In this document: positions 1 to 64,000 of the stretch, in pieces
How the letters are laid out: every line of letters starts with the position of its first letter
Position numbering within the stretch: position 1 is the first letter of the stretch
Assembly (NCBI GenBank): GCA_021732385.1
Contig: JAKFVA010000021.1
Coordinates: 1 to 64,000, forward strand
Source of the DNA: Burkholderiales bacterium
Lineage (GTDB): Bacteria > Pseudomonadota > Gammaproteobacteria > Burkholderiales > Burkholderiaceae_C
Direction of reading: 5' to 3'
Length of the DNA stretch: 64,000 bases
Program-made: the position numbers and the translations under genes
The notes under the pieces: model-generated
The model's database searches: none
What the model was told of the DNA's origin: nothing
The model's input: the letters and a program-made list of their open reading frames with translations, nothing else

Positions 1-67
1 GCCCACGCTCGGTTACTTGACGCACCGCTTCAGCCTTGAATTCGGCCGGGTATCTCACTGTCTTCAT
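1..67 (-). CDS. IS3-family transposase OrfA, N-terminal fragment
   Basis: Only the first 22 codons are inside the window. From the ATG at 67 the minus strand reads MKTVRYPAEFKAEAVRQVTE and continues off the left edge. The pattern of aromatic-Pro-x-Glu-Phe-Lys-x-Glu-Ala-Val followed by a basic stretch is the usual start of IS3-family OrfA proteins, which carry an N-terminal helix-turn-helix and are normally fused to the DDE transposase OrfB by programmed frameshifting. The call rests on this short N-terminus plus its position just inside a probable IS end. Whether the element is intact cannot be judged. Confidence 0.65.
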   Translation of the reverse strand, partial: MKTVRYPAEFKAEAVRQVTERG

Positions 68-108
68 GGCTATCACTCCAGTTCAATTTAGACCTTAACA
101 GGTGTCTA
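1..108 (-). mobile_element. End of an IS3-family insertion sequence (partial)
   Basis: The window opens inside an insertion sequence. Reading the minus strand there is an IS3-type OrfA start (67 downward), preceded by a short leader and a probable terminal sequence whose outer end reads TAGACACCTGTTAAGGTC (108 down to 91). Base 109 begins sequence that codes in another frame for an unrelated membrane protein, so the boundary is placed at about 108. The other end, OrfB and any target duplication lie outside the window. The exact boundary is inferred from the coding change, not from a matched repeat. Confidence 0.6.
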
Positions 109-1869
109 TTGAAGCGGGTGAAGTCCACACAGTGGCCCGAACAGTTCAAGGACAACCCAACCCGAGCCATACATATTGCAGTGTCTGCGTCTTGGGATAT
201 CGCCGTAGCCACCGGCGGCGGACATGCTATTTTATTGTTCGATAGCACAGGTAAATTCATCCGCCGTACCCATCCCGGACTTTATCGTTTTACCAACGGG
301 TTATGGCATAGCCCCGATGGATGGTGGACGACTGACACCAATCGTTTTGAGCTGAAGCTACTGGACACACACACGCTGGCTTTGAAAGACTCGATTACGC
401 TGAAAGACACGACCAACGGTTATGAGTTTCTCGGCGAATTGGCTGCCTCCAAGGGCGCCCCCGAACCAGCCTCCGGACAGGCACCTGTGGCCACTGTTAG
501 TCGCTTAGGTTTTCTAATGGAGCCTGGGCATGTTGTCGATGTTTTTCCAAATGGTCGTCAAGCCATTTTCAACAAGACGCCGATGGCGCGCGTGAGTGAT
601 ATCGCCTGGTTCAATGACCAGCTTCTCGTGGTTGATGGCGGTCGCTATCAAGTTTCACGCTTTTCTTCTACACGTGACGAGATGCCACGATTCGGTGACG
701 CTGAGGTACACAGAGAGCTCGATGAGATGCTGGAGCGCCGCTTGTTTTGGGCGCTATTGTCTTCGCGCTACATGTTCCTGATTGCCGCTGGCTTGCTGCT
801 GTTTGGTATTGCTGCCTACAGCCGATACAAAAAGGTCAGTCAAAAACAGACCATTGCACTGCGGGTAGCCAAGGAAATCGGCACTCCAAGCCTGACCACA
901 AGCCAATACATCTGGCAGTGGTTGGGTGTTGTGGCTGCGCCCTATGGCATCAGAATTTTTGTGTTATTTTTCAGCCTCTTTTGGTTACTCCAACGACTTG
1001 TCACTAGCCTGGCCACTGTGGACCCTGGACTCAAAGAAACAACACTACTCACGAGCAAATTCTTGTCTGTGCTTGTGTCTGTACTGCTCATCATCGTATG
1101 GCTGGTATGGGAGCGTTATCTCTACCAAAAGGCTTCCGCTAACCCTGCTCGTGAGGCAATATTAAATCGCCATGCTGTTGCGTGGCTTAACAAGTTCGAC
1201 GATTGGGATCAGATAAAACTCGAAGGTGAAACACCGCGGGAATCCATTGCCTTGTTGGGCTGGCGTAGGCGCTGGCTAGTGGTTAGCAACAAACGTATTT
1301 TGCTGTTTGCGGCAGGGGCAAGAGAGCGGCGATTGGTCAGTGACTGGCCGCGCAGCAGCATTTCGGAAGTGTCTGGTATGCCTACCACACAGCAAGGAGC
1401 GCTGCAACGCTGGTGGCGCAAGGGTTTTCGAACCAAAGTCAATTTGTATATCAAATTCACCAACGGCGACGAGCTGCGAGGATTCAGCGCCAGCTCTGCT
1501 GCAGCGACGAGAGTGATCACGCTTCTTGAAAAAACGGCAACACCGCCGGCACCAAACTCAATGGAAAGCGTGCGGCCTGGCAAGCGCAACAGACGCTGGT
1601 ATGAAGTACTCGCTTCGTTAGCATTACCGGGACTTGGTCAACTCCTGCAAGACCGTTTCGTCAGTGGCGCAGTGTTTCTTACCGCCGCGTTGATTCTTTT
1701 CTTGTTAGGCGTAGGGCCCGTGATATGGGCCAGCACAGGACCCAAGATGGACGTATCGTTCAATGCAAAACTGGGTAGTGCCATTTGGTGGCTGTTGCTA
1801 GCCGTTGTATCGGCCTGGGACACTTGGCCCTTTAGCAGGCAAAAAAAGCCACGCCGAGCAGTTAGCTAG
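109..1869 (+). CDS. Membrane protein with propeller-like N-terminus and PH-like domain, 5' end cut by IS
   Basis: The open stretch is 586 codons from a TTG at 109, the first base after the probable IS end. The frame stays open back to about 40 inside the IS, so the TTG is probably not the native start and the host gene has lost its 5' end. Residues 1-215 contain short repeats of the NHL/six-bladed propeller type ([33 protein letters not shown]). Hydrophobic segments lie near 218-240, 275-300 and 315-340. A compact domain follows at about 380-475 ([14 protein letters not shown]), resembling bacterial PH-like domains, and two more hydrophobic segments lie near the C-terminus before a basic tail. 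The stop overlaps the end of the convergent VOC gene by 8 bases. The function is unknown; a membrane sensor or scaffold is one guess. It may be non-functional. Confidence 0.55.
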
Positions 1870-2341
1870 CGCTGAGTTTGGCAAAAGCAGCCACCACCTC
1901 GGGCGGTGCCTGCACCAGCTCAATCAGTACACCTTCTCCTCCAATTGGCAGTTCGTCGTTGCCTTTGGGGTGCACAAAGCAGATGTCAAAACCCGCCGCG
2001 CCCTTGCGGATACCCCCCGGCGCAAAGCGCATGCCGTTTGCACTGAGCCATTCCACCGCTTGGGGCAAATCGTCAATCCACAGACCCACATGGTTGAGCG
2101 GGGTGGTGTGTACAGCGGGCTTTTTGTTGGGGTCCAGCGGCTGCATCAGATCGACCTCGACTTTGAACGGGCCGCTGCCCAGCGTGCAAATGTCTTCATC
2201 GACGTTCTCGCGCTCGCTCTTGAACGTACTGGTAATTTCCAGCCCCAGCATGTCAACCCAGAGCTTTTGCAGCCGGTTTTTGTCTAGCCCGCCAATGGCA
2301 ATTTGCTGGATACCGAGGACCTTGAAAGGACGCGCATTCAT
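1862..2341 (-). CDS. VOC-family protein, probable methylmalonyl-CoA epimerase or glyoxalase-like
   Basis: This 159-residue protein has two beta-alpha-beta-beta-beta halves of the vicinal oxygen chelate fold (about 8-70 and 82-147). It is the last gene of the propionyl-CoA operon, two bases after pccA, so methylmalonyl-CoA epimerase is the natural reading. Epimerases usually have His as first metal ligand and Gln as second. Here the aligned positions read Gln13 and Glu62, followed by His84 ([10 protein letters not shown]) and Glu141 (VLIELVQAP). A Gln/Glu/His/Glu set is what human glyoxalase I uses, so a glyoxalase-like activity cannot be excluded. Context argues for the propionate pathway and the residues leave the reaction open. 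Confidence 0.65.
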
Positions 2342-2343
2342 AT

Positions 2344-4392
2344 TCAGACAAACTCCACAATGGGTTGATCAACGCTGAGCGATTCGCCTTTTTGCGCCAG
2401 CACCTTGCCCACCACACCATCGGCAGCAGCAAACAGCACGTTTTCCATTTTCATGGCCTCAATCACGGCTACCCGCTCGCCAGCCTGCACTTTTTGCCCC
2501 ACCGCCACGGCCACATCAACCAGCAGACCGGGCATGGGCGAGAGCACAAAGCGGCTCATGTCGGGCGGCGCTTTGTAGGGCATCAGCGCATGCAGCTGCG
2601 CACCGCGCGGCGACAGCACCAGCGCGTCAAGCTGCGTGCCGTTGTGCATCACGCGCACCGCCAGCGGATTCGTGGGCAAGCCGCGCTGGATTTGCGCCAT
2701 AAACGGCTGGCCGTTGCAGGTGCCGTGGATGCGCGCCGCACCCATATGCCAGTTGCTGCAAATTTCATAGCGGGCAGTACCCACTGTAATTACACTGGAG
2801 CCGGACTGGGCCTGGTAGTCGGTCACTTCAACCGGTTGTTGCGTGTGCTGACCCGCTGTACCCAACCAAACCACCATATAACCCTCGCCAATCGTCACGC
2901 CATGCCCGGGCATCTGGCCACTGATACCGGCTGCACGGCTGCGCTCGCGCCGGTGCGCGTAGGCCGCCAGCGCCAACAAAAAGCCGGGGTCAGCGTGCGG
3001 CACATCCTGCGCGGAAAAGCCCTTGCCGTAATGCTCGGCAATAAAGCCAGTGTTGAAGTCGCCCGCCACAAACTGGGGGTGCGCCAGCAGGGCGGCCTGA
3101 AACGGAATATTGCTGCTGATGCCGCGAATCACAAAGCCATTCAAGGCTTCGCGCATCTTGGCAATCGCCTCCAGGCGGTCTTTGCCGTGCACGATGAGCT
3201 TGGCGATCATCGAGTCGTAGAACATCGGGATTTCGCCGCCGTCGATCACCCCGGTGTCCACACGCACGCCGTACAAATCCTGCGTGTTGGCCGCAAACAT
3301 GGTTTGCCACGGCGGTGCAAATTTAACCAGCCGCCCGGTGGACGGCAAGAAGTTGCGAAACGGGTCTTCGGCGTTGATGCGGCATTCCATGGCCCAGCCA
3401 TTGCGCTGCACATCAGCTTGTACTAGCGGCAACGGCTCGCCAGCGGCCACGCGAATCATCAGCTCCACCAGATCCAGGCCGGTGATGCATTCCGTTACCG
3501 GGTGCTCCACCTGCAGGCGGGTGTTCATCTCTAGAAAGTAAAAGCTCTGGTCTTTGCCGACCACAAACTCCACGGTGCCCGCGCTCTCGTATTTCACCGC
3601 CTTGGCCAGCGCCACTGCTTGTTCACCCATGGCCTTGCGCGTGGCGTCGCTGATGAATGGCGACGGCGCTTCCTCAATCACCTTCTGGTGGCGGCGCTGG
3701 ATTGAGCATTCGCGTTCGTTCAAATACAGCACATTACCCTGGCTATCACCAATGAGCTGAATCTCGATGTGGCGCGGCTCCTCGACAAATTTTTCGATGA
3801 ACACGCGGTCGTCGCCAAAGCTGTTTTTGGCCTCATTGCGGCAAGAGGTGAAGCCCTCCAACGCCTCCTTGTCATTGAACGCCACGCGCAGGCCCTTGCC
3901 ACCGCCGCCCGCGCTGGCTTTGATCATCACGGGGTAGCCAATGCCGCGCGCAATCTCCACCGCGAGCTCGGCGGTTTCAATCGCATCGTTTACACCCGGA
4001 ATGCAATTCACGCCCGCCGCGCCCGCCAGCTTCTTCGATTCGATCTTGTCACCCATGGCGGCAATAGAGTAGTGCTTGGGGCCGATGAACACAATGCCCT
4101 CTTCCTCCACCCGCTTGGCAAAGGCCGCGTTCTCGCTCAAAAACCCGTAGCCCGGATGCACCGCCTGCGCGCCGGTTTGTTTGCAGGCCGCAATGATTTT
4201 GTCGGCCAACAAATAGCTCTCGCGTGATGGCGGTGGACCAATGCACACGGCTTCGTCGGCCAATTCGACGTGCCGCGCTTCTTTGTCGGCCTCGGAATAC
4301 ACCGCCACAGTTTTTATGCCCATCTTGCGGGCGGTGGCAATCACGCGGCAGGCGATTTCGCCGCGGTTAGCAATCAGGATTTTGGTGAACAT
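2344..4392 (-). CDS. pccA: Propionyl/acetyl-CoA carboxylase, biotin carboxylase plus BCCP subunit
   Basis: This is the 682-residue alpha subunit of a biotin-dependent acyl-CoA carboxylase, which carboxylates biotin with bicarbonate and ATP and passes CO2 to the PccB subunit. The biotin carboxylase part fills about residues 1-450, with N-terminal [16 protein letters not shown], the ATP-grasp Gly-rich loop [12 protein letters not shown] and the [14 protein letters not shown] signature. A linker domain follows, then a biotinyl domain at about 610-682 with EAMKMEN; Lys648 is the biotin site. The length fits the family (about 660-700). It lies 19 bases after pccB and 2 bases before the VOC gene, all one operon with mutase and MeaB, which points to propionyl-CoA as substrate rather than another acyl-CoA. 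Confidence 0.93.
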
Positions 4393-4411
4393 ACGGTATT
4401 TCCTTGATGCA

Positions 4412-5944
4412 TCACAGCGGAATGTTCCCGTGCTTGCGCCACGGGTTTTCCAGCTTTTTTCCTTGCAGCATCACTAGGCTGCGGCAAATGCGCTTGCGCG
4501 TCTCATGCGGCTGAATTACGTCATCAATAAAGCCGCGTGCACCGGCTACAAACGGGTTGGCAAAGCGGGTTTTGTATTCAGCTTCGCGCGCGGCTAATTT
4601 GGCTGGATCGCCCTTGTCTTCGCGGAAGATGATTTCCACCGCGCCCTTGGCACCCATCACGGCAATTTCAGCATTTGGCCAGGCAAAGTTCACGTCGCCG
4701 CGCAGGTGTTTGCTGGCCATCACGTCATACGCGCCGCCGTAGGCTTTGCGGGTGATGACGGTGATTTTGGGCACCGTGCATTCAGCATAGGCGTAGAGCA
4801 GCTTGGCACCGTGCTTGATGATGCCGCCAAATTCTTGCGAAGTGCCCGGCATGAAGCCCGGCACATCCACAAACGTGACCACCGGGATGTTGAACGCATC
4901 GCAAAAGCGCACAAAGCGCGCGGCCTTGATGCTGCTCTTGATGTCTAGGCAACCCGCCAGCACTAGCGGCTGGTTGGCGACGATGCCCACAGTCTGCCCT
5001 TCCATGCGTGCAAAGCCGATCAGGATGTTTTTGGCGTACTCGGGCTGGAGTTCAAAAAAGTCGCCGTCGTCCACGGTTTTGACGATCAACTCCTTCATGT
5101 CGTAGGGCTTGTTCGGGTTGGCGGGCACCAGCGTGTTCAGTGAATGGTCGGTTCGATCTGCCGGATCGCCACTAGGGCGCACGGGTGGCTTTTCCTTGTT
5201 GCTGAGCGGCAGGTAGTTGAAGAAGCGGCGCAGCATCATCAGCGCCTCCACATCGTTTTCAAACGCCAGATCGGCAACGCCGCTGCGCGTGGTGTGGCTG
5301 ATGGCACCACCCAATTCTTCAGCAGTCACCTCTTCGTGCGTGACGGTTTTCACCACCTCAGGGCCGGTGACAAACATATAGCTGCTGTCCTTGACCATGA
5401 AGATGAAGTCGGTCATGGCCGGCGAGTACACCGCGCCACCCGCGCACGGCCCCATGATCAGGCTGATCTGCGGCACCACACCGCTGGCCATTACGTTGCG
5501 CTGGAAGACGTCGGCATAACCGCCCAGCGACGCCACGCCTTCCTGAATGCGCGCACCGCCCGAATCGTTAAGACCAATCACCGGCGCACCGACCTTCATT
5601 GCCTGATCCATCACCTTGCAGATTTTCTCGGCATGCGCCTCGCTGAGTGCCCCGCCGAACACGGTGAAGTCCTGGCTAAAGACAAACACCAGGCGGCCAT
5701 TGATCATGCCGTAGCCAGTGACCACGCCGTCACCCGGCGGGCGGTTGCCCGCCATGCCAAAGTCATCGCAGCGGTGCTCGACAAACATGTCCCACTCTTC
5801 AAAGGTGCCGTCGTCCAGCAGGAGCTCCAGTCGCTCGCGCGCCGTGAGCTTGCCCTTGCCGTGCTGCGCGTCAATGCGCTTTTGACCGCCGCCCAGCCGG
5901 GCTGCGGCACGTTTTTGTTCCAGTTGTTCGAGGATGTCTTGCAT
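4412..5944 (-). CDS. pccB: Propionyl-CoA carboxylase, carboxyltransferase (beta) subunit
   Basis: This 510-residue carboxyltransferase belongs to the crotonase superfamily. It moves the carboxyl group from biotin on PccA to propionyl-CoA, giving (S)-methylmalonyl-CoA. Two crotonase-like halves are visible: the N-half has the oxyanion-type stretch [20 protein letters not shown], and the C-half has [25 protein letters not shown]-type sequence and [18 protein letters not shown]. The length matches the family (505-540). The gene starts 24 bases after meaB ends and is followed by pccA, the usual order in Burkholderiales propionate operons. The specificity for propionyl-CoA is inferred from the mutase, MeaB and VOC neighbours. 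Confidence 0.93.
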
Positions 5945-5968
5945 ACGTTTTTCTTGAGTAACTGTGGT

Positions 5969-6997
5969 TTATGCAGCGCTGTCCGCCTGCCCTGCTTGCA
6001 TTTGCAGTAAATTTCTTGCGGCAGTAGACGCTGGTAAGTGCCCCTGCGCCACCTTGCGCACAACCTCTGGCAGCATTACGCTGACTTGCGGATGCTCGCG
6101 AAAGGCCCGCTTCAACCCCGTGTCAACGCGCTCCCACATCCACGCCAGCGCCTGCTGCTGGCGCCGCTGGCTGCGTTTGCCGTTAGCCGCTTGCAGGTCT
6201 TTGAACTGCACCGCCGCCTGCCAAAACGCCTCCACGCCCGCACCCTGCAAGGCGCTGAGTTGCAGTACTTTGGGATGCCAAGATTTCTCGTCGTGCAACG
6301 CGTGCTCGGGATTGCCCTGCTGGCTGAAGATGCGCAGCGCGCTGGCAATGTGGGCCTGCGCCTGCGTGGCGGCCGCGGCGTCCAGATCGGCCTTGTTAAT
6401 GAGTACCAGATCGGCCAGCTCCATCACGCCGCGCTTTACGGCCTGCAGCTCGTCACCGGCGTTGGGCAACTGCATCAGCACATACATGTCGGTCATGCTG
6501 GCCACGGCAATCTCGCTTTGGCCCACGCCCACGGTTTCCACAATCACCACGTCATAGCCGGCTGCCTCGCAAACCAGCATGGCCTCGCGCGTCATCGACG
6601 CCACACCGCCCAGCGTGCCGCTGGCCGGGCTGGGGCGAATGAAGGCCTGCGGATGCACTGACAAAAATTCCATGCGCGTCTTGTCGCCCAGGATCGAGCC
6701 GCCCGACACGCTGGACGACGGGTCAACTGCCAGCACCGCCACGCGGTGACCCTGCTGGATGAGGTGCAAGCCCAGCGCTTCTATGAAAGTGGATTTGCCC
6801 ACCCCCGGCACGCCCGAAATCCCCAGACGCAGGGATTGGCCTGCATGCGGCAGCACAGCGGCGAGCAGCGCGTCAGCCTCTTCGCGGTGGTCGCCGCGGG
6901 TGGATTCCAGCAGCGTGATGGCTTTGGCCATGGCGCGACGCTGGGCGTCGGGCGACGCCTGTTCAAGCAACTGCTGCAACATCGCCGCCTGCATCAT
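5969..6997 (-). CDS. meaB: Methylmalonyl-CoA mutase-associated GTPase MeaB
   Basis: This 342-residue G3E P-loop GTPase protects and reloads the adenosylcobalamin cofactor of methylmalonyl-CoA mutase. Visible motifs are the Walker A loop GVPGVGKST, the base-switch region [27 protein letters not shown] and the guanine-specificity motif NKAD, with the C-terminal helical dimerisation arm after about residue 260. It lies in the operon with the mutase and pccBA. The assigned ATG (6997) overlaps the vapC stop in an ATGA, so the two are probably translationally coupled. An in-frame ATG at 6982 is an alternative start. What is odd is the upstream neighbour: a toxin-antitoxin pair separates meaB from its partner mutase. 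Confidence 0.93.
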
Positions 6998-7392
6998 TGC
7001 GCCCAGTTCTCCAGCCGCAGGCCCTGCACGCGCTCGAATTCACGGGTGTTGTTGGTAACCAGCGTGAGGTCTTCTGCCAACGCATGCGCGGCGATCAGCA
7101 GGTCGATTTCACCAATGGGCGTGCCAGCTTGCCTGAGAATTTTTCTATGCCGGGCGTAATGCCATATGGCCGTGTCGCTCCAGGCCAGTATCTGCAGACC
7201 GCTCAGAAAAAGTTGGAGCTGGTCTTTGGCATCACCTCTCGCGCTGTTTTCAACACCATAGGCCAGTTCGGCGGCAACCAGGGAAGAGATCACAAGGTTT
7301 TTGCGCCCTTCCAGCTTCAAGCGGCGAACAACCGAGTCGCTACGCTCGTTAATGGCATAAATGCAGATATTGGTGTCCAGCAAATATTTCAC
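6994..7392 (-). CDS. vapC: VapC-type PIN-domain toxin (endoribonuclease)
   Basis: This 132-residue PIN-domain protein should be the ribonuclease toxin of a type II toxin-antitoxin pair, typically cutting tRNA or rRNA and held inactive by VapB. The GTG start at 7392 gives the standard VapC opening [13 protein letters not shown]. The PIN acidic residues are present: Asp6, Glu42 (VAAELAYG), Asp97 ([11 protein letters not shown]) and the late VTNNTREF motif. It starts 7 bases after the vapB stop and its own TGA overlaps the meaB ATG. The longer open frame to 7476 would cover the vapB 3' end and is not needed. All catalytic residues look intact, so it is probably functional. Confidence 0.92.
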
Positions 7393-7399
7393 GGCGTTC

Positions 7400-7660
7400 T
7401 CAATCAAACGACTCGATATCGTCTTTGGGCGGTGTGCGATCCCGCTCAATGAAATCCATGACGCCGCGAAGCCCATTCATAGCGGACTCCATTTGCGCCC
7501 ACCACGCTTCATCCGTTTGTTTGGGACGCAAAACAACGGCATTGCCCACCTTCTCGATCGTTACCTCATCGGTGTCAAAGCGAAAGGCTTTTGGCAAACG
7601 GACAGCTTGGCTGCGCCCGGTCGTAAAAACTTTGGCAGTGCTTGGAACAATTGCAGTCAT
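7400..7660 (-). CDS. vapB: VapB-type antitoxin, AbrB/SpoVT fold
   Basis: This 86-residue antitoxin has an N-terminal swapped-hairpin (AbrB-like) DNA-binding domain, seen as AKVFTTGRSQAVRLPKAFRF followed by VTIEKVGNAVVLRPK, and a C-terminal acidic tail (about 50-86) of the kind that plugs the VapC active site. The ATG at 7660 is chosen because it starts directly before the conserved domain; the open frame runs on to 7897 inside the mutase gene. The gene lies 40 bases after the mutase stop and 7 bases before vapC. A 33-base palindrome at 7674-7706 directly upstream is the likely autoregulatory operator. Confidence 0.92.
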   Translation of the reverse strand: MTAIVPSTAKVFTTGRSQAVRLPKAFRFDTDEVTIEKVGNAVVLRPKQTDEAWWAQMESAMNGLRGVMDFIERDRTPPKDDIESFD

Positions 7661-7673
7661 GGCAATTTCCGGG

Positions 7674-7700
7674 AAATAGATATGTACCAATGATACATAT

Positions 7701-7706
<6 letters not shown>
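7674..7706. promoter_or_regulatory. Perfect 13-bp inverted repeat, probable VapB operator
   Basis: AAATAGATATGTA (7674-7686) and its exact reverse complement TACATATCTATTT (7694-7706) flank the 7-base spacer CCAATGA. The AT-rich palindrome stands out in the GC-rich surroundings. It begins 14 bases upstream of the vapB start and covers the mutase stop codon (7701-7703). VapB-type antitoxins bind such palindromes to repress their own promoter, so an operator is the best reading. There is no T-tract of the kind a terminator would need. Confidence 0.6.
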
Positions 7707-9914
<2,208 letters not shown>

Positions 9915-10030
9915 TGCCTCAATTGGCGAACAGGTTGCCTGCAGGTTTTTTCAGATGGCGTGCATTTTGGCCGCTGGTGCTGCGAACGCCTGCAAACCCT
10001 TAAACCGGAGTTTATCTCCTTTTGTAATTA

Positions 10031-10052
10031 TGAATTCAAAATCTTCAATTCA
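10031..10052. promoter_or_regulatory. Inverted repeat in the mcm/GntR divergent promoter region
   Basis: TGAATT (10031-10036) and AATTCA (10047-10052) form an inverted repeat with a 10-base spacer in the AT-rich part of the 153-base region between mcm and the GntR gene. FCD-type GntR regulators bind palindromes of this size, so this is a candidate operator. The arms are short and the assignment is inference. Confidence 0.3.
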
Positions 10053-10067
10053 GCTTACACTGCCAGC

Positions 10068-10703
10068 ATGTCCGCCCAACTCCTATCGCCTCGCGCCCTG
10101 TACGAAGAGGTGGCCGAACTGCTGCGCCAGCGCATCTACAAGCGCGAACTGGCACCAGGCGACTGGATTGACGAGCTGCGCCTGGCGCAAGAATACGGCA
10201 TCAGTCGCACTCCGCTGCGCGAGGCGCTGAAGGTGCTGGCCGCCGAAGGGCTGGTCACAATGAAAGTGCGGCGCGGCGCGTATGTGACCGAGGTGAACGA
10301 GAAAGACCTGCATGACGTGTACCACCTGCTCGGCCTGCTGGAGTCTGACGCGGCTGGCGCGGTGGCCCGCCAAGCCAGCGACGCGCAACTGGCGCAACTG
10401 CAAAGCCTGCACCAGGCGCTGGAGACGGCTGTGGCTGACCGCGAGGCGTTTTTTGAGCTGAACGAGCAGTTTCACATGCGATTGCTGGAGATTGCCAACA
10501 ACCGCTTTTGCAGCCAGATGGTGGCGGATTTGCGCAAGGTCATGAAGCTCAACCGCCACCACTCGCTGCTGAAAAGCGGGCGGCTGGAAGAGTCGCTGGC
10601 CGAACACCGCGCCATCATGGCGGCGCTGGCAGCACGCGATGCAGCGGCCACGGTGCAGAAAATGAAAACGCACTTTGCCAGCGGCCTGGAAGCGGCAGCC
10701 TGA
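10068..10703 (+). CDS. GntR-family regulator, FCD subfamily, probable propionate-operon regulator
   Basis: This 211-residue transcription factor has an N-terminal winged helix at about 5-75 (LYEEVAELLRQRIYKRELAPGDWI, EYGISRTPLREALKVLAAEGL) and a helical FCD ligand domain at about 80-205. FCD metal-site residues are present as FHMRLL and AEHRAIMAAL. FCD regulators typically bind small carboxylates or acyl-type ligands and repress a neighbouring catabolic operon. The ATG at 10068 is chosen; the frame is open far upstream only because it runs antisense through mcm. Transcription diverges from mcm with 153 bases between, which suggests control of the propionyl-CoA operon. The ligand is unknown. 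Confidence 0.85.
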   Translation: MSAQLLSPRALYEEVAELLRQRIYKRELAPGDWIDELRLAQEYGISRTPLREALKVLAAEGLVTMKVRRGAYVTEVNEKDLHDVYHLLGLLESDAAGAVARQASDAQLAQLQSLHQALETAVADREAFFELNEQFHMRLLEIANNRFCSQMVADLRKVMKLNRHHSLLKSGRLEESLAEHRAIMAALAARDAAATVQKMKTHFASGLEAAA

Positions 10704-10756
10704 AAAGACGGGTGCCTTAAGCCGCGTTGACTTGCGATTGGCTAGCGCAAACAAGC

Positions 10757-11003
10757 GCTATTGAATAGATAGTAAAAAATGGTAGCGCTATCCGCACACC
10801 AACAAACGAAATAAAAGCTTTTTCATACTTTAAAAAAGCCATTTTTTCCTGATTTTTGGCTGAGCGGACCGGCTTTTTGCCCAGTAGCGGCTTTGCCAGG
10901 GTGGTTTTTAAGGATTCAAGGCCATTTTTAGGCATTGAATTCAAGCTAAGCCCAATACGGACGTGCGGGTGCAGCTATCATTTTTTGCTATCTATTAAAT
11001 AGC
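10757..11003. repeat. Intergenic inverted-repeat element, copy A (247 bp)
   Basis: The left end begins GCTATTGAATAGATAGTAAA (10757). The right end, read in reverse complement from 11003, begins GCTATTTAATAGATAGCAAA, and the likeness continues over about 42 bases to a CCCGCAC-type core. The two ends therefore form long imperfect terminal inverted repeats around an AT-rich interior. Copies of nearly the same length are at 23424 and 51031, and a half copy is at 46901. This copy fills most of the gap between the convergent GntR and dusA genes and stops one base short of the dusA stop codon. No reading frame in it looks like a gene. It resembles a non-autonomous mobile element or a structured 3'-end repeat. 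Confidence 0.85.
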
Positions 11004-11004
11004 A

Positions 11005-12081
11005 TTAGACCAGCTCTGCGGCCACCGCCATGCTTCGCGCGTGCGCCAGTGCCATCACCTCATGCGGCGGCAGATTTTTCAGCCGGTGGTCGCTCCACAC
11101 CTGTCGCCACTTGCGCGCGCCGGGCAAGCCGTTGCGCAGCCCCAGCATGTGGCGGGCAATGGCGCTCCAGGGTGTGCCGTGCGCGGCGGCTTGGGCGGCC
11201 ATGTAGTCGCACATTTTTTCTTCAACCTGTTCGCGCGTGTGGATTGCGCAGTGGTTAAGCGGTACGGGGACAACGCCAAAAAAAGCGGTATCCCACGACG
11301 CCAACCACCATGGGTTGTGGTACGCCTCGCGCCCCACCATCACGCCATCCACCGCTTGCAGTTCCTCGGTGATTTGCGCGCCGGTGGTGATGCCGCCATT
11401 GATGCAAATCGTCAGGTGCGGGAAGTCTTTTTTAAGCTGATGCACCAGGGCGTAGCGCAGCGGCGGGATGTTGCGGTTGTCTTTGGGGCTGAGGCCGTGC
11501 AGCCAGGCGTTGCGGGCGTGCACGATAAAAACCTGGCAACCCGCCTGGCTCACCGTGCCCACAAAGTCGCGCACAAAAGCGTAGCTTTCAGTTTTGTCGA
11601 TGCCAATGCGGTGCTTGACGGTGACGGGAATACCCACCACATCCAGCATGGCTTTCACGCCATCGGCCACCAGCGCGGGCTCAGCCATCAGGCACGCGCC
11701 AAACGCGCCGCGCTGCACGCGCTCGCTGGGGCAGCCGCAGTTGAGGTTGATTTCGTCGTAACCCCACTGCGCGCCCAGTTGGGCACAACGCGCCAGCTCA
11801 AACGGTTCGCTGCCACCGAGTTGCAGCGCCAGTGGGTGTTCCTGGGCGTTGAAGCGCAGATGGCGCGGCACATCACCGTGCAGCAGCGCGCCGGTGGTCA
11901 CCATCTCGGTGTAAAGCCGGGCGTGCCGGGTCAACAGGCGATGAAAAAAACGGCAATGCGGATCCGTCCAATCCATCATCGGAGCGACCGACAAACGCCA
12001 GGGCCTGGACGCCAAGGCAGTTGAGGCGCACGGTAAATCCGGGAATGGCGGCACAGACATGCCCTGAATTATCCGCTGCAC
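11005..12081 (-). CDS. dusA: tRNA-dihydrouridine synthase A
   Basis: This FMN-dependent enzyme reduces uridine to dihydrouridine at positions 20/20a of tRNA D-loops. The 358 residues form a TIM barrel with RLSVAPMMDWTDPHCRFF at the start, the catalytic cysteine motif NLNCGCPSERVQRG, KHRIGID for flavin and substrate contacts, and NGGITTG plus DGVMVGREAYHNPW on the late barrel strands, followed by the helical tRNA-binding domain. The extra N-terminal segment before PWRLSVAP is longer than usual; the ATG at 12060 is a good alternative start. It lies 8 bases after the SIMPL-protein gene, probably co-transcribed, and its stop abuts intergenic repeat copy A. Confidence 0.93.
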   Translation of the reverse strand: MQRIIQGMSVPPFPDLPCASTALASRPWRLSVAPMMDWTDPHCRFFHRLLTRHARLYTEMVTTGALLHGDVPRHLRFNAQEHPLALQLGGSEPFELARCAQLGAQWGYDEINLNCGCPSERVQRGAFGACLMAEPALVADGVKAMLDVVGIPVTVKHRIGIDKTESYAFVRDFVGTVSQAGCQVFIVHARNAWLHGLSPKDNRNIPPLRYALVHQLKKDFPHLTICINGGITTGAQITEELQAVDGVMVGREAYHNPWWLASWDTAFFGVVPVPLNHCAIHTREQVEEKMCDYMAAQAAAHGTPWSAIARHMLGLRNGLPGARKWRQVWSDHRLKNLPPHEVMALAHARSMAVAAELV

Positions 12082-12089
12082 GCCCTATT

Positions 12090-12794
12090 TCATTTCATCT
12101 GCACCGAGCCGGTCACCGTGACCACCACTGTGCTTTTGCCCGCCTCCACGGGCACTGGCGCGTCAGCCACGGCCGCGCGCGCTTCCAGGGCAAAGACTTT
12201 GGGGCGGCCAACAAAGCCCTGGTCGTTGGCACTGACGCTGATTTCGCGTAGGCTGTAGCCGGCAAAGCCAAAGCTTTTGGCAATGTCGCTGGCTTTGCTC
12301 TTGTAACGCTCAATCGCCTGGGCCTGGGCTTCGCCCTCAACCTTGTTGCGCTGCTCGCGGCTCAGGCTGAAGGCCACGTTGTTCACGGCAAGCGTGGTCA
12401 GCTTGCCTGCCGTAGTGCTGATGCGGGCAAAGTCGCGGCCCTCCAGCACCAGCTCTGCATTGCCCTGCCAGGCGGTGATCTTGCCGTCTTTGCCGTAGCG
12501 CGGGTAAAGGCTGAAATTGCCGGTGCGCACCTCCAACTGGCCAGGCTGTGCGACTTTTTTGGCTTCGGTCAAAGCGGCATCCAATGCGCTCTTGAGCTGG
12601 CTTTGCACGGTGGCGGCATCGGCTGCTTCGCGCGTCGTGCTCAGGCTGAGCGTCAAATAGTCCTGCGCCACTTCCACTTGCCCGCTGGCTGATAGTTGCA
12701 GCAGGTTTTGCGGCTCGGGCCGAGGCAGACTCTGGGCAAAGCTGGTGGTAGCGCTCAGGGCCAATGCACAGGCAAAGAATTTCAATATGTTCAT
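12090..12794 (-). CDS. Periplasmic SIMPL-domain protein (DUF541)
   Basis: This 234-residue exported protein has a clear signal peptide, MNILKFFACALALSATTSFA, cleaved before QSLPRPEP. The rest matches the SIMPL/DUF541 fold: an opening LSASGQVEVAQDYLTLSL strand, a central NAELVLEGRDFARISTTAGKL region and the late helix QAIERYKSKASDIAKSFGF before YSLREISV. Family members (for example E. coli YggE) are linked to oxidative-stress tolerance, but no biochemical activity is firmly established. It is transcribed toward dusA, 8 bases away. The 272 bases upstream, to ompR, hold no gene. Confidence 0.85.
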   Translation of the reverse strand: MNILKFFACALALSATTSFAQSLPRPEPQNLLQLSASGQVEVAQDYLTLSLSTTREAADAATVQSQLKSALDAALTEAKKVAQPGQLEVRTGNFSLYPRYGKDGKITAWQGNAELVLEGRDFARISTTAGKLTTLAVNNVAFSLSREQRNKVEGEAQAQAIERYKSKASDIAKSFGFAGYSLREISVSANDQGFVGRPKVFALEARAAVADAPVPVEAGKSTVVVTVTGSVQMK

Positions 12795-13066
12795 GCGGTT
12801 CTTTCGGGGTGGTCGAGGTAGTTATGTTGGTGGGCAGGGATTTTTAGGTACACAAAGATTCAGCGGCTTAAAGCGCTTGGCACGCTCGTTAATCAAGGCA
12901 TCTTTTGACATAACGTGAGCAGTAACGCCCACGCCCACAAGGCAAATAAGCAACTATTCAACCCTGCGCAACAGATGTAACCGAGTGTCAGGCTTGACGA
13001 ATCATGCGGCTTTAGTGCTCAATTCGTTACAGAATCAGGTTTGTTACACATTTTTTGGCAAACACC

Positions 13067-13798
13067 ATGACAACTAATCCGGCTCGCAGCGACAAAATAC
13101 TGGTGCTCGACGATGACGTTCGCATCCGCGATTTGCTCAGGCGTTATCTCACGCAGGAGGGTTTTGAGGTGATTGTTGCGGAGGACGGCAAGGCGCTTAA
13201 CCGCATCATGCTGCGCGACAGCGTTGACTTGATTGTGCTCGACCTGATGATGCCGGGCGAGGACGGCTTGTCAATTTGCCGCCGCCTGCGCGCTGCCAAC
13301 GACCGTACGCCCATCATCATGCTGACTGCCAAAAGCGAGGATGTGGACCGCATTGTCGGCCTGGAGGTGGGCGCTGATGACTATTTAAGCAAGCCCTTCA
13401 ATCCGCGGGAATTGCTGGCACGCGTGCATGCCGTGCTGCGCCGGCGTCCGCCGTTTGAAGCACCAGGCGCGCCTTCAAGCGACAACGAGGTAGTGAAATT
13501 TGGCTTGTTCTCTTTTGACCTGGGTGCCCGTACCTTGCAAAAAAACGGCGAAGACCTGCCACTGACCACAGGCGAATTTGCCATGCTCAAGGCGCTGGTG
13601 CGCCATCCACGCCAGCCACTGTCGCGCGAGAAGCTGGCACAGTTGGCGCGTGGCCGCGACTTTGAACCGTTTGACCGCAGCCTGGATGTGCAGATCTCCC
13701 GCCTGCGCAAAATGATTGAGGCCGACGCCGCCACGCCGCGCCATATTCAAACCGTGTGGGGCGTAGGCTACATGTTCGTGCCCGATGGAACAAGCTGA
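13067..13798 (+). CDS. ompR: Two-component response regulator OmpR
   Basis: This 243-residue OmpR/PhoB-type regulator has an N-terminal receiver (about 8-125) with acidic triad Asp15-Asp16-Asp17, phosphoacceptor Asp59 (LIVLDLMMPGEDG), the LTAKSE switch and the SKPFNPRELLARV lysine. The C-terminal winged helix (about 140-240) has TTGEFAMLKALVRHPRQPLSR and the recognition helix region RSLDVQISRLRKMIE. The ATG at 13067 is preferred to the TTG at 13055. It is followed directly by its histidine kinase gene, whose open frame begins inside it. In proteobacteria this pair responds to osmotic or envelope conditions and controls porin genes; no target is visible here. Confidence 0.93.
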   Translation: MTTNPARSDKILVLDDDVRIRDLLRRYLTQEGFEVIVAEDGKALNRIMLRDSVDLIVLDLMMPGEDGLSICRRLRAANDRTPIIMLTAKSEDVDRIVGLEVGADDYLSKPFNPRELLARVHAVLRRRPPFEAPGAPSSDNEVVKFGLFSFDLGARTLQKNGEDLPLTTGEFAMLKALVRHPRQPLSREKLAQLARGRDFEPFDRSLDVQISRLRKMIEADAATPRHIQTVWGVGYMFVPDGTS

Positions 13799-13881
13799 GC
13801 GCCGGCCTGACCTTGACATGGCCTTTGCTGGCTGCACCCGCTGAAACACCCTTGATTACCCCCTACCAAACCCGCCTGGAG

Positions 13882-15261
13882 ATGACTGGCCCGGCTCCGC
13901 TGGAAACAGCGCCTGCCCCGCTGGAAGAGCGTCCAAAAATGGGTTTGAGCCTGTTCTGGCGCACTTTTTTCATGCTGGCGCTGCTGCTCACGGGCAGCGT
14001 GGTGGCTTGGTTGCAAACCTTTCGCACGCTTGAGTTTGAACCACGAGCCGCGCAAACCGCGCAGCAAATAGCTTCCATCGTCAACCTCAGCCGTGCGGCA
14101 CTGGTGCATTCAGACGCGATTGCGCGGGTTTCGCTTATCAAAACCCTGGCCGAACAAGAAGGTGTTCAGATTGTGCCGCGCCTGCCCGCCGATATTTACG
14201 AACTGTTCACTAACGACAACGTTGAAATTGGCATCACCAACGAAGTATTGGCGCGTTTGGGCTTGGGCACCATCGTGGCGGGCAAGGTCAACAACACGCC
14301 TGGCTTGTGGGTTGGCTTCAAGACCGACAAAGACACTTACTGGCTGCTGATTAACCGCGCGCGCTTTCAGATGGTGGATGGCCGCACCTGGTTAATCTGG
14401 CTAATTACGGCTGCGGCCTTTTCAATTGCCGGCGCGGCGGTAATTGCCGGCTTGGTTAACCGTCCGCTGCGGCAGCTTTCTTTTGCGGCCAGCCGCGTGC
14501 GCGAGGGCGATTTTGACGCCAGCCGCCTTGACGAGCGGGCCGCCACCAGCGAGGTCCGCGAGGTCAACATTGGCTTTAACCGCATGGCCCAGCAGCTTGC
14601 CAAAATCGAGCAGGACCGCGCCGTCATGCTGGCGGGCATTTCGCACGACCTTCGCACACCGCTGGCACGCCTGCGCCTTGAAACCGAACTTAGCGTGGCC
14701 GACATCGACGCACGCGAGCACATGGCCTCCGACATTGCGCAGCTCGATGCCATCATCGACAAGTTCCTTGACTACGCCCGGCCCGACCATGTCGACCTGC
14801 GCACCGTCTCGCTCAACCAGGTGATTGAATCCTGCATTTACGCCGTGGGCGATGAAGTCAATATGCGCATCAATGTCGATATTGAAAAAGACCTGCGCGT
14901 GCTGGCCGACGAGGTCGAGTTGAGGCGTGTGATTTCCAATCTGTTGGAAAACGCCCGCCGCTATGGGAAAACACCCACCAGCGGCATTGCGGTAGTGGAC
15001 ATTGCCGCCAAGCAGCGCGGTGACTGGGTACTCTTGAAAGTGCGCGACCACGGTATGGGCGTTGCGCCCGACTCGCTGGCCAACCTCACCAAACCCTTTT
15101 ACCGAGGCGACGCCGCCCGCACCGCCGCCACGGGCGCGGGCTTGGGCTTGTCCATCGTGGAGAAAACCATACAACGTCTGGGCGGTGCCTTCAGCCTGGC
15201 CAATACCAACTCTGGCGGGCTGGCCGCGCACATCAAGCTGCAACGGGCAGCCAAGCTCTAG
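13882..15261 (+). CDS. envZ: Two-component sensor histidine kinase EnvZ
   Basis: This inner-membrane sensor kinase is the partner of OmpR. From the ATG at 13882 it has 459 residues. A short cytoplasmic tail is followed by TM1 (LFWRTFFMLALLLTGSVVAWL), a periplasmic loop of about 110 residues, and TM2 (LIWLITAAAFSIAGAAVIAGLV). Then come a HAMP linker, the dimerisation helix with His255 in ISHDLRTPLARL, and an ATPase domain with NLLENARRYG, DHGMGV and GAGLGLSIVEKT. An ATG at 13939 has a better upstream GAAGAG and is an alternative start; the frame runs open into ompR, so the start is uncertain. The stop is 10 bases from the convergent ispF stop. Confidence 0.92.
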   Translation: MTGPAPLETAPAPLEERPKMGLSLFWRTFFMLALLLTGSVVAWLQTFRTLEFEPRAAQTAQQIASIVNLSRAALVHSDAIARVSLIKTLAEQEGVQIVPRLPADIYELFTNDNVEIGITNEVLARLGLGTIVAGKVNNTPGLWVGFKTDKDTYWLLINRARFQMVDGRTWLIWLITAAAFSIAGAAVIAGLVNRPLRQLSFAASRVREGDFDASRLDERAATSEVREVNIGFNRMAQQLAKIEQDRAVMLAGISHDLRTPLARLRLETELSVADIDAREHMASDIAQLDAIIDKFLDYARPDHVDLRTVSLNQVIESCIYAVGDEVNMRINVDIEKDLRVLADEVELRRVISNLLENARRYGKTPTSGIAVVDIAAKQRGDWVLLKVRDHGMGVAPDSLANLTKPFYRGDAARTAATGAGLGLSIVEKTIQRLGGAFSLANTNSGGLAAHIKLQRAAKL

Positions 15262-15271
15262 CGCAGCGTTT

Positions 15272-15766
15272 TCAGGCGCTGGCGCGCAGCAGCACCACGG
15301 CACGCGCTTCCATCGCCTGCCCCAGGCCCACTGGCCCCATTTTTTCAGCCGTCTTGGCCTTTACATTCACCTGGTTTTCAGCCAGTCCCAAAGCCGCCGC
15401 CACGCGTGCCTTGATGGACGGTAAATAAGGCCCCAGGCGCGGGGCCTGGGCAATCACCGTGCTGTCCATGTTGGCAATGGCCCAGCCCGCCGCGCGCACA
15501 CGGCGGGCCGCCTCCACCAGCAGCACCAGGGAATCTGCGCCTTTGAAAGTTGGGTCGGTGTCGGGGAAGTGCTTGCCAATATCGCCCAGGGCAGCCGCGC
15601 CCAGCAACGCGTCGGTCATGGCGTGCAGCAGTACGTCGGCGTCGGAATGGCCGAGCAGGCCAAGCTCAAACGCAATGTGCTCGCCGCCAATAATGAGCTT
15701 GCGCCCAGGCACCAGGGCATGAATGTCCCAGCCCTCACCAATTCGGAAATCAGGGAAGTTGCTCAC
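15272..15766 (-). CDS. ispF: 2-C-methyl-D-erythritol 2,4-cyclodiphosphate synthase
   Basis: This is the fifth step of the MEP isoprenoid pathway: it cyclises the CDP-methylerythritol phosphate made by IspE, releasing CMP. The 164 residues include the metal-binding [11 protein letters not shown] near the start, the trimer-interface motif [12 protein letters not shown], the [11 protein letters not shown] loop, and the C-terminal [19 protein letters not shown] that binds the cytidine. The GTG start at 15766 overlaps the ispD stop in a GTGA and gives the usual short N-terminus. The longer frame reaching 15973 only reads through ispD in the wrong phase. ispD and ispF form a translationally coupled pair, as in many proteobacteria. 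Confidence 0.95.
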
Positions 15767-16533
15767 GTCATCCGGCTCCTCAGTAGCGCCTCGGCCAAGG
15801 CAAAGTCCTCGGGGTAGGTCACTTTGAAATTCTGTGCGCTGCCCGCCACCAGCAGCGGCGGCTGGCCAGAGGCTTCCATCGCACTGGCTTCGTCGGTCAC
15901 GGCACTGTTGCTCTGGCGCAAGGCAGCCAGCAGCGCGCCAATGCGAAACATCTGCGGCGTCTGGGCCAGCCATTTGTCGTCGCGCGGTAGGGTGGCGCTG
16001 GCACGGCCCTGCGCGGCCACTTTCAAAGTATCAGGCAATTTGAGCGCCAGCAGCCCACCACTGGCGTCGTGCTGGCAGGCGTCAATCAGGGCGTTGATTT
16101 GCGCGGGCGTCACCATGCAACGGGCGGCGTCGTGCACCAGCACCCAGTCTTGTGCTTGCGCGCCGTGGGCAAGCAAATGCGCCAGGCCCGCCTGCACAGT
16201 TTGTGCCCGGCTGCTGCCGCCGCATTGGGCCACCTGGCAAGGCCAATCTTGCACGCCGGCCGCAGCAAAAAAATTGTCATCGGGTGCTACCACCAACCAG
16301 CAAGCGGCAATGCGCGTCACACCATGAAAAGCCTGCAAGGTGTGCCACACCATGGGCCAGCCAGCCAGCAGGCGGTATTGTTTGGGCGGCTGGCCCTGGC
16401 TTGCGGTCTGAGCCCGGCTGCCACTGCCTGCGCAGGGGATCAAGGCAAAAAACCGGGGTGCAGCCGGCATGGCCTGGCGAGCAAAATCGCGGTCTTGATT
16501 TAAGGTTGAAGGGGGCGGGGTATTTGGCGGCAT
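15763..16533 (-). CDS. ispD: 2-C-methyl-D-erythritol 4-phosphate cytidylyltransferase
   Basis: This enzyme transfers CMP from CTP to methylerythritol phosphate, the third step of the MEP pathway. The 256 residues form a Rossmann-like nucleotidyltransferase with [11 protein letters not shown] near residue 35 (the CTP P-loop-like segment), [26 protein letters not shown] for metal and CTP, and the late TDEASAME motif. The family normally starts just before the PCAGSG loop, so the ATG at 16470 may be the true start rather than the ATG at 16533. The 5' end diverges from mfd, with only 71 bases between the annotated starts. It is coupled to ispF by a 4-base overlap. Confidence 0.93.
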
Positions 16534-16604
16534 GTGCCTGCATTCTAAAATCCGTTTACACCCTGCTACCAGCCCGGCGCAGGGTATTTGCTTTTCTGCT
16601 CGCC

Positions 16605-19600
16605 ATGGAACTCCCCAAACTCAGCCCCGGCAAACGCCACACCCAGCCCCGCCCGCACGGCGGCGGCGACGCCCTGCTGCTGGCACAACTGGCCCTGCGC
16701 GAAAAAGCCAGTGGCAAATGCACCGCCATCATTACTGCCGACGCCAATGATGCGCAGCGCCTGCAAGGCGAGATTGGATTTTTTGCGCCCGACTTGCGCT
16801 GCGTCCTGTTTCCCGACTGGGAGACTCTGCCCTACGACAGTTTTTCCCCGCATCAGGATTTGATTTCCGAGCGGCTGGCCACGCTTTGGCGCATCAGCCA
16901 GGGCGACGCCGATGTGGTGCTGGTGCCTGCCACCACCGCGCTGTACCGGCTGGCACCCACCAGTTTTTTGGCCGGCACCACCTTTCATTTCAAAGCCAAG
17001 CAGAAACTTGACGAGGCACGGCTGCGCGCCCAGCTCACGCTGGCGGGCTACAACCACGTGACGCAGGTCGTCAGCCCCGGTGAATACGCAGTGCGCGGCG
17101 GGTTGATAGATTTATTCCCCATGGGTTCGCTGGTGCCGTTTCGGGTGGATTTGTTTGACAACGAGGTCGATTCCATCCGCACCTTCGACCCCGATAGCCA
17201 GCGCAGCCTCTACCCGGTGCCCGAGGTGCGCTTGCTGCCGGGCCGTGAATTCCCCATGGACGACGCAGCCCGCGCCAAATTCAGAAGCCGCTGGCGTGAA
17301 CTCCTGGAGGGCGACCCCACCAAGAGCCGTATTTACAAAGACATTGGGCAAGGTATAGCCACCGCTGGCATTGAGTACTACCTGCCCCTGTTTTTTGACG
17401 ACACCGCCACCGTGTTTGATTACCTCGGCAGCCACGGCGACGCCAATGCCACGGTGGTGCTGCATGGCGAGCTGGAAGGCGCGTTTGCCCGCTTTACGCA
17501 AGACGCTCGCGAGCGCTACCGCCTGGCACAAGGTGAGCCCGACCGCCCCGCCCTGCCGCCTGAGGCGCTGTTCTTGAATGCCGAACAGTTTTACGCGCGC
17601 GCCAACCGCCATGCGCAACTGGCTTTGCGCAGCACGGGCCATGAAGCCGATGCCCATGCCTACGCCGAGTTCAATGTGTTGCCACCATTGGCCGTGGTCC
17701 GCGGTGCTGAAGAACCGCTGGCCTTGCTCAAGCAGTACCTGCGCAACACGCCGCAGCGCGCCCTGCTGCTGGCTGAATCCGATGGCCGCCGCGAGAGTTT
17801 GCTGGACTTTCTGCGCGCCAGCCATGTTGTGCCCGTGGCGTTTGAATCTTTGGCGGAATTTCGCGCCAGCGAGGAAAAGCTCGGCATTGCCAGCGCCCCG
17901 CTGGCCAGCGGCTTTGCCTGGGTTGAGGCCGGCATCGATCTGATTACAGAGACCGAGCTCTTTGCCGCTGGTGCCGTTACGCGTCGTCGGCGCAAGCAAG
18001 AGCAGGTCAGCGATGTTGAAGCGCTCATCAAAGACCTTTCTGAACTCAATATCGGCGACCCCGTGGTGCACAACGCGCACGGCATTGGCCGCTACCGGGG
18101 TTTGGTCAACCTGGATTTGGGCGAGAAAAACTCAGATGGTTCGCCCGCCGTGCAGGAGTTTTTGCACCTGGAATACGCCGACAAGGCCACGCTCTATGTG
18201 CCGGTGTCGCAACTGCACCAAATCGGCCGCTACACCGGCGTCAGCGCTGACGAAGCGCCGCTGCACCGGCTGGGCTCGGGCCAGTGGGAGCGTGCCAAGC
18301 GCCGCGCCGCGGAGCAGGTGCGCGACACCGCCGCCGAGCTGCTGAATATCTACGCCCGCCGCGCTGCCCGCATGGGTCACCCGTTTCGCTACGCACCGGG
18401 CGATTACGAAACCTTTGCCAACGATTTTGGCTTTGACGAAACACCCGACCAGCGCGCTGCCATCCACGCCGTGATCCAGGACATGATTTCGCCGCGCCCA
18501 ATGGACCGGCTGGTTTGCGGCGATGTGGGCTTTGGCAAAACCGAGGTGGCGCTACGCGCTACTTTTGTAGCCGTTACCGGCGGCAAGCAGGTGGCGTTTC
18601 TGGCCCCCACTACTTTGCTGGCCGAGCAGCATTTTCAAACCCTCAAGGACCGTTTTGCGCGCTGGCCAGTGCAGGTCGCCGAGGTTTCGCGCTTTCGCTC
18701 GGGTAAAGAAGTTAATGCGGCCATCAAGGGCCTGGCCGACGGCAGTGTGGACATAGTGGTGGGCACGCACAAGCTACTGAGCGAATCCACCAAATTCAAA
18801 GACCTGGGCCTGCTCATCATTGACGAAGAGCACCGCTTTGGCGTGCGCCACAAAGAGGCCATGAAAGCCATGCGCGCCGAGGTGGATGTGCTCACGCTCA
18901 CCGCCACGCCGATTCCGCGCACGCTGGGCATGGCACTGGAGGGCCTGCGTGACTTGAGCGTCATAGCCACCGCGCCGCAACGCCGCCTGGCCATCAAGAC
19001 CTTTGTGCGCAATGAAGGCCATGGCGTGATCCGCGAGGCGGTGTTGCGCGAATTAAAGCGCGGCGGCCAGGTGTACTTTTTACACAACGAGGTAGACACC
19101 ATCCAAAACCGCTGCCAGCAACTGGAGCAACTGCTGCCCGAGGCGCGTATTGCCGTGGCGCATGGTCAGATGCCCGAGCGCGAGCTGGAGCGCGTGATGC
19201 GCGACTTTATTGCCCAGCGCTACAACCTGCTTTTGTGCTCCACGATTATTGAAACCGGCATCGACGTGCCCAGCGCCAACACCATCGTCATCAGCCGTGC
19301 CGACAAGTTTGGTCTGGCGCAATTGCACCAGTTACGCGGGCGCGTCGGGCGCAGCCACCACCAAGCCTATGCCTACCTGATGGTGCCCGACACCGAGAGC
19401 CTGACCAAGCAGGCCCAGCAACGGCTGGACGCCATTCAGCAAATGGAAGAGCTCGGTAGCGGCTTTTATCTGGCCATGCACGACCTGGAAATCCGCGGCG
19501 CGGGCGAGGTGCTGGGCGAAAACCAGAGCGGCAACATGTTGGAGGTGGGCTTTCAACTCTACAACGAAATGCTCTCCGAAGCGGTGCGCTCACTCAAGGC

Positions 19601-20093
19601 CGGTGAAGAGCCCGATTTGCTGTCGCCTCTCAACGTCACCACCGAAATCAACCTGCACGCTCCGGCCCTACTGCCCGACAGCTACTGCGGCGACGTGCAC
19701 CTGCGCCTGTCTTTTTACAAAAAACTGGCCAGCGCCAAAACCCCTGACCAGATCGACGCCCTGCTGGAAGAAATTGTTGACCGCTTTGGCAAGCTCCCCG
19801 CCCAGGCGCAAACCCTGATAGACGTGCATCGCCTGCGCGTGCTGGCCAAGCCGTATGGCGTAGTCAAGGTCGATGCCGCGCCCGACGTGATCACCATGAC
19901 GTTCAAAAAGGACGCGCCGATTGAGCCGCTACGCATCATGGAGCTGATTCAGAAAAACCGGCATATCAAACTTGCCGGCAACGAAAAATTGCGCATCGAG
20001 CGCGAATTGAAAGAACCCAAAGAACGGGCGCAGATGGTGCGCGATGTGTTGCGGCTGCTGGGTCAACCGAAACTGACTGCCATTACGGCCTAG
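16605..20093 (+). CDS. mfd: Transcription-repair coupling factor Mfd
   Basis: This large (1162-residue) SF2 translocase removes RNA polymerase stalled at DNA lesions and recruits UvrA. The N-terminal UvrB-like region (about 1-450, with LFPDWETLPYDSFSPHQDLISERLATL-type sequence) is followed by the RNA polymerase-interaction domain (about 480-550, VVHNAHGIGRYRGL). The translocase core then has GDVGFGKTE near 639, the DEEH box at 740-743, LTATPIPRTL and the TRG-type region HQLRGRVGRSHHQAYAYL, with the C-terminal regulatory domain after about 1000. The ATG at 16605 gives the usual N-terminus; the frame open back to 16152 is antisense to ispD. The length fits the family (about 1150). Confidence 0.95.
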   Translation: MELPKLSPGKRHTQPRPHGGGDALLLAQLALREKASGKCTAIITADANDAQRLQGEIGFFAPDLRCVLFPDWETLPYDSFSPHQDLISERLATLWRISQGDADVVLVPATTALYRLAPTSFLAGTTFHFKAKQKLDEARLRAQLTLAGYNHVTQVVSPGEYAVRGGLIDLFPMGSLVPFRVDLFDNEVDSIRTFDPDSQRSLYPVPEVRLLPGREFPMDDAARAKFRSRWRELLEGDPTKSRIYKDIGQGIATAGIEYYLPLFFDDTATVFDYLGSHGDANATVVLHGELEGAFARFTQDARERYRLAQGEPDRPALPPEALFLNAEQFYARANRHAQLALRSTGHEADAHAYAEFNVLPPLAVVRGAEEPLALLKQYLRNTPQRALLLAESDGRRESLLDFLRASHVVPVAFESLAEFRASEEKLGIASAPLASGFAWVEAGIDLITETELFAAGAVTRRRRKQEQVSDVEALIKDLSELNIGDPVVHNAHGIGRYRGLVNLDLGEKNSDGSPAVQEFLHLEYADKATLYVPVSQLHQIGRYTGVSADEAPLHRLGSGQWERAKRRAAEQVRDTAAELLNIYARRAARMGHPFRYAPGDYETFANDFGFDETPDQRAAIHAVIQDMISPRPMDRLVCGDVGFGKTEVALRATFVAVTGGKQVAFLAPTTLLAEQHFQTLKDRFARWPVQVAEVSRFRSGKEVNAAIKGLADGSVDIVVGTHKLLSESTKFKDLGLLIIDEEHRFGVRHKEAMKAMRAEVDVLTLTATPIPRTLGMALEGLRDLSVIATAPQRRLAIKTFVRNEGHGVIREAVLRELKRGGQVYFLHNEVDTIQNRCQQLEQLLPEARIAVAHGQMPERELERVMRDFIAQRYNLLLCSTIIETGIDVPSANTIVISRADKFGLAQLHQLRGRVGRSHHQAYAYLMVPDTESLTKQAQQRLDAIQQMEELGSGFYLAMHDLEIRGAGEVLGENQSGNMLEVGFQLYNEMLSEAVRSLKAGEEPDLLSPLNVTTEINLHAPALLPDSYCGDVHLRLSFYKKLASAKTPDQIDALLEEIVDRFGKLPAQAQTLIDVHRLRVLAKPYGVVKVDAAPDVITMTFKKDAPIEPLRIMELIQKNRHIKLAGNEKLRIERELKEPKERAQMVRDVLRLLGQPKLTAITA

Positions 20094-20148
20094 CCCGGAG
20101 ACGCGATGCTTGTCCAGCCCAACCGCTGGCGTCTGTTGCGGTGGATAG

Positions 20149-20811
20149 TCAGGTTTGTAAATTGACCTCGTGACTTGCAGTGAAAACCGCCAGCTGGGCG
20201 TCGAAGGCGCGCTTGAAGGCAGGCCGCGCTTCAGCCCGGGTGACATAGTTGGAGAGATTCGGATACACGTGGAGTAAATCAGAGCCGCTCAACCTGCGCA
20301 GCACCTGCACCATCAGGAGATCACCCGCGCTGAATGCGCCGTCCAGCCAGTCGGCAGCGCCAAGCCGCATGGAGAGTTCGTACAACCGACTGCGGATACG
20401 GTCCTCAACAAGGGGCATACGCTGCGTGTACCAGGCCTTGTCACGCTCCGAATGCATGGCACTTTCTCGTTGGACAATCAGTGGCTCCACTGAAGAGAGA
20501 GCGGCGAACATCCACGTGATCGCGCGCGCGCGCGCACCCGTGTCGCTCGGCAGCAGACCCGCATGATACTGGGCGATATGCAAAATAATTGCCCCCGACT
20601 CGAACATAGCAAGATCGCCTTCTTCGTAGGTCGGGATCTGTCCGAAAGGATGCAGCGTACGATGCGCGGCTTGCTTCATCGCGGCGAACGACACGAGACG
20701 AACGTGATAAGGCTGGCCTACCTCTTCAAGCGCCCAGCGCACTGGCATGTCCCGCGCCAGCCCGCGCCCGCGGTCGGGGGACGCTTCAAATGCAGTGATG
20801 GTGGGCAGCAT
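20149..20811 (-). CDS. Glutathione S-transferase family protein
   Basis: This 220-residue GST-like protein has an N-terminal thioredoxin-fold half (about 1-85, with MPVRWALEEVGQPYHVRLV and the cis-Pro segment FGQIPTYEEGDLAMFESGAIILHIA) and a helical C-terminal half. That fold binds glutathione through the ESGAI loop. The exact class and substrate cannot be told from sequence. The ATG at 20811 starts immediately before the first strand; the frame open to 20913 overlaps the next gene and is rejected. It is the last of five co-oriented accessory genes ending in the TetR regulator. A run of alternating C and G at 20521-20533 lies in its coding sequence. Confidence 0.85.
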   Translation of the reverse strand: MLPTITAFEASPDRGRGLARDMPVRWALEEVGQPYHVRLVSFAAMKQAAHRTLHPFGQIPTYEEGDLAMFESGAIILHIAQYHAGLLPSDTGARARAITWMFAALSSVEPLIVQRESAMHSERDKAWYTQRMPLVEDRIRSRLYELSMRLGAADWLDGAFSAGDLLMVQVLRRLSGSDLLHVYPNLSNYVTRAEARPAFKRAFDAQLAVFTASHEVNLQT

Positions 20812-20836
20812 TGCAAGGCCTTGCGTGGATTGGAAA

Positions 20837-21190
20837 TCACGCCGCCATGATGACCTGAAAGCCGCCATAGACCATTCGTTTGCCATCAAACGGCATGGGG
20901 TTGTTCTCGGCATTCATGCGCGGGTCAGCCATGATCTTTTCCCAGGCGCCGTCTCGCACAGCTTTTGATGGCCATTGAATCCACGAGAACACCACCACCT
21001 CACCTGCTTCGAGTTTCACCGCCATGGGAAACGAGGTGAGCTTGCCATCGGCTACGTCGTCGCCCCAACTCTCCACAACGCTCAATGCGCCATATTCTTT
21101 AAATAGTACCGCGGCATCAGTGGCATGTTTGAGAAAAGCCGCTTTGTTGGCCAACGGAACAGCGGCAACGAAACCATCCAGATAATTCAT
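20837..21190 (-). CDS. DUF1428 family protein (YbaA-like)
   Basis: This 117-residue protein opens with MNYLDGFVAAVPLANKAAFLKHA and contains the family hallmarks GALSVVESWGDDV, VVFSWIQWPSKAVRD and the closing FDGKRMVYGGFQVI. That is the ferredoxin-like, dimeric alpha-beta barrel pattern of DUF1428. No activity is established for the family. It is common beside VOC, SRPBCC and GST genes in small stress or detoxification clusters, as here. Its start overlaps the 3' end of a broken VOC gene by 4 bases, so the cluster was probably one coupled operon before that gene decayed. Confidence 0.88.
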   Translation of the reverse strand: MNYLDGFVAAVPLANKAAFLKHATDAAVLFKEYGALSVVESWGDDVADGKLTSFPMAVKLEAGEVVVFSWIQWPSKAVRDGAWEKIMADPRMNAENNPMPFDGKRMVYGGFQVIMAA

Positions 21191-21369
21191 GTCTTGCTCC
21201 TGTGTTGTTCATGCGTTGTGATTTGCGGCCCATCCAAACCCACCATCCAACCCACACCAAATTGGTCATTGCACATGCCAAAGCACGGTGACCAGAATGT
21301 TTTGCCCATAGGCATAAATATATTGCCACCAGCGGCCAGCGCGTCGATCAAGTACGGCTCGACTCGCAT
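21187..21369 (-). pseudogene. 3' remnant of a PhnB-like VOC protein gene
   Basis: Sixty codons are left, reading MRVEPYLIDALAAGGNIFMP then KTFWSPCFGMCNDQFGVGWM. This is the C-terminal quarter of PhnB-like VOC proteins, which normally have about 140-160 residues and end in a phrase like TFWGxRFGMxxDxFGxxW. The N-terminal part is absent: the 37 bases between this piece and the SRPBCC stop hold no matching frame. The simplest reading is a deletion that removed the first three quarters of the gene. The fragment still overlaps the DUF1428 start by 4 bases. Confidence 0.7.
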
Positions 21370-21406
21370 GGATTTTTCCTTCGTGGATGGGTTGATGGAC
21401 TGTGAC

Positions 21407-21874
21407 TCAGCCGGGAATAGTCGGCTCGACCAGGCGGGCCAAATGCTGCAGCGACTCCTGCCAGCCCAGATAGCAGGCCTCGGTGGGAATCATGGCGGGG
21501 ATGCCACTTTGCGTGATCTGAATTTCCACGCCAAGCGAGACTGGTTTGATGCTGGCGCGCGTGGTCATCTCGCCGGGCAGATTTGGGTCTTCGAAGCTGG
21601 CGGTGTAGGCAATGCACTCATTGGGGCGCAGCTCGACGTATTTGCCGCCAAAGAACAGCTCGCCGCACGTGGTGAAGTTGGTAAACGACATGCGCCAGGT
21701 ACCGCCCAACTGCACGTCCATGGCATACACACGTGCAGTGAAACCGTTGGGCGGCAACCAGCGGGCAAAGGCATCAGGTTGGGTAAAGGCGCGCCAGATT
21801 TTCTCTGGCGTGCTAGTGAGCACGCGGTGCAATTGAACGGTATTGCCGCTGATGTCGGATTTGTGTGAGGTCAT
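21407..21874 (-). CDS. SRPBCC / AHSA1-like domain protein
   Basis: This 155-residue protein belongs to the START-like SRPBCC fold, with the AHSA1 pattern VQLHRVLTSTPEKIWRAFTQ, then PDAFARWLPPNGF, LGGTWRMSF and the closing GWQESLQHLARLVE helix. Members bind hydrophobic ligands or act in stress responses, but no substrate can be named. The ATG at 21874 is chosen because it precedes the first conserved strand by the usual spacing; the longer frame to 22096 is antisense-like sequence over the TetR gene. It lies 13 bases after the TetR stop, so the two are probably co-transcribed. Confidence 0.85.
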   Translation of the reverse strand: MTSHKSDISGNTVQLHRVLTSTPEKIWRAFTQPDAFARWLPPNGFTARVYAMDVQLGGTWRMSFTNFTTCGELFFGGKYVELRPNECIAYTASFEDPNLPGEMTTRASIKPVSLGVEIQITQSGIPAMIPTEACYLGWQESLQHLARLVEPTIPG

Positions 21875-21887
21875 GGTATAGCGCCTG

Positions 21888-22592
21888 TCAGGGGGTGAAG
21901 GGACGGGGATGGTCTGGTGCTTGGCACAGCGGGGCAGATGGCGTGAGCAAGCTCTGCACATAACGGCGCAGATGCGCAATGCATTGCGCGGCAATGCCCG
22001 CATCGCCCTGGGCTTTGGCAATGATGAAGGCCCCTTGCAATGCCGCCTGCGTGTACAACGCCAAGCTCTGCGCGTCCCAGTCGGCATGGGGTGCATACAG
22101 CGCCCGGGCCTCTTCGATCATTGGCACCAGGGTGAGTGCGTGGCCTTCAATGCCTGCGCGGCAGGCAGCGCGAATTGCGGGGTGGCTGGCGTAAGTCTCT
22201 TGCACCAGGGTGCCCAGCAGGCAAGTCACATCGGCCAGCTCCCCTTGCACTATGTCTGCGCGAAAATCAATGTAGGCCAAGATGCGCGCACGCGGGTCTG
22301 GCACCTGCTGGTAGGGCGCGCTGGCAAACAGCCCGCCAGTCAACTCATTCCAATGGCGGGTAGCCGCAATCGCCAGGTCTTCCTTGCCCGTAAAGTGGTG
22401 GAAGTAGCTGCCCTTGGTCACGCCCGCAGCGGCGCAAATGTCATCTACCGTGGTGGCGTTGTAGCCCTTGGCGCGGATCACTCTCAAAGCAGTGTCCAGC
22501 AGTGCGGTGCGTGTCAGCACAGCCCGTGGCTGCGGGCTGTTGTGCAGTTTGATGGGGGCAGGTGTCGGGTTGTCGGGCGCGGTGATTCTCAT
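21888..22592 (-). CDS. TetR-family transcriptional regulator
   Basis: This 234-residue repressor has an N-terminal helix-turn-helix at about 25-75 (TRTALLDTALRVIRAKGYNA then TTVDDICAAAGVTKGSYFHHFTGKEDL) and a ligand-binding helical domain with PDPRARILAYIDF and LLGTLVQETYASHPAIR. It is the first gene of the accessory cluster (SRPBCC, VOC remnant, DUF1428, GST) and diverges from serB. Two related 16-base operator-like palindromes lie 30-74 bases upstream of its start, which fits autorepression. The ATG at 22592 is preferred to the upstream in-frame ATG or alternative at 22640, which would run into those palindromes. The ligand is unknown. Confidence 0.88.
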   Translation of the reverse strand: MRITAPDNPTPAPIKLHNSPQPRAVLTRTALLDTALRVIRAKGYNATTVDDICAAAGVTKGSYFHHFTGKEDLAIAATRHWNELTGGLFASAPYQQVPDPRARILAYIDFRADIVQGELADVTCLLGTLVQETYASHPAIRAACRAGIEGHALTLVPMIEEARALYAPHADWDAQSLALYTQAALQGAFIIAKAQGDAGIAAQCIAHLRRYVQSLLTPSAPLCQAPDHPRPFTP

Positions 22593-22621
22593 AAACAATG
22601 GCGTACTGTTTAAGAAACATA

Positions 22622-22666
22622 CATACCAGTTGGTACGCAAATGGATTATTCGTACCGTTTAGTATG
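22622..22666. promoter_or_regulatory. Paired operator-like sites between tetR and serB
   Basis: CATACCAGTTGGTACG (22622-22637) and CGTACCGTTTAGTATG (22651-22666) are each palindromic around ACC/GGT half-sites. The second agrees with the reverse complement of the first at 12 of 16 positions. They are spaced 13 bases apart in the 106-base tetR-serB divergent region. Two tandem palindromes in front of a TetR gene usually mean binding of two dimers that shut the tetR promoter. Whether serB is also affected is open. Confidence 0.55.
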
Positions 22667-22698
22667 CTGTCAAGCACTTCACAAAAATTTTCCACACC

Positions 22699-23439
22699 AT
22701 GACGCAACCTCAAGAATTCGCCGACGGCCTGGTCTTTCAAGGCTTCACGCCCCCCTTGCGCCTGGCCGACTTCAAGTTGATTGCCTTTGACATGGACTCG
22801 ACCCTCATCAACATCGAGTGCATTGATGAAATTGCCGATGCAGTAGGCAAAAAGGCAGAGGTAGCCGCCATTACCGAGGCCACGATGCGTGGCGAGATCA
22901 AAGATTTCCGGACAAGCCTGCGCCGCCGCGTGGCACTGCTGCGTGGCGTGCCGGTGGGCGCGTTACAGCAGGTCTACGACGAGCGCCTACGACTGAACCC
23001 CGGCGCGCAAACGCTGGTGCACGCCTGCCAGGCCGCTGGCCTGAAAACCCTGCTGGTCTCGGGCGGCTTCACGTTTTTCACCGACCGCATCGTGGCCCGG
23101 CTGGGCCTGGACTACAGCCGTTCCAACCTGCTAGAGACTGAAGCCGGGCTGCTGACGGGCCGCACCACGGACCAGCCCTGGGGCGACATTTGCGATGGCG
23201 AGGAAAAACGCAAGATGCTGCTGGAAACCTGTGCACTGCTGGGCATTGGCCCCCACCAAGCCATTGCCATGGGCGACGGCGCGAATGATTTGCCCATGAT
23301 GGACGCCTGCAAAGCCGCTGGCGGTTTGTCGGTGGCGTATCACGCCAAACCCGCAGTGCGCGCGCAGGCCATGGTGGCCATCAACGCGGGCGGGTTGGAC
23401 AGGCTGCTGGAAGTGCTTGAACCGCTATCAGATAGATAG
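22699..23439 (+). CDS. serB: Phosphoserine phosphatase
   Basis: This HAD-family enzyme removes phosphate from L-phosphoserine in the last step of serine synthesis. It has 246 residues and no N-terminal ACT domain. Motif I is FDMDSTLI with nucleophile Asp31 and acid/base Asp33, followed by the substrate-cap segment INIECIDEIADAVGK. Motif II is VSGGFTFF, and motif IV is AMGDGANDLPMMDACKAAG. The last four residues and the TAG stop are made by the left end of repeat element B, so the native C-terminus was probably slightly different. The catalytic core is complete and the gene should be functional. Confidence 0.95.
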   Translation: MTQPQEFADGLVFQGFTPPLRLADFKLIAFDMDSTLINIECIDEIADAVGKKAEVAAITEATMRGEIKDFRTSLRRRVALLRGVPVGALQQVYDERLRLNPGAQTLVHACQAAGLKTLLVSGGFTFFTDRIVARLGLDYSRSNLLETEAGLLTGRTTDQPWGDICDGEEKRKMLLETCALLGIGPHQAIAMGDGANDLPMMDACKAAGGLSVAYHAKPAVRAQAMVAINAGGLDRLLEVLEPLSDR

Positions 23440-23671
23440 TAAAAACTGATAGCGCTACCCGCACGCTAATGCTGGGTAAAACGCTGATTCAATGCCTGAA
23501 AAAGGCCTGTTTTTCTGTCAATTTGGCCTGGCAGACGCCTTTTTGCCCCAAGCGCACGCCTCTGGCGGCCATTTTTCAAGCTTTTAGGGCTTAATTTACC
23601 CATTAAAACTGACTTTTAGCCAATACTGACGTGCGGGTAGCGCTATCAGTTTTTACTATGGTTTCAGGAGC
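23424..23671. repeat. Intergenic inverted-repeat element, copy B (248 bp)
   Basis: The inner arms are perfect over 30 bases: 23436-23465 begins ATAGTAAAAACTGATAGCGC and 23630-23659 is its exact reverse complement. About 12 outer bases at each end are less alike; the left end starts GCTATCAGATAG. The interior is AT-richer, with short runs such as GGCCATTTTT shared with copy A. It lies between the convergent serB and rnr genes and runs into serB, giving that gene its last codons and stop. Length and ends match copies A (247 bp) and D (246 bp). Confidence 0.88.
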
Positions 23672-23686
23672 ACGCAGGCACCGTTT

Positions 23687-26098
23687 CTAGCGCCGCGTTT
23701 TGCGCGCCTTGCCTTTGCTGCTGGCTTTTTTGGCAGCCGCCTTCAGTGCCTGTATGGGCGACGGCAGGGGTACACCGGGTGCGCGGGCACTGCTGCGCTC
23801 GGGCTTGCGGGCGCTGCCGTGCTTGGCGCTGGCTTTGGCGGGCGCACCACGGCGGTTGCCCTCCAGGTGGTTGGGGTGGCGCGGCGCGCGGCCATTTTCA
23901 GCGGCTTCGCGCCAGTCTGCCGTGGGGGGCAAGGTATTGCTGGCGCCAGCGAGGCCTTTGTCCTTGGCGGCGCGCAACAGCAGGTCTTCGCCATCGCGCA
24001 CCAGGCGAAAGTCGATCTTGCGGCCATCCAGGTCCACCCGGCTGACTTGCACGCGCAGCCGCGTGCCGATGGCGTAGCGGATGCCGGTGCGCTCGCCGCG
24101 CAATTCCTGGCGCGCTTCGTCAAAGCGGAAGTATTCGCCGCCCAGTTCGGTGATGTGCACCAGACCTTCGACATAGAGCGCGTCCAGCGTGACAAAGATG
24201 CCAAAGCTGGTGGCAGCCGTGACCACGCCCGAATATTCTTCGCCCAAATGCTGGTGCATGAACTTGCACTTGAGCCAGGCTTCGACATCGCGGCTGGCTT
24301 CGTCAGCGCGGCGCTCGTTGGCGCTGCAGTGCAGGCCGGCGGCTTGCCAGGCCAAATTGTCGGGGCTGTGCTTTTTCTTGGCGTCGGCCTCACCGCCGCG
24401 GTGTGCATCGCGCGCTGCTTGCCCTTTGGCCAAGCGCTTGGCCAGCTTGGCATGGGCTTCGCCGGGGATGGGCAGCGCGGGCAATTGGTATTTGGTTTTT
24501 CCCAGAATCGACTTGATGACCCGGTGCACCAGCAAATCGGGGTAGCGCCGAATGGGGCTGGTGAAGTGGGTGTAGGCGTCATACGCCAGGCCAAAGTGCC
24601 CGCTATTGACCGGCGTGTAGATGGCCTGCGACATCGAGCGCAGCAGCATGGTGTGGATTTGCTGGGCGTCAGGCCGCTCTTTGGTGGCGGCGGCAATGGC
24701 CTGGAATTCGCCGGGCCTGGGGTTGTCGCTGATGCTCATGCCCACGCCAAGCGCCTTGAGGTAGCCGCGCAGCATTTCCTGCTTCTCGGGCGTTGGCCCT
24801 TCGTGCACGCGGAACAAACCGGGCTGCTTGTTGAGGGCAATAAAGTCGGCGCTGCACACGTTGGCTGCCAGCATGGCTTCTTCAATCAGGCGGTGCGCCT
24901 CGTTACGGGTACGGGGCACGATTTTCTCAATGCGGCCGCTGTCATCGCAGACGATTTGCGTTTCAGTGGTTTCAAAATCGACCGCGCCGCGCACATTGCG
25001 CGACGCCAGCAGGGCGCGGTACACGTCGTGCAGGTTTAGCAGGTCTTGCACGCGGGCCTTGCGCTTGTTGGCCTCGGGGCCGCGGGTGTTGGCCAAAATC
25101 GCGGCCACTTCGTTGTACGTAAAGCGCGCGTGGCTGAACATTACCGCCGGATAAAACTGGTAGCTGGTGACCTCGCCCGCGCTGCTGACCAGCATGTCGC
25201 AAACCATGCACAGGCGCTCGACATCGGGGTTGAGCGAGCACAGGCCGTTGGACAATTTTTCAGGCAGCATGGGAATCACGCGGCGCGGAAAATACACACT
25301 GGTGGCGCGGTCGTAGGCGTCCACATCAATGGCGCTGCCGTTGTCCACATAGTGGCTCACGTCGGCAATGGCCACCAGCAAGCGCCAGCCTTTCACCGCA
25401 CTCTTGCCGCGGCCCACGCTGGTGGGCTCGCAGTACACGGCGTCGTCAAAATCGCGGGCGTCCTCGCCATCAATGGTGACCAGCGGCACATCGGTCAGGT
25501 CAATGCGGCGCAATTTGTCTTCGGGCCGCACTTTGTCGGGCAAAGTGCGCGCCTGCGTCAAACACGCGGCTGAAAATTCATGCGGCACGCTGTATTTGCG
25601 CACGGCAATTTCAATCTCCATGCCGGGGTCGTCCACCTCACCCAGCACCTCTTTCACACGGCCTACCGGCTGGCCAAACAGCGCGGGCGCTTCGGTAAGT
25701 TCCACCACGACCACCTGACCTGGCCGCGCCGTACCGGTAGCGGTTTTGGGAATCAGCACGTCCTGGCCATAGCGCTTGTCTTCGGGTGCTACCAGCCAGA
25801 CGCCGTTTTCATTAAGCAGGCGACCAATGATGGGTTCGCGCGAACGCTCGACAATTTCCACCACACGGCCTTCGGGGCGGCCCTTGCGGTCGCTGCGCAC
25901 AATGCGCGCCTTGACGCGGTCTTTGTGCAGCACCGCGCGCATCTCGTTGGGGGGGAGGTAAATATCGGCATCGCCGTCATCGCGCAGCACAAAACCGTGT
26001 CCGTCGCGGTGGCCCTGGATACTGCCTTCAATTTCATCCAGCAGGCCGCCGGAAGTGTGACTATTTTTGATAGAATCGCTCTCTTTCCTGAAATTCAA
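23687..26098 (-). CDS. rnr: Ribonuclease R
   Basis: This 3'-5' exoribonuclease of the RNB family degrades structured RNA. From the TTG at 26098 it has 803 residues. A cold-shock-type domain (GSIQGHRDGHGFVLRDDG and IYLPPNEMRAVLHKDRV) is followed by the RNB core with IDGEDARDFDDAVY (metal-binding Asp residues), VADVSHYV-like sequence and HFTSPIRRYPDLLVHR. An S1 domain follows (EEYSGVVTAATSFGIFVTL), and the tail is Lys/Arg/Ala-rich. The start is unclear: no ATG precedes the conserved domain, the longer frame would enter the divergent tRNA-Leu gene, and the TTG has only a modest GGGAG upstream. The N-terminal HTH seen in E. coli RNase R is missing. Confidence 0.9.
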   Translation of the reverse strand: MNFRKESDSIKNSHTSGGLLDEIEGSIQGHRDGHGFVLRDDGDADIYLPPNEMRAVLHKDRVKARIVRSDRKGRPEGRVVEIVERSREPIIGRLLNENGVWLVAPEDKRYGQDVLIPKTATGTARPGQVVVVELTEAPALFGQPVGRVKEVLGEVDDPGMEIEIAVRKYSVPHEFSAACLTQARTLPDKVRPEDKLRRIDLTDVPLVTIDGEDARDFDDAVYCEPTSVGRGKSAVKGWRLLVAIADVSHYVDNGSAIDVDAYDRATSVYFPRRVIPMLPEKLSNGLCSLNPDVERLCMVCDMLVSSAGEVTSYQFYPAVMFSHARFTYNEVAAILANTRGPEANKRKARVQDLLNLHDVYRALLASRNVRGAVDFETTETQIVCDDSGRIEKIVPRTRNEAHRLIEEAMLAANVCSADFIALNKQPGLFRVHEGPTPEKQEMLRGYLKALGVGMSISDNPRPGEFQAIAAATKERPDAQQIHTMLLRSMSQAIYTPVNSGHFGLAYDAYTHFTSPIRRYPDLLVHRVIKSILGKTKYQLPALPIPGEAHAKLAKRLAKGQAARDAHRGGEADAKKKHSPDNLAWQAAGLHCSANERRADEASRDVEAWLKCKFMHQHLGEEYSGVVTAATSFGIFVTLDALYVEGLVHITELGGEYFRFDEARQELRGERTGIRYAIGTRLRVQVSRVDLDGRKIDFRLVRDGEDLLLRAAKDKGLAGASNTLPPTADWREAAENGRAPRHPNHLEGNRRGAPAKASAKHGSARKPERSSARAPGVPLPSPIQALKAAAKKASSKGKARKTRR
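26071..26076 (+). promoter_or_regulatory. Probable -10 element for tRNA-Leu
   Basis: TAGAAT at 26071-26076 lies 49 bases before the mature tRNA 5' end and resembles a sigma-70 -10 box, giving a leader of roughly 42 bases. No convincing -35 box is visible at the expected distance. The element lies inside the first codons of the divergent rnr gene. Confidence 0.35.
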
Positions 26099-26124
26099 AA
26101 CCTGTCGCTCCCTGCGGCAAGTGG

Positions 26125-26209
<85 letters not shown>

Positions 26210-26230
26210 ATGATAGCGGCCACAGTGGCA

Positions 26231-26263
26231 AAAAAATAGCGGCCTAGTGCCGCTATTTTTTTT
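26231..26263 (+). terminator. Rho-independent terminator of tRNA-Leu
   Basis: AATAGCGGC and GCCGCTATT pair around the loop CTAGT, followed by a run of T, 22 bases after the tRNA end. The A-rich left side lets the hairpin work in both directions, so it may also end the convergent deacetylase transcript. Confidence 0.88.
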
Positions 26264-26311
26264 GGCTGTGCCAAAGCCTGATAAAACCCACCCATAAATG
26301 GTGGGCTTGGG

Positions 26312-28486
26312 TTAAATCGGTGCGGCCTCAAAGGCGGCCGCGCGTCCCCGCACCACGCGCACCAGCCAGTGCTCGCCTTGCTCCAGCACCTGGATCGTGC
26401 CCGACACCGCCGTTGGCCGTGCATAGGCATTTTTTGAATACACCCAGGTCAGATCAGTCAGAGTGGCCGGATGCGAGGCCGTGACACGCATTTTCCCGTT
26501 GCTGTGCAAACCGCTGCTCCAGCTGGCTTGCGCCCGCGCACTCATAAATGTGGCGAGCTGCGCCATGGTGTACCAACGAAATTGGCCCGCTTGCTGTTGT
26601 TGCCTGGTGTATTGCAGCAGCTGCAGCAATGCAGCCGGATAAAGCATGGCCCCCGGCGGATGCGCATAAATCATGCGGTTTGATTGGTTATGGATGGAAA
26701 AATCGACCAACTCGGCATACCACTGGTTTAGCTCCAGATCGGTCAGGGCCAGCTCCGAGAATTCTTCAAAAGTAGCCGCCGTGCCCAAGGGGGTTACTGG
26801 AAACGCCCACAGTTTAGGCTGTACCAATTGGCCTTGCCGGTAACTGCGCGTTGCCGCAGCGCCGGTGTGGCTGAGCGTGTAGTAGGCGCTGAAATTGTTT
26901 TGCGTCAACCAGGCAAGCGACCACAAAGGGTTGTTGCCCTGCGGCGCTGAATATTCCTTCATGGGATGGCCAATTGCCGCTTCGATCGCATTGCGGTTGA
27001 GCACCAAATAGTTAAGGTACTCGGCGGCGTTGGTTTCATTGGCGTTGTTACCGTAATAATCGTGAATCCAGCCGCCGTGGCTGCCGATTTCATGGCCCTG
27101 GCGATCCAAATCGCGTAAAAACCGCTGGGCCACAGGATTCCTGGGCAAATCGAAACCGATTTTGTCGCCAGGAACAATGGTGTCGGGACCCGCCGTCATG
27201 TGCATTGAAAACGGCTTGTGTTTCCACACCCCAAGATCTTTAAGAGCCAGCATTGGCGCCAGCGCCAGATTCGAATCCAGGTGCCAGTTGAACACCAGTC
27301 CACCAACCCCGCCCGGCACGCTGGCAAGGCGCGGCTGCTTGAGCGAGGCGCTGGCAAACCAGTGCAGAAAACCATGCAGTGGCAACGCGTCTTCGGATAG
27401 TTTCAAGTAAGTCAGTGGCAAATTGACAAACAGCACGCTGCCACTGCCAACCTGGCGGCTGCTGGCCACCAGCCCATGCGCCGGTGAAGACAGCAGCACC
27501 TGGCCCTGCGCCTCGCCCTCGGTAACAAAACTCGGATACGTCAGGGCACCATAAACATAGCCAGAAATGCTGTGTGCGGGATCAACCGCCCCGCGCAGCC
27601 CGGCAAAATTTAGCCGTGTCGCTCGCGCCACCTGCTCGCCCTTGACGGCACGCTCGTGCTTGAGCAAGCGGCCCTCGCGCCTGAGTTCTCGTTGCTCGCG
27701 TTGCTCGCTGCGGTCTTGCGGCTGGGTACGCTGGCGTTGGTGGGCCAGCAAATCGCGGATGCGTTCGCCGGGTGCGGCCAGGCCGTCGTGCTTGTGCTGC
27801 AGCGGCGGCGTAAAGTAACGTCGGTGGTCGTGCCCAGACATGCCACCCGGATTAGCCGGGCTAGCTGGCAAAAAATCAGCCGACCTGCCAGCTCGCGCCT
27901 CGGCGGTTAAAGCGGTGGTTAAAGGTAACTGCGCGGGCAAAGCAAAAGGCATTGACTTGCCTGGCGGGACTTGCAGCGCGCGCAGCGTCGAGACCTGGCC
28001 AACCGCTGGCCCCAGCCCGATGGTGCGCTCGCGCAGCGCCTCGTACAAAACATAGTCCACACCGACCAACGCGCTGAACCTGGATTTTGGTATGGCGTAA
28101 AAACCCGCGGTAGTTAGCGCGCCGGCGTCGTACACCAGCATCAAGTGTCCGCCTTGTGCCACGTAGTTTTCAAGTGCGACCACTAGGGCGTCGCTCATGG
28201 AGACCTGCATTTGGTCGGGCACGATGATGCCGCTGTACTCAGCACGGATGCCAGGGCCGCGCTGCAAGAAGGCAGCGTTGCGCACAATGGCCAGCTGAAA
28301 GCCCTGTTCCTGCGCGGCGTCTGTCCACACCGTGACCTGTGATTGTGTCAACGCCAGCCCATCGGGCAAGAGCAAGGCCATTTTTGATGCGTTCTGTGCG
28401 TGCGCCAAACTCAGCATGCACAACAGCACCCACAAACACACCCAGCGCAAGACAACAGATTGAGAAAAACCGATGACTGTTTTCAT
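26312..28486 (-). CDS. Exported polysaccharide deacetylase-like protein with amidotransferase-like N-terminus
   Basis: This 724-residue secreted protein has a signal peptide ending near LSLAHAQ (residue 31). Residues about 35-200 look like a class I glutamine amidotransferase-like Rossmann domain (GIIVPDQM, ENYVAQGGHLMLVYDAGAL). A strongly charged Arg/Gln/Glu-rich stretch (about 235-290) links it to a second part with GSGSVLFVNLPLTYLKL, the end of such a domain. From about 395 a NodB-like deacetylase region follows: FNWHLDSN, then DRQGHEIGSHGGWIHDYYG with the metal-type His residues, and YSAPQGNNP. It would act on a polysaccharide outside the inner membrane. The substrate is unknown. It is next to the Tad pilus locus but transcribed away from it. 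Confidence 0.65.
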   Translation of the reverse strand: MKTVIGFSQSVVLRWVCLWVLLCMLSLAHAQNASKMALLLPDGLALTQSQVTVWTDAAQEQGFQLAIVRNAAFLQRGPGIRAEYSGIIVPDQMQVSMSDALVVALENYVAQGGHLMLVYDAGALTTAGFYAIPKSRFSALVGVDYVLYEALRERTIGLGPAVGQVSTLRALQVPPGKSMPFALPAQLPLTTALTAEARAGRSADFLPASPANPGGMSGHDHRRYFTPPLQHKHDGLAAPGERIRDLLAHQRQRTQPQDRSEQREQRELRREGRLLKHERAVKGEQVARATRLNFAGLRGAVDPAHSISGYVYGALTYPSFVTEGEAQGQVLLSSPAHGLVASSRQVGSGSVLFVNLPLTYLKLSEDALPLHGFLHWFASASLKQPRLASVPGGVGGLVFNWHLDSNLALAPMLALKDLGVWKHKPFSMHMTAGPDTIVPGDKIGFDLPRNPVAQRFLRDLDRQGHEIGSHGGWIHDYYGNNANETNAAEYLNYLVLNRNAIEAAIGHPMKEYSAPQGNNPLWSLAWLTQNNFSAYYTLSHTGAAATRSYRQGQLVQPKLWAFPVTPLGTAATFEEFSELALTDLELNQWYAELVDFSIHNQSNRMIYAHPPGAMLYPAALLQLLQYTRQQQQAGQFRWYTMAQLATFMSARAQASWSSGLHSNGKMRVTASHPATLTDLTWVYSKNAYARPTAVSGTIQVLEQGEHWLVRVVRGRAAAFEAAPI

Positions 28487-28941
28487 AATGAGCTCCTGAA
28501 TTAAAAAAGCGCAGGCTTCATCAAGTAGTCAAACATCGATCAGCCTTTTGCCAAATTAGAGTGGCTTTGAGTCAATTGCACTGGGTTGTAGTGGCGTCAA
28601 AATATGTAGGAAAACATGCTCATTTAAATACCACCGCTTCAGTTGTCAATGACTGAATTGATTAAAGGTCTTTGGCAGCAAGCCGGTTGCGCTGGTTATG
28701 CAATTGACAGAGTTGGATGCACCCAATGCCCGGCGTCGTCCTACACAAAAAAGTTCGGCTTCCTACACAAAGTGAAGATTTTCAACCTGTGTATGACAGC
28801 GAACAATCAAGTAAATTTCATTTGTCAGATCAAGATGGTTTCTAGCTAAATCTTCACTTCTGGGTGACGGGCTGTTGCGCTCTGACGCGATTGGTCGCTC
28901 ATGGGGGGTGGCTGATTTATTAATCAAATGGAGTTTTGATC
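28487..28941. other. 455-base intergenic region upstream of flp
   Basis: The region separates the divergent deacetylase and flp genes. It is AT-richer than its neighbours and has no convincing gene. It contains an exact 12-base inverted repeat, AAGTGAAGATTT (28770-28781) and AAATCTTCACTT (28848-28859), with 66 bases between the arms, ending 82 bases before the flp start. A short frame at 28643-28849 has no recognisable features. The flp promoter must lie here, but no consensus box is clear enough to mark. Confidence 0.5.
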
Positions 28942-29148
28942 ATGGAAAAATTTATTTCTGCAACCCGTCGTTTTATTCGGGACGAAGAGGGCGTGACGGC
29001 AATCGAGTATGGACTGATTGCGGCGTTGATTTCGCTGCTCATCATTGGGGGCGTAACCAGTATTGGCGAATCCCTTTGCAATACGTTTAGCAGCATCAGC
29101 GTTGGCCTTGGTGGCCCGCTTGCCAATTGCCCTGCGCCTCCCGCTTGA
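28942..29148 (+). CDS. flp: Flp-family type IVb pilin (major subunit)
   Basis: This 68-residue prepilin is the subunit of the Tad adherence pilus. The leader MEKFISATRRFIRDEEG ends in Gly17, where the TadV peptidase should cut, and the mature protein begins VTAIEYGLIAALISLLIIGG with the Glu5-Tyr6 pair typical of Flp pilins. A short tail holds two cysteines. GGAG stands 8 bases before the ATG at 28942. A strong hairpin terminator follows within 100 bases, so the pilin can be made in excess over the assembly genes downstream, as in other Tad loci. Confidence 0.95.
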   Translation: MEKFISATRRFIRDEEGVTAIEYGLIAALISLLIIGGVTSIGESLCNTFSSISVGLGGPLANCPAPPA

Positions 29149-29201
29149 CGAACGTGTTATGGCGAATTGATGACCGACAAGTTCGCTGTGATCTTCATGT
29201 A

Positions 29202-29246
29202 GGCAATGACCCCAATTTGTATTTGGAGTCATTGCCCACTTTTTTC
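29202..29246 (+). terminator. Rho-independent terminator after flp
   Basis: GGCAATGAC (29202-29210) pairs with GTCATTGCC (29228-29236). The stem extends inward by CCAA/TTGG past one mismatch, and a T-run follows at 29240. It lies between flp and the assembly genes and should end most pilin transcripts. Confidence 0.85.
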
Positions 29247-29370
29247 ACTGCTCGGCAACGAGCTATTTGAAGCATGAGAAATACCCATACTTGAGATGGT
29301 TCAAAGCGTCGGTTGTCGGTTTGTGTAATGGCCAGACAAACTTTTGGCACGCCACTCTAAGAAAGAAAAA

Positions 29371-29976
29371 ATGCAAATCGACATGTCTTATGAGGTGTGG
29401 CAGTTCTGGAGCCTCGTTGTATTGATGCTGTTTGTTGTGATTGCACTCATTACCGATGTGCGGCAACGACGGATTCCCAACGCCCTGGTCGTGGCTGCCT
29501 TGTGCGTTGGCGTTTTGGTCAATGGGCTCGGGCCAGAAGCTTTCGGGCGCAGTGCTGGCCTGTTCACTTACGCGCCTGGCGCTCTTGGAATCAAGGGGGC
29601 GCTGCTGGGGGCGTTGCTTGGCATGGTGGTGTTTCTACCGTTTTATGCGCTGAGTGCCATGGGCGCAGGCGATGTCAAGCTCATGGCGAGCATTGGCAGC
29701 TTTGTCGGCCCGGCCACCCTGCTTAACCTGGCGCTGTTTGTGCTGTTGATGGGCGGTGTGCTGTCTGTGATGCGCATGGTGTGGAAGGGCAATTCCAAAG
29801 AGGTGCTGGGCAATGTGGGCGCAACGCTGCTGCCCAGCCTGAGTGCTACAGGAAAACGTTTTGATCCGGCTACGCAGTCGACTGACCGCATGCCCTACGT
29901 TTTGGCTGTAGCTGCCGGGATGTTGACTTACGGCGCGTGGATTTACCGGGGCCATGCCCCGTTGATTCAATTCTGA
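29371..29976 (+). CDS. tadV: Tad prepilin peptidase TadV/CpaA (A24 family)
   Basis: This 201-residue integral membrane aspartyl protease cleaves Flp and the TadE-type pseudopilins after their Gly. The two catalytic aspartates are Asp29 (LITDVRQRRIPN) and Asp101 in the GxGD motif (GAGDVKLM), in a string of about six hydrophobic helices. It lacks the N-methylating domain of longer type IV peptidases, as expected for TadV. The ATG at 29371, after AAGAAAG, is preferred to the TTG at 29344. It is the first gene of the assembly operon, after the flp terminator. Confidence 0.92.
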   Translation: MQIDMSYEVWQFWSLVVLMLFVVIALITDVRQRRIPNALVVAALCVGVLVNGLGPEAFGRSAGLFTYAPGALGIKGALLGALLGMVVFLPFYALSAMGAGDVKLMASIGSFVGPATLLNLALFVLLMGGVLSVMRMVWKGNSKEVLGNVGATLLPSLSATGKRFDPATQSTDRMPYVLAVAAGMLTYGAWIYRGHAPLIQF

Positions 29977-30036
29977 TGCACCCCAATGCCGTGCATGACG
30001 CTTATGCATTCAAACCGATGAATTCAGGAGAATGAT

Positions 30037-30882
30037 ATGAAGAATACACGCGCCATCATGATGTTGGTCCTGTCCTTGGTGGCTGGTGTAGCGGCCGTCA
30101 TGTTGGCCGCTCGCTGGATGGGCGAGCAGGCGTTGGGCAGTCAAACCCGGGTGCTGGTTGCCAACCGCGATCTGGAACTGGGCCAAGCCATTACGCCCAT
30201 CATGCTGCAAGAAATTGCATGGCCTGCAGCCACGCTGCCCGCAGGCTCCTTCAACGACCCCAAAAAACTCGAAGGCCGTGTGGTGCGCAGCAGTATTTTT
30301 AAAGGTGAAGCCATCCTGATTCCCAAGCTGGCGCCGGAAGGCACCAAGGCAGGGCTGGACTCGGTGATCAAGGACGGACGGCGCGCCATCACTGTAAAGG
30401 TCAACGAAGTAGTTGGTGTGGCGGGTTTTCTGGCACCTGGAAGCTACGTTGATCTGGTCGTGAATATCAAGGACGACCGTGAAAACACGCTCTCGAAAAT
30501 TGTTCTGGAACGCATCATGGTGCTGGCCGTGGCGCAGGAATCCAACCGCGGAGATGAAAGTCGGGCCAAGGTGGTGAACGCCGTCACTTTAGAAGTCACT
30601 CCGCAGGATGCCGAGAAAATTGATCTGGCCCGCAACATCGGCACGCTGTCGCTCATGCTGCGCAACCAGGTGGACACAAAAGGCAACGTCACTGCCGGGG
30701 CGCGCCGCAGCGACTTGATCGGCAGTAACGACAAGACGCCTGCTCTTGTGGTGCAAGCCGCCGGGCCAGCCAGCACAGCAACGCCCGTACGGCTTTCAAT
30801 GCCCCTGCCCAGGGTGACGACAGAGCCTGGCAACCGTGTAGAAGTGATCCGCGGCATCCAAAAAGCAAGCGCCGAATTTTGA
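30037..30882 (+). CDS. cpaB: Flp pilus assembly protein CpaB/RcpC
   Basis: This 281-residue inner-membrane-anchored periplasmic protein has an N-terminal TM helix (MMLVLSLVAGVAAVMLAARW), an SAF domain at about 37-100 (RVLVANRDLELGQAITPIML) and the RcpC/CpaB core with ITVKVNEVVGVAGFLAPGSYVDL-type sequence and VTLEVTPQDAEKIDLARNIG. It helps connect the secretin to the inner-membrane platform. AGGAGA lies just before the ATG. The next gene, the secretin, begins 10 bases on. The length is normal for the family. Confidence 0.92.
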   Translation: MKNTRAIMMLVLSLVAGVAAVMLAARWMGEQALGSQTRVLVANRDLELGQAITPIMLQEIAWPAATLPAGSFNDPKKLEGRVVRSSIFKGEAILIPKLAPEGTKAGLDSVIKDGRRAITVKVNEVVGVAGFLAPGSYVDLVVNIKDDRENTLSKIVLERIMVLAVAQESNRGDESRAKVVNAVTLEVTPQDAEKIDLARNIGTLSLMLRNQVDTKGNVTAGARRSDLIGSNDKTPALVVQAAGPASTATPVRLSMPLPRVTTEPGNRVEVIRGIQKASAEF

Positions 30883-30892
30883 GAAAGCCGCT

Positions 30893-32494
30893 ATGAAAAA
30901 AACCGTTATGTGTGAACTGCCCCCGCGCCTGTCAGTCGCCTTGACCGCTGCACTGGCTGCAACTGCGCTGCACGCCCAAGCGCCAAGCACTGGCGCCGCA
31001 ATCACCAAGGGGGTGGCCAGCAGCCGTGCTGTAGCGCAGACAACACAAGGCATGGCAACGAGCGCATCAAGGGGCGACAGCCGCACGGAATTCAACAGCG
31101 TGGGGCCAGTGCTCGACCTGGTGATCGGCAAGTCCACCTTGATGCGGCTACCCTCCCCGGTAACGCGCATTTCGCTGGGCAACCCCACGGTTGCCGACGT
31201 GACGCTGATCAGCCCGACCGAGCTGTACCTGCTGGGCAAGACTTACGGCTCTACCAACCTCATCATCTGGAACAACACTGGCGCAGTGACGGCGATCGAC
31301 GTCAACGTGAATATTGATTACGCCCGGATGGAGAGAAAGCTGCGCGAGTTATTGCCCGATGAAAGGGGCATCCAGGTACGCCCGGCCGCGGATTCCGTCA
31401 TCTTGACCGGCACGGTGTCCAGTGCGCTGAAGGCCAAGTACGCCGAAGACATTGCCAACGCCTTTGTGCGTGATGTGAATAGAAGCTTGGTGCTGCCGAT
31501 TGAGGCGGGCGACGCCAAGGTGAAGGTTGGCACCAAGCTGCAAGTCTCGCAAACTCAGGGGCAAGGCGGGGCCTCCTCCAGTGCCAGAGTAGTCAACCTG
31601 TTGCAGATCGCCGAGGCCCAGCAAGTGATGCTTGAAGTCGTAATTGCCGAAGTGTCCAAAACCCTGCTGGACAGGTTAGGGGCCAGCTTTAACGCCACCA
31701 CGCGCAATGGCAGTTGGCTGTTCGGCCTGGGCTCCAATCTGTTGAACGGGAGTGCGGGCCTGTTGAGCGCGTTGAAAAACAATGGCTCCGGCTTCAATAT
31801 TGATGCGCAAAAAAATGACGGGTTGGTAAAGATTCTGGCTGAACCCAACATTGTGGCCATCAGTGGGCAGGAGGCCAGCTTTTTGGCAGGGGGCAAGATC
31901 TTCATTCCTGTGGCGCGCAACAACAACGCCACAGGTGGAAGCACGATCACACTGGAAGAAAAAGAATTCGGCGTGGGGTTGAAGTTCACGCCCACAGTAC
32001 TTGAGGGCGGGCGCATTCACCTGAAGGTAGCGCCCGAAGTATCCGAGCTTTCACAAACCGGATCGCCCTTTACCACCGTGGGCGGCAGCACCGCTGTGCT
32101 GCCCAGCTTCACTACCCGCCGCGCACAAACTTCCGTGCAGTTGCTAGACGGACAAAGCCTGGCCATTGCCGGCCTGATAAAGAACAACGTCAAACAAGCA
32201 GTTGACAGGGTGCCAGGGCTGGGTGAGGTGCCAGTGGTGGGGGCGCTGTTTCGCAGCAGCGAATTTCAAAGTGACCGCACCGAATTGATGTTTGTTATCA
32301 CGCCCCGCCTGATCAAGCCGCTGGATCAGAACTACATCTTGCCGACCGACGGCTTCATACCACCCAGCCGTGGCGAATTTTATTTTGGCAATCAGCTAGA
32401 AGGCTCCGGGCACCAGGACGTGCCAGCCGACAAGCGCAGCGCGCCAGCGCTGCCTGCACCCCCTGCCGGCATTGGCGGCATGGAAGTCAAATAA
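30893..32494 (+). CDS. cpaC: Tad outer-membrane secretin CpaC/RcpA
   Basis: This 533-residue secretin forms the outer-membrane channel of the Flp pilus. A signal peptide (about 1-25, ending LHAQ) leads to an N-terminal pilus-secretin domain (LVIGKSTLMRLPSPVTRISL, VADVTLISPTELYLLGK) and BON-like domain (VILTGTVSSALKAKYAEDIA). The C-terminal secretin core follows from about 240 (VMLEVVIAEVSKTLLDRLG, ILAEPNIVAISGQEASFLAGG, VPGLGEVPVVGALFRS, TELMFVITPRLI). The tail after about 490 is Pro/Ala/Gly-rich. It lies between cpaB and a small lipoprotein gene that could help place it in the outer membrane. Confidence 0.95.
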   Translation: MKKTVMCELPPRLSVALTAALAATALHAQAPSTGAAITKGVASSRAVAQTTQGMATSASRGDSRTEFNSVGPVLDLVIGKSTLMRLPSPVTRISLGNPTVADVTLISPTELYLLGKTYGSTNLIIWNNTGAVTAIDVNVNIDYARMERKLRELLPDERGIQVRPAADSVILTGTVSSALKAKYAEDIANAFVRDVNRSLVLPIEAGDAKVKVGTKLQVSQTQGQGGASSSARVVNLLQIAEAQQVMLEVVIAEVSKTLLDRLGASFNATTRNGSWLFGLGSNLLNGSAGLLSALKNNGSGFNIDAQKNDGLVKILAEPNIVAISGQEASFLAGGKIFIPVARNNNATGGSTITLEEKEFGVGLKFTPTVLEGGRIHLKVAPEVSELSQTGSPFTTVGGSTAVLPSFTTRRAQTSVQLLDGQSLAIAGLIKNNVKQAVDRVPGLGEVPVVGALFRSSEFQSDRTELMFVITPRLIKPLDQNYILPTDGFIPPSRGEFYFGNQLEGSGHQDVPADKRSAPALPAPPAGIGGMEVK

Positions 32495-32505
32495 GGAGAT
32501 ACATC

Positions 32506-32805
32506 GTGCCCTTAGTTTATTTTTCCCCTCGTCTGGCTCTGTGCTTGTCGGGGCTGGGCCTTGCCGCTGTGCTGGCGGGCTGCGCCAGTACCACGCCAGT
32601 GGTAGACGCCGCGTTTGGCGACGCTGTGCGCAAGGCGCGCACCCAGCAAACCCTATACCCCCATGCTTCAGCCAACCAGGATCCGGTGCTGGGGATCGAC
32701 GGCCAAGCAGGCATTGCAGCGCAGCAACGCTATCTGGATTCTTTTCAGGCACCGCCCCAAACGTTTGAAGTCCAGAACATCGGTGGAAGCATCACCGGCA
32801 AATAG
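32506..32805 (+). CDS. Small lipoprotein of the Tad locus
   Basis: This 99-residue protein has a clear lipoprotein signal: a hydrophobic stretch LALCLSGLGLAAVLAGC with lipobox LAGC (Cys26), followed by ASTTPVVDAAFGDAVRKART. AAGGAG stands 8 bases before the GTG start. The mature part has no recognised domain. It occupies the place where many Tad loci carry CpaD/RcpB-type outer-membrane factors, directly after the secretin, but it is much shorter than CpaD. A pilotin-like or stabilising role for the secretin is inference from position. Confidence 0.75.
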   Translation: MPLVYFSPRLALCLSGLGLAAVLAGCASTTPVVDAAFGDAVRKARTQQTLYPHASANQDPVLGIDGQAGIAAQQRYLDSFQAPPQTFEVQNIGGSITGK

Positions 32806-32837
32806 GCTGAGTTAACCCAGATTCGGTACAACCCAGC

Positions 32838-34079
32838 ATGAAGGACTCCACCCATTCGATCCTCGCGCGCCGTCATTGCCAGCGCGGTGCGATTGCGATT
32901 GCGTTTGGTCTCACGTTGGCCGTGCTGCTTGGTTTTGCAGGTTTGGCCGTCGACTTGAGTCGTTTTTTCGTCATCAAATCAGAACTGCAAAATGCCATGG
33001 ATGCCTGCGCGCTGGCGGCCTCTTCCCAGCTGCGTCCGGGGCAAAACAACCCAAATGCGCTGACCAAAGCTGTCGCATACGGCAGCATTTTTTTGACCGG
33101 AGCCGACGCCATCAGGAACAAGGCAAACTTTCAGAGTGATGGGGTACTGAAGGCTGCGGATCTGCGCATCGAATTCTCGGATTCCCTGGCAGGAAGCTAC
33201 CAGAGCATGGCTGGCGGCGCGGATTTTAGAACCGCCGCGTATGTGCGCTGCGTCTACCCATTGGCAGGCTTACCGGTATTTTTCATCAAGCTGCTCAATC
33301 CGTTTTTTGATACCCAGACCGTGACCGCCATGGCCGTGGCAACGCTGGCTCCTTCCGCTTCGTCATGCACCAGCCCGGTCGGCCTGTGCAAGCAGGGTAA
33401 CGACGTCAATTTTGGACTGACGTCGGGTGATTGGTTGAGCGCACCAGAAGACACCACCGGTGTCTACGGCGCAGGTAATTTCGGCTGGATCGACTTTGAC
33501 CTGGACGGCAGCGGTGCCAGCGCGGTAAATAAATTACTGGTAGGCAGTGGTAAATGCGGCGTGCAAGTCGGCCAGGATGTTGCCGAGGCGGGCAAGAAGC
33601 TGAATCTAGCCACTGCGTGGAATTCGCGCTTTGGCATTTATCCAAATGCCGGCACCGATGAAACGCTTGCACCACCGGACGTCACGGGCTACAGCTATAC
33701 CCCAGCCAACTGGACACTGGGTCGCAACGCCTTTGCCGGAAGCGTGGGCGCGCTCTACAACTACCCAGTAGCGGCACAGCGTAACGAGGCTTACCAATTT
33801 CCCGTAGCCGCAAGTCAGCGAATTACCAACCAATACGACCCTGGCAATGCCCGCCGTCTGGTGGTTGCGCCCGTGGTCGATTGCAATGTGTGGAACAGCG
33901 CAGGAACGCCGAAGTTGGAAGGCTTTGCCTGCGTCCTGCTGCTTGCACCTTTTGACGCCGCAACAAATCCGCAATACACCCTTGAATACTTGGGGCCCGG
34001 CAATGTGGCAGGCAGCGCATGCGCCACGCATGGCGAGCCAGGCAGTGCCGGGCCGCTGGTGCCGCAACTGATTCAATGA
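32838..34079 (+). CDS. tadG: TadG-type pilus protein
   Basis: This 413-residue protein has the TadE/G-type N-terminus RGAIAIAFGLTLAVLLGFAG then LAVDLSRFFVIKSELQNAMD ACALAA, that is, one TM helix with an outward-facing body. The long extracytoplasmic region (about 70-413) carries several Cys residues and aromatic-rich stretches, but no von Willebrand domain is evident. TadG-like proteins are thought to act as minor pilins or to anchor the pilus in the envelope. It overlaps the following tadE start by 4 bases (ATGA), so the two are coupled. Confidence 0.82.
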   Translation: MKDSTHSILARRHCQRGAIAIAFGLTLAVLLGFAGLAVDLSRFFVIKSELQNAMDACALAASSQLRPGQNNPNALTKAVAYGSIFLTGADAIRNKANFQSDGVLKAADLRIEFSDSLAGSYQSMAGGADFRTAAYVRCVYPLAGLPVFFIKLLNPFFDTQTVTAMAVATLAPSASSCTSPVGLCKQGNDVNFGLTSGDWLSAPEDTTGVYGAGNFGWIDFDLDGSGASAVNKLLVGSGKCGVQVGQDVAEAGKKLNLATAWNSRFGIYPNAGTDETLAPPDVTGYSYTPANWTLGRNAFAGSVGALYNYPVAAQRNEAYQFPVAASQRITNQYDPGNARRLVVAPVVDCNVWNSAGTPKLEGFACVLLLAPFDAATNPQYTLEYLGPGNVAGSACATHGEPGSAGPLVPQLIQ

Positions 34080-34579
34080 AATTCATGCAAATGCGCAAAC
34101 ACAAGCAAAAAGGCGTCGCAGCCGTGGAAATGGCACTCGTGCTCATCCCGCTGCTGCTGCTGTGCTTTGTCATCACCGAGTTGGGTCGCGCCCTCTACCA
34201 ATACAACGGCCTGGTCAAAGCCACGCGCGGCGCGGCGCGTTATCTTTCTCAACAGAGTCTGGAAAGCCCGCCGATCGGAGAGACGGCAGACACCATCCGT
34301 TTGAAAGCGCGCTCCATTGCGCTTTGCGGTGCTCCATCGTGTAACGGCAGAGCGGCGCTGGTTACTGGACTGACACTGGCGATGATTTCGGCATGTGACT
34401 CGGCAGCTTGCACCGGCACGCATTTCAATGTGGCAACGGGTGCCGGGGCAGTCAGCCTGGTGTCGGTGCGGGTGGGTGCCGAAGATGCCAAGTTCAGCTA
34501 CATATCGGCCGTACCGTGGGCCGTGCCGGACATCCAATTTGGCGCTATTGGGATGACCATGGCGTCGAACACGAACTGA
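34076..34579 (+). CDS. tadE: TadE-like minor pilin, first copy
   Basis: This 167-residue pseudopilin-like protein reads QKGVAAVEMALVLIPLLLLCFVITELGRAL at its start, with a Gly before the hydrophobic segment and Glu5 after the cut, the same processing pattern as Flp. The rest is a small periplasmic domain with four or more Cys that could form disulfides. TadE and TadF are cleaved by TadV and are needed for pilus formation in Aggregatibacter. The ATG at 34076 overlaps the tadG stop; the longer frame upstream lies in tadG. A second TadE-like gene follows 4 bases later. Confidence 0.85.
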   Translation: MKFMQMRKHKQKGVAAVEMALVLIPLLLLCFVITELGRALYQYNGLVKATRGAARYLSQQSLESPPIGETADTIRLKARSIALCGAPSCNGRAALVTGLTLAMISACDSAACTGTHFNVATGAGAVSLVSVRVGAEDAKFSYISAVPWAVPDIQFGAIGMTMASNTN

Positions 34580-34583
34580 TGGG

Positions 34584-35081
34584 ATGACTATGCCAAACAA
34601 AGCCCTTCAGCAAATTGCGACCAGAAAACACCAGCAGTACGGCGTTGCAATGGTTGAATTTTCCTTGGTAGCAATCCTTTTTTTCACCCTGTTGCTCAGC
34701 ACTGTGGAGTTTGGCCGCTTGCTGTTTACCTTGAACGCGGCCAATGAGGCCACGCGTTTGGGCGCGCGACTGGCTGCGGTGTGCAGCCAGAACGATCCGG
34801 TGATCAAGGCACGAATGCGCCAGTTGCTTGGCAATCTGAACAGCAACCAAATTCGCATTGACTATTTCCCCGATTCCTGCGACGTGTCAAGTTGCAAGAC
34901 GGTGACTGCCGAACTGGTGACGGCAGACGCGGACGGCATGCAAAAAGCCCAGTTCAATTTTGCCGTGCCGTTCTTCGCCGCAGCCATCGACCTGCCTTCT
35001 TTTGCCACCAGTCTGCCGCGTGAATTCATGAACAGCACAGACGCCAATGGTGATTCCAATCCAGCCTGCGCGGCGGCATAA
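34584..35081 (+). CDS. TadE-like minor pilin, second copy
   Basis: This 165-residue protein opens with a basic segment and then YGVAMVEFSLVAILFFTLLLSTVEFGRLLF, the TadE-type cleavage site (Gly before VAMVE) and helix. NAANEATRLGARLAAVC follows, matching the KATRGAARY-like phrase in the first copy. It could play the TadF role. The start may be the ATG at 34584 or that at 34590. The tail is Ala-rich. Two adjacent TadE-type genes are common in betaproteobacterial Tad loci. Confidence 0.85.
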   Translation: MTMPNKALQQIATRKHQQYGVAMVEFSLVAILFFTLLLSTVEFGRLLFTLNAANEATRLGARLAAVCSQNDPVIKARMRQLLGNLNSNQIRIDYFPDSCDVSSCKTVTAELVTADADGMQKAQFNFAVPFFAAAIDLPSFATSLPREFMNSTDANGDSNPACAAA

Positions 35082-35116
35082 ATGAGAACCACAGCAACCA
35101 TTGGAAATCTGATGCC

Positions 35117-36292
35117 ATGACCACACGAGTCACCTTTATCTGCAGCACCAAAGCGATTCGCGACGACCTCCTGACCCAGGCACTGGACATGAGCGGCGTA
35201 GAGCTGTCGACCCACATCGGTTCGGCACGCGCACTGCTGACTATTCTTCTAAAAGAACGACCCGACGTGGTGCTGCTGGATTTTCCGCACGCCGACGAGC
35301 AGGCACTGGAGCAAATTGAGGCGGCTACGCTGCAAGCCTCGGGCACGCCTGTCGTGCTGGTCAGTCCCGATACCTCATTGAAATTGCTCAAACGCGCCAT
35401 GCGTGCAGGCGTGCGCGACATTTTGCCGACGCCGATCACAGCAGGCACGCTGCAACGGGCGGTCGACTACGTGAAGGAAAGCAAATCCATCAGCACGCGT
35501 TTTTCGGGCGGGGGCGGCACGGTGCTGGCTTTCATGCCGGTCAAGGGGGGCTCCGGAGCAACATTTTTGGCCACAAATCTGGCTGAGACGCTGGCCGTTC
35601 AGAACAAACGGGTGCTGGTGGTTGATCTGAATCTCTACTTTGGTGATGCGGCGTTGTATGTCACTGATCGGATCGCAACAGCCCATGTAGTGGACATGGC
35701 ATTGCAGTCGCACCGGCTGGACGCCACGCTGCTGGCGGCCAGCGTACTACGCACGCAGGGGAATGTGCACATCCTGCCCGCGCCGGATCTGCCAAACCAG
35801 ATTGATGCCGTGACGCCGGATGCGTTGGAGGCCATCGTTTCGCTGGCGCGCATGGAGTACGACTTCGTTTTGCTGGACATGAGTCGCACGCTGGACCGGT
35901 TGGCTGTGAAAGCACTCGACCTTTCAGACCGAATTTATATGACGCTGCAACTCTCTCTGCCAACCATTCAGGCCGTCAAGCGTCTGACGGCCGTGTTTTC
36001 TGGACTGGGCTATCCCAGCAGCAAGCTCAGCGTGGTGGTTAACCGGTTTTACAAGGGCGGCGCATTTCGCCAAGAGGAGCTGGACCGCGCAACCAACATG
36101 CTGGCCAAACGGATCGTGCCTAACAGCTATGTCGCGGTGACCGAATCAATAAACCAGGGTATTCCAATGATCCAGCTCGCGCCGCGCGACCCAGTGACTC
36201 GCGCGCTGCAGGAGTGGGCTCAAGAGCTTGCCCCAGTGTCTGTGAAACCAGCCAAAAACTGGTTTTCTGCATTACGAGGCAACCCGGCATGA
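35117..36292 (+). CDS. cpaE: Tad localisation ATPase CpaE/TadZ
   Basis: This 391-residue protein has an atypical receiver-like N-terminal domain (about 1-125; [18 protein letters not shown] and [19 protein letters not shown]) and a ParA/MinD-type ATPase domain from about 135. The deviant Walker A loop is [15 protein letters not shown], with [17 protein letters not shown] as switch and [15 protein letters not shown] as Walker B. TadZ/CpaE proteins place the pilus machine at the cell pole. It is coupled by a 4-base overlap to cpaF. The receiver may not be phosphorylated, since its acidic pocket is incomplete. Confidence 0.92.
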
Positions 36293-37659
36293 ACTTCATG
36301 AATTTAAGAGCCCCTTTGCGAGACGCCAGTACTGCTCCCGGTTTGACTGAGCTTGAATTCGAAAGCAGCTTGGGTGAGACCGTTCGTTGTGAATTCCATG
36401 CGCTCAAGGCCAAGCTGCACAACCAGCTATTGGGCTGCATTGACCTGGAGGTCATGGGGGCGATGGCACCGCAGCGCCTGCGCGAGGAACTGGATCTGCT
36501 GGTAGAGCGGCTACTGCAAGATAACGGTGCAGCACTGAACGCGGCTGAGCATCGGCGCATTATTCAAGACATCCAAAATGAGGTAATGGGTTTGGGACCA
36601 CTGGAGCCACTTTTGGCAGATCCCACGGTATCGGACATTCTGGTCAATGGCCCGGCTCATGTGTATGTCGAGCGGCGCGGCAAGCTGGAAAAAACCGACA
36701 TTGCATTTGCCGACAATGAGCACCTGATGAAAATCATCGACAAGATCGTCTCCAGAGTGGGCCGCAGAGTCGATGAATCCAGCCCCATGGTGGACGCCCG
36801 GCTGCCCGACGGTTCGCGCGTGAACGCCATCATTGCGCCGCTGGCATTGGATGGGCCCCTGCTGTCAATTCGGCGCTTTGCGGTAGTGCCACTGAAGATG
36901 GATGACCTGGTAGCCAAACGCTCGCTTACCCCGCATCTGGGCAAGCTGCTTGAAGCGATGGTGCAGGCCAAAATAAACCTGCTGATCTCGGGTGGCACCG
37001 GCGCGGGCAAGACCACGTTGCTGAATGTACTGTCCAGTTCAATACCGCACAGTGAGCGGATTGTCACCATAGAGGATGCCGCCGAGCTGCAATTGCAGCA
37101 GCCGCATGTGGTGCGGCTGGAAACCCGGCCACCGAATATTGAAGGCAAGGGCGAGGTAGGCCAGCGAGCGCTGGTGCGCAATAGCCTGCGGATGCGGCCC
37201 GACCGCATCATTCTGGGTGAAGTGCGCGGTGCCGAGGTACTGGACATGCTGCAGGCAATGAATACCGGCCACGATGGCTCAATGGCAACCGTGCACGCCA
37301 ACACACCGCGCGATGCGTTGACTCGCCTTGAAAATATGGCAGGCTATGGCGGCGCGGCTATCCCGCAAGATGCGATGCGCCAGCAAATCAGCTCTGCCAT
37401 TACGGCGGTAGTCCAGGTTGCCCGCCTGAACGACGGCAGTCGCAAGCTGATCAGCCTGCAGGAAATTACCGGCATGGAAGGTGACGTAATCACCATGCAA
37501 GAGATCTACGGTTTTCGTCAGACCGGCATTGATGCCGACGGTGCCGTTAAAGGCCATTTCCGTGCAACCGGTGTTCGCCCCCTGTTCATGAACCGGCTGG
37601 CGGCTTACGGCCTGGATGCGCCGCCGGACACCTTCAACCCCGCCCTGATCTTTGAATGA
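36289..37659 (+). CDS. cpaF: Tad secretion ATPase CpaF/TadA
   Basis: This 456-residue hexameric type II/IV secretion ATPase powers pilus assembly. An N-terminal helical region (about 30-110) leads to the two-domain ATPase with Walker A GGTGAGKT at 235-242, the Asp box ([12 protein letters not shown]), Walker B ([14 protein letters not shown]) and the His box ([18 protein letters not shown]). It starts with ATG at 36289 overlapping the cpaE stop; the frame open to 36214 is inside cpaE. The length is slightly shorter than some CpaF proteins (about 450-500). It lies directly before the TadB and TadC platform genes. Confidence 0.95.
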
Positions 37660-37663
37660 CACC

Positions 37664-38656
37664 ATGAGCCCTGCTTCTGCACTCTTTTTGGTATTCGCCT
37701 TTATCGCGGTGGTGTTGCTGCTGGAGGGGATTTTTGTTTACTGGAATAGCAGCAAAAGCCCGGAAGTGCGGCGTGTGGAACAGCGCTTGGGTGCGACTTC
37801 GGCTGGTGGTTATGCACAAAGCAACTCGCAGGTTGCACAGGCTCCGCAACTGCTCAAGCAGCGGATGATGAGCCAGTCACCCAGGCTGCACCAGTTTCTT
37901 CTCAAGCTGCCGCGCGCGCAGCAATTGGACCGCCTGCTGCAGCAATCGGGTACCAGCAGCACCGTGATGCAATTGCTCACCTTGTGCTTGCTTTGCGGTG
38001 TAACGCTGTTGCTGCTGGGTCTGCTGCTGCGTTGGCCCTGGTGGGCAACGGTGTTTGCCGCAGCAGCGCTCACCGTTTTTCCGGTCATTTGGCTGATGTA
38101 CAAGCGCAACAAGCGGCTGCATCTGATTGAAGCGCAATTGCCCGAAGCGATGGATTTGATCAGCCGCGCGCTGCGGGCAGGCCATGCTTTTCCATCGGCA
38201 CTGGCAATGGTGGGTGCTGAATCGCAAGAGCCAATTGCAGGAGAGTTCAAGCTAACGTCTGACGAGATCGGCTTCGGCATCTCCATAGACCACGCGCTCG
38301 GCAGCCTGGCAACCCGGGTGGCCAGCCCTGATATGCGCTACTTTGTGATGGCCGTCATCATTCAGCGCGAAACCGGCGGTAACCTGGCTGAGCTGCTGGC
38401 CAAGCTCTCCGAACTGGTGCGCGAGCGCTTTGTGTTGTTTGCCAAAGTGCGCGCCCTGGCAGCCGAGGGCAAGTTGTCGGCATGGATTTTGACTTGCTTG
38501 CCGTTTTGCGTGGCCGGGGCCATTCATTTCGTCAATCCGAAATATTTAGCTGTGCTGTTTACCGACCCAACCGGGATTCGCCTTGTGATGGGGGCGATCG
38601 GCATGTTGATTGTCGGGATTTTTGTGATGTGGCGAATCATCGACATCCGCGTGTAA
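37664..38656 (+). CDS. tadB: Tad inner-membrane platform protein TadB
   Basis: This 330-residue GspF-type membrane protein has an N-terminal TM helix (ALFLVFAFIAVVLLLEGIFV), two adjacent helices near 105-150 (LLTLCLLCGVTLLLLGLLLR, VFAAAALTVFPVIWLMY), a cytoplasmic T2SF domain (AQLPEAMDLISRALRAGHAF, VMAVIIQRETGGNLAELLAKL) and C-terminal helices. The ATG at 37664 follows the cpaF stop by 4 bases; a TTG at 37652 inside cpaF is the alternative. TadB pairs with TadC to form the platform turned by CpaF. Confidence 0.92.
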   Translation: MSPASALFLVFAFIAVVLLLEGIFVYWNSSKSPEVRRVEQRLGATSAGGYAQSNSQVAQAPQLLKQRMMSQSPRLHQFLLKLPRAQQLDRLLQQSGTSSTVMQLLTLCLLCGVTLLLLGLLLRWPWWATVFAAAALTVFPVIWLMYKRNKRLHLIEAQLPEAMDLISRALRAGHAFPSALAMVGAESQEPIAGEFKLTSDEIGFGISIDHALGSLATRVASPDMRYFVMAVIIQRETGGNLAELLAKLSELVRERFVLFAKVRALAAEGKLSAWILTCLPFCVAGAIHFVNPKYLAVLFTDPTGIRLVMGAIGMLIVGIFVMWRIIDIRV

Positions 38657-38669
38657 AAAAGGCCTGAAT

Positions 38670-39611
38670 ATGCAAATCGTTATTCTCGCGTTGGTCTTCC
38701 TTTCTGTGACTGGACTGGCGCTGCTTGCTGTGCTTAAAATCAACCGGCGGGAGGCGCTCAAGCAGCGCCTTAACCAGCTCGGCATCACCCAGGGTGAGAC
38801 CCAAAAACCCATTGCCGATGCCAACAAGTGGCAGGCCAAGATAGTCAAGGTGGTGGGGCCTATGGCTCGACTGTCTGCCCCCAAAGAAGGCTGGGAGGCT
38901 TCCCTCTTGCGGGCGCAATTCATACAGGCCGGGCTGCGCGAATCAGGTTGGCCAGTTCTATTTTTTTCCGCCAAAACATTGCTGGCGCTTGTGCTGCCCG
39001 GCCTGCTCGTGAGCTACCAGGGATTCAGTTCGGTAGCACTGACGCGAAACATCCTCATATTGCTGCTGCTGCTGGCTGCCATTGGCTATTACCTGCCCAA
39101 TGTGCTGCTGTCAACACGCGTACGCAGCCGCAAGCGCGAACTGACCGAGGCCTTGCCCGATGCGCTAGATTTGATGACGGTGTGCGTCGAAGCCGGTTTG
39201 GGGCTCGACGCGGCGCTGAACCGCGCAGCCAGTGAGATCAGCCTGCGCAGCGAAGCCCTGTCCGAAGAGTTGGGTCTGGTAGCGCTGGAACTGCGCATGG
39301 GCATGAAACGCGAACGCGCGCTGCGTAACCTGGCGTTGCGCAGCGGCGTAGACGATATGTCGTCTTTTGTGGCAATGCTGGTGCAGTCCGACAGATTTGG
39401 CACCAACGTGGCCGATGCACTGCGGGTTCAGGCCGAGACCATGCGCACGCACCGGCGCTTACGGGCCGAGGAAACGGCTGCAAAAATTCCGCTCAAGCTG
39501 TTGTTCCCGCTGATTTTCTTTATCTTTCCCTCCTTGATGCTGGTGCTGATGGGTCCCGCCATGCTCGGTATTTACCGCACGCTATTGCCTTCGTTAGGTG
39601 GCTCAAGATGA
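38670..39611 (+). CDS. tadC: Tad inner-membrane platform protein TadC
   Basis: This 313-residue second platform protein of the GspF family has an N-terminal TM helix, a pair of helices near 95-150 (TLLALVLPGLLVSYQGF, ILILLLLLAAIGYYLPNVLL), the T2SF domain (LTEALPDALDLMTVCVEAGLGL and MSSFVAMLVQSDRFGTNVADAL) and a terminal helix pair (KLLFPLIFFIFPSLMLVLMG). It starts 13 bases after tadB, and its stop overlaps the following TPR gene in an ATGA. The layout and length match TadC. Confidence 0.92.
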   Translation: MQIVILALVFLSVTGLALLAVLKINRREALKQRLNQLGITQGETQKPIADANKWQAKIVKVVGPMARLSAPKEGWEASLLRAQFIQAGLRESGWPVLFFSAKTLLALVLPGLLVSYQGFSSVALTRNILILLLLLAAIGYYLPNVLLSTRVRSRKRELTEALPDALDLMTVCVEAGLGLDAALNRAASEISLRSEALSEELGLVALELRMGMKRERALRNLALRSGVDDMSSFVAMLVQSDRFGTNVADALRVQAETMRTHRRLRAEETAAKIPLKLLFPLIFFIFPSLMLVLMGPAMLGIYRTLLPSLGGSR

Positions 39612-40723
39612 AATCTGCGAGAAACGCCATGCACCACACACTAAAAATAAGTGCCACCCTGTCTCTGCTGGGCACGCTGATGGCCTGCGCCCCATTGCCC
39701 AGAGCGCCGCTTGCGGCACATCAGAAATCTACCTTGATAGCCGCTGCACCGGTCTTGCCCTCTAGCGCACCTCAGGCGCAGACGCTGTATGCCCAAGGCC
39801 GCAGCTTGCACAGCCTAGGCCAATTGACGCAGGCTGCTGCGCAATACGAAAGCGTGCTGCAAATTGAGCCTGCTCATGTGGGTGCGTTGAACGCGCTAGG
39901 GGTAATTCACGCGCAAGCGGGACGCCTGGATCAAGCAACCGCACTCTTGACGCGCGCCGCCTTGCTGGCCCCGGACGCCGCGCATTTGCACAACAACCTT
40001 GGCTATGTCTTGCTGCTTGCACAGCGGCCAAGCGAGGCAGCGCTTGCCTTGACGCGCGCCCAGCAGCTAAATCCTGGCGCTTTGCAGACACAGCAAAACC
40101 TGCTGTTGCTGGCACAAGCAAAACGCAAGCTGGTAGATTCAGCGGTTCAAATCGACACGCAGGCTTCGGTTCCTGCCAGCGTTGCGCATGCCTTGCAAAC
40201 GGCCTCTCCCGCTGCCCGCCTGGTGGCCGTGGCACCCCAAATCTATGAGTTGCAAACAACTGCACCGCAGCAGCCTGAGCAGTTGGCGCAAGAGCTGCGT
40301 ATGCTTCAATCAACGCCAACGCTCACTGGAGCGGCGCTGCCGATCAGCGCCTTGCCAGACATGCTGCGCGGCGCCCGCCTTGAAGTGACCAATGGCACTG
40401 GCCGGCACAATTTGGCCCGTCGCATGGCTGAGCGGCTGGCTAGCGCCGGGGTCATCACCAAACGGCTGACCAATGCGCAACCTTACCGCCAGATGAAAAC
40501 AGAAATCCAGTTCAGGGCCGGACATGAGGCCTTGGCGGTTGCACTGCAAAAGCAGTTGCCGATGGCCACCACTACCCGAGCTGCCCCTCAACTTCATGGC
40601 AGCGTGCAAATACGGCTGGTGCTCGGGCATGACTGGACAGAGCATGCCCTTGCAGACTGGTTGAACGATGCACAAGCGTCAGCGGCTCTTTTGCAATTAC
40701 CGCTAAAAGTCGCTGGCAACTGA
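39608..40723 (+). CDS. TPR lipoprotein (TadD-like) with LytR_C-type C-terminal domain
   Basis: This 371-residue exported protein has a signal segment ending in the lipobox-like LGTLMAC (Cys26), then three TPR repeats at about 55-160 (QTLYAQGRSLHSLGQLTQAA, AHVGALNALGVIHAQAGRLD, AHLHNNLGYVLLLAQRPSEA), a Gln/Ala-rich linker and a C-terminal domain at about 260-345. The last contains LEVTNGTGRHNLARRMAERL then TEIQFRAGHEALAVALQKQL, which matches the LytR/CpsA/Psr C-terminal domain style. TadD is normally only the TPR lipoprotein needed for secretin assembly. The added domain suggests a second contact, perhaps with the cell wall. It is coupled to tadC and is the last gene of the operon. Confidence 0.8.
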   Translation: MKSARNAMHHTLKISATLSLLGTLMACAPLPRAPLAAHQKSTLIAAAPVLPSSAPQAQTLYAQGRSLHSLGQLTQAAAQYESVLQIEPAHVGALNALGVIHAQAGRLDQATALLTRAALLAPDAAHLHNNLGYVLLLAQRPSEAALALTRAQQLNPGALQTQQNLLLLAQAKRKLVDSAVQIDTQASVPASVAHALQTASPAARLVAVAPQIYELQTTAPQQPEQLAQELRMLQSTPTLTGAALPISALPDMLRGARLEVTNGTGRHNLARRMAERLASAGVITKRLTNAQPYRQMKTEIQFRAGHEALAVALQKQLPMATTTRAAPQLHGSVQIRLVLGHDWTEHALADWLNDAQASAALLQLPLKVAGN

Positions 40724-40743
40724 TCGCCCCACTTAGAAGATCT

Positions 40744-42192
40744 TTATATTGGCAGTGCCACCAAGTCATGCCCCTCGGTAGCCACCACGCGGGCGCGGGT
40801 GAACTCTCCCACCCTCAAGGTCTTGCTGATCTTCTCAGGCGGCAGCAGGCGCACCGTGCCGTCAATCTCTGGCGCATCGGCGTAGCTGCGGCCTGAGCCG
40901 CCTTTTTTACCTAAACCCGGCGCATGATCCACCAACACTTGCAGCGTGCTGCCCACGCGCTGCTGCAACTTGGCAATTGACACGGCTTCAGCCACTGCCA
41001 TGAAGCGCGCGCGGCGCTCCTGGCGCAAGGCCAAAGGCAACATGCCGGGAATGTCGTTGGCCGCTGCGCCCTCTATGGCCGAGTAGGCAAAACAACCGGC
41101 ACGGTCAATTTGCGCCTCTTGCATAAAGGCCAGCAGGTGCTCGAATTCTGCTTCACTCTCGCCCGGAAAGCCCGCAATAAACGTGCTGCGAATCACCAGT
41201 TGCGGGCACATCTCGCGCCAGCGTTGAAGGCGCTCGAGGTTTTTCTCGCCGCTGGCGGGGCGCTTCATGCGTTTGAGCACATCGGGGTGGCTGTGCTGAA
41301 AAGGCACATCCAGATACGGCAGTACCAGACCACGCGCCATCAGCGGCAGCACCTCGTCGACGCTCGGGTAAGGGTAGACGTAATGCAGGCGCACCCAGGC
41401 ACCGTAGCTTTGCGCCAGATCACCGAGCGACTGCACCAGCTCAAGCAAGCGCGTTTTGACGGGCTTGCCGTCCCAAAAGCCGGTGCGGTATTTCACATCC
41501 ACGCCATACGCGGAGGTGTCCTGGCTGATCACCAGCAGCTCTTTGACACCGCTTTCAAACAGCGCCTTGGCATCACCAAGCACATCGCCAATCGGGCGGC
41601 TCACTAGATCGCCACGCATCGACGGGATGATACAAAACGTGCAGCGGTGGTTGCAACCCTCGCTGATTTTCAAATACGCGTAGTGCCTGGGCGTAAGTTT
41701 GATGCCCACGCCGGGTATCCCAACGTTTCCCATTCCAGCCGGCACAAGATCAACAAAGGGATCATGCGGTTTGGGCAGATGCGCATGGACCGCGTCCATC
41801 ACCTCTTGCGTGGCATGCGGGCCTGTCACCGCCAGTACGCTGGGGTGGATTTGCTTGACCAGATTTTGCGTGCCGCCCGCTTCGGTTGCGGAGGTTTTGG
41901 CACCTAAGCAACCAGTCACGATCACTTTGCCATTGACGGCCAGCGCCTCAGCAATCGTGTCCAGGCTTTCCTTGACGGCGTCATCAATGAAACCGCAGGT
42001 GTTGACGATGACGAGGTCGGCCCCCTCAAAGGTCTTGCTGGTGGCATAGCCCTCGGCGCTGAGTTGCGTAAGGATCAACTCCGAGTCGGTCAGGGCTTTG
42101 GGGCAACCCAGGCTGGCAAAGCCAATGCGCGGGGCAGCGCGTGCAGGGCTGGCAGCAGAGGCAGCGGGTTCTAAAACAGCGTTTTCAGTCAT
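40744..42192 (-). CDS. rimO: Ribosomal protein uS12 methylthiotransferase
   Basis: This radical SAM enzyme adds a methylthio group to Asp88 of ribosomal protein S12. The 482 residues hold an N-terminal MTTase domain with a [4Fe-4S] cluster ([32 protein letters not shown]), the radical SAM domain with [17 protein letters not shown] (CxxxCxxC) and a C-terminal TRAM domain (about 415-480). The family is usually about 440 residues; here the N-terminus is about 25 longer. It converges with the Tad operon, 20 bases away. Neighbours do not inform its role. Confidence 0.94.
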
Positions 42193-42225
42193 GGCCCCAT
42201 TGTCGCAGCCATGCGGCAGGGGGTA

Positions 42226-42762
42226 TCAGCGCTTGGGTTTGAAGCTGCCGAACATTTGCTCGGTCTGCTTTTTCATCTGTTCTTGCATTTGCTCGAACAT
42301 CTGTTTGGACTGTTCGGCAAAGCCGCCCATTAGCCCCTGCATGGGGGGCGACTGCATGGGAGTGAATTTGGCCCACATCTCGGGCGTGAAGCCTTTGGTT
42401 TGCTCAGCCATTTTCACCTGCATGTCCATGAAGGCCTGTACATTTTTTTCCAGGTAGCTGCCCATGAAGCCCTGCATGGCGTGGCCGTAAAAGCGGATGA
42501 TGTTGGCCAGCACCGCCTCGGTGAACATGGGCGCGCCAGCGGCCTCTTCTTCAAGCAGGATTTGTAAAAAGATGCTGCGCGTCAGGTCTTCGCCGGTCTT
42601 GGCGTCGCGTACGGTTACCTGGTCGCCATCCATCACCATGTGCTTGACCTCAGCGAGCGTGATGTAGGTGGAGGTGTCGGTGTCGTAGAGGCGCCGGTTG
42701 GGGTATTTCTTGATCACGCGCTGCGGCGCTTTGCTGGCTTTACCAGGGGCGGGGGGGCTCAT
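42226..42762 (-). CDS. phaR: Polyhydroxyalkanoate synthesis repressor PhaR
   Basis: This 178-residue DNA-binding regulator senses PHB. The conserved N-terminal DNA/PHB-binding domain (about 15-75) reads RVIKKYPNRRLYDTDTSTYI then LAEVKHMVMDGDQVTVRDAK, followed by two PHB accumulation regulatory segments (RSIFLQILLEEEAAGAPMFT). The C-terminus is Met/Gln/Lys-rich (QSKQMFEQMQEQMKKQTEQM), typical of PhaR. The ATG at 42762 is preferred, since the frame up to 42825 would run through a perfect hairpin. PhaR represses phasin and its own gene and probably senses PHB made by the phaCAB operon about 5 kb away. Confidence 0.93.
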   Translation of the reverse strand: MSPPAPGKASKAPQRVIKKYPNRRLYDTDTSTYITLAEVKHMVMDGDQVTVRDAKTGEDLTRSIFLQILLEEEAAGAPMFTEAVLANIIRFYGHAMQGFMGSYLEKNVQAFMDMQVKMAEQTKGFTPEMWAKFTPMQSPPMQGLMGGFAEQSKQMFEQMQEQMKKQTEQMFGSFKPKR

Positions 42763-42781
42763 TGGCACTTCAAAACTCCTG

Positions 42782-42817
42782 GCTGGGTGATAAAGCTGGC
42801 GTGGTTTATCACCCAGC
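42782..42817. promoter_or_regulatory. Perfect 13-bp inverted repeat upstream of phaR
   Basis: GCTGGGTGATAAA (42782-42794) and TTTATCACCCAGC (42805-42817) are exact reverse complements with a 10-base spacer. They lie 20 bases upstream of the phaR start. There is no T-run after the stem in either direction, so a terminator is unlikely. PhaR autoregulates in related bacteria, so an operator or an mRNA leader hairpin is the likely role. Confidence 0.5.
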
Positions 42818-42885
42818 TTGGACAATCATTCTAGGAATTGCCGCGCCGCCCGCAGCAAGGATTACCCTGAGCGAACCCCGCGGCC

Positions 42886-43425
42886 TCAGTGCCCGTCAAA
42901 ACTCACTAGCGTGAACAGATCCAGCCCCGCTGCTTTGAGCCGCTTTGAGCCGCCCAGCTCAGGCAAGTCCACGATCACTGCGCCCTCCATCACCTGCGCA
43001 CCCAGCTGCTCCAGCAAGCGCTTGCCCGCCATCATGGTGCCGCCAGTGGCAATCAGGTCATCAATCAACAAGACGCGCGCGCCTGGCTGCACAGCGTCAG
43101 CGTGCAGCTCCACGGTGGCGCTTCCATATTCAAGCTCGTAGCTTTCCTGCACGGTGGTAAAGGGCAACTTGCCTTTTTTGCGGATGGGCACAAAGCCAAG
43201 GTTCAGCTCATAGGCCACCACCGCACCCAAAATAAAGCCGCGGGCATCGAGCCCGGCCACCACGTCGGGACGGCGGTCCATATAGCGGTGCACAAAGGCA
43301 TCAATCAGCACGCGAAACACCTTGGGGTCTTGCAGCAGCGGCGTGATGTCTCGAAACTGAACGCCGGCAGCGGGCCAGTCAGGCACGGTGCGGATACGGG
43401 ATTGGAGGTAAGCCGAGATATTCAC
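42886..43425 (-). CDS. apt: Adenine phosphoribosyltransferase
   Basis: This purine-salvage enzyme makes AMP from adenine and PRPP. The 179 residues contain the PRPP-binding motif [20 protein letters not shown], the flexible-loop region [16 protein letters not shown] and the early PGVQF-like segment [16 protein letters not shown]. The length fits Apt (170-185). The start is a GTG at 43425 with AAGGA at a good distance upstream. It is a single gene between phaR and tRNA-Val, and no special regulation is visible. Confidence 0.95.
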
Positions 43426-43516
43426 TCAAAGTCCTTTGCACCATGTGGCTTGCAGCGCAGGGTTAGGGTCCCAAGAGAGAACAATGGCATTTTTGAAAAT
43501 GACCCAAACTAAACAG

Positions 43517-43537
43517 CCAGGACGGCATTGGTCCTGG
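43517..43537 (-). terminator. Possible hairpin sharing the CCA end of tRNA-Val
   Basis: CCAGGAC (43517-43523) and GTCCTGG (43531-43537) are exact reverse complements; the second contains the encoded CCA end of the tRNA. On the minus strand a short, broken T-rich stretch follows. It could be a weak terminator or a processing signal. The stem is only seven pairs. Confidence 0.35.
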
Positions 43538-43611
43538 TAGGCGCGATTGGACTCGAACCAACGACCCCCACCATGTCAAGGTGGTGCTCTAACCAGCTGA
43601 GCTACGCGCCT
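43535..43611 (-). tRNA. tRNA-Val(GAC)
   Basis: On the minus strand the acceptor AGGCGCG pairs with CGCGCCT, followed by discriminator A and an encoded CCA. The anticodon stem CCACC/GGTGG closes the loop TTGACAT, giving anticodon GAC. The D-arm AGCTCAGCTGGTTAGAGC and T-arm GGTTCGAGTCC are standard. It is 77 bases long. Confidence 0.97.
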
Positions 43612-43695
43612 GGGTCAACAAACTAAGCCTGCAATTATAGCAGCCCACTGCCGCGATTTTTGACCCGCTTAGTGAGGCAACGCCATGCGCCGGTG

Positions 43696-45954
43696 CTAAC
43701 GACGCATGGCCGAGCGCACACCCGGTACCTGCCGCACTCCAGCCAGCGCTTGCGCCAGCCGCGCGGTGTCGCTTACCTGCACGGTAAAGGTCATGAAAGC
43801 CTGCTCCTTGACCGATTGGGTTTGCACCCGCGTGACGTTCATTTTTTCCTTGGCAAAGAGCTCGGAAATATCGCGCAGCAGCCCCTGGCGGTCTTGCGCC
43901 AGCACAGCCACATCGACCCCGTATTGGCCCACCGCCTCGCTTTGTTGGCCCCACTGCACCTCGATCACCCGGCCCTCATCACGCACTTGCAATGCGCGGA
44001 AATTGCTGCAGGAGAGGCGGTGAATGCTGACCCCTTTGCCACGCGTCACAAAACCGCCAATCGCATCTGGCGGAGCCGGTTTGCAGCAGCGCGCCAGCTG
44101 CGTCAGCAAGGAGTCCACCCCCACCACCAGCACACCACTTTTGCCGTTGGCGGCCTTGTCTGCATAACGGGCGGTTTTTTGCAACACCAGCTCGTCGGCA
44201 AGTGGTGTGGGCTCGGCTGGCTTGAAGAGGGTTTCAATGGTGCGCAGCGAGAACTCGTCTTTGCCCACCACGGTAAATAGCGCGTCTGCCGATTCAAAGC
44301 CCAGTTGCGTGGCCAGGTCGTCGAGCTTGATGGCGGTTTTGCCCAGCCGCTGCAGCAACTTTTCCACTGCCTCGCGGCCACGCGCTGCGGTCTCTTGAGC
44401 GGCCAGGGCGTTGAACCAGGCGCGCACCCGGCTTTTGGCGCGGCCCGTAGTGAGGTAGCCCAGTTCGGGGTTGAGCCAGTCGCGCGAGGGGCCTGCGTTT
44501 TGCGCCCCCTCCTTGGCCACCACCACCTCCACCGTCTGGCCGTTTTGCAGCGGTGTGTTCAAAGGCACCATCACGCCATCAACCCGCGCTCCCCGGCAGC
44601 GGTGGCCCAAACTGCTGTGCACGGCGTAGGCAAAGTCGACTGGCGAAGCGCCCGGTGGCAGCTCGACCACCGAGGCTTCGGGCGTCAGCACATAAATGCG
44701 GTCATCCGGCGGTGCTTGCGCAGGCGCATGCGGCAACGGACCATCCAGCTGACCGCTGGCCATCTCGCGCTGCCAGGCCAGCAGTTGGCGCAGCACGGCA
44801 ATGCGCGCATCGTAGGCGCTGCTGGCCGATACCCCGGCATAGCCTTTGATACCCGCTTCCTTGTAGGCCCAGTGCGCCGCCACGCCGTGCTCTGCATGGT
44901 CGTGCATGGCCTGGGTGCGGATCTGGATTTCTATAGCGCGGCCTTCATTGCCCGCGTGCCCGCTGCCTGGCGCCTCGCGCACCACGGTGTGCAGCGACTG
45001 GTAGCCGTTGGCTTTGGGGCGGGCAATGTAGTCGTCAAATTCACGCTCAAGTGGCACAAAATGGGCATGCACCCAGGCCAGTGCGCTGTAGCAGGCAGGC
45101 ACGCTGCCTACCACCACGCGCAGGCCCAGAATGTCGAGCACTTGCTCAAACCCCAACGACTTGCCGCGCATTTTTTTGACAATGCTGTAGATGTGTTTGG
45201 GTCGGCCAAAAACCGTTACCGCTAGGCCCTGCGCCTGCAAGGCCTGCTCCAGGCTGCTGCGCAACTGCTCAACATAGGCCTCGCGCTCGCCGCGTTTTTC
45301 ATCGAGCAAGGCGGCAATCTGGCGGTAGGTTTGCGGCTCCAGAAAGCGAAAGGCCAGGTCTTCCAGCTCCCACTTGATCTGCCAAATACCCAGCCGATTG
45401 GCCAGCGGTGCCAGCACCAGCAAACACTCTTGTGCCACCTCGGGCGGCGCAATTTGCTTGGCAGCGGCAAAGTAACGCAGGGTTTGCAAGCGCGAGGCCA
45501 GATACAGCATGACCACCCGCAAATCGCGCGAGAACGCAAGGAGCATCTTGCGCACGGTTTCGGTTTGCTCGGCCCCCTGGGCCATGTCCTGCGCCTTGTT
45601 GGAAAACTTGGTACCGGCATGCTGGCGGGTATGCCGCTGCAGGCGAACCAGTTGCAGGGTTTCATACGCCAGCGCAGCCAGCGCTACGTCAAAGGCCTTG
45701 GTCAGCACCTCCAGCGGGCGCTGCAGGTGCTCGCCGGCATACACCAGGTAGCAGGCGGCCTGCATCTCGGGCGCGCCGTCAAGCTCGGCCAGCAAAGCGG
45801 CTAGCGCATCGGCATGGGCCAATGTAGGCTCGCCAGTGGGCAACTGCTGGCCTGCCAGCAGCGGCTGGGCAAAGGCACGGGCACGCGCCAGCAAGTCGTT
45901 TGGCGGGCTTGAGATTGCGGGGCTGCCGTTGGCGGTGGAATCGTTAAATTGCAT
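43696..45954 (-). CDS. relA: RelA-type (p)ppGpp synthetase with inactive hydrolase domain
   Basis: This long RSH protein of 752 residues makes (p)ppGpp from ATP and GDP/GTP on starved ribosomes. The N-terminal HD-fold region is degenerate: the place of the HD motif reads AACYLVYAGEHLQRPL, so hydrolysis is not expected. The synthetase domain (about 235-390) has GRPKHIYSIVKKMRGKSLGF then LDILGLRVVV and PKANGYQSLHTVV. Then come the TGS domain (IYVLTPEASVVELPPGASPVDFAYAVHSSL), a zinc-finger-like RCCKPAPPDAIGGFVTRGKG segment and the C-terminal ACT domain. A bifunctional SpoT would be expected elsewhere in the genome. Confidence 0.93.
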   Translation of the reverse strand: MQFNDSTANGSPAISSPPNDLLARARAFAQPLLAGQQLPTGEPTLAHADALAALLAELDGAPEMQAACYLVYAGEHLQRPLEVLTKAFDVALAALAYETLQLVRLQRHTRQHAGTKFSNKAQDMAQGAEQTETVRKMLLAFSRDLRVVMLYLASRLQTLRYFAAAKQIAPPEVAQECLLVLAPLANRLGIWQIKWELEDLAFRFLEPQTYRQIAALLDEKRGEREAYVEQLRSSLEQALQAQGLAVTVFGRPKHIYSIVKKMRGKSLGFEQVLDILGLRVVVGSVPACYSALAWVHAHFVPLEREFDDYIARPKANGYQSLHTVVREAPGSGHAGNEGRAIEIQIRTQAMHDHAEHGVAAHWAYKEAGIKGYAGVSASSAYDARIAVLRQLLAWQREMASGQLDGPLPHAPAQAPPDDRIYVLTPEASVVELPPGASPVDFAYAVHSSLGHRCRGARVDGVMVPLNTPLQNGQTVEVVVAKEGAQNAGPSRDWLNPELGYLTTGRAKSRVRAWFNALAAQETAARGREAVEKLLQRLGKTAIKLDDLATQLGFESADALFTVVGKDEFSLRTIETLFKPAEPTPLADELVLQKTARYADKAANGKSGVLVVGVDSLLTQLARCCKPAPPDAIGGFVTRGKGVSIHRLSCSNFRALQVRDEGRVIEVQWGQQSEAVGQYGVDVAVLAQDRQGLLRDISELFAKEKMNVTRVQTQSVKEQAFMTFTVQVSDTARLAQALAGVRQVPGVRSAMRR

Positions 45955-45965
45955 CAGCCCAATTG

Positions 45966-46889
45966 TCAGGCGGCCAGCAAGAAGTCGGCGACCACCTGCG
46001 ATTGCTGCGGCATGACCAGCGTGGGTGCGTGGCCCACCCCGGCAAACTCCAACAGCCGGGCACGCGGGCCGCGCTGGCTCATTTCCTGCGCGGTGGCAGG
46101 CGAGAGCAGGTCGGAGTGCTCGCCGCGCAGCAGCAAGGTCGGCGCGTTAATGGCGTCGTACAGCGCCCACAGCGCGGCTTCACCCGCCTGGGCGGCCTCG
46201 GGTGTCATGGCGCGAAACGGCGCGCCTATGGCGGGATCATAGTGCAGCATTAGGGCAGCGCTGTCGCTGGCATCACTGGCTGGCACGGGCTTGACCATGT
46301 GGCGCGACAGCGCCAGCCACTGCGCAGGTGTATGCGGGCCAAAGCTGCTGGAGATGGTCCACAGCGCATCGGCGGCCGCTTGCAGGCTGGCAAAGTGGCC
46401 ACCGGGTGTCAAGGGCTGGCCGACATACTGGGCAATGCGCTGCAGCGACACCCATTCAATACGCGGGCCCACGTCGTTGAGCACCAGGCGGCGCACCGGC
46501 GCGGGCAACGGCAGCCCGGCGCCGCACACCGCCAGGCCAATCAGCCCGCCCATGCTGGTGCCCACCCAGTCCAGCGTAGCCAGCGGCGCTTGCGCATGCA
46601 GGTGGGCCAGCAGGCCCGCCATGTCGGCCGCATAGGTGGGAATCTGGTAGAGCGTGGGGTCGGCCAGCCAGCCGCTTTGGCCGCGGCCCGCCACATCAGG
46701 GCAAATAACGCGAATCGGCGCGCTGGCCTGGGCGCACAGCTGCTGCGCCAGCGCGTCAAAGTCGCGGCCCTGGCGCGTCAGGCCGTGCACGCAAACCACC
46801 GCATGCGCGGCAGTGGGCGCCCCCCATTGCCAGTACGCCATGGTATGGCCAGCCGGGCAGGCGATGTGGTGCAGTGTGGGTTCGGTCAT
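45966..46889 (-). CDS. Alpha/beta hydrolase
   Basis: This 307-residue alpha/beta-hydrolase fold protein has the oxyanion segment VCVHGLTRQGRDFDAL, nucleophile elbow WVGTSMGG (Ser in G-x-S-x-G), acid region LLRGEHSDLLSP and catalytic His in VGHAPTL. No signal peptide is seen, so it is cytoplasmic. The substrate cannot be told. It lies 206 bases downstream of the phaCAB operon on the same strand, but a strong terminator separates it, so a link with polyester metabolism (for example an intracellular PHB depolymerase) is only a weak possibility. Half repeat element C begins 12 bases upstream of its start. Confidence 0.85.
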   Translation of the reverse strand: MTEPTLHHIACPAGHTMAYWQWGAPTAAHAVVCVHGLTRQGRDFDALAQQLCAQASAPIRVICPDVAGRGQSGWLADPTLYQIPTYAADMAGLLAHLHAQAPLATLDWVGTSMGGLIGLAVCGAGLPLPAPVRRLVLNDVGPRIEWVSLQRIAQYVGQPLTPGGHFASLQAAADALWTISSSFGPHTPAQWLALSRHMVKPVPASDASDSAALMLHYDPAIGAPFRAMTPEAAQAGEAALWALYDAINAPTLLLRGEHSDLLSPATAQEMSQRGPRARLLEFAGVGHAPTLVMPQQSQVVADFLLAA

Positions 46890-46900
46890 GGCGCAGGTAT

Positions 46901-46990
46901 GCTACAAAATAGAGAGTAATAAAGGATAGCGGCACCCGCACATCCCTATTGGTTTACAAGGCAATTTGCAATGCAAAAAAGGCCATTTTT
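46901..46990. repeat. Half copy C of the intergenic inverted-repeat element
   Basis: Bases from 46901 read GCTACAAAATAGAGAGTAAT and continue to GATAGCGGCACCCGCAC, matching the left arm of copies A, B and D. No right arm follows. After the arm comes a GGCCATTTTT run also found inside copies A and B, which here forms part of the phaB terminator. The right boundary is therefore arbitrary. It is best read as a decayed or truncated copy between phaB and the hydrolase gene. Confidence 0.7.
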
Positions 46991-47005
46991 ATTGCAAAAA
47001 TGGCC
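46975..47005 (-). terminator. Rho-independent terminator of the phaCAB operon
   Basis: On the minus strand GGCCATTTTT (47005-46996) pairs with AAAAATGGCC (46990-46981) around GCAAT, and six T follow (46980-46975). The perfect 10-base stem with T-run lies 90 bases after the phaB stop. The outer sequence overlaps half repeat element C. Confidence 0.85.
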
Positions 47006-47094
47006 CCGCGTGGCATTTGGGTGGCGGTTTGGCAGATTGGGGCGATTCAGGGCGCTTTGCGCTCCCGAATTGCCGCGTAAACCACCTGCCCCGG

Positions 47095-47832
47095 TCAACC
47101 CATATGCAAACCGCCATTGAGCGAGAAGTCTGCGCCTGTGGCGTAGCCGCCTTCGTCTGACGAAATCCAGGAAATGATGGAAGCGATTTCTTCCGGTGTG
47201 CCCAGTCGCTTGGCCGGTACACCCGAGACAATTTTCTCCAGCACATCCGGGCGAATCGCCTTGACCATGTCGGTGCCGATATAGCCAGGGCTCACCGTGT
47301 TGACGGTGACGCCCTTGGCCGCCACCTCTTGCGCCAGCGCCATGGTGAAGCCGTGCAGGCCGGCCTTGGCGGTGGAGTAGTTCACCTGGCCAAACTGGCC
47401 TTTTTGCCCGTTGACCGAGCTGATGTTGACAATGCGGCCCCAGCCCGCCTCAATCATGTTTTCAATCACCTGCTTGGTGACGTTGAACATGCTGTCGAGG
47501 TTGGTGGAGATCACGGCGTCCCAATCGGCCTTGGCCATTTTGCGGAACTGGCCATCACGCGTGATACCGGCGTTGTTCACCAGCACGCTGACTGGCCCAA
47601 CCTCAGCCTTGACTTTGGCAAAGGCCTCTACCGTGGAATCCCAATCGCCCACATTGCCCACCGAGGCGCGAAAGGTGTAGCCCAGGGCCTTTTGCTCGTC
47701 CAGCCATTTGTTGAAATCGCGCGTGGGGCCGCAACCGGCCACCACGGTAAAGCCGTCTTTGTGCAGGCGCTGGCAAATGCCGGTACCAATGCCGCCCATG
47801 CCGCCGGTTACATACGCTACGCGTTTTGTCAT
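47095..47832 (-). CDS. phaB: Acetoacetyl-CoA reductase
   Basis: This NADPH-dependent short-chain dehydrogenase makes (R)-3-hydroxybutyryl-CoA for PHB synthesis. The 245 residues have the cofactor loop VTGGMGGIGTGICQRL, NNAGITRDGQFRKM and the catalytic residues Ser139, Tyr152 and Lys156 (SSVNGQKGQFGQVNYSTAKA). These phrases are near identical in style to Cupriavidus PhaB. The gene is third in the phaC-phaA-phaB operon, 41 bases after phaA, and is followed by a strong terminator. Confidence 0.96.
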   Translation of the reverse strand: MTKRVAYVTGGMGGIGTGICQRLHKDGFTVVAGCGPTRDFNKWLDEQKALGYTFRASVGNVGDWDSTVEAFAKVKAEVGPVSVLVNNAGITRDGQFRKMAKADWDAVISTNLDSMFNVTKQVIENMIEAGWGRIVNISSVNGQKGQFGQVNYSTAKAGLHGFTMALAQEVAAKGVTVNTVSPGYIGTDMVKAIRPDVLEKIVSGVPAKRLGTPEEIASIISWISSDEGGYATGADFSLNGGLHMG

Positions 47833-47873
47833 GTTTGTCGCTCCGTTATTTGTCGTTTTAGCTTACCGTTAAA

Positions 47874-49052
47874 TCAGCGTTCCAATGTGAGGGCAACCCC
47901 CATGCCGCCGCCAATACACAGGCTGGCAATGCCCTTTTTGGCATCGCGTTTTTGCATTTCGTGAATCAGCGTCACCAAAATGCGGCAGCCGGACGCGCCA
48001 ATCGGGTGGCCAATGGCAATCGCACCGCCGTTCACGTTGACTTTGCTGGTGTCCCAGCCCATCTCGTTGTTGACGGCGCAGGCCTGCGCGGCAAAGGCTT
48101 CGTTGATTTCCAGCAAGTCCAGGTCTTGCGGCTTCCAGCCGGCGCGCGCCAGTGCCTTGGTGGACGCAGGCACCGGGCCCATGCCCATGGTGGCGGGGTC
48201 CAGCCCGCTGGTGGCAAAGCTGGCAATGCGCGCCAGCGGCTTCAAGCCAAGCGCGGCAGCTTTGGCAGCGCTCATTACCATCACGGCCGCCGCGCCGTCG
48301 TTGAGGCCCGAGGCATTGCCTGCGGTCACGCCACCGGCTTTGTCAAACGCCGGGCGCAGGCCAGCCAGGGCGTCGGCACTGGTTTTTTTGTTGATGAATT
48401 CGTCTTCGGTAAAAACAATCGGGTCGCCTTTTTTCTGCGCAATGCTGACCGGCACAATTTCGTCTTTAAAGCGGCCAGCGGCTTGCGCGGAGGCGGCTTT
48501 TTGCTGGCTGGCCAGCGCCAGCGCGTCCTGCGCTTCGCGGCTGATGTTGTATTTTTTGGCCACGTTCTCGGCGGTGATGCCCATGTGGTACTGGTTGTAC
48601 ACATCCAGCAGGCCATCAACAATCATGGAATCGATCATCTTCCAGTCGCCCATGCGCTGGCCATCGCGCGAGCCCAGCAGCACATGCGGCGCGGCGCTCA
48701 TGTTTTCCTGGCCACCGGCAATCACAATCTCGGAGTCGCCCCAGGCCACGGCTTGGGCGGCCAGCATCACGGCTTTCAGGCCCGAGCCGCACACAGCGTT
48801 GATGGTCAGGCCAGGCACGGCTTGCGGCAGTCCGCTTTTGATAACGCTTTGGCGCGCCGGGTTCTGCCCCGACCCCGCAGCCAGCACCTGGCCCATGATG
48901 ACTTCGCCAATCAAATCGGTGGGCAGCCCGCTGCGCTCCAGCACGGCCTTGATGACGATGGCACCCAGTTCAGGGGCCGGTGTTTTGGCGAGCGTGCCAC
49001 CAAATTTGCCCACGGCGGTGCGGGCGGCGCTGACGATGACGATGTCTTGCAT
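47874..49052 (-). CDS. phaA: Acetyl-CoA acetyltransferase (beta-ketothiolase)
   Basis: This 392-residue thiolase joins two acetyl-CoA to acetoacetyl-CoA, the first step of PHB synthesis. The nucleophile is Cys88 (TINAVCGSGLKAVMLAAQA); the second site has GHPIGASGCRILVTL (His) and the late Cys in SLCIGGGMGVAL. The length is that of biosynthetic thiolases (390-395). It lies between phaC (39 bases upstream) and phaB (41 bases downstream), the standard phaCAB order. Confidence 0.96.
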   Translation of the reverse strand: MQDIVIVSAARTAVGKFGGTLAKTPAPELGAIVIKAVLERSGLPTDLIGEVIMGQVLAAGSGQNPARQSVIKSGLPQAVPGLTINAVCGSGLKAVMLAAQAVAWGDSEIVIAGGQENMSAAPHVLLGSRDGQRMGDWKMIDSMIVDGLLDVYNQYHMGITAENVAKKYNISREAQDALALASQQKAASAQAAGRFKDEIVPVSIAQKKGDPIVFTEDEFINKKTSADALAGLRPAFDKAGGVTAGNASGLNDGAAAVMVMSAAKAAALGLKPLARIASFATSGLDPATMGMGPVPASTKALARAGWKPQDLDLLEINEAFAAQACAVNNEMGWDTSKVNVNGGAIAIGHPIGASGCRILVTLIHEMQKRDAKKGIASLCIGGGMGVALTLER

Positions 49053-49091
49053 TTTTTTATCTCCGGTTGTTGGTTCTAGAAAAAACAGGGT

Positions 49092-50900
49092 TCAGGCTTT
49101 GGCTTTGACGTAGCGGCCTGGTGCAGGCTCAATGGCTTTGTACTTGGCGCTGCCGTAGCTTTTGGGCGCGGCGATTTTTGCGCCGCCATGCCCGGCCAGC
49201 CAGGCTGACCAATCGCTCCACCAACTGCCAGGGTGCTCGGCGGCGCCCGTTAGCCACTCGTCAAAGCGCGCGGGAAAGCCTGTTTTGGGTAGCGTATTGC
49301 GAATCCAGTGCGAGCGCTTATTCTTGGCGGGCGGATTGATAACGCCAGCAATATGGCCCGACGCGCCCATGACAAAGCGAATCGGGCCGCTCAGGTGCTG
49401 CGTGCTGGCGTAGGCCCCGCCAACCGGCACGATGTGGTCTTCGCGCGAGCCGTACACATAGGTGGGCAAGTTGATTTTGGCCAAATCGATTTTCTCGCCG
49501 CAAACCAGCACCTTGCCGGGCTGGCACAGCGAATTTTCGTGGTAGGTGTGGCGCAGGTACCAGCAGTACATGGGGCCGGGCAGATTAGTGGAGTCGCTGT
49601 TCCAGTAGAGCAGGTCAAACGGCGGCGGCGTCTCGCCCTTGAGGTAATTTCCCACCACGTAATTCCACACCAAATCGTTGGGCCGCAAAAAGCTGAAGGT
49701 GGTGGCCAGCTCCTGGCCTTTGAGCAAACCGCCCTGCCCCATTTGCATCTCGCGCAGCTTGACAAAACCTTCGTCAATGAACAAATCGAGCACGCCGGTG
49801 TCGGAAAAATCGAGCAAGGTGGTGAGCAGCGTCAAGCTGGCCACGGGCGATTTGGCCCCGCCCTGCCCGCGTGCCGCCAGCACGGCCAGCGCGGTAGACA
49901 AAATCGTGCCGCCCACGCAAAAGCCCAGCGCGTTGATTTTTTTCGCGCCCGTGAGCTCTTGCGTGACCGCAATAGCCTTGATGGCGGCCTGCTCGATGTA
50001 ATCATCCCAGGTGAGCTTGCCCTGGGATTCATCGACATTGCGCCAGCTCACCACAAACGTGCGATGGCCCTGCTCCACCACGTAACGAATCAGCGAATTC
50101 TCGGGCTGCAAATCGAGGATGTAGTACTTGTTGATGCAGGGCGGCACAAACAAGAAGGGCCGCTCATAAACCTGCGCATTGGCCTGCGCACCCGCAGCGG
50201 TTTTGCTGCGTGCGGTGGTCTTGGGTGGCACAGCGGCTGACGCGATGGGCTTGTACTCAATCAGCTGGAACAAATCGTTTTCAAACACCACCGCGCCCTC
50301 GGTGGTGGCCACGTTTTTGCCCACCTCAAACTGCGCCTCGTCGGTTTGGCTGACATGGCCCTGGCGCAGGTCGTGCAGCAGGTTTTTCATGCCCTGGGCA
50401 ATGCTCTCGCCCTTGCTGGTAATGGCCTTTTGCTGCGCCTCGGCATTCAGCGCCATGAAGTTGCTGGGCGAACTGGCGGCCAGCATCTGCTCGGTGGCAA
50501 AACGCACGCGGCCACGGGTTTTTTCGTCGGCCTGCAAGGCGTCGGCCAGGTGCATGAGGGTTTGCGAGTTGAGGCTATAGAGCGCCGCCGAAAAAGCCGA
50601 CACCGGGTTGTGGCTCCAGGCGGGTGTGGCAAAGCGCTTGTCTTGCAACGTGGGATTGCCCTGCAAGCCCTGGTTCCACAACGCCGTGGCCTGGCTAATG
50701 TAATCTTGCTGGATTTGCTGCAACTTGGCGGCGTCAAACGAGGCGGCTGGCAGGCTGGACAAGCCCTGCGGTGCCGACAGCGCGCCACCTTGCATGGCCT
50801 GCTGCACTTGCTGCGAGAGGGCGCTGGCCATCGGCCCCCACATCGACGCAAAATCGGGCATTCCCGTGGCACCCAAGCCGGGCGGTTGTGTTGTGTTCAC
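49092..50900 (-). CDS. phaC: Class I polyhydroxyalkanoate synthase
   Basis: This 602-residue enzyme polymerises (R)-3-hydroxyacyl-CoA to polyester at the granule surface. An N-terminal domain (about 60-230) precedes an alpha/beta-hydrolase core with the lipase-like box GFCVGG (nucleophile Cys328), REDHIVPVGGAYAS (Asp region) and GASGHIAGVINPP (His). The size and single-chain form are class I, which favours short-chain monomers. The GTG at 50900 follows GAGGAGA at good spacing; the longer frame to 50987 is rejected. It heads the phaCAB operon. Propionyl-CoA from elsewhere could also give 3-hydroxyvalerate units. Confidence 0.95.
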   Translation of the reverse strand: MNTTQPPGLGATGMPDFASMWGPMASALSQQVQQAMQGGALSAPQGLSSLPAASFDAAKLQQIQQDYISQATALWNQGLQGNPTLQDKRFATPAWSHNPVSAFSAALYSLNSQTLMHLADALQADEKTRGRVRFATEQMLAASSPSNFMALNAEAQQKAITSKGESIAQGMKNLLHDLRQGHVSQTDEAQFEVGKNVATTEGAVVFENDLFQLIEYKPIASAAVPPKTTARSKTAAGAQANAQVYERPFLFVPPCINKYYILDLQPENSLIRYVVEQGHRTFVVSWRNVDESQGKLTWDDYIEQAAIKAIAVTQELTGAKKINALGFCVGGTILSTALAVLAARGQGGAKSPVASLTLLTTLLDFSDTGVLDLFIDEGFVKLREMQMGQGGLLKGQELATTFSFLRPNDLVWNYVVGNYLKGETPPPFDLLYWNSDSTNLPGPMYCWYLRHTYHENSLCQPGKVLVCGEKIDLAKINLPTYVYGSREDHIVPVGGAYASTQHLSGPIRFVMGASGHIAGVINPPAKNKRSHWIRNTLPKTGFPARFDEWLTGAAEHPGSWWSDWSAWLAGHGGAKIAAPKSYGSAKYKAIEPAPGRYVKAKA

Positions 50901-51030
50901 GCTGTCTCCTCGTGATTTATAGGCAGTCTGCCAGAGGAGTATCTCAGGTTTAGCTTTGTGCCTGCTGACGCAAAGCCGGCTATTCAACTCACTAGCGAGT
51001 GCGCGTCGCCAGCACTGCCATCACCCAATT

Positions 51031-51276
51031 GCTATCAAATGCATAGTAAATAATGATAGCGGTACCCGCACGCTAGTATTAGCTTAATGATGCATTTGAT
51101 GCTTGAAATCAGCCTGTTTTTATAAATTCTGCTGAATTTGAGGCTATTAGAAGTGTCAGCCGGTACGTGAGGGGCTGATTTTTAGAGTTTTTTTGCTTTA
51201 TTCAAGCAGAAAATCAGCTTGCAAATCAACAGGGACGCGCGGGTAGTGCTATTACTTTTTACTACAATTTCAGGCG
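51031..51276. repeat. Intergenic inverted-repeat element, copy D (246 bp)
   Basis: The left end reads GCTATCAAATGCATAGTAAA (51031) and goes on to GATAGCGGTACCCGCACG. The right end in reverse complement (from 51276) reads GCGCCTGAAATTGTAGTAAA and continues to AATAGCACTACCCGCGCG. The interior can itself fold: GCTGATTTT and AAAATCAGC face each other near the right end. The element lies between the DUF11 gene and phaC, both on the minus strand. The length agrees with copies A and B to within 2 bases. Confidence 0.85.
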
Positions 51277-51339
51277 CATTTGAGTCGGCTGAGCAGATGC
51301 TGGAAAAATAACATGGTGTGGTTACAGGCGGCAGATCAT

Positions 51340-52217
51340 TTACTGCCCAGTTGCAGTGATGCTGCAGACAATGCTGAACGTCAAGGTGGAGTTGGCTGGC
51401 AAACTGGTCAGAGTGATGCCCGCGCCTTGCAAATTGGCGATAGTCACGTTCCCAGCCGCTGGACAAACTGCCGCACCCGTTACGCCGGTACAAGTTATTG
51501 ATGTGCAATTCATGCCGGCGACTATGGGGTCAGTAAGCACGGCCCCCGAGGCGTCGGCAGGGCCCATGTTTGCGACAGTGACGGTGTAGCTAGTCGTTGC
51601 GCCCGCAAAGACCGCATTGGCACCGTTACTTTTGTTGATGGTTAGATTAACCAGGCCTATCACTCTGTCAGCGTCAGTAGCGGTGTTGTTGGCCAAAACA
51701 GAATCCACCACGGTGGAGTTGGGAATTACTGAAACGGTGTTGGTTACCGTGCCCGCACTTGCTGTCACGGTAGCAATTACGGTAAGCGTCAAAGTTGAAC
51801 CCACCGAAGAATTGGCAATTACCAAACCATTACCTTCCAATGCGGCTATGGTCAGCACTGCAGGACAAGCCGTACCAGCAGAAGCGGTACAGGTCACAGA
51901 GTTTTTCGTTAATCCGGCTGCAACTGGGTCCACTACGGTAGTGGTTACAGCGGGCTCCGGCCCTGCATTTGTAACGACGATGGTGTAGGAAGTTGTTGAA
52001 TTTTGCAGCAGCGAAGTCTGGTTGTTGGTTTTTGTGACTCTAATATCTGCGCTGCGCACCCTGGTATTCACGGTCAAAGTTACATTACCGAAATCACTGT
52101 TGTAGTGGTAGGAGCTGCCCGAAAAGTCATGCACTAAACCGGATACAACGGATGTCCCGCCTGAAAGTACCCTGACGGTATAGGTCGTCAAAATTGGATC
52201 GCCGCCAGCCCCCCCCC
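51340..52217 (-). pseudogene. Out-of-frame 3' part of an exported DUF11-repeat protein gene
   Basis: This frame continues the protein encoded at 52188-53063 but is displaced at the G9 tract. It holds about 290 codons, with two DUF11-type repeats. One begins DIRVTKTNNQTSLLQNSTTS and contains VVTNAGPEPAVTTTVVDPVA; the other begins NLTINKSNGANAVFAGATTS and contains VANMGPADASGAVLTDPIVA. Each ends in a Cys-bearing strand (SVTCTASAGTACP, SITCTGVTGAAVCP). DUF11 domains are Ig-like repeats of bacterial surface proteins. The frame ends in ITATGQ, near where a third repeat would be expected. Joining the frames gives a protein of about 574 residues. It is either a real phase-off state or a homopolymer sequencing error. 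Confidence 0.75.
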
Positions 52218-53063
52218 GGGGTAAGGTGCAGGGCCAACACAGGAGCGGTAATTTGGCAAAAGAGGGTTGTTCTGCCAGCCGCAAGCGTCCCCATAAGGCG
52301 TGCTGTTAACTGCCCCCGTTGGCTGGGCATAAGTGGTTGACACACTTAGCACCTGAAACACCGTACTGGGCCAGGCAATAAAATTTTCGAGCTGATCGTA
52401 GCCGCCCGTTGCCGTGGCAGTTAAATAGGAATAGGTGTAGACCTCCCCCACATAAGCCAGGGTGGGACCAGAAATCTGCCGAATCAAATTACGGTTTTGT
52501 GATATCAGCCTTTCCACGTATAACTCGCGGTTGGCGGGCGTACTGATGCTGAGAGGTACGCCACCAGCGTTGCCAGTAACGCTGATGGTAAAAGTTCTTG
52601 TTCTATCAAAAGATGTAGCGGCGCGGGCGATGCTCACATTGAAGTACAAATCAGCACAATTGGCCGATGGCGTACTGATGGTGTATTGTGAGGGTGCTTG
52701 CGCCGTGGCCGTGCCGCTGGTTAACGTACCGTAAGCGATGCTAGAGGCACCAGAAACTGAAATGACGGTAGAGCCAGCACCCAAATTTAGCGTTGCATTC
52801 AAGTTGGTAATCGTCGCTCCACCCGTGTTACAGACCCGTGCACCCACCGGAAAAGTATCTGGCCCGTCAGTAACAGGCCTATTGGAGTCCAGCCCAATGA
52901 CGTTCCAGGTAGTAGGCGCAATAGTCAGGTTTTGCGCTGACGCCCATTGACTTGAAATTAACAACGCTAGTGCCAGAGCAACTTTTGGCAATACCGCGCA
53001 ACTGGCAACTACTTTTCTGATGAGCGCACTACGCACTTTGATCCATGAGGTGAAGTTAGCCAT
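52188..53063 (-). CDS. Exported DUF11-type surface protein, 5' part (frame ends just after the G9 tract)
   Basis: This 291-codon frame starts with a signal peptide (KVALALALLISSQWASA, cleaved before QNLTIAP) after a long basic N-segment. It continues as an Ig-like exported domain: RVCNTGGATITNLNATLNLG resembles DUF11 or conserved-repeat domains, and SANCADLYFNVSIARAATSF and LAYVGEVYTYSYLTATATGG follow. The last codons, PYPGGGLAAIQF, arise after the G tract and are not typical; the frame one base shifted continues naturally as GGDPILTTYTVRVL. As read, the product would lack the repeat region and C-terminus. The protein is probably secreted or cell-surface; its function is unknown. Confidence 0.8.
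   Translation of the reverse strand: MANFTSWIKVRSALIRKVVASCAVLPKVALALALLISSQWASAQNLTIAPTTWNVIGLDSNRPVTDGPDTFPVGARVCNTGGATITNLNATLNLGAGSTVISVSGASSIAYGTLTSGTATAQAPSQYTISTPSANCADLYFNVSIARAATSFDRTRTFTISVTGNAGGVPLSISTPANRELYVERLISQNRNLIRQISGPTLAYVGEVYTYSYLTATATGGYDQLENFIAWPSTVFQVLSVSTTYAQPTGAVNSTPYGDACGWQNNPLLPNYRSCVGPAPYPGGGLAAIQF
52209..52217 (-). repeat. G9 homopolymer tract, possible phase-variation switch
   Basis: Nine C on the plus strand (nine G on the coding strand), next to four more bases of the opposite kind, stand exactly where the DUF11 gene changes frame. Tracts of 7 or 10 G would restore one continuous reading frame. Such runs change length by slippage during replication. No other run of this length was noticed inside a coding region of the window. 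Confidence 0.75.
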
Positions 53064-53271
53064 TCAAACTATTGTATTAAATAGTAGCTTTACAGACAGC
53101 CGCGCCTGGGTAAAAGTGATGAAACAGCGACTTAATTGACATAAAACCTCTACTTGATGAAACTTTTTAATGTGCATTTTGGACTTAGCCTTTTGTTTCA
53201 CAAAGCCAACCACCCGCCTTCAAAAGCAAAAATGACATGTTTGTCTAAACGCTAATTTTTTAGAGCAACCT

Positions 53272-53592
53272 ATGTATTTAATAGTGATTGGCTGGTTGTA
53301 TGTGGCGCTCATGATGGGCGTGGCCGAAGCCACTAACGCTTCGGGCACGGTGTTGGGCGGCTTGGTTACCTTTGTGTTGTATGGCTTGCTGCCTGCTGCG
53401 CTGGTGGCGTATTTGTTGGGCGCGCCGTCGCGCCGCAAGGCGATTCGCAGGCGGGAGGCGCAAGAATTGGCCGCGCACGCAGCGGCGGCGACGCCCGCAG
53501 CAAGCGAAGCGTCAAACCCGCCAGATGAAGGCAGCCTGCCTGCCACTGGCACCCAGACGCACGCCGTCGCGCCGGTGCGAGAAAAACCGTGA
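53272..53592 (+). CDS. Small hypothetical membrane protein
   Basis: This 106-residue protein has two hydrophobic segments (about 2-20 and 27-50), followed by a basic stretch (GAPSRRKAIRRREAQELAAH) and a Pro/Ala-rich tail. No family is recognised. The sequence before it offers no strong ribosome-binding site. The last 81 bases overlap the 3' end of the convergent pgeF gene, which limits how either C-terminus can change. The membrane topology and codon use look like a real gene, but without homologues this stays provisional. Confidence 0.6.
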   Translation: MYLIVIGWLYVALMMGVAEATNASGTVLGGLVTFVLYGLLPAALVAYLLGAPSRRKAIRRREAQELAAHAAAATPAASEASNPPDEGSLPATGTQTHAVAPVREKP

Positions 53593-54384
53593 GGGATTGC
53601 CCACTGTGCACCACGGTACGGTGGAGTCGTTGCCGTAAATTCGGGTGATGCCCAGCGCCTGCAGGCGCAGCCGGGCCAGGCCCGCCAGATCGGCCCGCCA
53701 TTTGCCGTTGCCGGTGGGCGTAAAAAACGGGTCGGCAGCAGCGTTATTGGCTACAAACGCCGCCTTCACCTCTGCCCCCACTTCAAACGCTTGCGGGCCA
53801 ATACAGGGGCCCAGCCAGGCGATTATTTCGCCGGCATTCGCCGCAGGCCCACCTTCTGACAAGGCAGACAGCCGTTTGACCACCTGCGCTAACACCCCGC
53901 CTGCGGTGCTGGCCGGCGGCGCACCCGCAGATTGTGAAACTGGCATGGCCACCCCTGCCAGCCCACGCCAGCCCGCATGCGCAGCAGCCACCCACTGCCC
54001 TTGCAAATTGGTGAACAACACGGGCAGGCAGTCAGCCACCTGGATGCTGCATGCCAGGCCGCGCGCGCGGGTCAGGCAGGCGTCGGCGCTGGCGGCTGGC
54101 GCGGTGGCACCGGTGGCTTCATGCAGCTTGGGCTCCTGGGGCAGCGCCAGCACATCGCAGCCATGCACTTGGTTCATAAATACTGCCGGTACACCCAGCG
54201 CGGCTTGCACTTGCGCCCGGTTGGCCGCCACGTGCAGCGGGTTGTCGCCCACATGGTTGCCCAGGTTCAGGCTGTCCCAGGGCGCCAGCGACACGCCACC
54301 CTGGCGCGTGGTGCAAATGGCCTGGACGTGTGCAGGCGCTGGCCAGTCGGGAACCATCCAATCATTGGGAAAAGCACGCTGCAT
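53512..54384 (-). CDS. pgeF: PgeF/YfiH family protein (peptidoglycan editing factor, polyphenol oxidase-like)
   Basis: This 290-residue member of the Cu-oxidase_4/YfiH family has the metal-site phrases QVHGCDVL, VADCLPVLF (with the Cys) and AAHAGWRGLAG. The family is variously reported as laccase-like, as a purine nucleoside phosphorylase, and as an enzyme correcting amino-acid misincorporation in peptidoglycan. Sequence alone does not decide which applies. The ATG at 54384 is preferred to the TTG at 54414. A segment at about 150-185 (SAGAPPASTAGGVLAQVVKR) is an Ala/Gly-rich insert. It overlaps the convergent hypothetical gene by 81 bases. Confidence 0.88.
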   Translation of the reverse strand: MQRAFPNDWMVPDWPAPAHVQAICTTRQGGVSLAPWDSLNLGNHVGDNPLHVAANRAQVQAALGVPAVFMNQVHGCDVLALPQEPKLHEATGATAPAASADACLTRARGLACSIQVADCLPVLFTNLQGQWVAAAHAGWRGLAGVAMPVSQSAGAPPASTAGGVLAQVVKRLSALSEGGPAANAGEIIAWLGPCIGPQAFEVGAEVKAAFVANNAAADPFFTPTGNGKWRADLAGLARLRLQALGITRIYGNDSTVPWCTVGNPSRFFSHRRDGVRLGASGRQAAFIWRV

Positions 54385-54436
54385 GGGGTCAGCATAAACT
54401 GTTGACTCCGGCAACTTTTACTCCAGTGGTGGTTTT

Positions 54437-54730
54437 ATGATTCTTGAGCTCGCAGATATTCGCATCAAGCCTGGCCAGCAGGCCGCATTTGAAGCCGCCG
54501 TCAAGCACGGCATTGGCACGCTGGTGAGCACATCACCCGGCTTTATCAGCTACACCATGAACCACTGCATTGAAACGCCCGAGCGCTATGTGTTGCTGCT
54601 GCAATGGGACACGCTGGAGGCGCATTCGGTCACGTTCCGCGAATCCGCCTTGTTCCCGCAGTGGCGTGCCATTGTGGGGCCGTTTTTTGCCGGGCCGCCG
54701 GTAGTGGAACACTTCAACCGCGTGGGCTGA
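54437..54730 (+). CDS. Antibiotic biosynthesis monooxygenase (ABM) domain protein
   Basis: This 97-residue protein has a ferredoxin-like dimeric alpha-beta barrel fold: ILELADIRIKPGQQAAFEAA at the start, TSPGFISYTMNHCIETPERY in the middle and LLLQWDTLEAHSVTFRESAL before a C-terminal strand. ABM-domain proteins include quinone-forming monooxygenases and heme-degrading enzymes, and many have no assigned job. It lies 14 bases before gentisate dioxygenase in the same direction, so an aromatic-compound role is plausible but unproven. Confidence 0.83.
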   Translation: MILELADIRIKPGQQAAFEAAVKHGIGTLVSTSPGFISYTMNHCIETPERYVLLLQWDTLEAHSVTFRESALFPQWRAIVGPFFAGPPVVEHFNRVG

Positions 54731-54744
54731 AAGCGCAGCGCAGC

Positions 54745-55857
54745 ATGCAAGTAGCCCGCCCTGCCAACGCCGCAACCGTGCCTGCCAACGCACGCAGCCA
54801 GCTGTATGCCGACATGCGCCCGCTCGGGCTCACCCCCTTGTGGGAGGTGCTGCACGCACTGGTGCCGCCGCAACCCAACACGCCTTGCCTGCCCGCCCAC
54901 TGGCCCTATGCGCAGGTGCGACCCTTCTTGCAGCGCGCAGGCCAGGTCATCAGCGCCGAAGAGGCGGTGCGCCGGGTGCTGGTTTTAGAAAACCCTGCGC
55001 TGCGTGGGCAGTCGTGCATCACGCAATCGCTCTATGCTGGTTTGCAATTGATTTTGCCGGGCGAAATTGCCCCTAGCCACCGCCATACGCAAAGCGCCTT
55101 GCGTTTTGTGGTCGAAGGCACTGGGGCTTACACCGCGGTGGATGGCGAGCGCACCGCCATGCACGAGGGTGACTTCATCATCACCCCCAGTTGGACCTGG
55201 CACGACCACGGTTGCGCGGCTGATGCGCACGCCGATGGCGTGGTGTGGCTTGATGGCCTGGACATCCCGATGCTGCGGTTTTTTGATGCCGGATTTGCGC
55301 AAAACCATGCACAGCAGGTGCAGCCCGTAAGCCGTGCCGAGGGCACCAGTCTGGCACGTTATGGGCACAACATGGCGCCGGTGCGTGGCGGCTCGCCGTT
55401 TGCGGTGACCTCGCCAATTTTCAGTTACCCGTATGAGCGCAGCCGCGAGGCCTTGCACCAGCTGGAGCGTAGCGCGCCTTTGGATGCGTGGGACGGGGTC
55501 AAATTGCGCTACATCAATCCGCTCACCGGCGGCTCGCCCATGCCTACCATGGCCACCTTCATGCAACGTCTGCCTGCAGGTTTTGCTGGCCTGCCCTATC
55601 GGCAAACCGACGGCTGTGTGTTCAGCGTGGTGGAGGGCACAGGCGAGGCGCTGCTGGACCATGCCGGTCACAGCACGCACATCAGCTTTGCCCCACGCGA
55701 CCACTTTGTTGTGCCCGCCTGGCACACGCTGCGCCTGGATTCAGTCAGCGGCTGCGTGCTGTTCAGCTACAGCGACCGCCCGGCCCAGCAGGCGCTGGGC
55801 ATTCACCGCGAAGAACAGTTTTCTTCCCTCTCCCACATACAAGAACACAACCCATGA
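54745..55857 (+). CDS. Gentisate 1,2-dioxygenase
   Basis: This 370-residue bicupin cleaves gentisate between C1 and C2 to maleylpyruvate using Fe(II) and O2. The first cupin carries LPGEIAPSHRHTQSALRFVV, whose His residues bind iron, and DFIITPSWTWHDHG. The second, degenerate cupin is at about 260-350 (PAGFAGLPYRQTDGCVFSVV, FAPRDHFVVPAWHTLRL). The length fits the family (about 340-370). The ATG at 54745 is chosen over the long upstream frame. Its stop overlaps the next gene in an ATGA. No gentisate-forming hydroxylase is in the window. Confidence 0.9.
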   Translation: MQVARPANAATVPANARSQLYADMRPLGLTPLWEVLHALVPPQPNTPCLPAHWPYAQVRPFLQRAGQVISAEEAVRRVLVLENPALRGQSCITQSLYAGLQLILPGEIAPSHRHTQSALRFVVEGTGAYTAVDGERTAMHEGDFIITPSWTWHDHGCAADAHADGVVWLDGLDIPMLRFFDAGFAQNHAQQVQPVSRAEGTSLARYGHNMAPVRGGSPFAVTSPIFSYPYERSREALHQLERSAPLDAWDGVKLRYINPLTGGSPMPTMATFMQRLPAGFAGLPYRQTDGCVFSVVEGTGEALLDHAGHSTHISFAPRDHFVVPAWHTLRLDSVSGCVLFSYSDRPAQQALGIHREEQFSSLSHIQEHNP

Positions 55858-56552
55858 GCAACACCGTTTTTCCCACACCACCTGTCGTTTCCGTGCCCGT
55901 TCGGGGCCGCGCCGAGCGCTTTCCGGTACGCCGCATTTACTGCGTGGGCCGCAACTACGAAGAGCACGCCAAGGAAATGGGCCACAGTGGGCGCGAGGCC
56001 CCGTTTTTCTTCATGAAACCTGCTGATGCGCTGCTGGTGGTGGACGCCGGAAAAACAGGCCGCATGCCCTACCCCAGCCTGACCAGCAATCTGCACTACG
56101 AGGTGGAGCTGGTGGCCGCCATTGGCACAGGTGGCAAAAACATTGCGGTGGAAGCCGCCATGAAACATGTGTTTGGCTACGCCGTGGGCCTGGACATGAC
56201 CCGCCGCGACTTGCAGGCCGACATGAAAAAACAGGGCCGCCCCTGGGACATTGGCAAGGGCTTTGACGACAGCGCGCCGATTGGCCCCATAGTTCCAGCC
56301 GCTGCCGCTGGCGATATAGCGAACGCCGCCATTGCCCTGGACGTCAACGGCATCACCAAACAAAACAGCACTGTGACCAAGTTGATCTGGAACATTGCCG
56401 AAACCATTGCCCACCTGTCAACCGCATGGACCTTGCAGCCCGGCGATTTGATTTATACCGGCACCCCCGAAGGCGTGGGCGCAGTGGTGGCGGGCGATTT
56501 GATGCAAGGGCGCATTGCCGGGCTGGATCCCCTGCTGGTGCAGGTGGTCTGA
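55854..56552 (+). CDS. Fumarylpyruvate hydrolase (FAH family)
   Basis: This 232-residue member of the fumarylacetoacetate hydrolase fold has RIYCVGRNYEEHAKEMG at the start, the metal-binding HYEVELVAAIG, GYAVGLDMTRRDLQADMKKQ, GKGFDDSAPIGP and the late TGTPEGVGAV. It is coupled to gentisate dioxygenase by a 4-base overlap, so its substrate is probably fumarylpyruvate, giving fumarate and pyruvate. The isomerase needed between the two steps, usually a GST-type or DinB-type maleylpyruvate isomerase, is not beside them. Confidence 0.9.
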   Translation: MSNTVFPTPPVVSVPVRGRAERFPVRRIYCVGRNYEEHAKEMGHSGREAPFFFMKPADALLVVDAGKTGRMPYPSLTSNLHYEVELVAAIGTGGKNIAVEAAMKHVFGYAVGLDMTRRDLQADMKKQGRPWDIGKGFDDSAPIGPIVPAAAAGDIANAAIALDVNGITKQNSTVTKLIWNIAETIAHLSTAWTLQPGDLIYTGTPEGVGAVVAGDLMQGRIAGLDPLLVQVV

Positions 56553-56622
56553 TTGTCTGAAAAATTGCCCGGCATGGTGGCTGACTGACGCTGCTTTTGC
56601 CCATCTTGCCCATCTTGCCCAT

Positions 56623-57177
56623 ATGCCTGCCGTGACGCCCCACTCCATCAAGTTCTGCAAAAACTGCGGCACGGCGGTGAACTACCGCTTGCCAGACGAT
56701 GGCGACGAAAAACTCCGCGCCGTCTGCCCGGCCTGCACCACGGTGCACTATGAAAACCCGCTGAACGTGGTGGGCAGCCTGCCGGTGTGGGGCCAGCAGG
56801 TCTTGCTGTGCAAACGCAATATCGAGCCGCGCTGGGGCAAATGGACGTTGCCTGCGGGTTTTATGGAACTGGGCGAAACCACGGCGCAGGGCGCAGCGCG
56901 CGAGACCACTGAAGAAGCGGGTGCGCAGTTTGAGCTGCAGGAACTGTTTAGCGTGATCAACGTGCCGCGCGTCAACCAGGTACATTTTTTCTACCTCGCC
57001 CGGCTGTTGTCTGACCAGTTTGCGCCAGGCCATGAAACCCTGGAGGCGCGGCTGTTTGACGAAGCCGATATTCCCTGGGATGACATCGCCTTCAAGACCG
57101 TGCGCGAGACCTTGCTGCACTACTTTGCGCAGCGCCAATCAGGTAATTTTTCAGTCCATTGCATTGACATTGCCTAA
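56623..57177 (+). CDS. Nudix hydrolase with N-terminal zinc ribbon
   Basis: This 184-residue protein begins with a zinc ribbon (FCKNCGTAV, then VCPACTTVHYENP), followed by a Nudix domain whose box spans about residues 82-104: Gly-Phe-Met-Glu-Leu-Gly-Glu, then ARETTEEAG with the metal-binding Glu residues. This layout is that of NudC-like and related NUDIX proteins that act on nucleotide or NADH-type diphosphates; the substrate cannot be named. The start at 56623 is directly preceded by two and a half copies of GCCCATCTT and lacks a clear ribosome-binding site. It follows the fumarylpyruvate hydrolase gene by 70 bases. Confidence 0.88.
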   Translation: MPAVTPHSIKFCKNCGTAVNYRLPDDGDEKLRAVCPACTTVHYENPLNVVGSLPVWGQQVLLCKRNIEPRWGKWTLPAGFMELGETTAQGAARETTEEAGAQFELQELFSVINVPRVNQVHFFYLARLLSDQFAPGHETLEARLFDEADIPWDDIAFKTVRETLLHYFAQRQSGNFSVHCIDIA

Positions 57178-57222
57178 AGGGGGCAATCTGCCGCTTGCTC
57201 ACCGGGCCACTGACTGACACGC

Positions 57223-59211
57223 TCAGTGGTTCTGGCTTTCCTGGCGCCGTCTTTCCTGCTCGCGCCGCTCCACGCAAATAGGATGGGTTTGGAACTGGGC
57301 CAGAGCGCACTGCTCGGTCAGGCACAACTGGTAGGCAATAAAAATCTTCGACTCGCAAGCCGCACGCGGACTGTTGACTGCGGGTTTGGCAGCGCTGGTG
57401 GGTTCTTGCGGGGCCGCCGGTCTAGCCGGGGCCACCGGTACCACCACAGGGGCATTGGTTACTGGCGCAACTGCCGCCGATGCCCTGACGCTGCGGCTGG
57501 CGGTACGCACAGGCCGAGAAGCTGCAGCACTGGCAGGCCGCGCTGCCAGAACAGCAGCTGAAGCCGCCGCAACCGGTGTTGCACTCGACGCAAGCGGGGC
57601 GCTAACTGCCTCAGTTTGGATGGCACTGGCTGGCAGCGTGGGGGCCAACGCACTGCTGGCGGGCGAAGCCGGTGAGCCGGGTGCACCACCACCGCGCGAG
57701 GCCAAAACAACCACCACAGCTAAAAGCAGCGCGGCAACACCAGCGCCCAGCATCAACGGCATCTTGTTCTTGCCTGGGACTGTGGGGGCTGCGGTACCTG
57801 CCTCGGGCGCGTCAGCGGTGGTTGGGGTCGCTGTGGTGGTTGGGGTTGCTTTGGTTGTTTTGGGCGGGTCTGCGGGTGGTTCAGGTGGTGCGGTTTGCAC
57901 GAGAGGTACTGGGGCCGCAGGTACCGCGGCAACAGTGGGCGGCCCAGCCTGCACCAGTGACGCAGCAGCCAGCGCCTGTGCGGGGGTGGCCGGCTGCGAA
58001 TAGTCGCTGCGCAAACGAGTGGCCTCAAAGTCCTGCGCATCGGCTGGGCCACTGGCCACACCCAGGGTGGAGAGGTCGGCACCACTTGCCAGCTTTTTCA
58101 GGCGGCGCTGGGCCAAGTCTGCATAAATGCCGGTAGGGAATTTGGCCAGAAAACCGCTCAGTTCATCCGGGTCGGTGGAGTCCTTGATGTCTTTCCAGTA
58201 CACCAGCTCCAGCTCCTGCGTCACGGTGGCAGTGCTGCTTGAGGTGGCCGAGGTGTTGGACGTGCCGGATGTTGCCCCGGCAATGCTCGCAGCCGTGCCG
58301 CTGGTGCCAGCACCCTGCGTCCCCTGGGTAGCGCCTGCAGGCCGTTTGAACGGGTCGGTGGGGGGCACCACGGTTGAGTCGCTGGCACGGCGCATGGCCG
58401 ATTGCAGGGCCACAGCGAAATCACGCGCCGTGGCAAAGCGTTGCTCACGGTCTTTGGCCAGCGCACGGGCCACCACGGCATCAATCGCAGGCGGCAAGCC
58501 CGCGTTGAAGGTGCTGGGCGGCTTGGGCTCCTGCCCAATGATCTGGTGAATGATGGAAAAGTCGTTGTCGCCGTCAAAGGGCCGTTTGTCGGTAAGCAGT
58601 TGGTAGAGCACCACGCCTACTGAAAACAAGTCAGCACGAGAGTCAATCTGCAAGCCCTGCACTTGTTCGGGTGACATGTATTTGAGCGTGCCGACCATTC
58701 CGCCTTGCGTGCGCGTGACCTCACCCGAGTCCTGGATACGCGCCACGCCAAAATCGGTGAGCTTGACGCGGCCACCGGGTTCGATCATCAAGTTAGCGGG
58801 CTTGACGTCGCGGTGGATGATGTTTTGCTTGTGCGCATAATCTAGCGCCGATAGCAGGTCACGCACCATCTTCAGCGACTGCTCCAGCGAGTAGCGCACG
58901 CCTTTGTCGAGGTGGTGCTTGAGGTCGTCCCCTTGCACATACTCCATCACTAGGTAAGCGGTGTCACCGTCGCGGTTGGAGTCGTACACGCTGACGATGT
59001 TGGGGTGCTGCAATCGCGCCGCCGAACGGGCCTCGGTACGAAAACGCGATTCATACTCGGCAGCGGCTTGCTCTGAGAGGTTTTCAACCTTGACGGTCTT
59101 GATGGCAACGCGCCGGTCCAGATTGGGGTCGCGCCCTTCATAGACCACGCCCATGGCACCCTTGCCCAGTACACGCAGGAGGTCGTAACGGCCAAGTTTT
59201 TGAAGACTCAC
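57223..59211 (-). CDS. Transmembrane serine/threonine protein kinase
   Basis: This 662-residue Hanks-type kinase has the Gly-rich loop GKGAMGVVYEGRDP near residue 15, VAIKTVKVE (ATP-binding Lys), HRDVKPANLMI (catalytic loop), TDFGVARI (DFG) and MSPEQVQG (activation-loop end) before about residue 270. A Thr/Ser/Ala-rich linker is followed by DIKDSTDPDELSGFLAKFP, a Pro/Thr-rich stretch, a TM helix (LMLGAGVAALLLAVVVVLA) and a 120-residue extracytoplasmic tail with four Cys near its end. The GTG at 59211 is preferred to the TTG at 59232. It is the last gene after the cyclase and FHA genes, which likely read its phosphorylation. Confidence 0.88.
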   Translation of the reverse strand: MSLQKLGRYDLLRVLGKGAMGVVYEGRDPNLDRRVAIKTVKVENLSEQAAAEYESRFRTEARSAARLQHPNIVSVYDSNRDGDTAYLVMEYVQGDDLKHHLDKGVRYSLEQSLKMVRDLLSALDYAHKQNIIHRDVKPANLMIEPGGRVKLTDFGVARIQDSGEVTRTQGGMVGTLKYMSPEQVQGLQIDSRADLFSVGVVLYQLLTDKRPFDGDNDFSIIHQIIGQEPKPPSTFNAGLPPAIDAVVARALAKDREQRFATARDFAVALQSAMRRASDSTVVPPTDPFKRPAGATQGTQGAGTSGTAASIAGATSGTSNTSATSSSTATVTQELELVYWKDIKDSTDPDELSGFLAKFPTGIYADLAQRRLKKLASGADLSTLGVASGPADAQDFEATRLRSDYSQPATPAQALAAASLVQAGPPTVAAVPAAPVPLVQTAPPEPPADPPKTTKATPTTTATPTTADAPEAGTAAPTVPGKNKMPLMLGAGVAALLLAVVVVLASRGGGAPGSPASPASSALAPTLPASAIQTEAVSAPLASSATPVAAASAAVLAARPASAAASRPVRTASRSVRASAAVAPVTNAPVVVPVAPARPAAPQEPTSAAKPAVNSPRAACESKIFIAYQLCLTEQCALAQFQTHPICVERREQERRRQESQNH

Positions 59212-59286
59212 GGGTGCAGCGCCTTGCAACAATCAGTAAGTAAATTCTAGCTGTGCCAAAGCACTGCCCGACGCATGCAGTACGGA

Positions 59287-60513
59287 TTATTTGCGGCTTT
59301 TACCGCGCTTACGCTGCATCCGCTGGGTTTCGCGCAGGTAACTGCCCGGGAAGTACCGCTCGAACAATTGTTGCACCCAGTCACCCGGATTACGGCTTTT
59401 CTCTGCGTAGTGCTGGCTGTAAATCTCCCACAAACGCGCACTGTCGAGAAAGCCCAAAGAGGCGCGGCCCTCCAGTAAACGGGTTTTTAATGCCTCTGGC
59501 GCAAATTCGCGCAGCGTACCCTCAAGCACTGCTCGCGCCGCGAACACGCCCGCTTGCTCGTGCACGCGCAACCCATTGAGGCTGTCGTCCAGCGCTGCAT
59601 CGGGGGACATAAAGCCCACGCTCCAGGCACGCCCAGCCAGCAGGTATTGCAGCTTGGCTTCCAAGGGCCAGTCGGCGTTCAAAGGATTGGTGTCCCGCGA
59701 AGCCATCATGGTGCGTTCGTCGGTTTTCAAATCTTGGCGCAAGTCAGACTGCGCCATTTGCAATGCCAGCAATCCCTCAATGCAACGTCGCACCATGCCA
59801 CCAGCAGCCTCCAACTCGCCTGCGCTGAGTTTGCCCAGTTGCGCCGGGTCGAGGCCCAGGCCGAGGTAAAACGCCTTCATGTCACCTGTCATTGCCCCAC
59901 GGGCTAGGGGCTTGGGTGGGATGGGCATTTGCATTGGCGCTTGCGCCAACGCCTCGGGCTCAAACACCGAATCTGAAAACGGGTCGTCTTCCGCCAAAAA
60001 AGCGGCAAAGGCCTGCGCAGCAAGCTGCGGATTGTGCGCAGGGCTGGCCTGCGGTAGACCGGGTTGGGTAGGGCTGACGCTGTCCTCAAACACTGACCAT
60101 GGGTCATCGTCGGGCACAGACCTCGGCTCCCGCACAGGGGTTGATATTGCCTCGGGCGCTGTCAGTAGTGGGCTGGGTAGACTCTCTGTTACCTTGAGCT
60201 TGTAGTCGCCCAGTTGCAAGGTCTGCCCCACGGGTAGCAAGGCACGCGCACCAGGCGGGATTTCACCGCCTGGCAGGTTAACGCCGTTGACCACCGACAG
60301 TACGCGAAAAACCAGTACGCCCTCTTTGTTAAACACGGCCAGATGGCGGCGGGAAATCGTTTTGCCCGGATCGGGCAGGCACACATCACAGACCGCATCG
60401 CGGCCCAGCACCAGCTCGGGAGCGCCATCCGCCAAGCTGTGCGTGCCCTTGTATCCAGGACCTTCAATATGCAGTTCAAGCGCTGGGTTGAGTGGCGAAT
60501 TGGACATGCTCAT
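59287..60513 (-). CDS. FHA-domain protein with type VI secretion-like C-terminal domain
   Basis: This 408-residue protein has an N-terminal FHA domain (about 10-110; LVLGRDAVCDVCLPDPGKTI then SRRHLAVFN and NGVNL) that should bind phosphothreonine. A Pro/Ser-rich linker is followed by a conserved C-terminal domain (about 205-400; MKAFYLGLGLDPAQLGKLSA, MVRRCIEGLLALQMAQSDL, ADWPLEAKLQYLLAGR, YSQHYAEKSRNPGDWVQQLF). That is the style of the TagH/Fha1 C-terminus that triggers type VI secretion on kinase signalling. No type VI structural genes are in the window. The neighbours are the kinase (75 bases downstream) and the FHA-cyclase gene. Confidence 0.82.
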   Translation of the reverse strand: MSMSNSPLNPALELHIEGPGYKGTHSLADGAPELVLGRDAVCDVCLPDPGKTISRRHLAVFNKEGVLVFRVLSVVNGVNLPGGEIPPGARALLPVGQTLQLGDYKLKVTESLPSPLLTAPEAISTPVREPRSVPDDDPWSVFEDSVSPTQPGLPQASPAHNPQLAAQAFAAFLAEDDPFSDSVFEPEALAQAPMQMPIPPKPLARGAMTGDMKAFYLGLGLDPAQLGKLSAGELEAAGGMVRRCIEGLLALQMAQSDLRQDLKTDERTMMASRDTNPLNADWPLEAKLQYLLAGRAWSVGFMSPDAALDDSLNGLRVHEQAGVFAARAVLEGTLREFAPEALKTRLLEGRASLGFLDSARLWEIYSQHYAEKSRNPGDWVQQLFERYFPGSYLRETQRMQRKRGKSRK

Positions 60514-60548
60514 GGTGGCACAGCTTGGGTGTCAGGGCTTGGCAAATC

Positions 60549-61445
60549 TCAGGCCCTGATGCTGAAATTGATCACTGGCGCGTCTTGGGCATCGCGTGCA
60601 CAACCCAGCACAATTTGTCCCTGGCCCACCAGATAACACTCGGTGCGGCGCAGCACCACCGGTTCACTCTGATTGCCCAGGTAAACCCAGGTGCCAAAGC
60701 TGGATACATCCCCCAGTACAAACTGGCCGCCACGCCACTGCGCCTCGGCATGCACCCGTGAAACACGCGAGTCATTAACTGACAGTGATGCCGTGGTAGC
60801 ACGGCCCAGCGTGAGCTTGTCGCTGCGGGCATCGAGACTGCGCGTTTGCCCCAGGCCTGACAACTCCAGCACCTGCTGCGCAACGGCTTTGTACATGGAT
60901 GCGCCCATCACCGTGGCATCCGCATCGCGGCCGGTTTGCCACTCCACGCGAAACACCTCAGTCACCTCGGATTTGCCACGCAGATACATCGGGCCCAAGC
61001 TGCGCAAACTAGCGCGCTGCAACACAGCCAAGGCGGCCTGCACGCGCTGCGTAGTCAAGATCTGCGCGGCACCGGCCAGATCGGCCAAGCGTGCTGCGCA
61101 GTTGACGGCGTCGCCAAAACAGTCGCCGTCAATCTCCACTACTTCGCCCGATTCCACGCCCATTTGCATTTGCACCGGCTGACCACTGCCGCCAGCCAGC
61201 AAGGGCTTGTCCTGCAATCGAGTCTGGATGGCAACGCACGATGCCAGCGCGTCAGATTCAGACGCAAACACCACAAACAAGCCATCTCCCAGCAGCTTGA
61301 CCACACGCCCGTTGTGCTGCTCAAAGACCTTGCTGAGCGCGCCAGTAAGCTGGGTCACAAAGTGAGAGGCGGTGGCATCACCCAGACGTTCAAAAATGCC
61401 GGTGCTGCCTACCAAGTCTGCGAATACAACGGTGGTCACGGTCAA
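60549..61445 (-). CDS. Class III adenylate/guanylate cyclase fused to an FHA domain
   Basis: This 298-residue protein has an N-terminal class III cyclase domain (about 1-175) with FADLVGSTGIF (metal-binding Asp10), KLLGDGLFVVF (second metal Asp) and GDAVNCAARLADLAGAAQIL. A C-terminal FHA domain is at about 205-290 (KLTLGRATTASLSVNDSRVS and HAEAQWRGGQFVLGDVSSFG). The substrate, ATP or GTP, cannot be settled by eye. There are no TM segments, so it is cytoplasmic. Start options are TTG 61445 and GTG 61439. The FHA domain ties cyclic nucleotide formation to the kinase encoded two genes on; the order cyclase, FHA, kinase suggests one signalling unit. Confidence 0.85.
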   Translation of the reverse strand: MTVTTVVFADLVGSTGIFERLGDATASHFVTQLTGALSKVFEQHNGRVVKLLGDGLFVVFASESDALASCVAIQTRLQDKPLLAGGSGQPVQMQMGVESGEVVEIDGDCFGDAVNCAARLADLAGAAQILTTQRVQAALAVLQRASLRSLGPMYLRGKSEVTEVFRVEWQTGRDADATVMGASMYKAVAQQVLELSGLGQTRSLDARSDKLTLGRATTASLSVNDSRVSRVHAEAQWRGGQFVLGDVSSFGTWVYLGNQSEPVVLRRTECYLVGQGQIVLGCARDAQDAPVINFSIRA

Positions 61446-61503
61446 TAAGGTTTAGATAAAAAGTTGTCTTGCCGCTAACTCAGACGGCCAAAGGTATAAG
61501 CAT

Positions 61504-61544
61504 AAAAGAAAAAACGGGCTGCAACCTGGAAGCTGCAACCCGTT
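61504..61544 (-). terminator. Rho-independent terminator after tRNA-Pro
   Basis: On the minus strand AACGGGTTGCAGC pairs with GTTGCAGCCCGTT (two G-U pairs allowed) around TTCCAG, followed by TTTTTTCTTTT. It lies 20 bases after the tRNA 3' end and separates it from the cyclase gene. Confidence 0.88.
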
Positions 61545-61563
61545 AGATACATGAGCACTATGT

Positions 61564-61640
61564 TGGTCGGTGTGAAAGGATTCGAACCTTCGACCCCTTG
61601 CACCCCATGCAAGTGCGCTACCAGGCTGCGCCACACACCG
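61564..61640 (-). tRNA. tRNA-Pro(GGG)
   Basis: On the minus strand CGGTGTG pairs with CACACCG, with discriminator A and encoded CCA. The anticodon stem CTTGC/GCAAG closes the loop ATGGGGT, giving anticodon GGG. The D-arm GCGCAGCCTGGTAGCGC and T-loop GGTTCGAATCC are typical of proline tRNAs. It is 77 bases long, followed by a strong terminator. Confidence 0.97.
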
Positions 61641-61684
61641 AAGCTTAGAATTATATCTGCAGGCAAACGCCTGGCTTGAGCTGG

Positions 61685-62155
61685 CTAATACGCCGATGAG
61701 AGCATTTCGCGGATTTCAAACAGCTCACGGCGCACCATCAGCAGTTTGTCGGCGGGCACTTCGTCGTCGTCGGTGTGGTAATCGCTGGGCAGGCTATCGC
61801 CTGCATCGGGGAAGGCCGAGTCTTCGACTGCAATCGGCTCCATGCCATCCAGCAAGACCTCGCCGTTACGGCGCTTGTCGCGCTCGGTCTGCACCAGCTC
61901 TTGCAGCTTGTTGCGCGCGCCGCTGATGGTGAAGCCCTGGTCGTAGAGCAAATCGCGGATTCGACGGATCATCAGCACTTCGTGGTGCTGGTAATAGCGT
62001 CGATTGCCGCGTCGCTTCATGGGCCGCAGTTGCGTGAATTCCTGCTCCCAATAGCGAAGCACGTGCGGCTTGACCTCGCACAAATCACTGACCTCACCAA
62101 TGGTGAAGTAGCGTTTAGCTGGAATTAATGGGAGCGCTTTCTCCATTGAAATCAA
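61685..62155 (-). CDS. MerR-family transcriptional regulator
   Basis: This 156-residue protein has an N-terminal MerR winged helix-turn-helix (about 15-85): KRYFTIGEVSDLCEVKPHVL then RYWEQEFTQLRPMKRRGNRR and the wing YYQHHEVLMIRRIRDLLYDQ. The C-terminal half is short, acidic and without the metal-binding Cys of classical MerR, so a different signal or a structural role is likely. Such genes regularly follow ihfA in betaproteobacteria and are of unknown target. The start may be the ATG at 62155 or that at 62146. Confidence 0.88.
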   Translation of the reverse strand: MISMEKALPLIPAKRYFTIGEVSDLCEVKPHVLRYWEQEFTQLRPMKRRGNRRYYQHHEVLMIRRIRDLLYDQGFTISGARNKLQELVQTERDKRRNGEVLLDGMEPIAVEDSAFPDAGDSLPSDYHTDDDEVPADKLLMVRRELFEIREMLSSAY

Positions 62156-62306
62156 TGTTCTACGAAAGAAAGCTGCAAGGTTACTCTAACTTTCGTGCGC
62201 TGGCAAAGGACTTTTGGTGCAGCTGTTGTACGCCACCGCCTACAACTTTGCCTACCTGGCTTTTTGGCAGCCAAACAGCCGTGTTCCGCGCCAAGTGACG
62301 CCGTTG

Positions 62307-62642
62307 TTAATCGGCAGCAACTGCGCCGTTGCTGCCCTGAATGCTTTCCTTGAGCTTTTGGCTGGCGTGAAAGGTAACGACTTTACGCGCCTCAATCGGA
62401 ATGGCTTCGCCAGTACGCGGGTTACGGCCAGGACGCGGCGCCTTGGTGCGAATCTGGAAACTGCCAAAGCCTGAGATTTTGACATCAGCCCCATCGATCA
62501 GCGATTCGGACATGAGGTTGAAAAACGCGTCGATCATGTCTTTGGACTCGCGCTTGTTCAAGCCAATTTGCTCAAATAGCAACTCAGCCAACTGCGCTTT
62601 GGTCAGGGCCGGCGTTTCCAGGCTTTCTACAGACAATTCCAT
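62307..62642 (-). CDS. ihfA: Integration host factor, alpha subunit
   Basis: This 111-residue HU/IHF-family DNA-bending protein has TKAQLAELLFEQIGLNKRES and DMIDAFFNLMSESLIDGADV in the helical body, then KISGFGSFQIRTKAPRPGRN and the proline-containing arm GRNPRTGEAIPIEARKVVTF that inserts into the minor groove. The length is slightly longer than E. coli IhfA (99) through an N-terminal extension. It lies downstream of pheT, 74 bases apart, the usual pheST-ihfA order. It partners with IhfB from elsewhere in recombination, replication and promoter architecture. Confidence 0.95.
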   Translation of the reverse strand: MELSVESLETPALTKAQLAELLFEQIGLNKRESKDMIDAFFNLMSESLIDGADVKISGFGSFQIRTKAPRPGRNPRTGEAIPIEARKVVTFHASQKLKESIQGSNGAVAAD

Positions 62643-62716
62643 TGCATGCTCCTTGAGTCAGTCAATCCAGTGCTTTGACATGCCAGCGACAAATACGTCA
62701 TGTTCATCATGAGGCG

Positions 62717-64000
62717 TCAGGCGCGCAAGCGCGCGCCCAGCGTGCTTGCCAGTTGCGCCAGCACGGCCGCCACGGCAGTTTCAATCTGTGCTTCAGTCAA
62801 CGTGGCTTCACCGCCGCGCAAGGTAAGTCGAACCGCCAGGCTTTTTTCACCCTCGGATAAACCCGCAGCAATTTGCTTGGGACGGTACACGTCAAACAAG
62901 GTGGCGTTTTGCAACAAGCCCGCTGTGGGCGCGCTGTTTATGGCAGCCGTGAGCGCTGAAAAAGTGACGCTTTCCGCTACGATCACGGCAATGTCACGCT
63001 CTACCGCCTGGTGTCTGGCCACCGGCTGAAATACCGGCACCGCACGAGCCAGTACAGCGTCCAGCTCCAGCTCAAACAACACCGGGGCCTGAGGCAGGTC
63101 GTAGCCCTGCCGCCACTGGGGGTGCAATTCACCGACATGGCCGATCTCGCGCCCCTGCAGCAGCACCCTGGCACAACGCCCAGGGTGCATGGCCGGGTGT
63201 GTGGCGGGTTCAAACCGGGCTTGAAGCGGTGCCAGCAATGCCTGCAAATCGCCTTTGACGTCAAAGAAGTCCACCAAGCGTTCCGGCAGCGCCCATTGCA
63301 TATCCTGCGCGGAGCCATAGGCCAGACCCGAGACGCGCATAGGCTGGTGAAAACCCGCCACCGTAGTGTCAGTGTTTTCCACTGAAGCATCACGCAAGAA
63401 CACGCGGCCCAGTTCAAACACACGCACGCGGCTAGCTTTGCGGTCGGTGTTGAACTTCAAAACCTGGAGTAGCGAGCCCAGCAGCGACGAGCGCATGACG
63501 CTCATCTGGCTCGCAATTGGATTGAGCAAGCGAATCGGATTGGCATTGCCAGCTAATTCGTTTTCCCAGCGTTGTTCAACGAAACTGAAGTTGATGGTTT
63601 CCTGGTACCCCAGCGCAGCAAGTGCACGCCGCACAGCGAACGGACTGCGCTGCGATTCTGCGTGCAGTTGCGGCGTGATGGGCGCCAGCGGCGGCGCAGT
63701 CGGCAGGTTTTCGTAGCCAATCAGCCGTACCACCTCTTCAATCAGGTCTTCTTCAATTTGCAGATCAAACCGGTAACTGGATGGCGTAACGCTAATAAGC
63801 CCCTGGTTCTCCTGCGCGGGCAAGCCAAGCCGCTTAAAAACCGCGAGGCATTGTGCGGCCGTCAAGGGCATGCCAATCACCTTGGCCGCACGCGCCACAC
63901 GCAAGGTGACAAGCTTTTGCTCGGGCAGATTGACGATTTGGTCATCAACCGGGCCGGGTTGGCCGCCACAAATATCCACAATCAGCCGTGTGATGCGCTC
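62717..64000 (-). CDS. pheT: Phenylalanyl-tRNA synthetase beta subunit, 3' part
   Basis: The last 427 codons are in the window; the frame is open to the right edge (64000), so the 5' half lies outside. The visible parts are the B5 domain (RVIG-like KVIGMPLTAAQCLAVFKRLG and the metal-site phrase SSYRFDLQIEEDLIEEVVRL), the catalytic-like B6/B7 core (LAALGYQETINFSFVEQRW, LLNPIASQMSVMRSSLLGSL, GHVGELHPQW) and the C-terminal FDX-ACB domain (about the last 95 residues, RDIAVIVAESVTFSAL, FDVYRPKQIAAGLSEGEKSL) that holds tRNA. A complete PheT has about 800 residues. ihfA follows 74 bases after its stop. Confidence 0.95.
   Translation of the reverse strand, partial: ERITRLIVDICGGQPGPVDDQIVNLPEQKLVTLRVARAAKVIGMPLTAAQCLAVFKRLGLPAQENQGLISVTPSSYRFDLQIEEDLIEEVVRLIGYENLPTAPPLAPITPQLHAESQRSPFAVRRALAALGYQETINFSFVEQRWENELAGNANPIRLLNPIASQMSVMRSSLLGSLLQVLKFNTDRKASRVRVFELGRVFLRDASVENTDTTVAGFHQPMRVSGLAYGSAQDMQWALPERLVDFFDVKGDLQALLAPLQARFEPATHPAMHPGRCARVLLQGREIGHVGELHPQWRQGYDLPQAPVLFELELDAVLARAVPVFQPVARHQAVERDIAVIVAESVTFSALTAAINSAPTAGLLQNATLFDVYRPKQIAAGLSEGEKSLAVRLTLRGGEATLTEAQIETAVAAVLAQLASTLGARLRA

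Follow-up and report, generated by a model that had tools for sequence, protein, structure and literature searches.

A nine-G tract divides the reading frame of a predicted DUF11 adhesin-like gene in a Burkholderiales genome: a candidate phase-variable locus

The window considered here is the whole 64-kb stretch of DNA that was analysed, and its minus strand carries an adhesin-like gene spread over two reading frames that meet at a run of nine G (Table 1). The upstream frame passes through the G9, continues for six sense codons and ends at a TGA (52190-52188), the last residues before which are out of frame. The downstream ORF is 314 aa long, about 291 of them from the tract onward, and a one-base difference separates the two frames. 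The two halves have similar GC3 values (0.54 and 0.56), below those of most other ORFs in the window. A promoter scan returned 0 sites versus 2.7 in shuffles, and the same-strand genes that follow resemble, from their translations, what we take to be a polyhydroxyalkanoate cluster. The initial annotation of this DNA had described a 291-codon frame ending just past the G9, a second frame carrying DUF11 repeats for about 290 codons from the tract, and a length of 7 or 10 G as sufficient to join the two. Coordinates, codon counts and arithmetic all bear this description out, and the DUF11 match lies above the Pfam cut-off.

Table 1. Features of the split gene, in window coordinates.
Feature	Position	Strand	Remarks
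Frame-break site, a G9 homopolymer that reads C9 on the + strand	52209..52217	-	C4 precedes on the coding strand
Upstream frame, an ORF of 291 aa beginning with a signal peptide	52188..53063	-	native part ends at the tract
Downstream frame, with the remainder of the Ig-like module followed by two DUF11 domains	51340..52284	-	open from tract to stop
Predicted Sec-type signal peptide, ASA-Q cleavage site	52935..53063	-	judged by eye
Predicted two-domain Ig-like module without a Pfam family, spanning the tract	52087..52928	-	AlphaFold model of relative L010
First DUF11 (CLIPPER) domain	51676..52047	-	match positions 1-111 of 114
Second, C-terminal DUF11 domain	51343..51645	-	match stops at position 89 of 114
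C-terminal end CSITATGQ, then stop (51342-51340)	51343..51366	-	common to family DUF11 proteins

Are the two halves parts of one gene? With the upstream frame as query, GTDB genome contigs yielded 51 related loci (L008-L058), a set that may omit records very near the window's own genome. By their titles, 32 of the 51 come from Acidobacteriota or Chloroflexota and three from Burkholderiales (L025, L038 and L051), the others being mixed. The best relatives are about half identical to the query, and the best segments are mostly under 50% identical. The junction is crossed in 49 of these loci by a single ORF, usually reading GGKAGG...TYTVKI at this point, which continues to DFSGSSYHY or a close variant; the remaining two, L056 and L058, end at contig ends before the junction. 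In-frame stops occur elsewhere in the module, away from the junction, in L022 and L052. Homology to the relatives ends in the upstream frame at Y-P-G-G and resumes in the downstream one at G-G-x-G-G, which places the break within a few codons, all inside the C4G9 run, and thereby upholds the earlier claim that the frame is broken exactly at the G9. Judged from these alignments, the upstream and downstream halves are one protein. Two independent genes were considered and rejected, given the single ORF of the 49 relatives and a second-frame start that would be without a signal peptide.

In the 49 relatives covering the site, G/C runs at the junction reach 6 at most. Long runs do occur among the fetched relatives (G9 in L037, L054, L057 and L081, C8 in L074, T9 in L030 and A9 in L052), none of them at the junction; by its coordinates, the G9 of L057 falls within the same long ORF and does not interrupt it. 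Since the protein's distant relatives are without a comparable tract at the site, the tract is, on this comparison, not an anciently conserved switch. At the position that it occupies, 46 of the 48 listed relatives have Lys or Arg (the K of GGKAGG; the exceptions are L041 and L053). Neither frame of the window supplies one of the two at this point, and the product of a joined frame would therefore deviate from the family as well. The G9 run is probably a novelty of this lineage, at the cost of a near-invariant residue, and the replacement fits either a tract that is young and unstable or a gene on its way to being lost, under relaxed constraint.

The module interrupted by the tract is widespread and recognizable by the motifs TWNVIGLDSN and DFSGSSYHY. 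No Pfam family matched the upstream frame at E up to 1, and among 44 module members all Pfam matches were weak (CARDB in 5 of 44, TRAP_beta in 2, DUF11 in 1, and none in the first member). A sequence search for the module among solved structures gave 0 matches. The AlphaFold model of L010 (44 sequences, mean pLDDT 93.7) predicts two beta-sandwich domains. Compared with known structures, these give Ig-like matches of middling quality, the best of them at Z 7.9 (rmsd 5.8, 182 aligned). The C-terminal domains of antigen I/II (e.g. 2wza: Z 6.7, rmsd 3.1, 115 aligned) are found among many tied matches, and what Foldseek and VIA matched are Ig-like sandwiches of a generic kind. The strands that lie beyond the junction in this model (220-232, 240-249, 254-257 and 264-269) are the last four of the second Ig-like domain. 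Because the break precedes them, the short product would scarcely be able to finish that domain and is, on the model, probably not a working form.

Close to the window's own genome the module is rare. Of 149 genomes searched in the family and order, the window's own alone had it; of 399 in the order, the own genome and one other did, the latter as a weak fragment with stops. Given this rarity it may be dispensable acquired cargo, and its acquisition is possible from the distribution of matches. Plasmids of Deinococcus taeanensis (45% identical) and of a Synechococcus (31%) carry matches to the N-terminal module, both of which stop short of the junction (query residues 265 and 272). No relatives were found on viral contigs, and a pattern scan of these with the tract flanks found none either.

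Downstream of the module, DUF11 is matched in two stretches (81.9 bits against a curated cut-off of 24.6, E 5.6e-23). Combined with a signal peptide, judged by eye and encoded in the other frame, this is the make-up by which DUF11 fibrillar adhesins are recognized. Under its new name, CLIPPER, DUF11 is described as a domain that builds the stalks of fibrillar adhesins and has an intramolecular bond between Lys and Asn (PMC12617251). The first copy has a Lys (K29, 52032-52030), an Asp (D63, 51930-51928) and an Asn (N126, 51741-51739) at likely isopeptide positions, which were placed by spacing and alignment with residue roles inferred from PMC12617251. The second copy has the Lys (51633-51631) and the Asp (51531-51529) and is without the last strand and the isopeptide Asn. 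An AlphaFold model of the window's downstream frame (14 sequences, mean pLDDT 89.7) puts the Asn of the first DUF11 on strand 122-132 and ends the second five residues after strand 243-253.

A C-terminal truncation was at first suspected as a second lesion, given the early end of the match and several relatives of the N-terminal module that continue further (some of the aligned rows end with the fetched DNA). It was rejected, for family DUF11 proteins end at the same point. A stop lies within three residues of the window's DUF11 end point in 21 of 29 family DUF11 loci (L072-L100) and not in the other 8, a share that is not a survey, the 29 being the best matches to the window's own tail in other genomes. 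Among the 21 loci, 14 end after CxVTATG and 10 with CxVTATGQ. When 13 of the 21 were aligned with the window, Lys162 and Asp196 of the second DUF11 were kept in all 14 sequences, the first-domain Asn was kept in 11, and 11 had no Asn after the last Cys of the terminal DUF11 (it is present in L076, L078 and L094). Terminal DUF11 domains of the family thus often end after a CxVTATG strand, usually without the isopeptide Asn and with Lys and Asp kept. From alignment and model together, it is possible that the terminal DUF11 is an open or split isopeptide domain. No known sorting domain was matched in either frame.

Is the rest of the gene damaged? No second lesion was found in about 570 codons, and both the signal peptide and the C-terminus are kept. 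Disabling mutations downstream of the tract, named beforehand as grounds for refuting a switch, were sought and none was found, the first DUF11 being nearly complete and the C-terminus shared with the family. A decayed pseudogene would carry several disabling lesions; a single break was found here, with a C-terminus in common with relatives. Four overlapping same-strand ORF pairs in the window were scanned as possible frameshifts: two pairs match different families, one pair has a single matching partner and one is without any match. As far as this partial check goes, there is no sign of generally error-rich sequence in the 64-kb window.

How unusual is a G9 run in this DNA? Its presence in the window is unremarkable: dinucleotide shuffles give 0.79 expected runs and at least one in 40 of 100 shuffles. 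The whole genome (2,610,763 bases in 61 contigs) has four separate G/C runs of at least nine, an ordinary number for the family and below the figure of about 32 to which the shuffle value scales at 2.61 Mb. At least one G9 is present in 99 of 100 family genomes, the own genome included, and enrichment of G runs was therefore rejected as support for switching. What sets the window's tract apart is the frame break. We examined 30 of the 59 places with a G/C run of at least nine in 12 chosen family genomes (27 from the 11 others and 3 from the own genome), and added the own genome's fourth run, a G12 locus (L062). In this reading, made by eye and with no control, a genuine protein changes frame only at the window's tract. 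A mechanical criterion for frame flips picked out eight further loci. The translations of six (L103, L111, L112, L121, L126 and L127) showed one side that was not protein-like, a start of its own or a gene continuing in one frame; L106 and L129 were rejected for a longer continuous frame on the other strand. In the genomes examined, long G/C runs thus do not seem to break a frame as a rule.

The other long runs of the genome have surroundings of their own. The genome's other coding run, an in-frame G9, lies in a C-5 cytosine methyltransferase gene (L068:2205-3419; G000 C18), which stays open, beside a gene with a GIY-YIG domain; the two are a candidate restriction-modification pair whose methylase could lose its frame by slippage. 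A G12 run (C12 on the coding strand; L069:2815-2826, G000 C28:7314-7325) stands just upstream of a gene for a Crp/Fnr-type regulator and could tune its expression. A further G9 (L070:3176-3184, G000 C1:207675-207683) is located between a ParA-like stop and the listed start of a same-strand MaoC-like gene, near enough to that start to touch the ribosome-binding region. The genome's other DUF11 protein (L067 and L002; G000 C42) is a large ORF open at the contig end, and a scan of the 3.3 kb locus L002 found no G/C run of 7 or more.

What, then, does the split gene represent? The reading that we favour over its rivals, tentatively and at slightly under an even chance, is a real OFF state, reversible by slippage, of a phase-variable (contingency) locus. 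The gene would encode one secreted adhesin-like protein in which a signal peptide is followed by a head of two Ig-like domains and a short stalk made of two DUF11 (CLIPPER) domains. In replication, slipped-strand mispairing would have altered the length of the G run, in the codons linking strands of the second Ig-like domain; among possible causes of a one-base difference within a G9 it is the simplest. The sequenced cells would be OFF, their truncated product being without the last strands of the second domain and without the stalk. The length change would be reversible, and the locus would act as a phase-variable one. Reversibility is probable given that the rest of the gene looks undamaged and that G9 runs vary at high frequency in Bordetella; by the same analogy, the G9 here should change length often. 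We infer slippage as the cause, the reversibility of the change, and the surface exposure and adhesive function of the product.

In its anatomy the gene resembles a homopolymer contingency locus. The tract exceeds the length at which G/C runs are treated as unstable in Bordetella (over 8; PMC1891110), and it is placed where a change of length switches the frame of an otherwise intact gene. The proposal of a phase-variable surface protein, first made in the initial annotation, stands in so far as this is one gene in two frames, broken at the tract, secreted and adhesin-like by prediction, without another lesion, and with a run length in the range unstable in Bordetella. It is weakened by distant relatives that are without the tract and by a tract that replaces a near-invariant Lys/Arg. 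Against switching, moreover, no variation in length was seen in the one genome of the genus that was covered, the tract is absent from the site in all 49 relatives, and the genome has no excess of G runs, whereas Bordetella has one.

Three other explanations have to be weighed. The first, already raised in the initial annotation, is an error of sequencing or assembly in the homopolymer, with a true tract of another length and a gene that is intact and stable. The intact look of the rest of the gene agrees with it, and artefacts of sequencing and of its analysis arise readily in homopolymer tracts (PMC8808543). We nevertheless consider it unlikely: no other broken gene is apparent in 64 kb (within the partial check of four ORF pairs), the genome completeness of 96.85% speaks against a high indel error rate, and a G12 run was assembled elsewhere in the same genome. 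The second is a fixed recent loss, in which slippage broke the gene once and no selection acts to restore it, leaving a young pseudogene. The tract in place of the Lys/Arg is compatible with relaxed constraint, and so is the rarity of the module nearby with a loss of this kind; the absence of a second lesion, with both ends of the protein preserved, argues the other way, and this account too seems to us doubtful. Programmed recoding, in which a ribosome or RNA polymerase would shift at the G run so that one allele gives a short and a long protein, is highly improbable: although a one-base shift would do, re-pairing could occur on a GGG codon, and slippage of either enzyme at special sequences is known in bacteria (PMC3711429), 49 of 49 relatives covering the site encode the protein in one frame with neither a slippery site nor a two-frame layout conserved, the region folds no better than shuffles (z 0.55, -0.01 and 0.99), and the transcription insertions described in homopolymer runs of E. 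coli and Buchnera were all in A or T runs (PMC5574713).

Phase variation by slippage, the favoured reading, could be taken one step further. As a long shot, the locus would encode a phase-variable adhesin whose ON product has an open terminal DUF11 that is completed by a strand of another molecule, forming an intermolecular covalent bond. If so, the G9 would turn on and off a surface fibre that crosslinks with itself or captures a partner, and would do so in a bacterium that is not among the classic phase-varying pathogens.

Why would a variable tract at this locus matter? A DUF11-type adhesin would join the surface genes that switch through G runs, in a small-genome member of Bordetella's order, when G-run switching has been studied mainly in pathogens. 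A gene of this sort can readily enter an annotation as two fragments, or as a pseudogene. Among the matches listed in the open-licence PMC literature there is no report of a phase-variable DUF11 gene; two leads, the GeneTack paper and that on Helicobacter HP0018, were set aside, the passages in question concerning DUF111 and DUF1104. The comparison had two by-products, an Ig-like module that is widespread and has no name, and a DUF11 C-terminus that recurs and is without the last strand.

How does the locus compare with known systems? The genomes of Campylobacter, Helicobacter and Neisseria hold many poly-G contingency loci. The gene described here is like these loci in having a frame-shifting G run in a surface-related gene, and unlike them in its setting, a genome with four G/C runs of at least nine, which is ordinary for its family. 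Closer in taxonomy are tcfA and bapC of Bordetella pertussis, whose products are autotransporter-type proteins, whereas the protein here is of the Ig-like/DUF11 kind and comes from a different genus of the order. As a predicted stalked surface protein, it resembles the DUF11 (CLIPPER) fibrillar adhesins in its signal peptide, N-terminal non-stalk module, tandem DUF11 domains, and a first copy whose likely isopeptide positions are occupied by Lys, Asp and Asn (PMC12617251). It differs from them in having two copies only and no sorting-domain match, in a last DUF11 without its final strand and Asn, and in being broken at a G run. Homopolymer runs of other genes offer a comparison: the poly(A) run of Listeria inlA changes at about a thousand times the rate of the average point mutation (PMC2831843), and in Bordetella pertussis C/G runs longer than eight exceed their chance frequency (PMC1891110). 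The coding G9 of tcfA is the main allele in 82 of 90 strains, in 75 of which G8 is a minor allele, and the G11 of bapC, which leaves that gene out of frame, varies within single colonies (PMC1891110). For tcfA and bapC, length variation was measured between and within cultures, and for the present gene we have the sequence of one genome. The three share the order and a coding G run of 9-11, at which single-base changes of length truncate the product of a known or predicted cell-envelope gene (PMC1891110).
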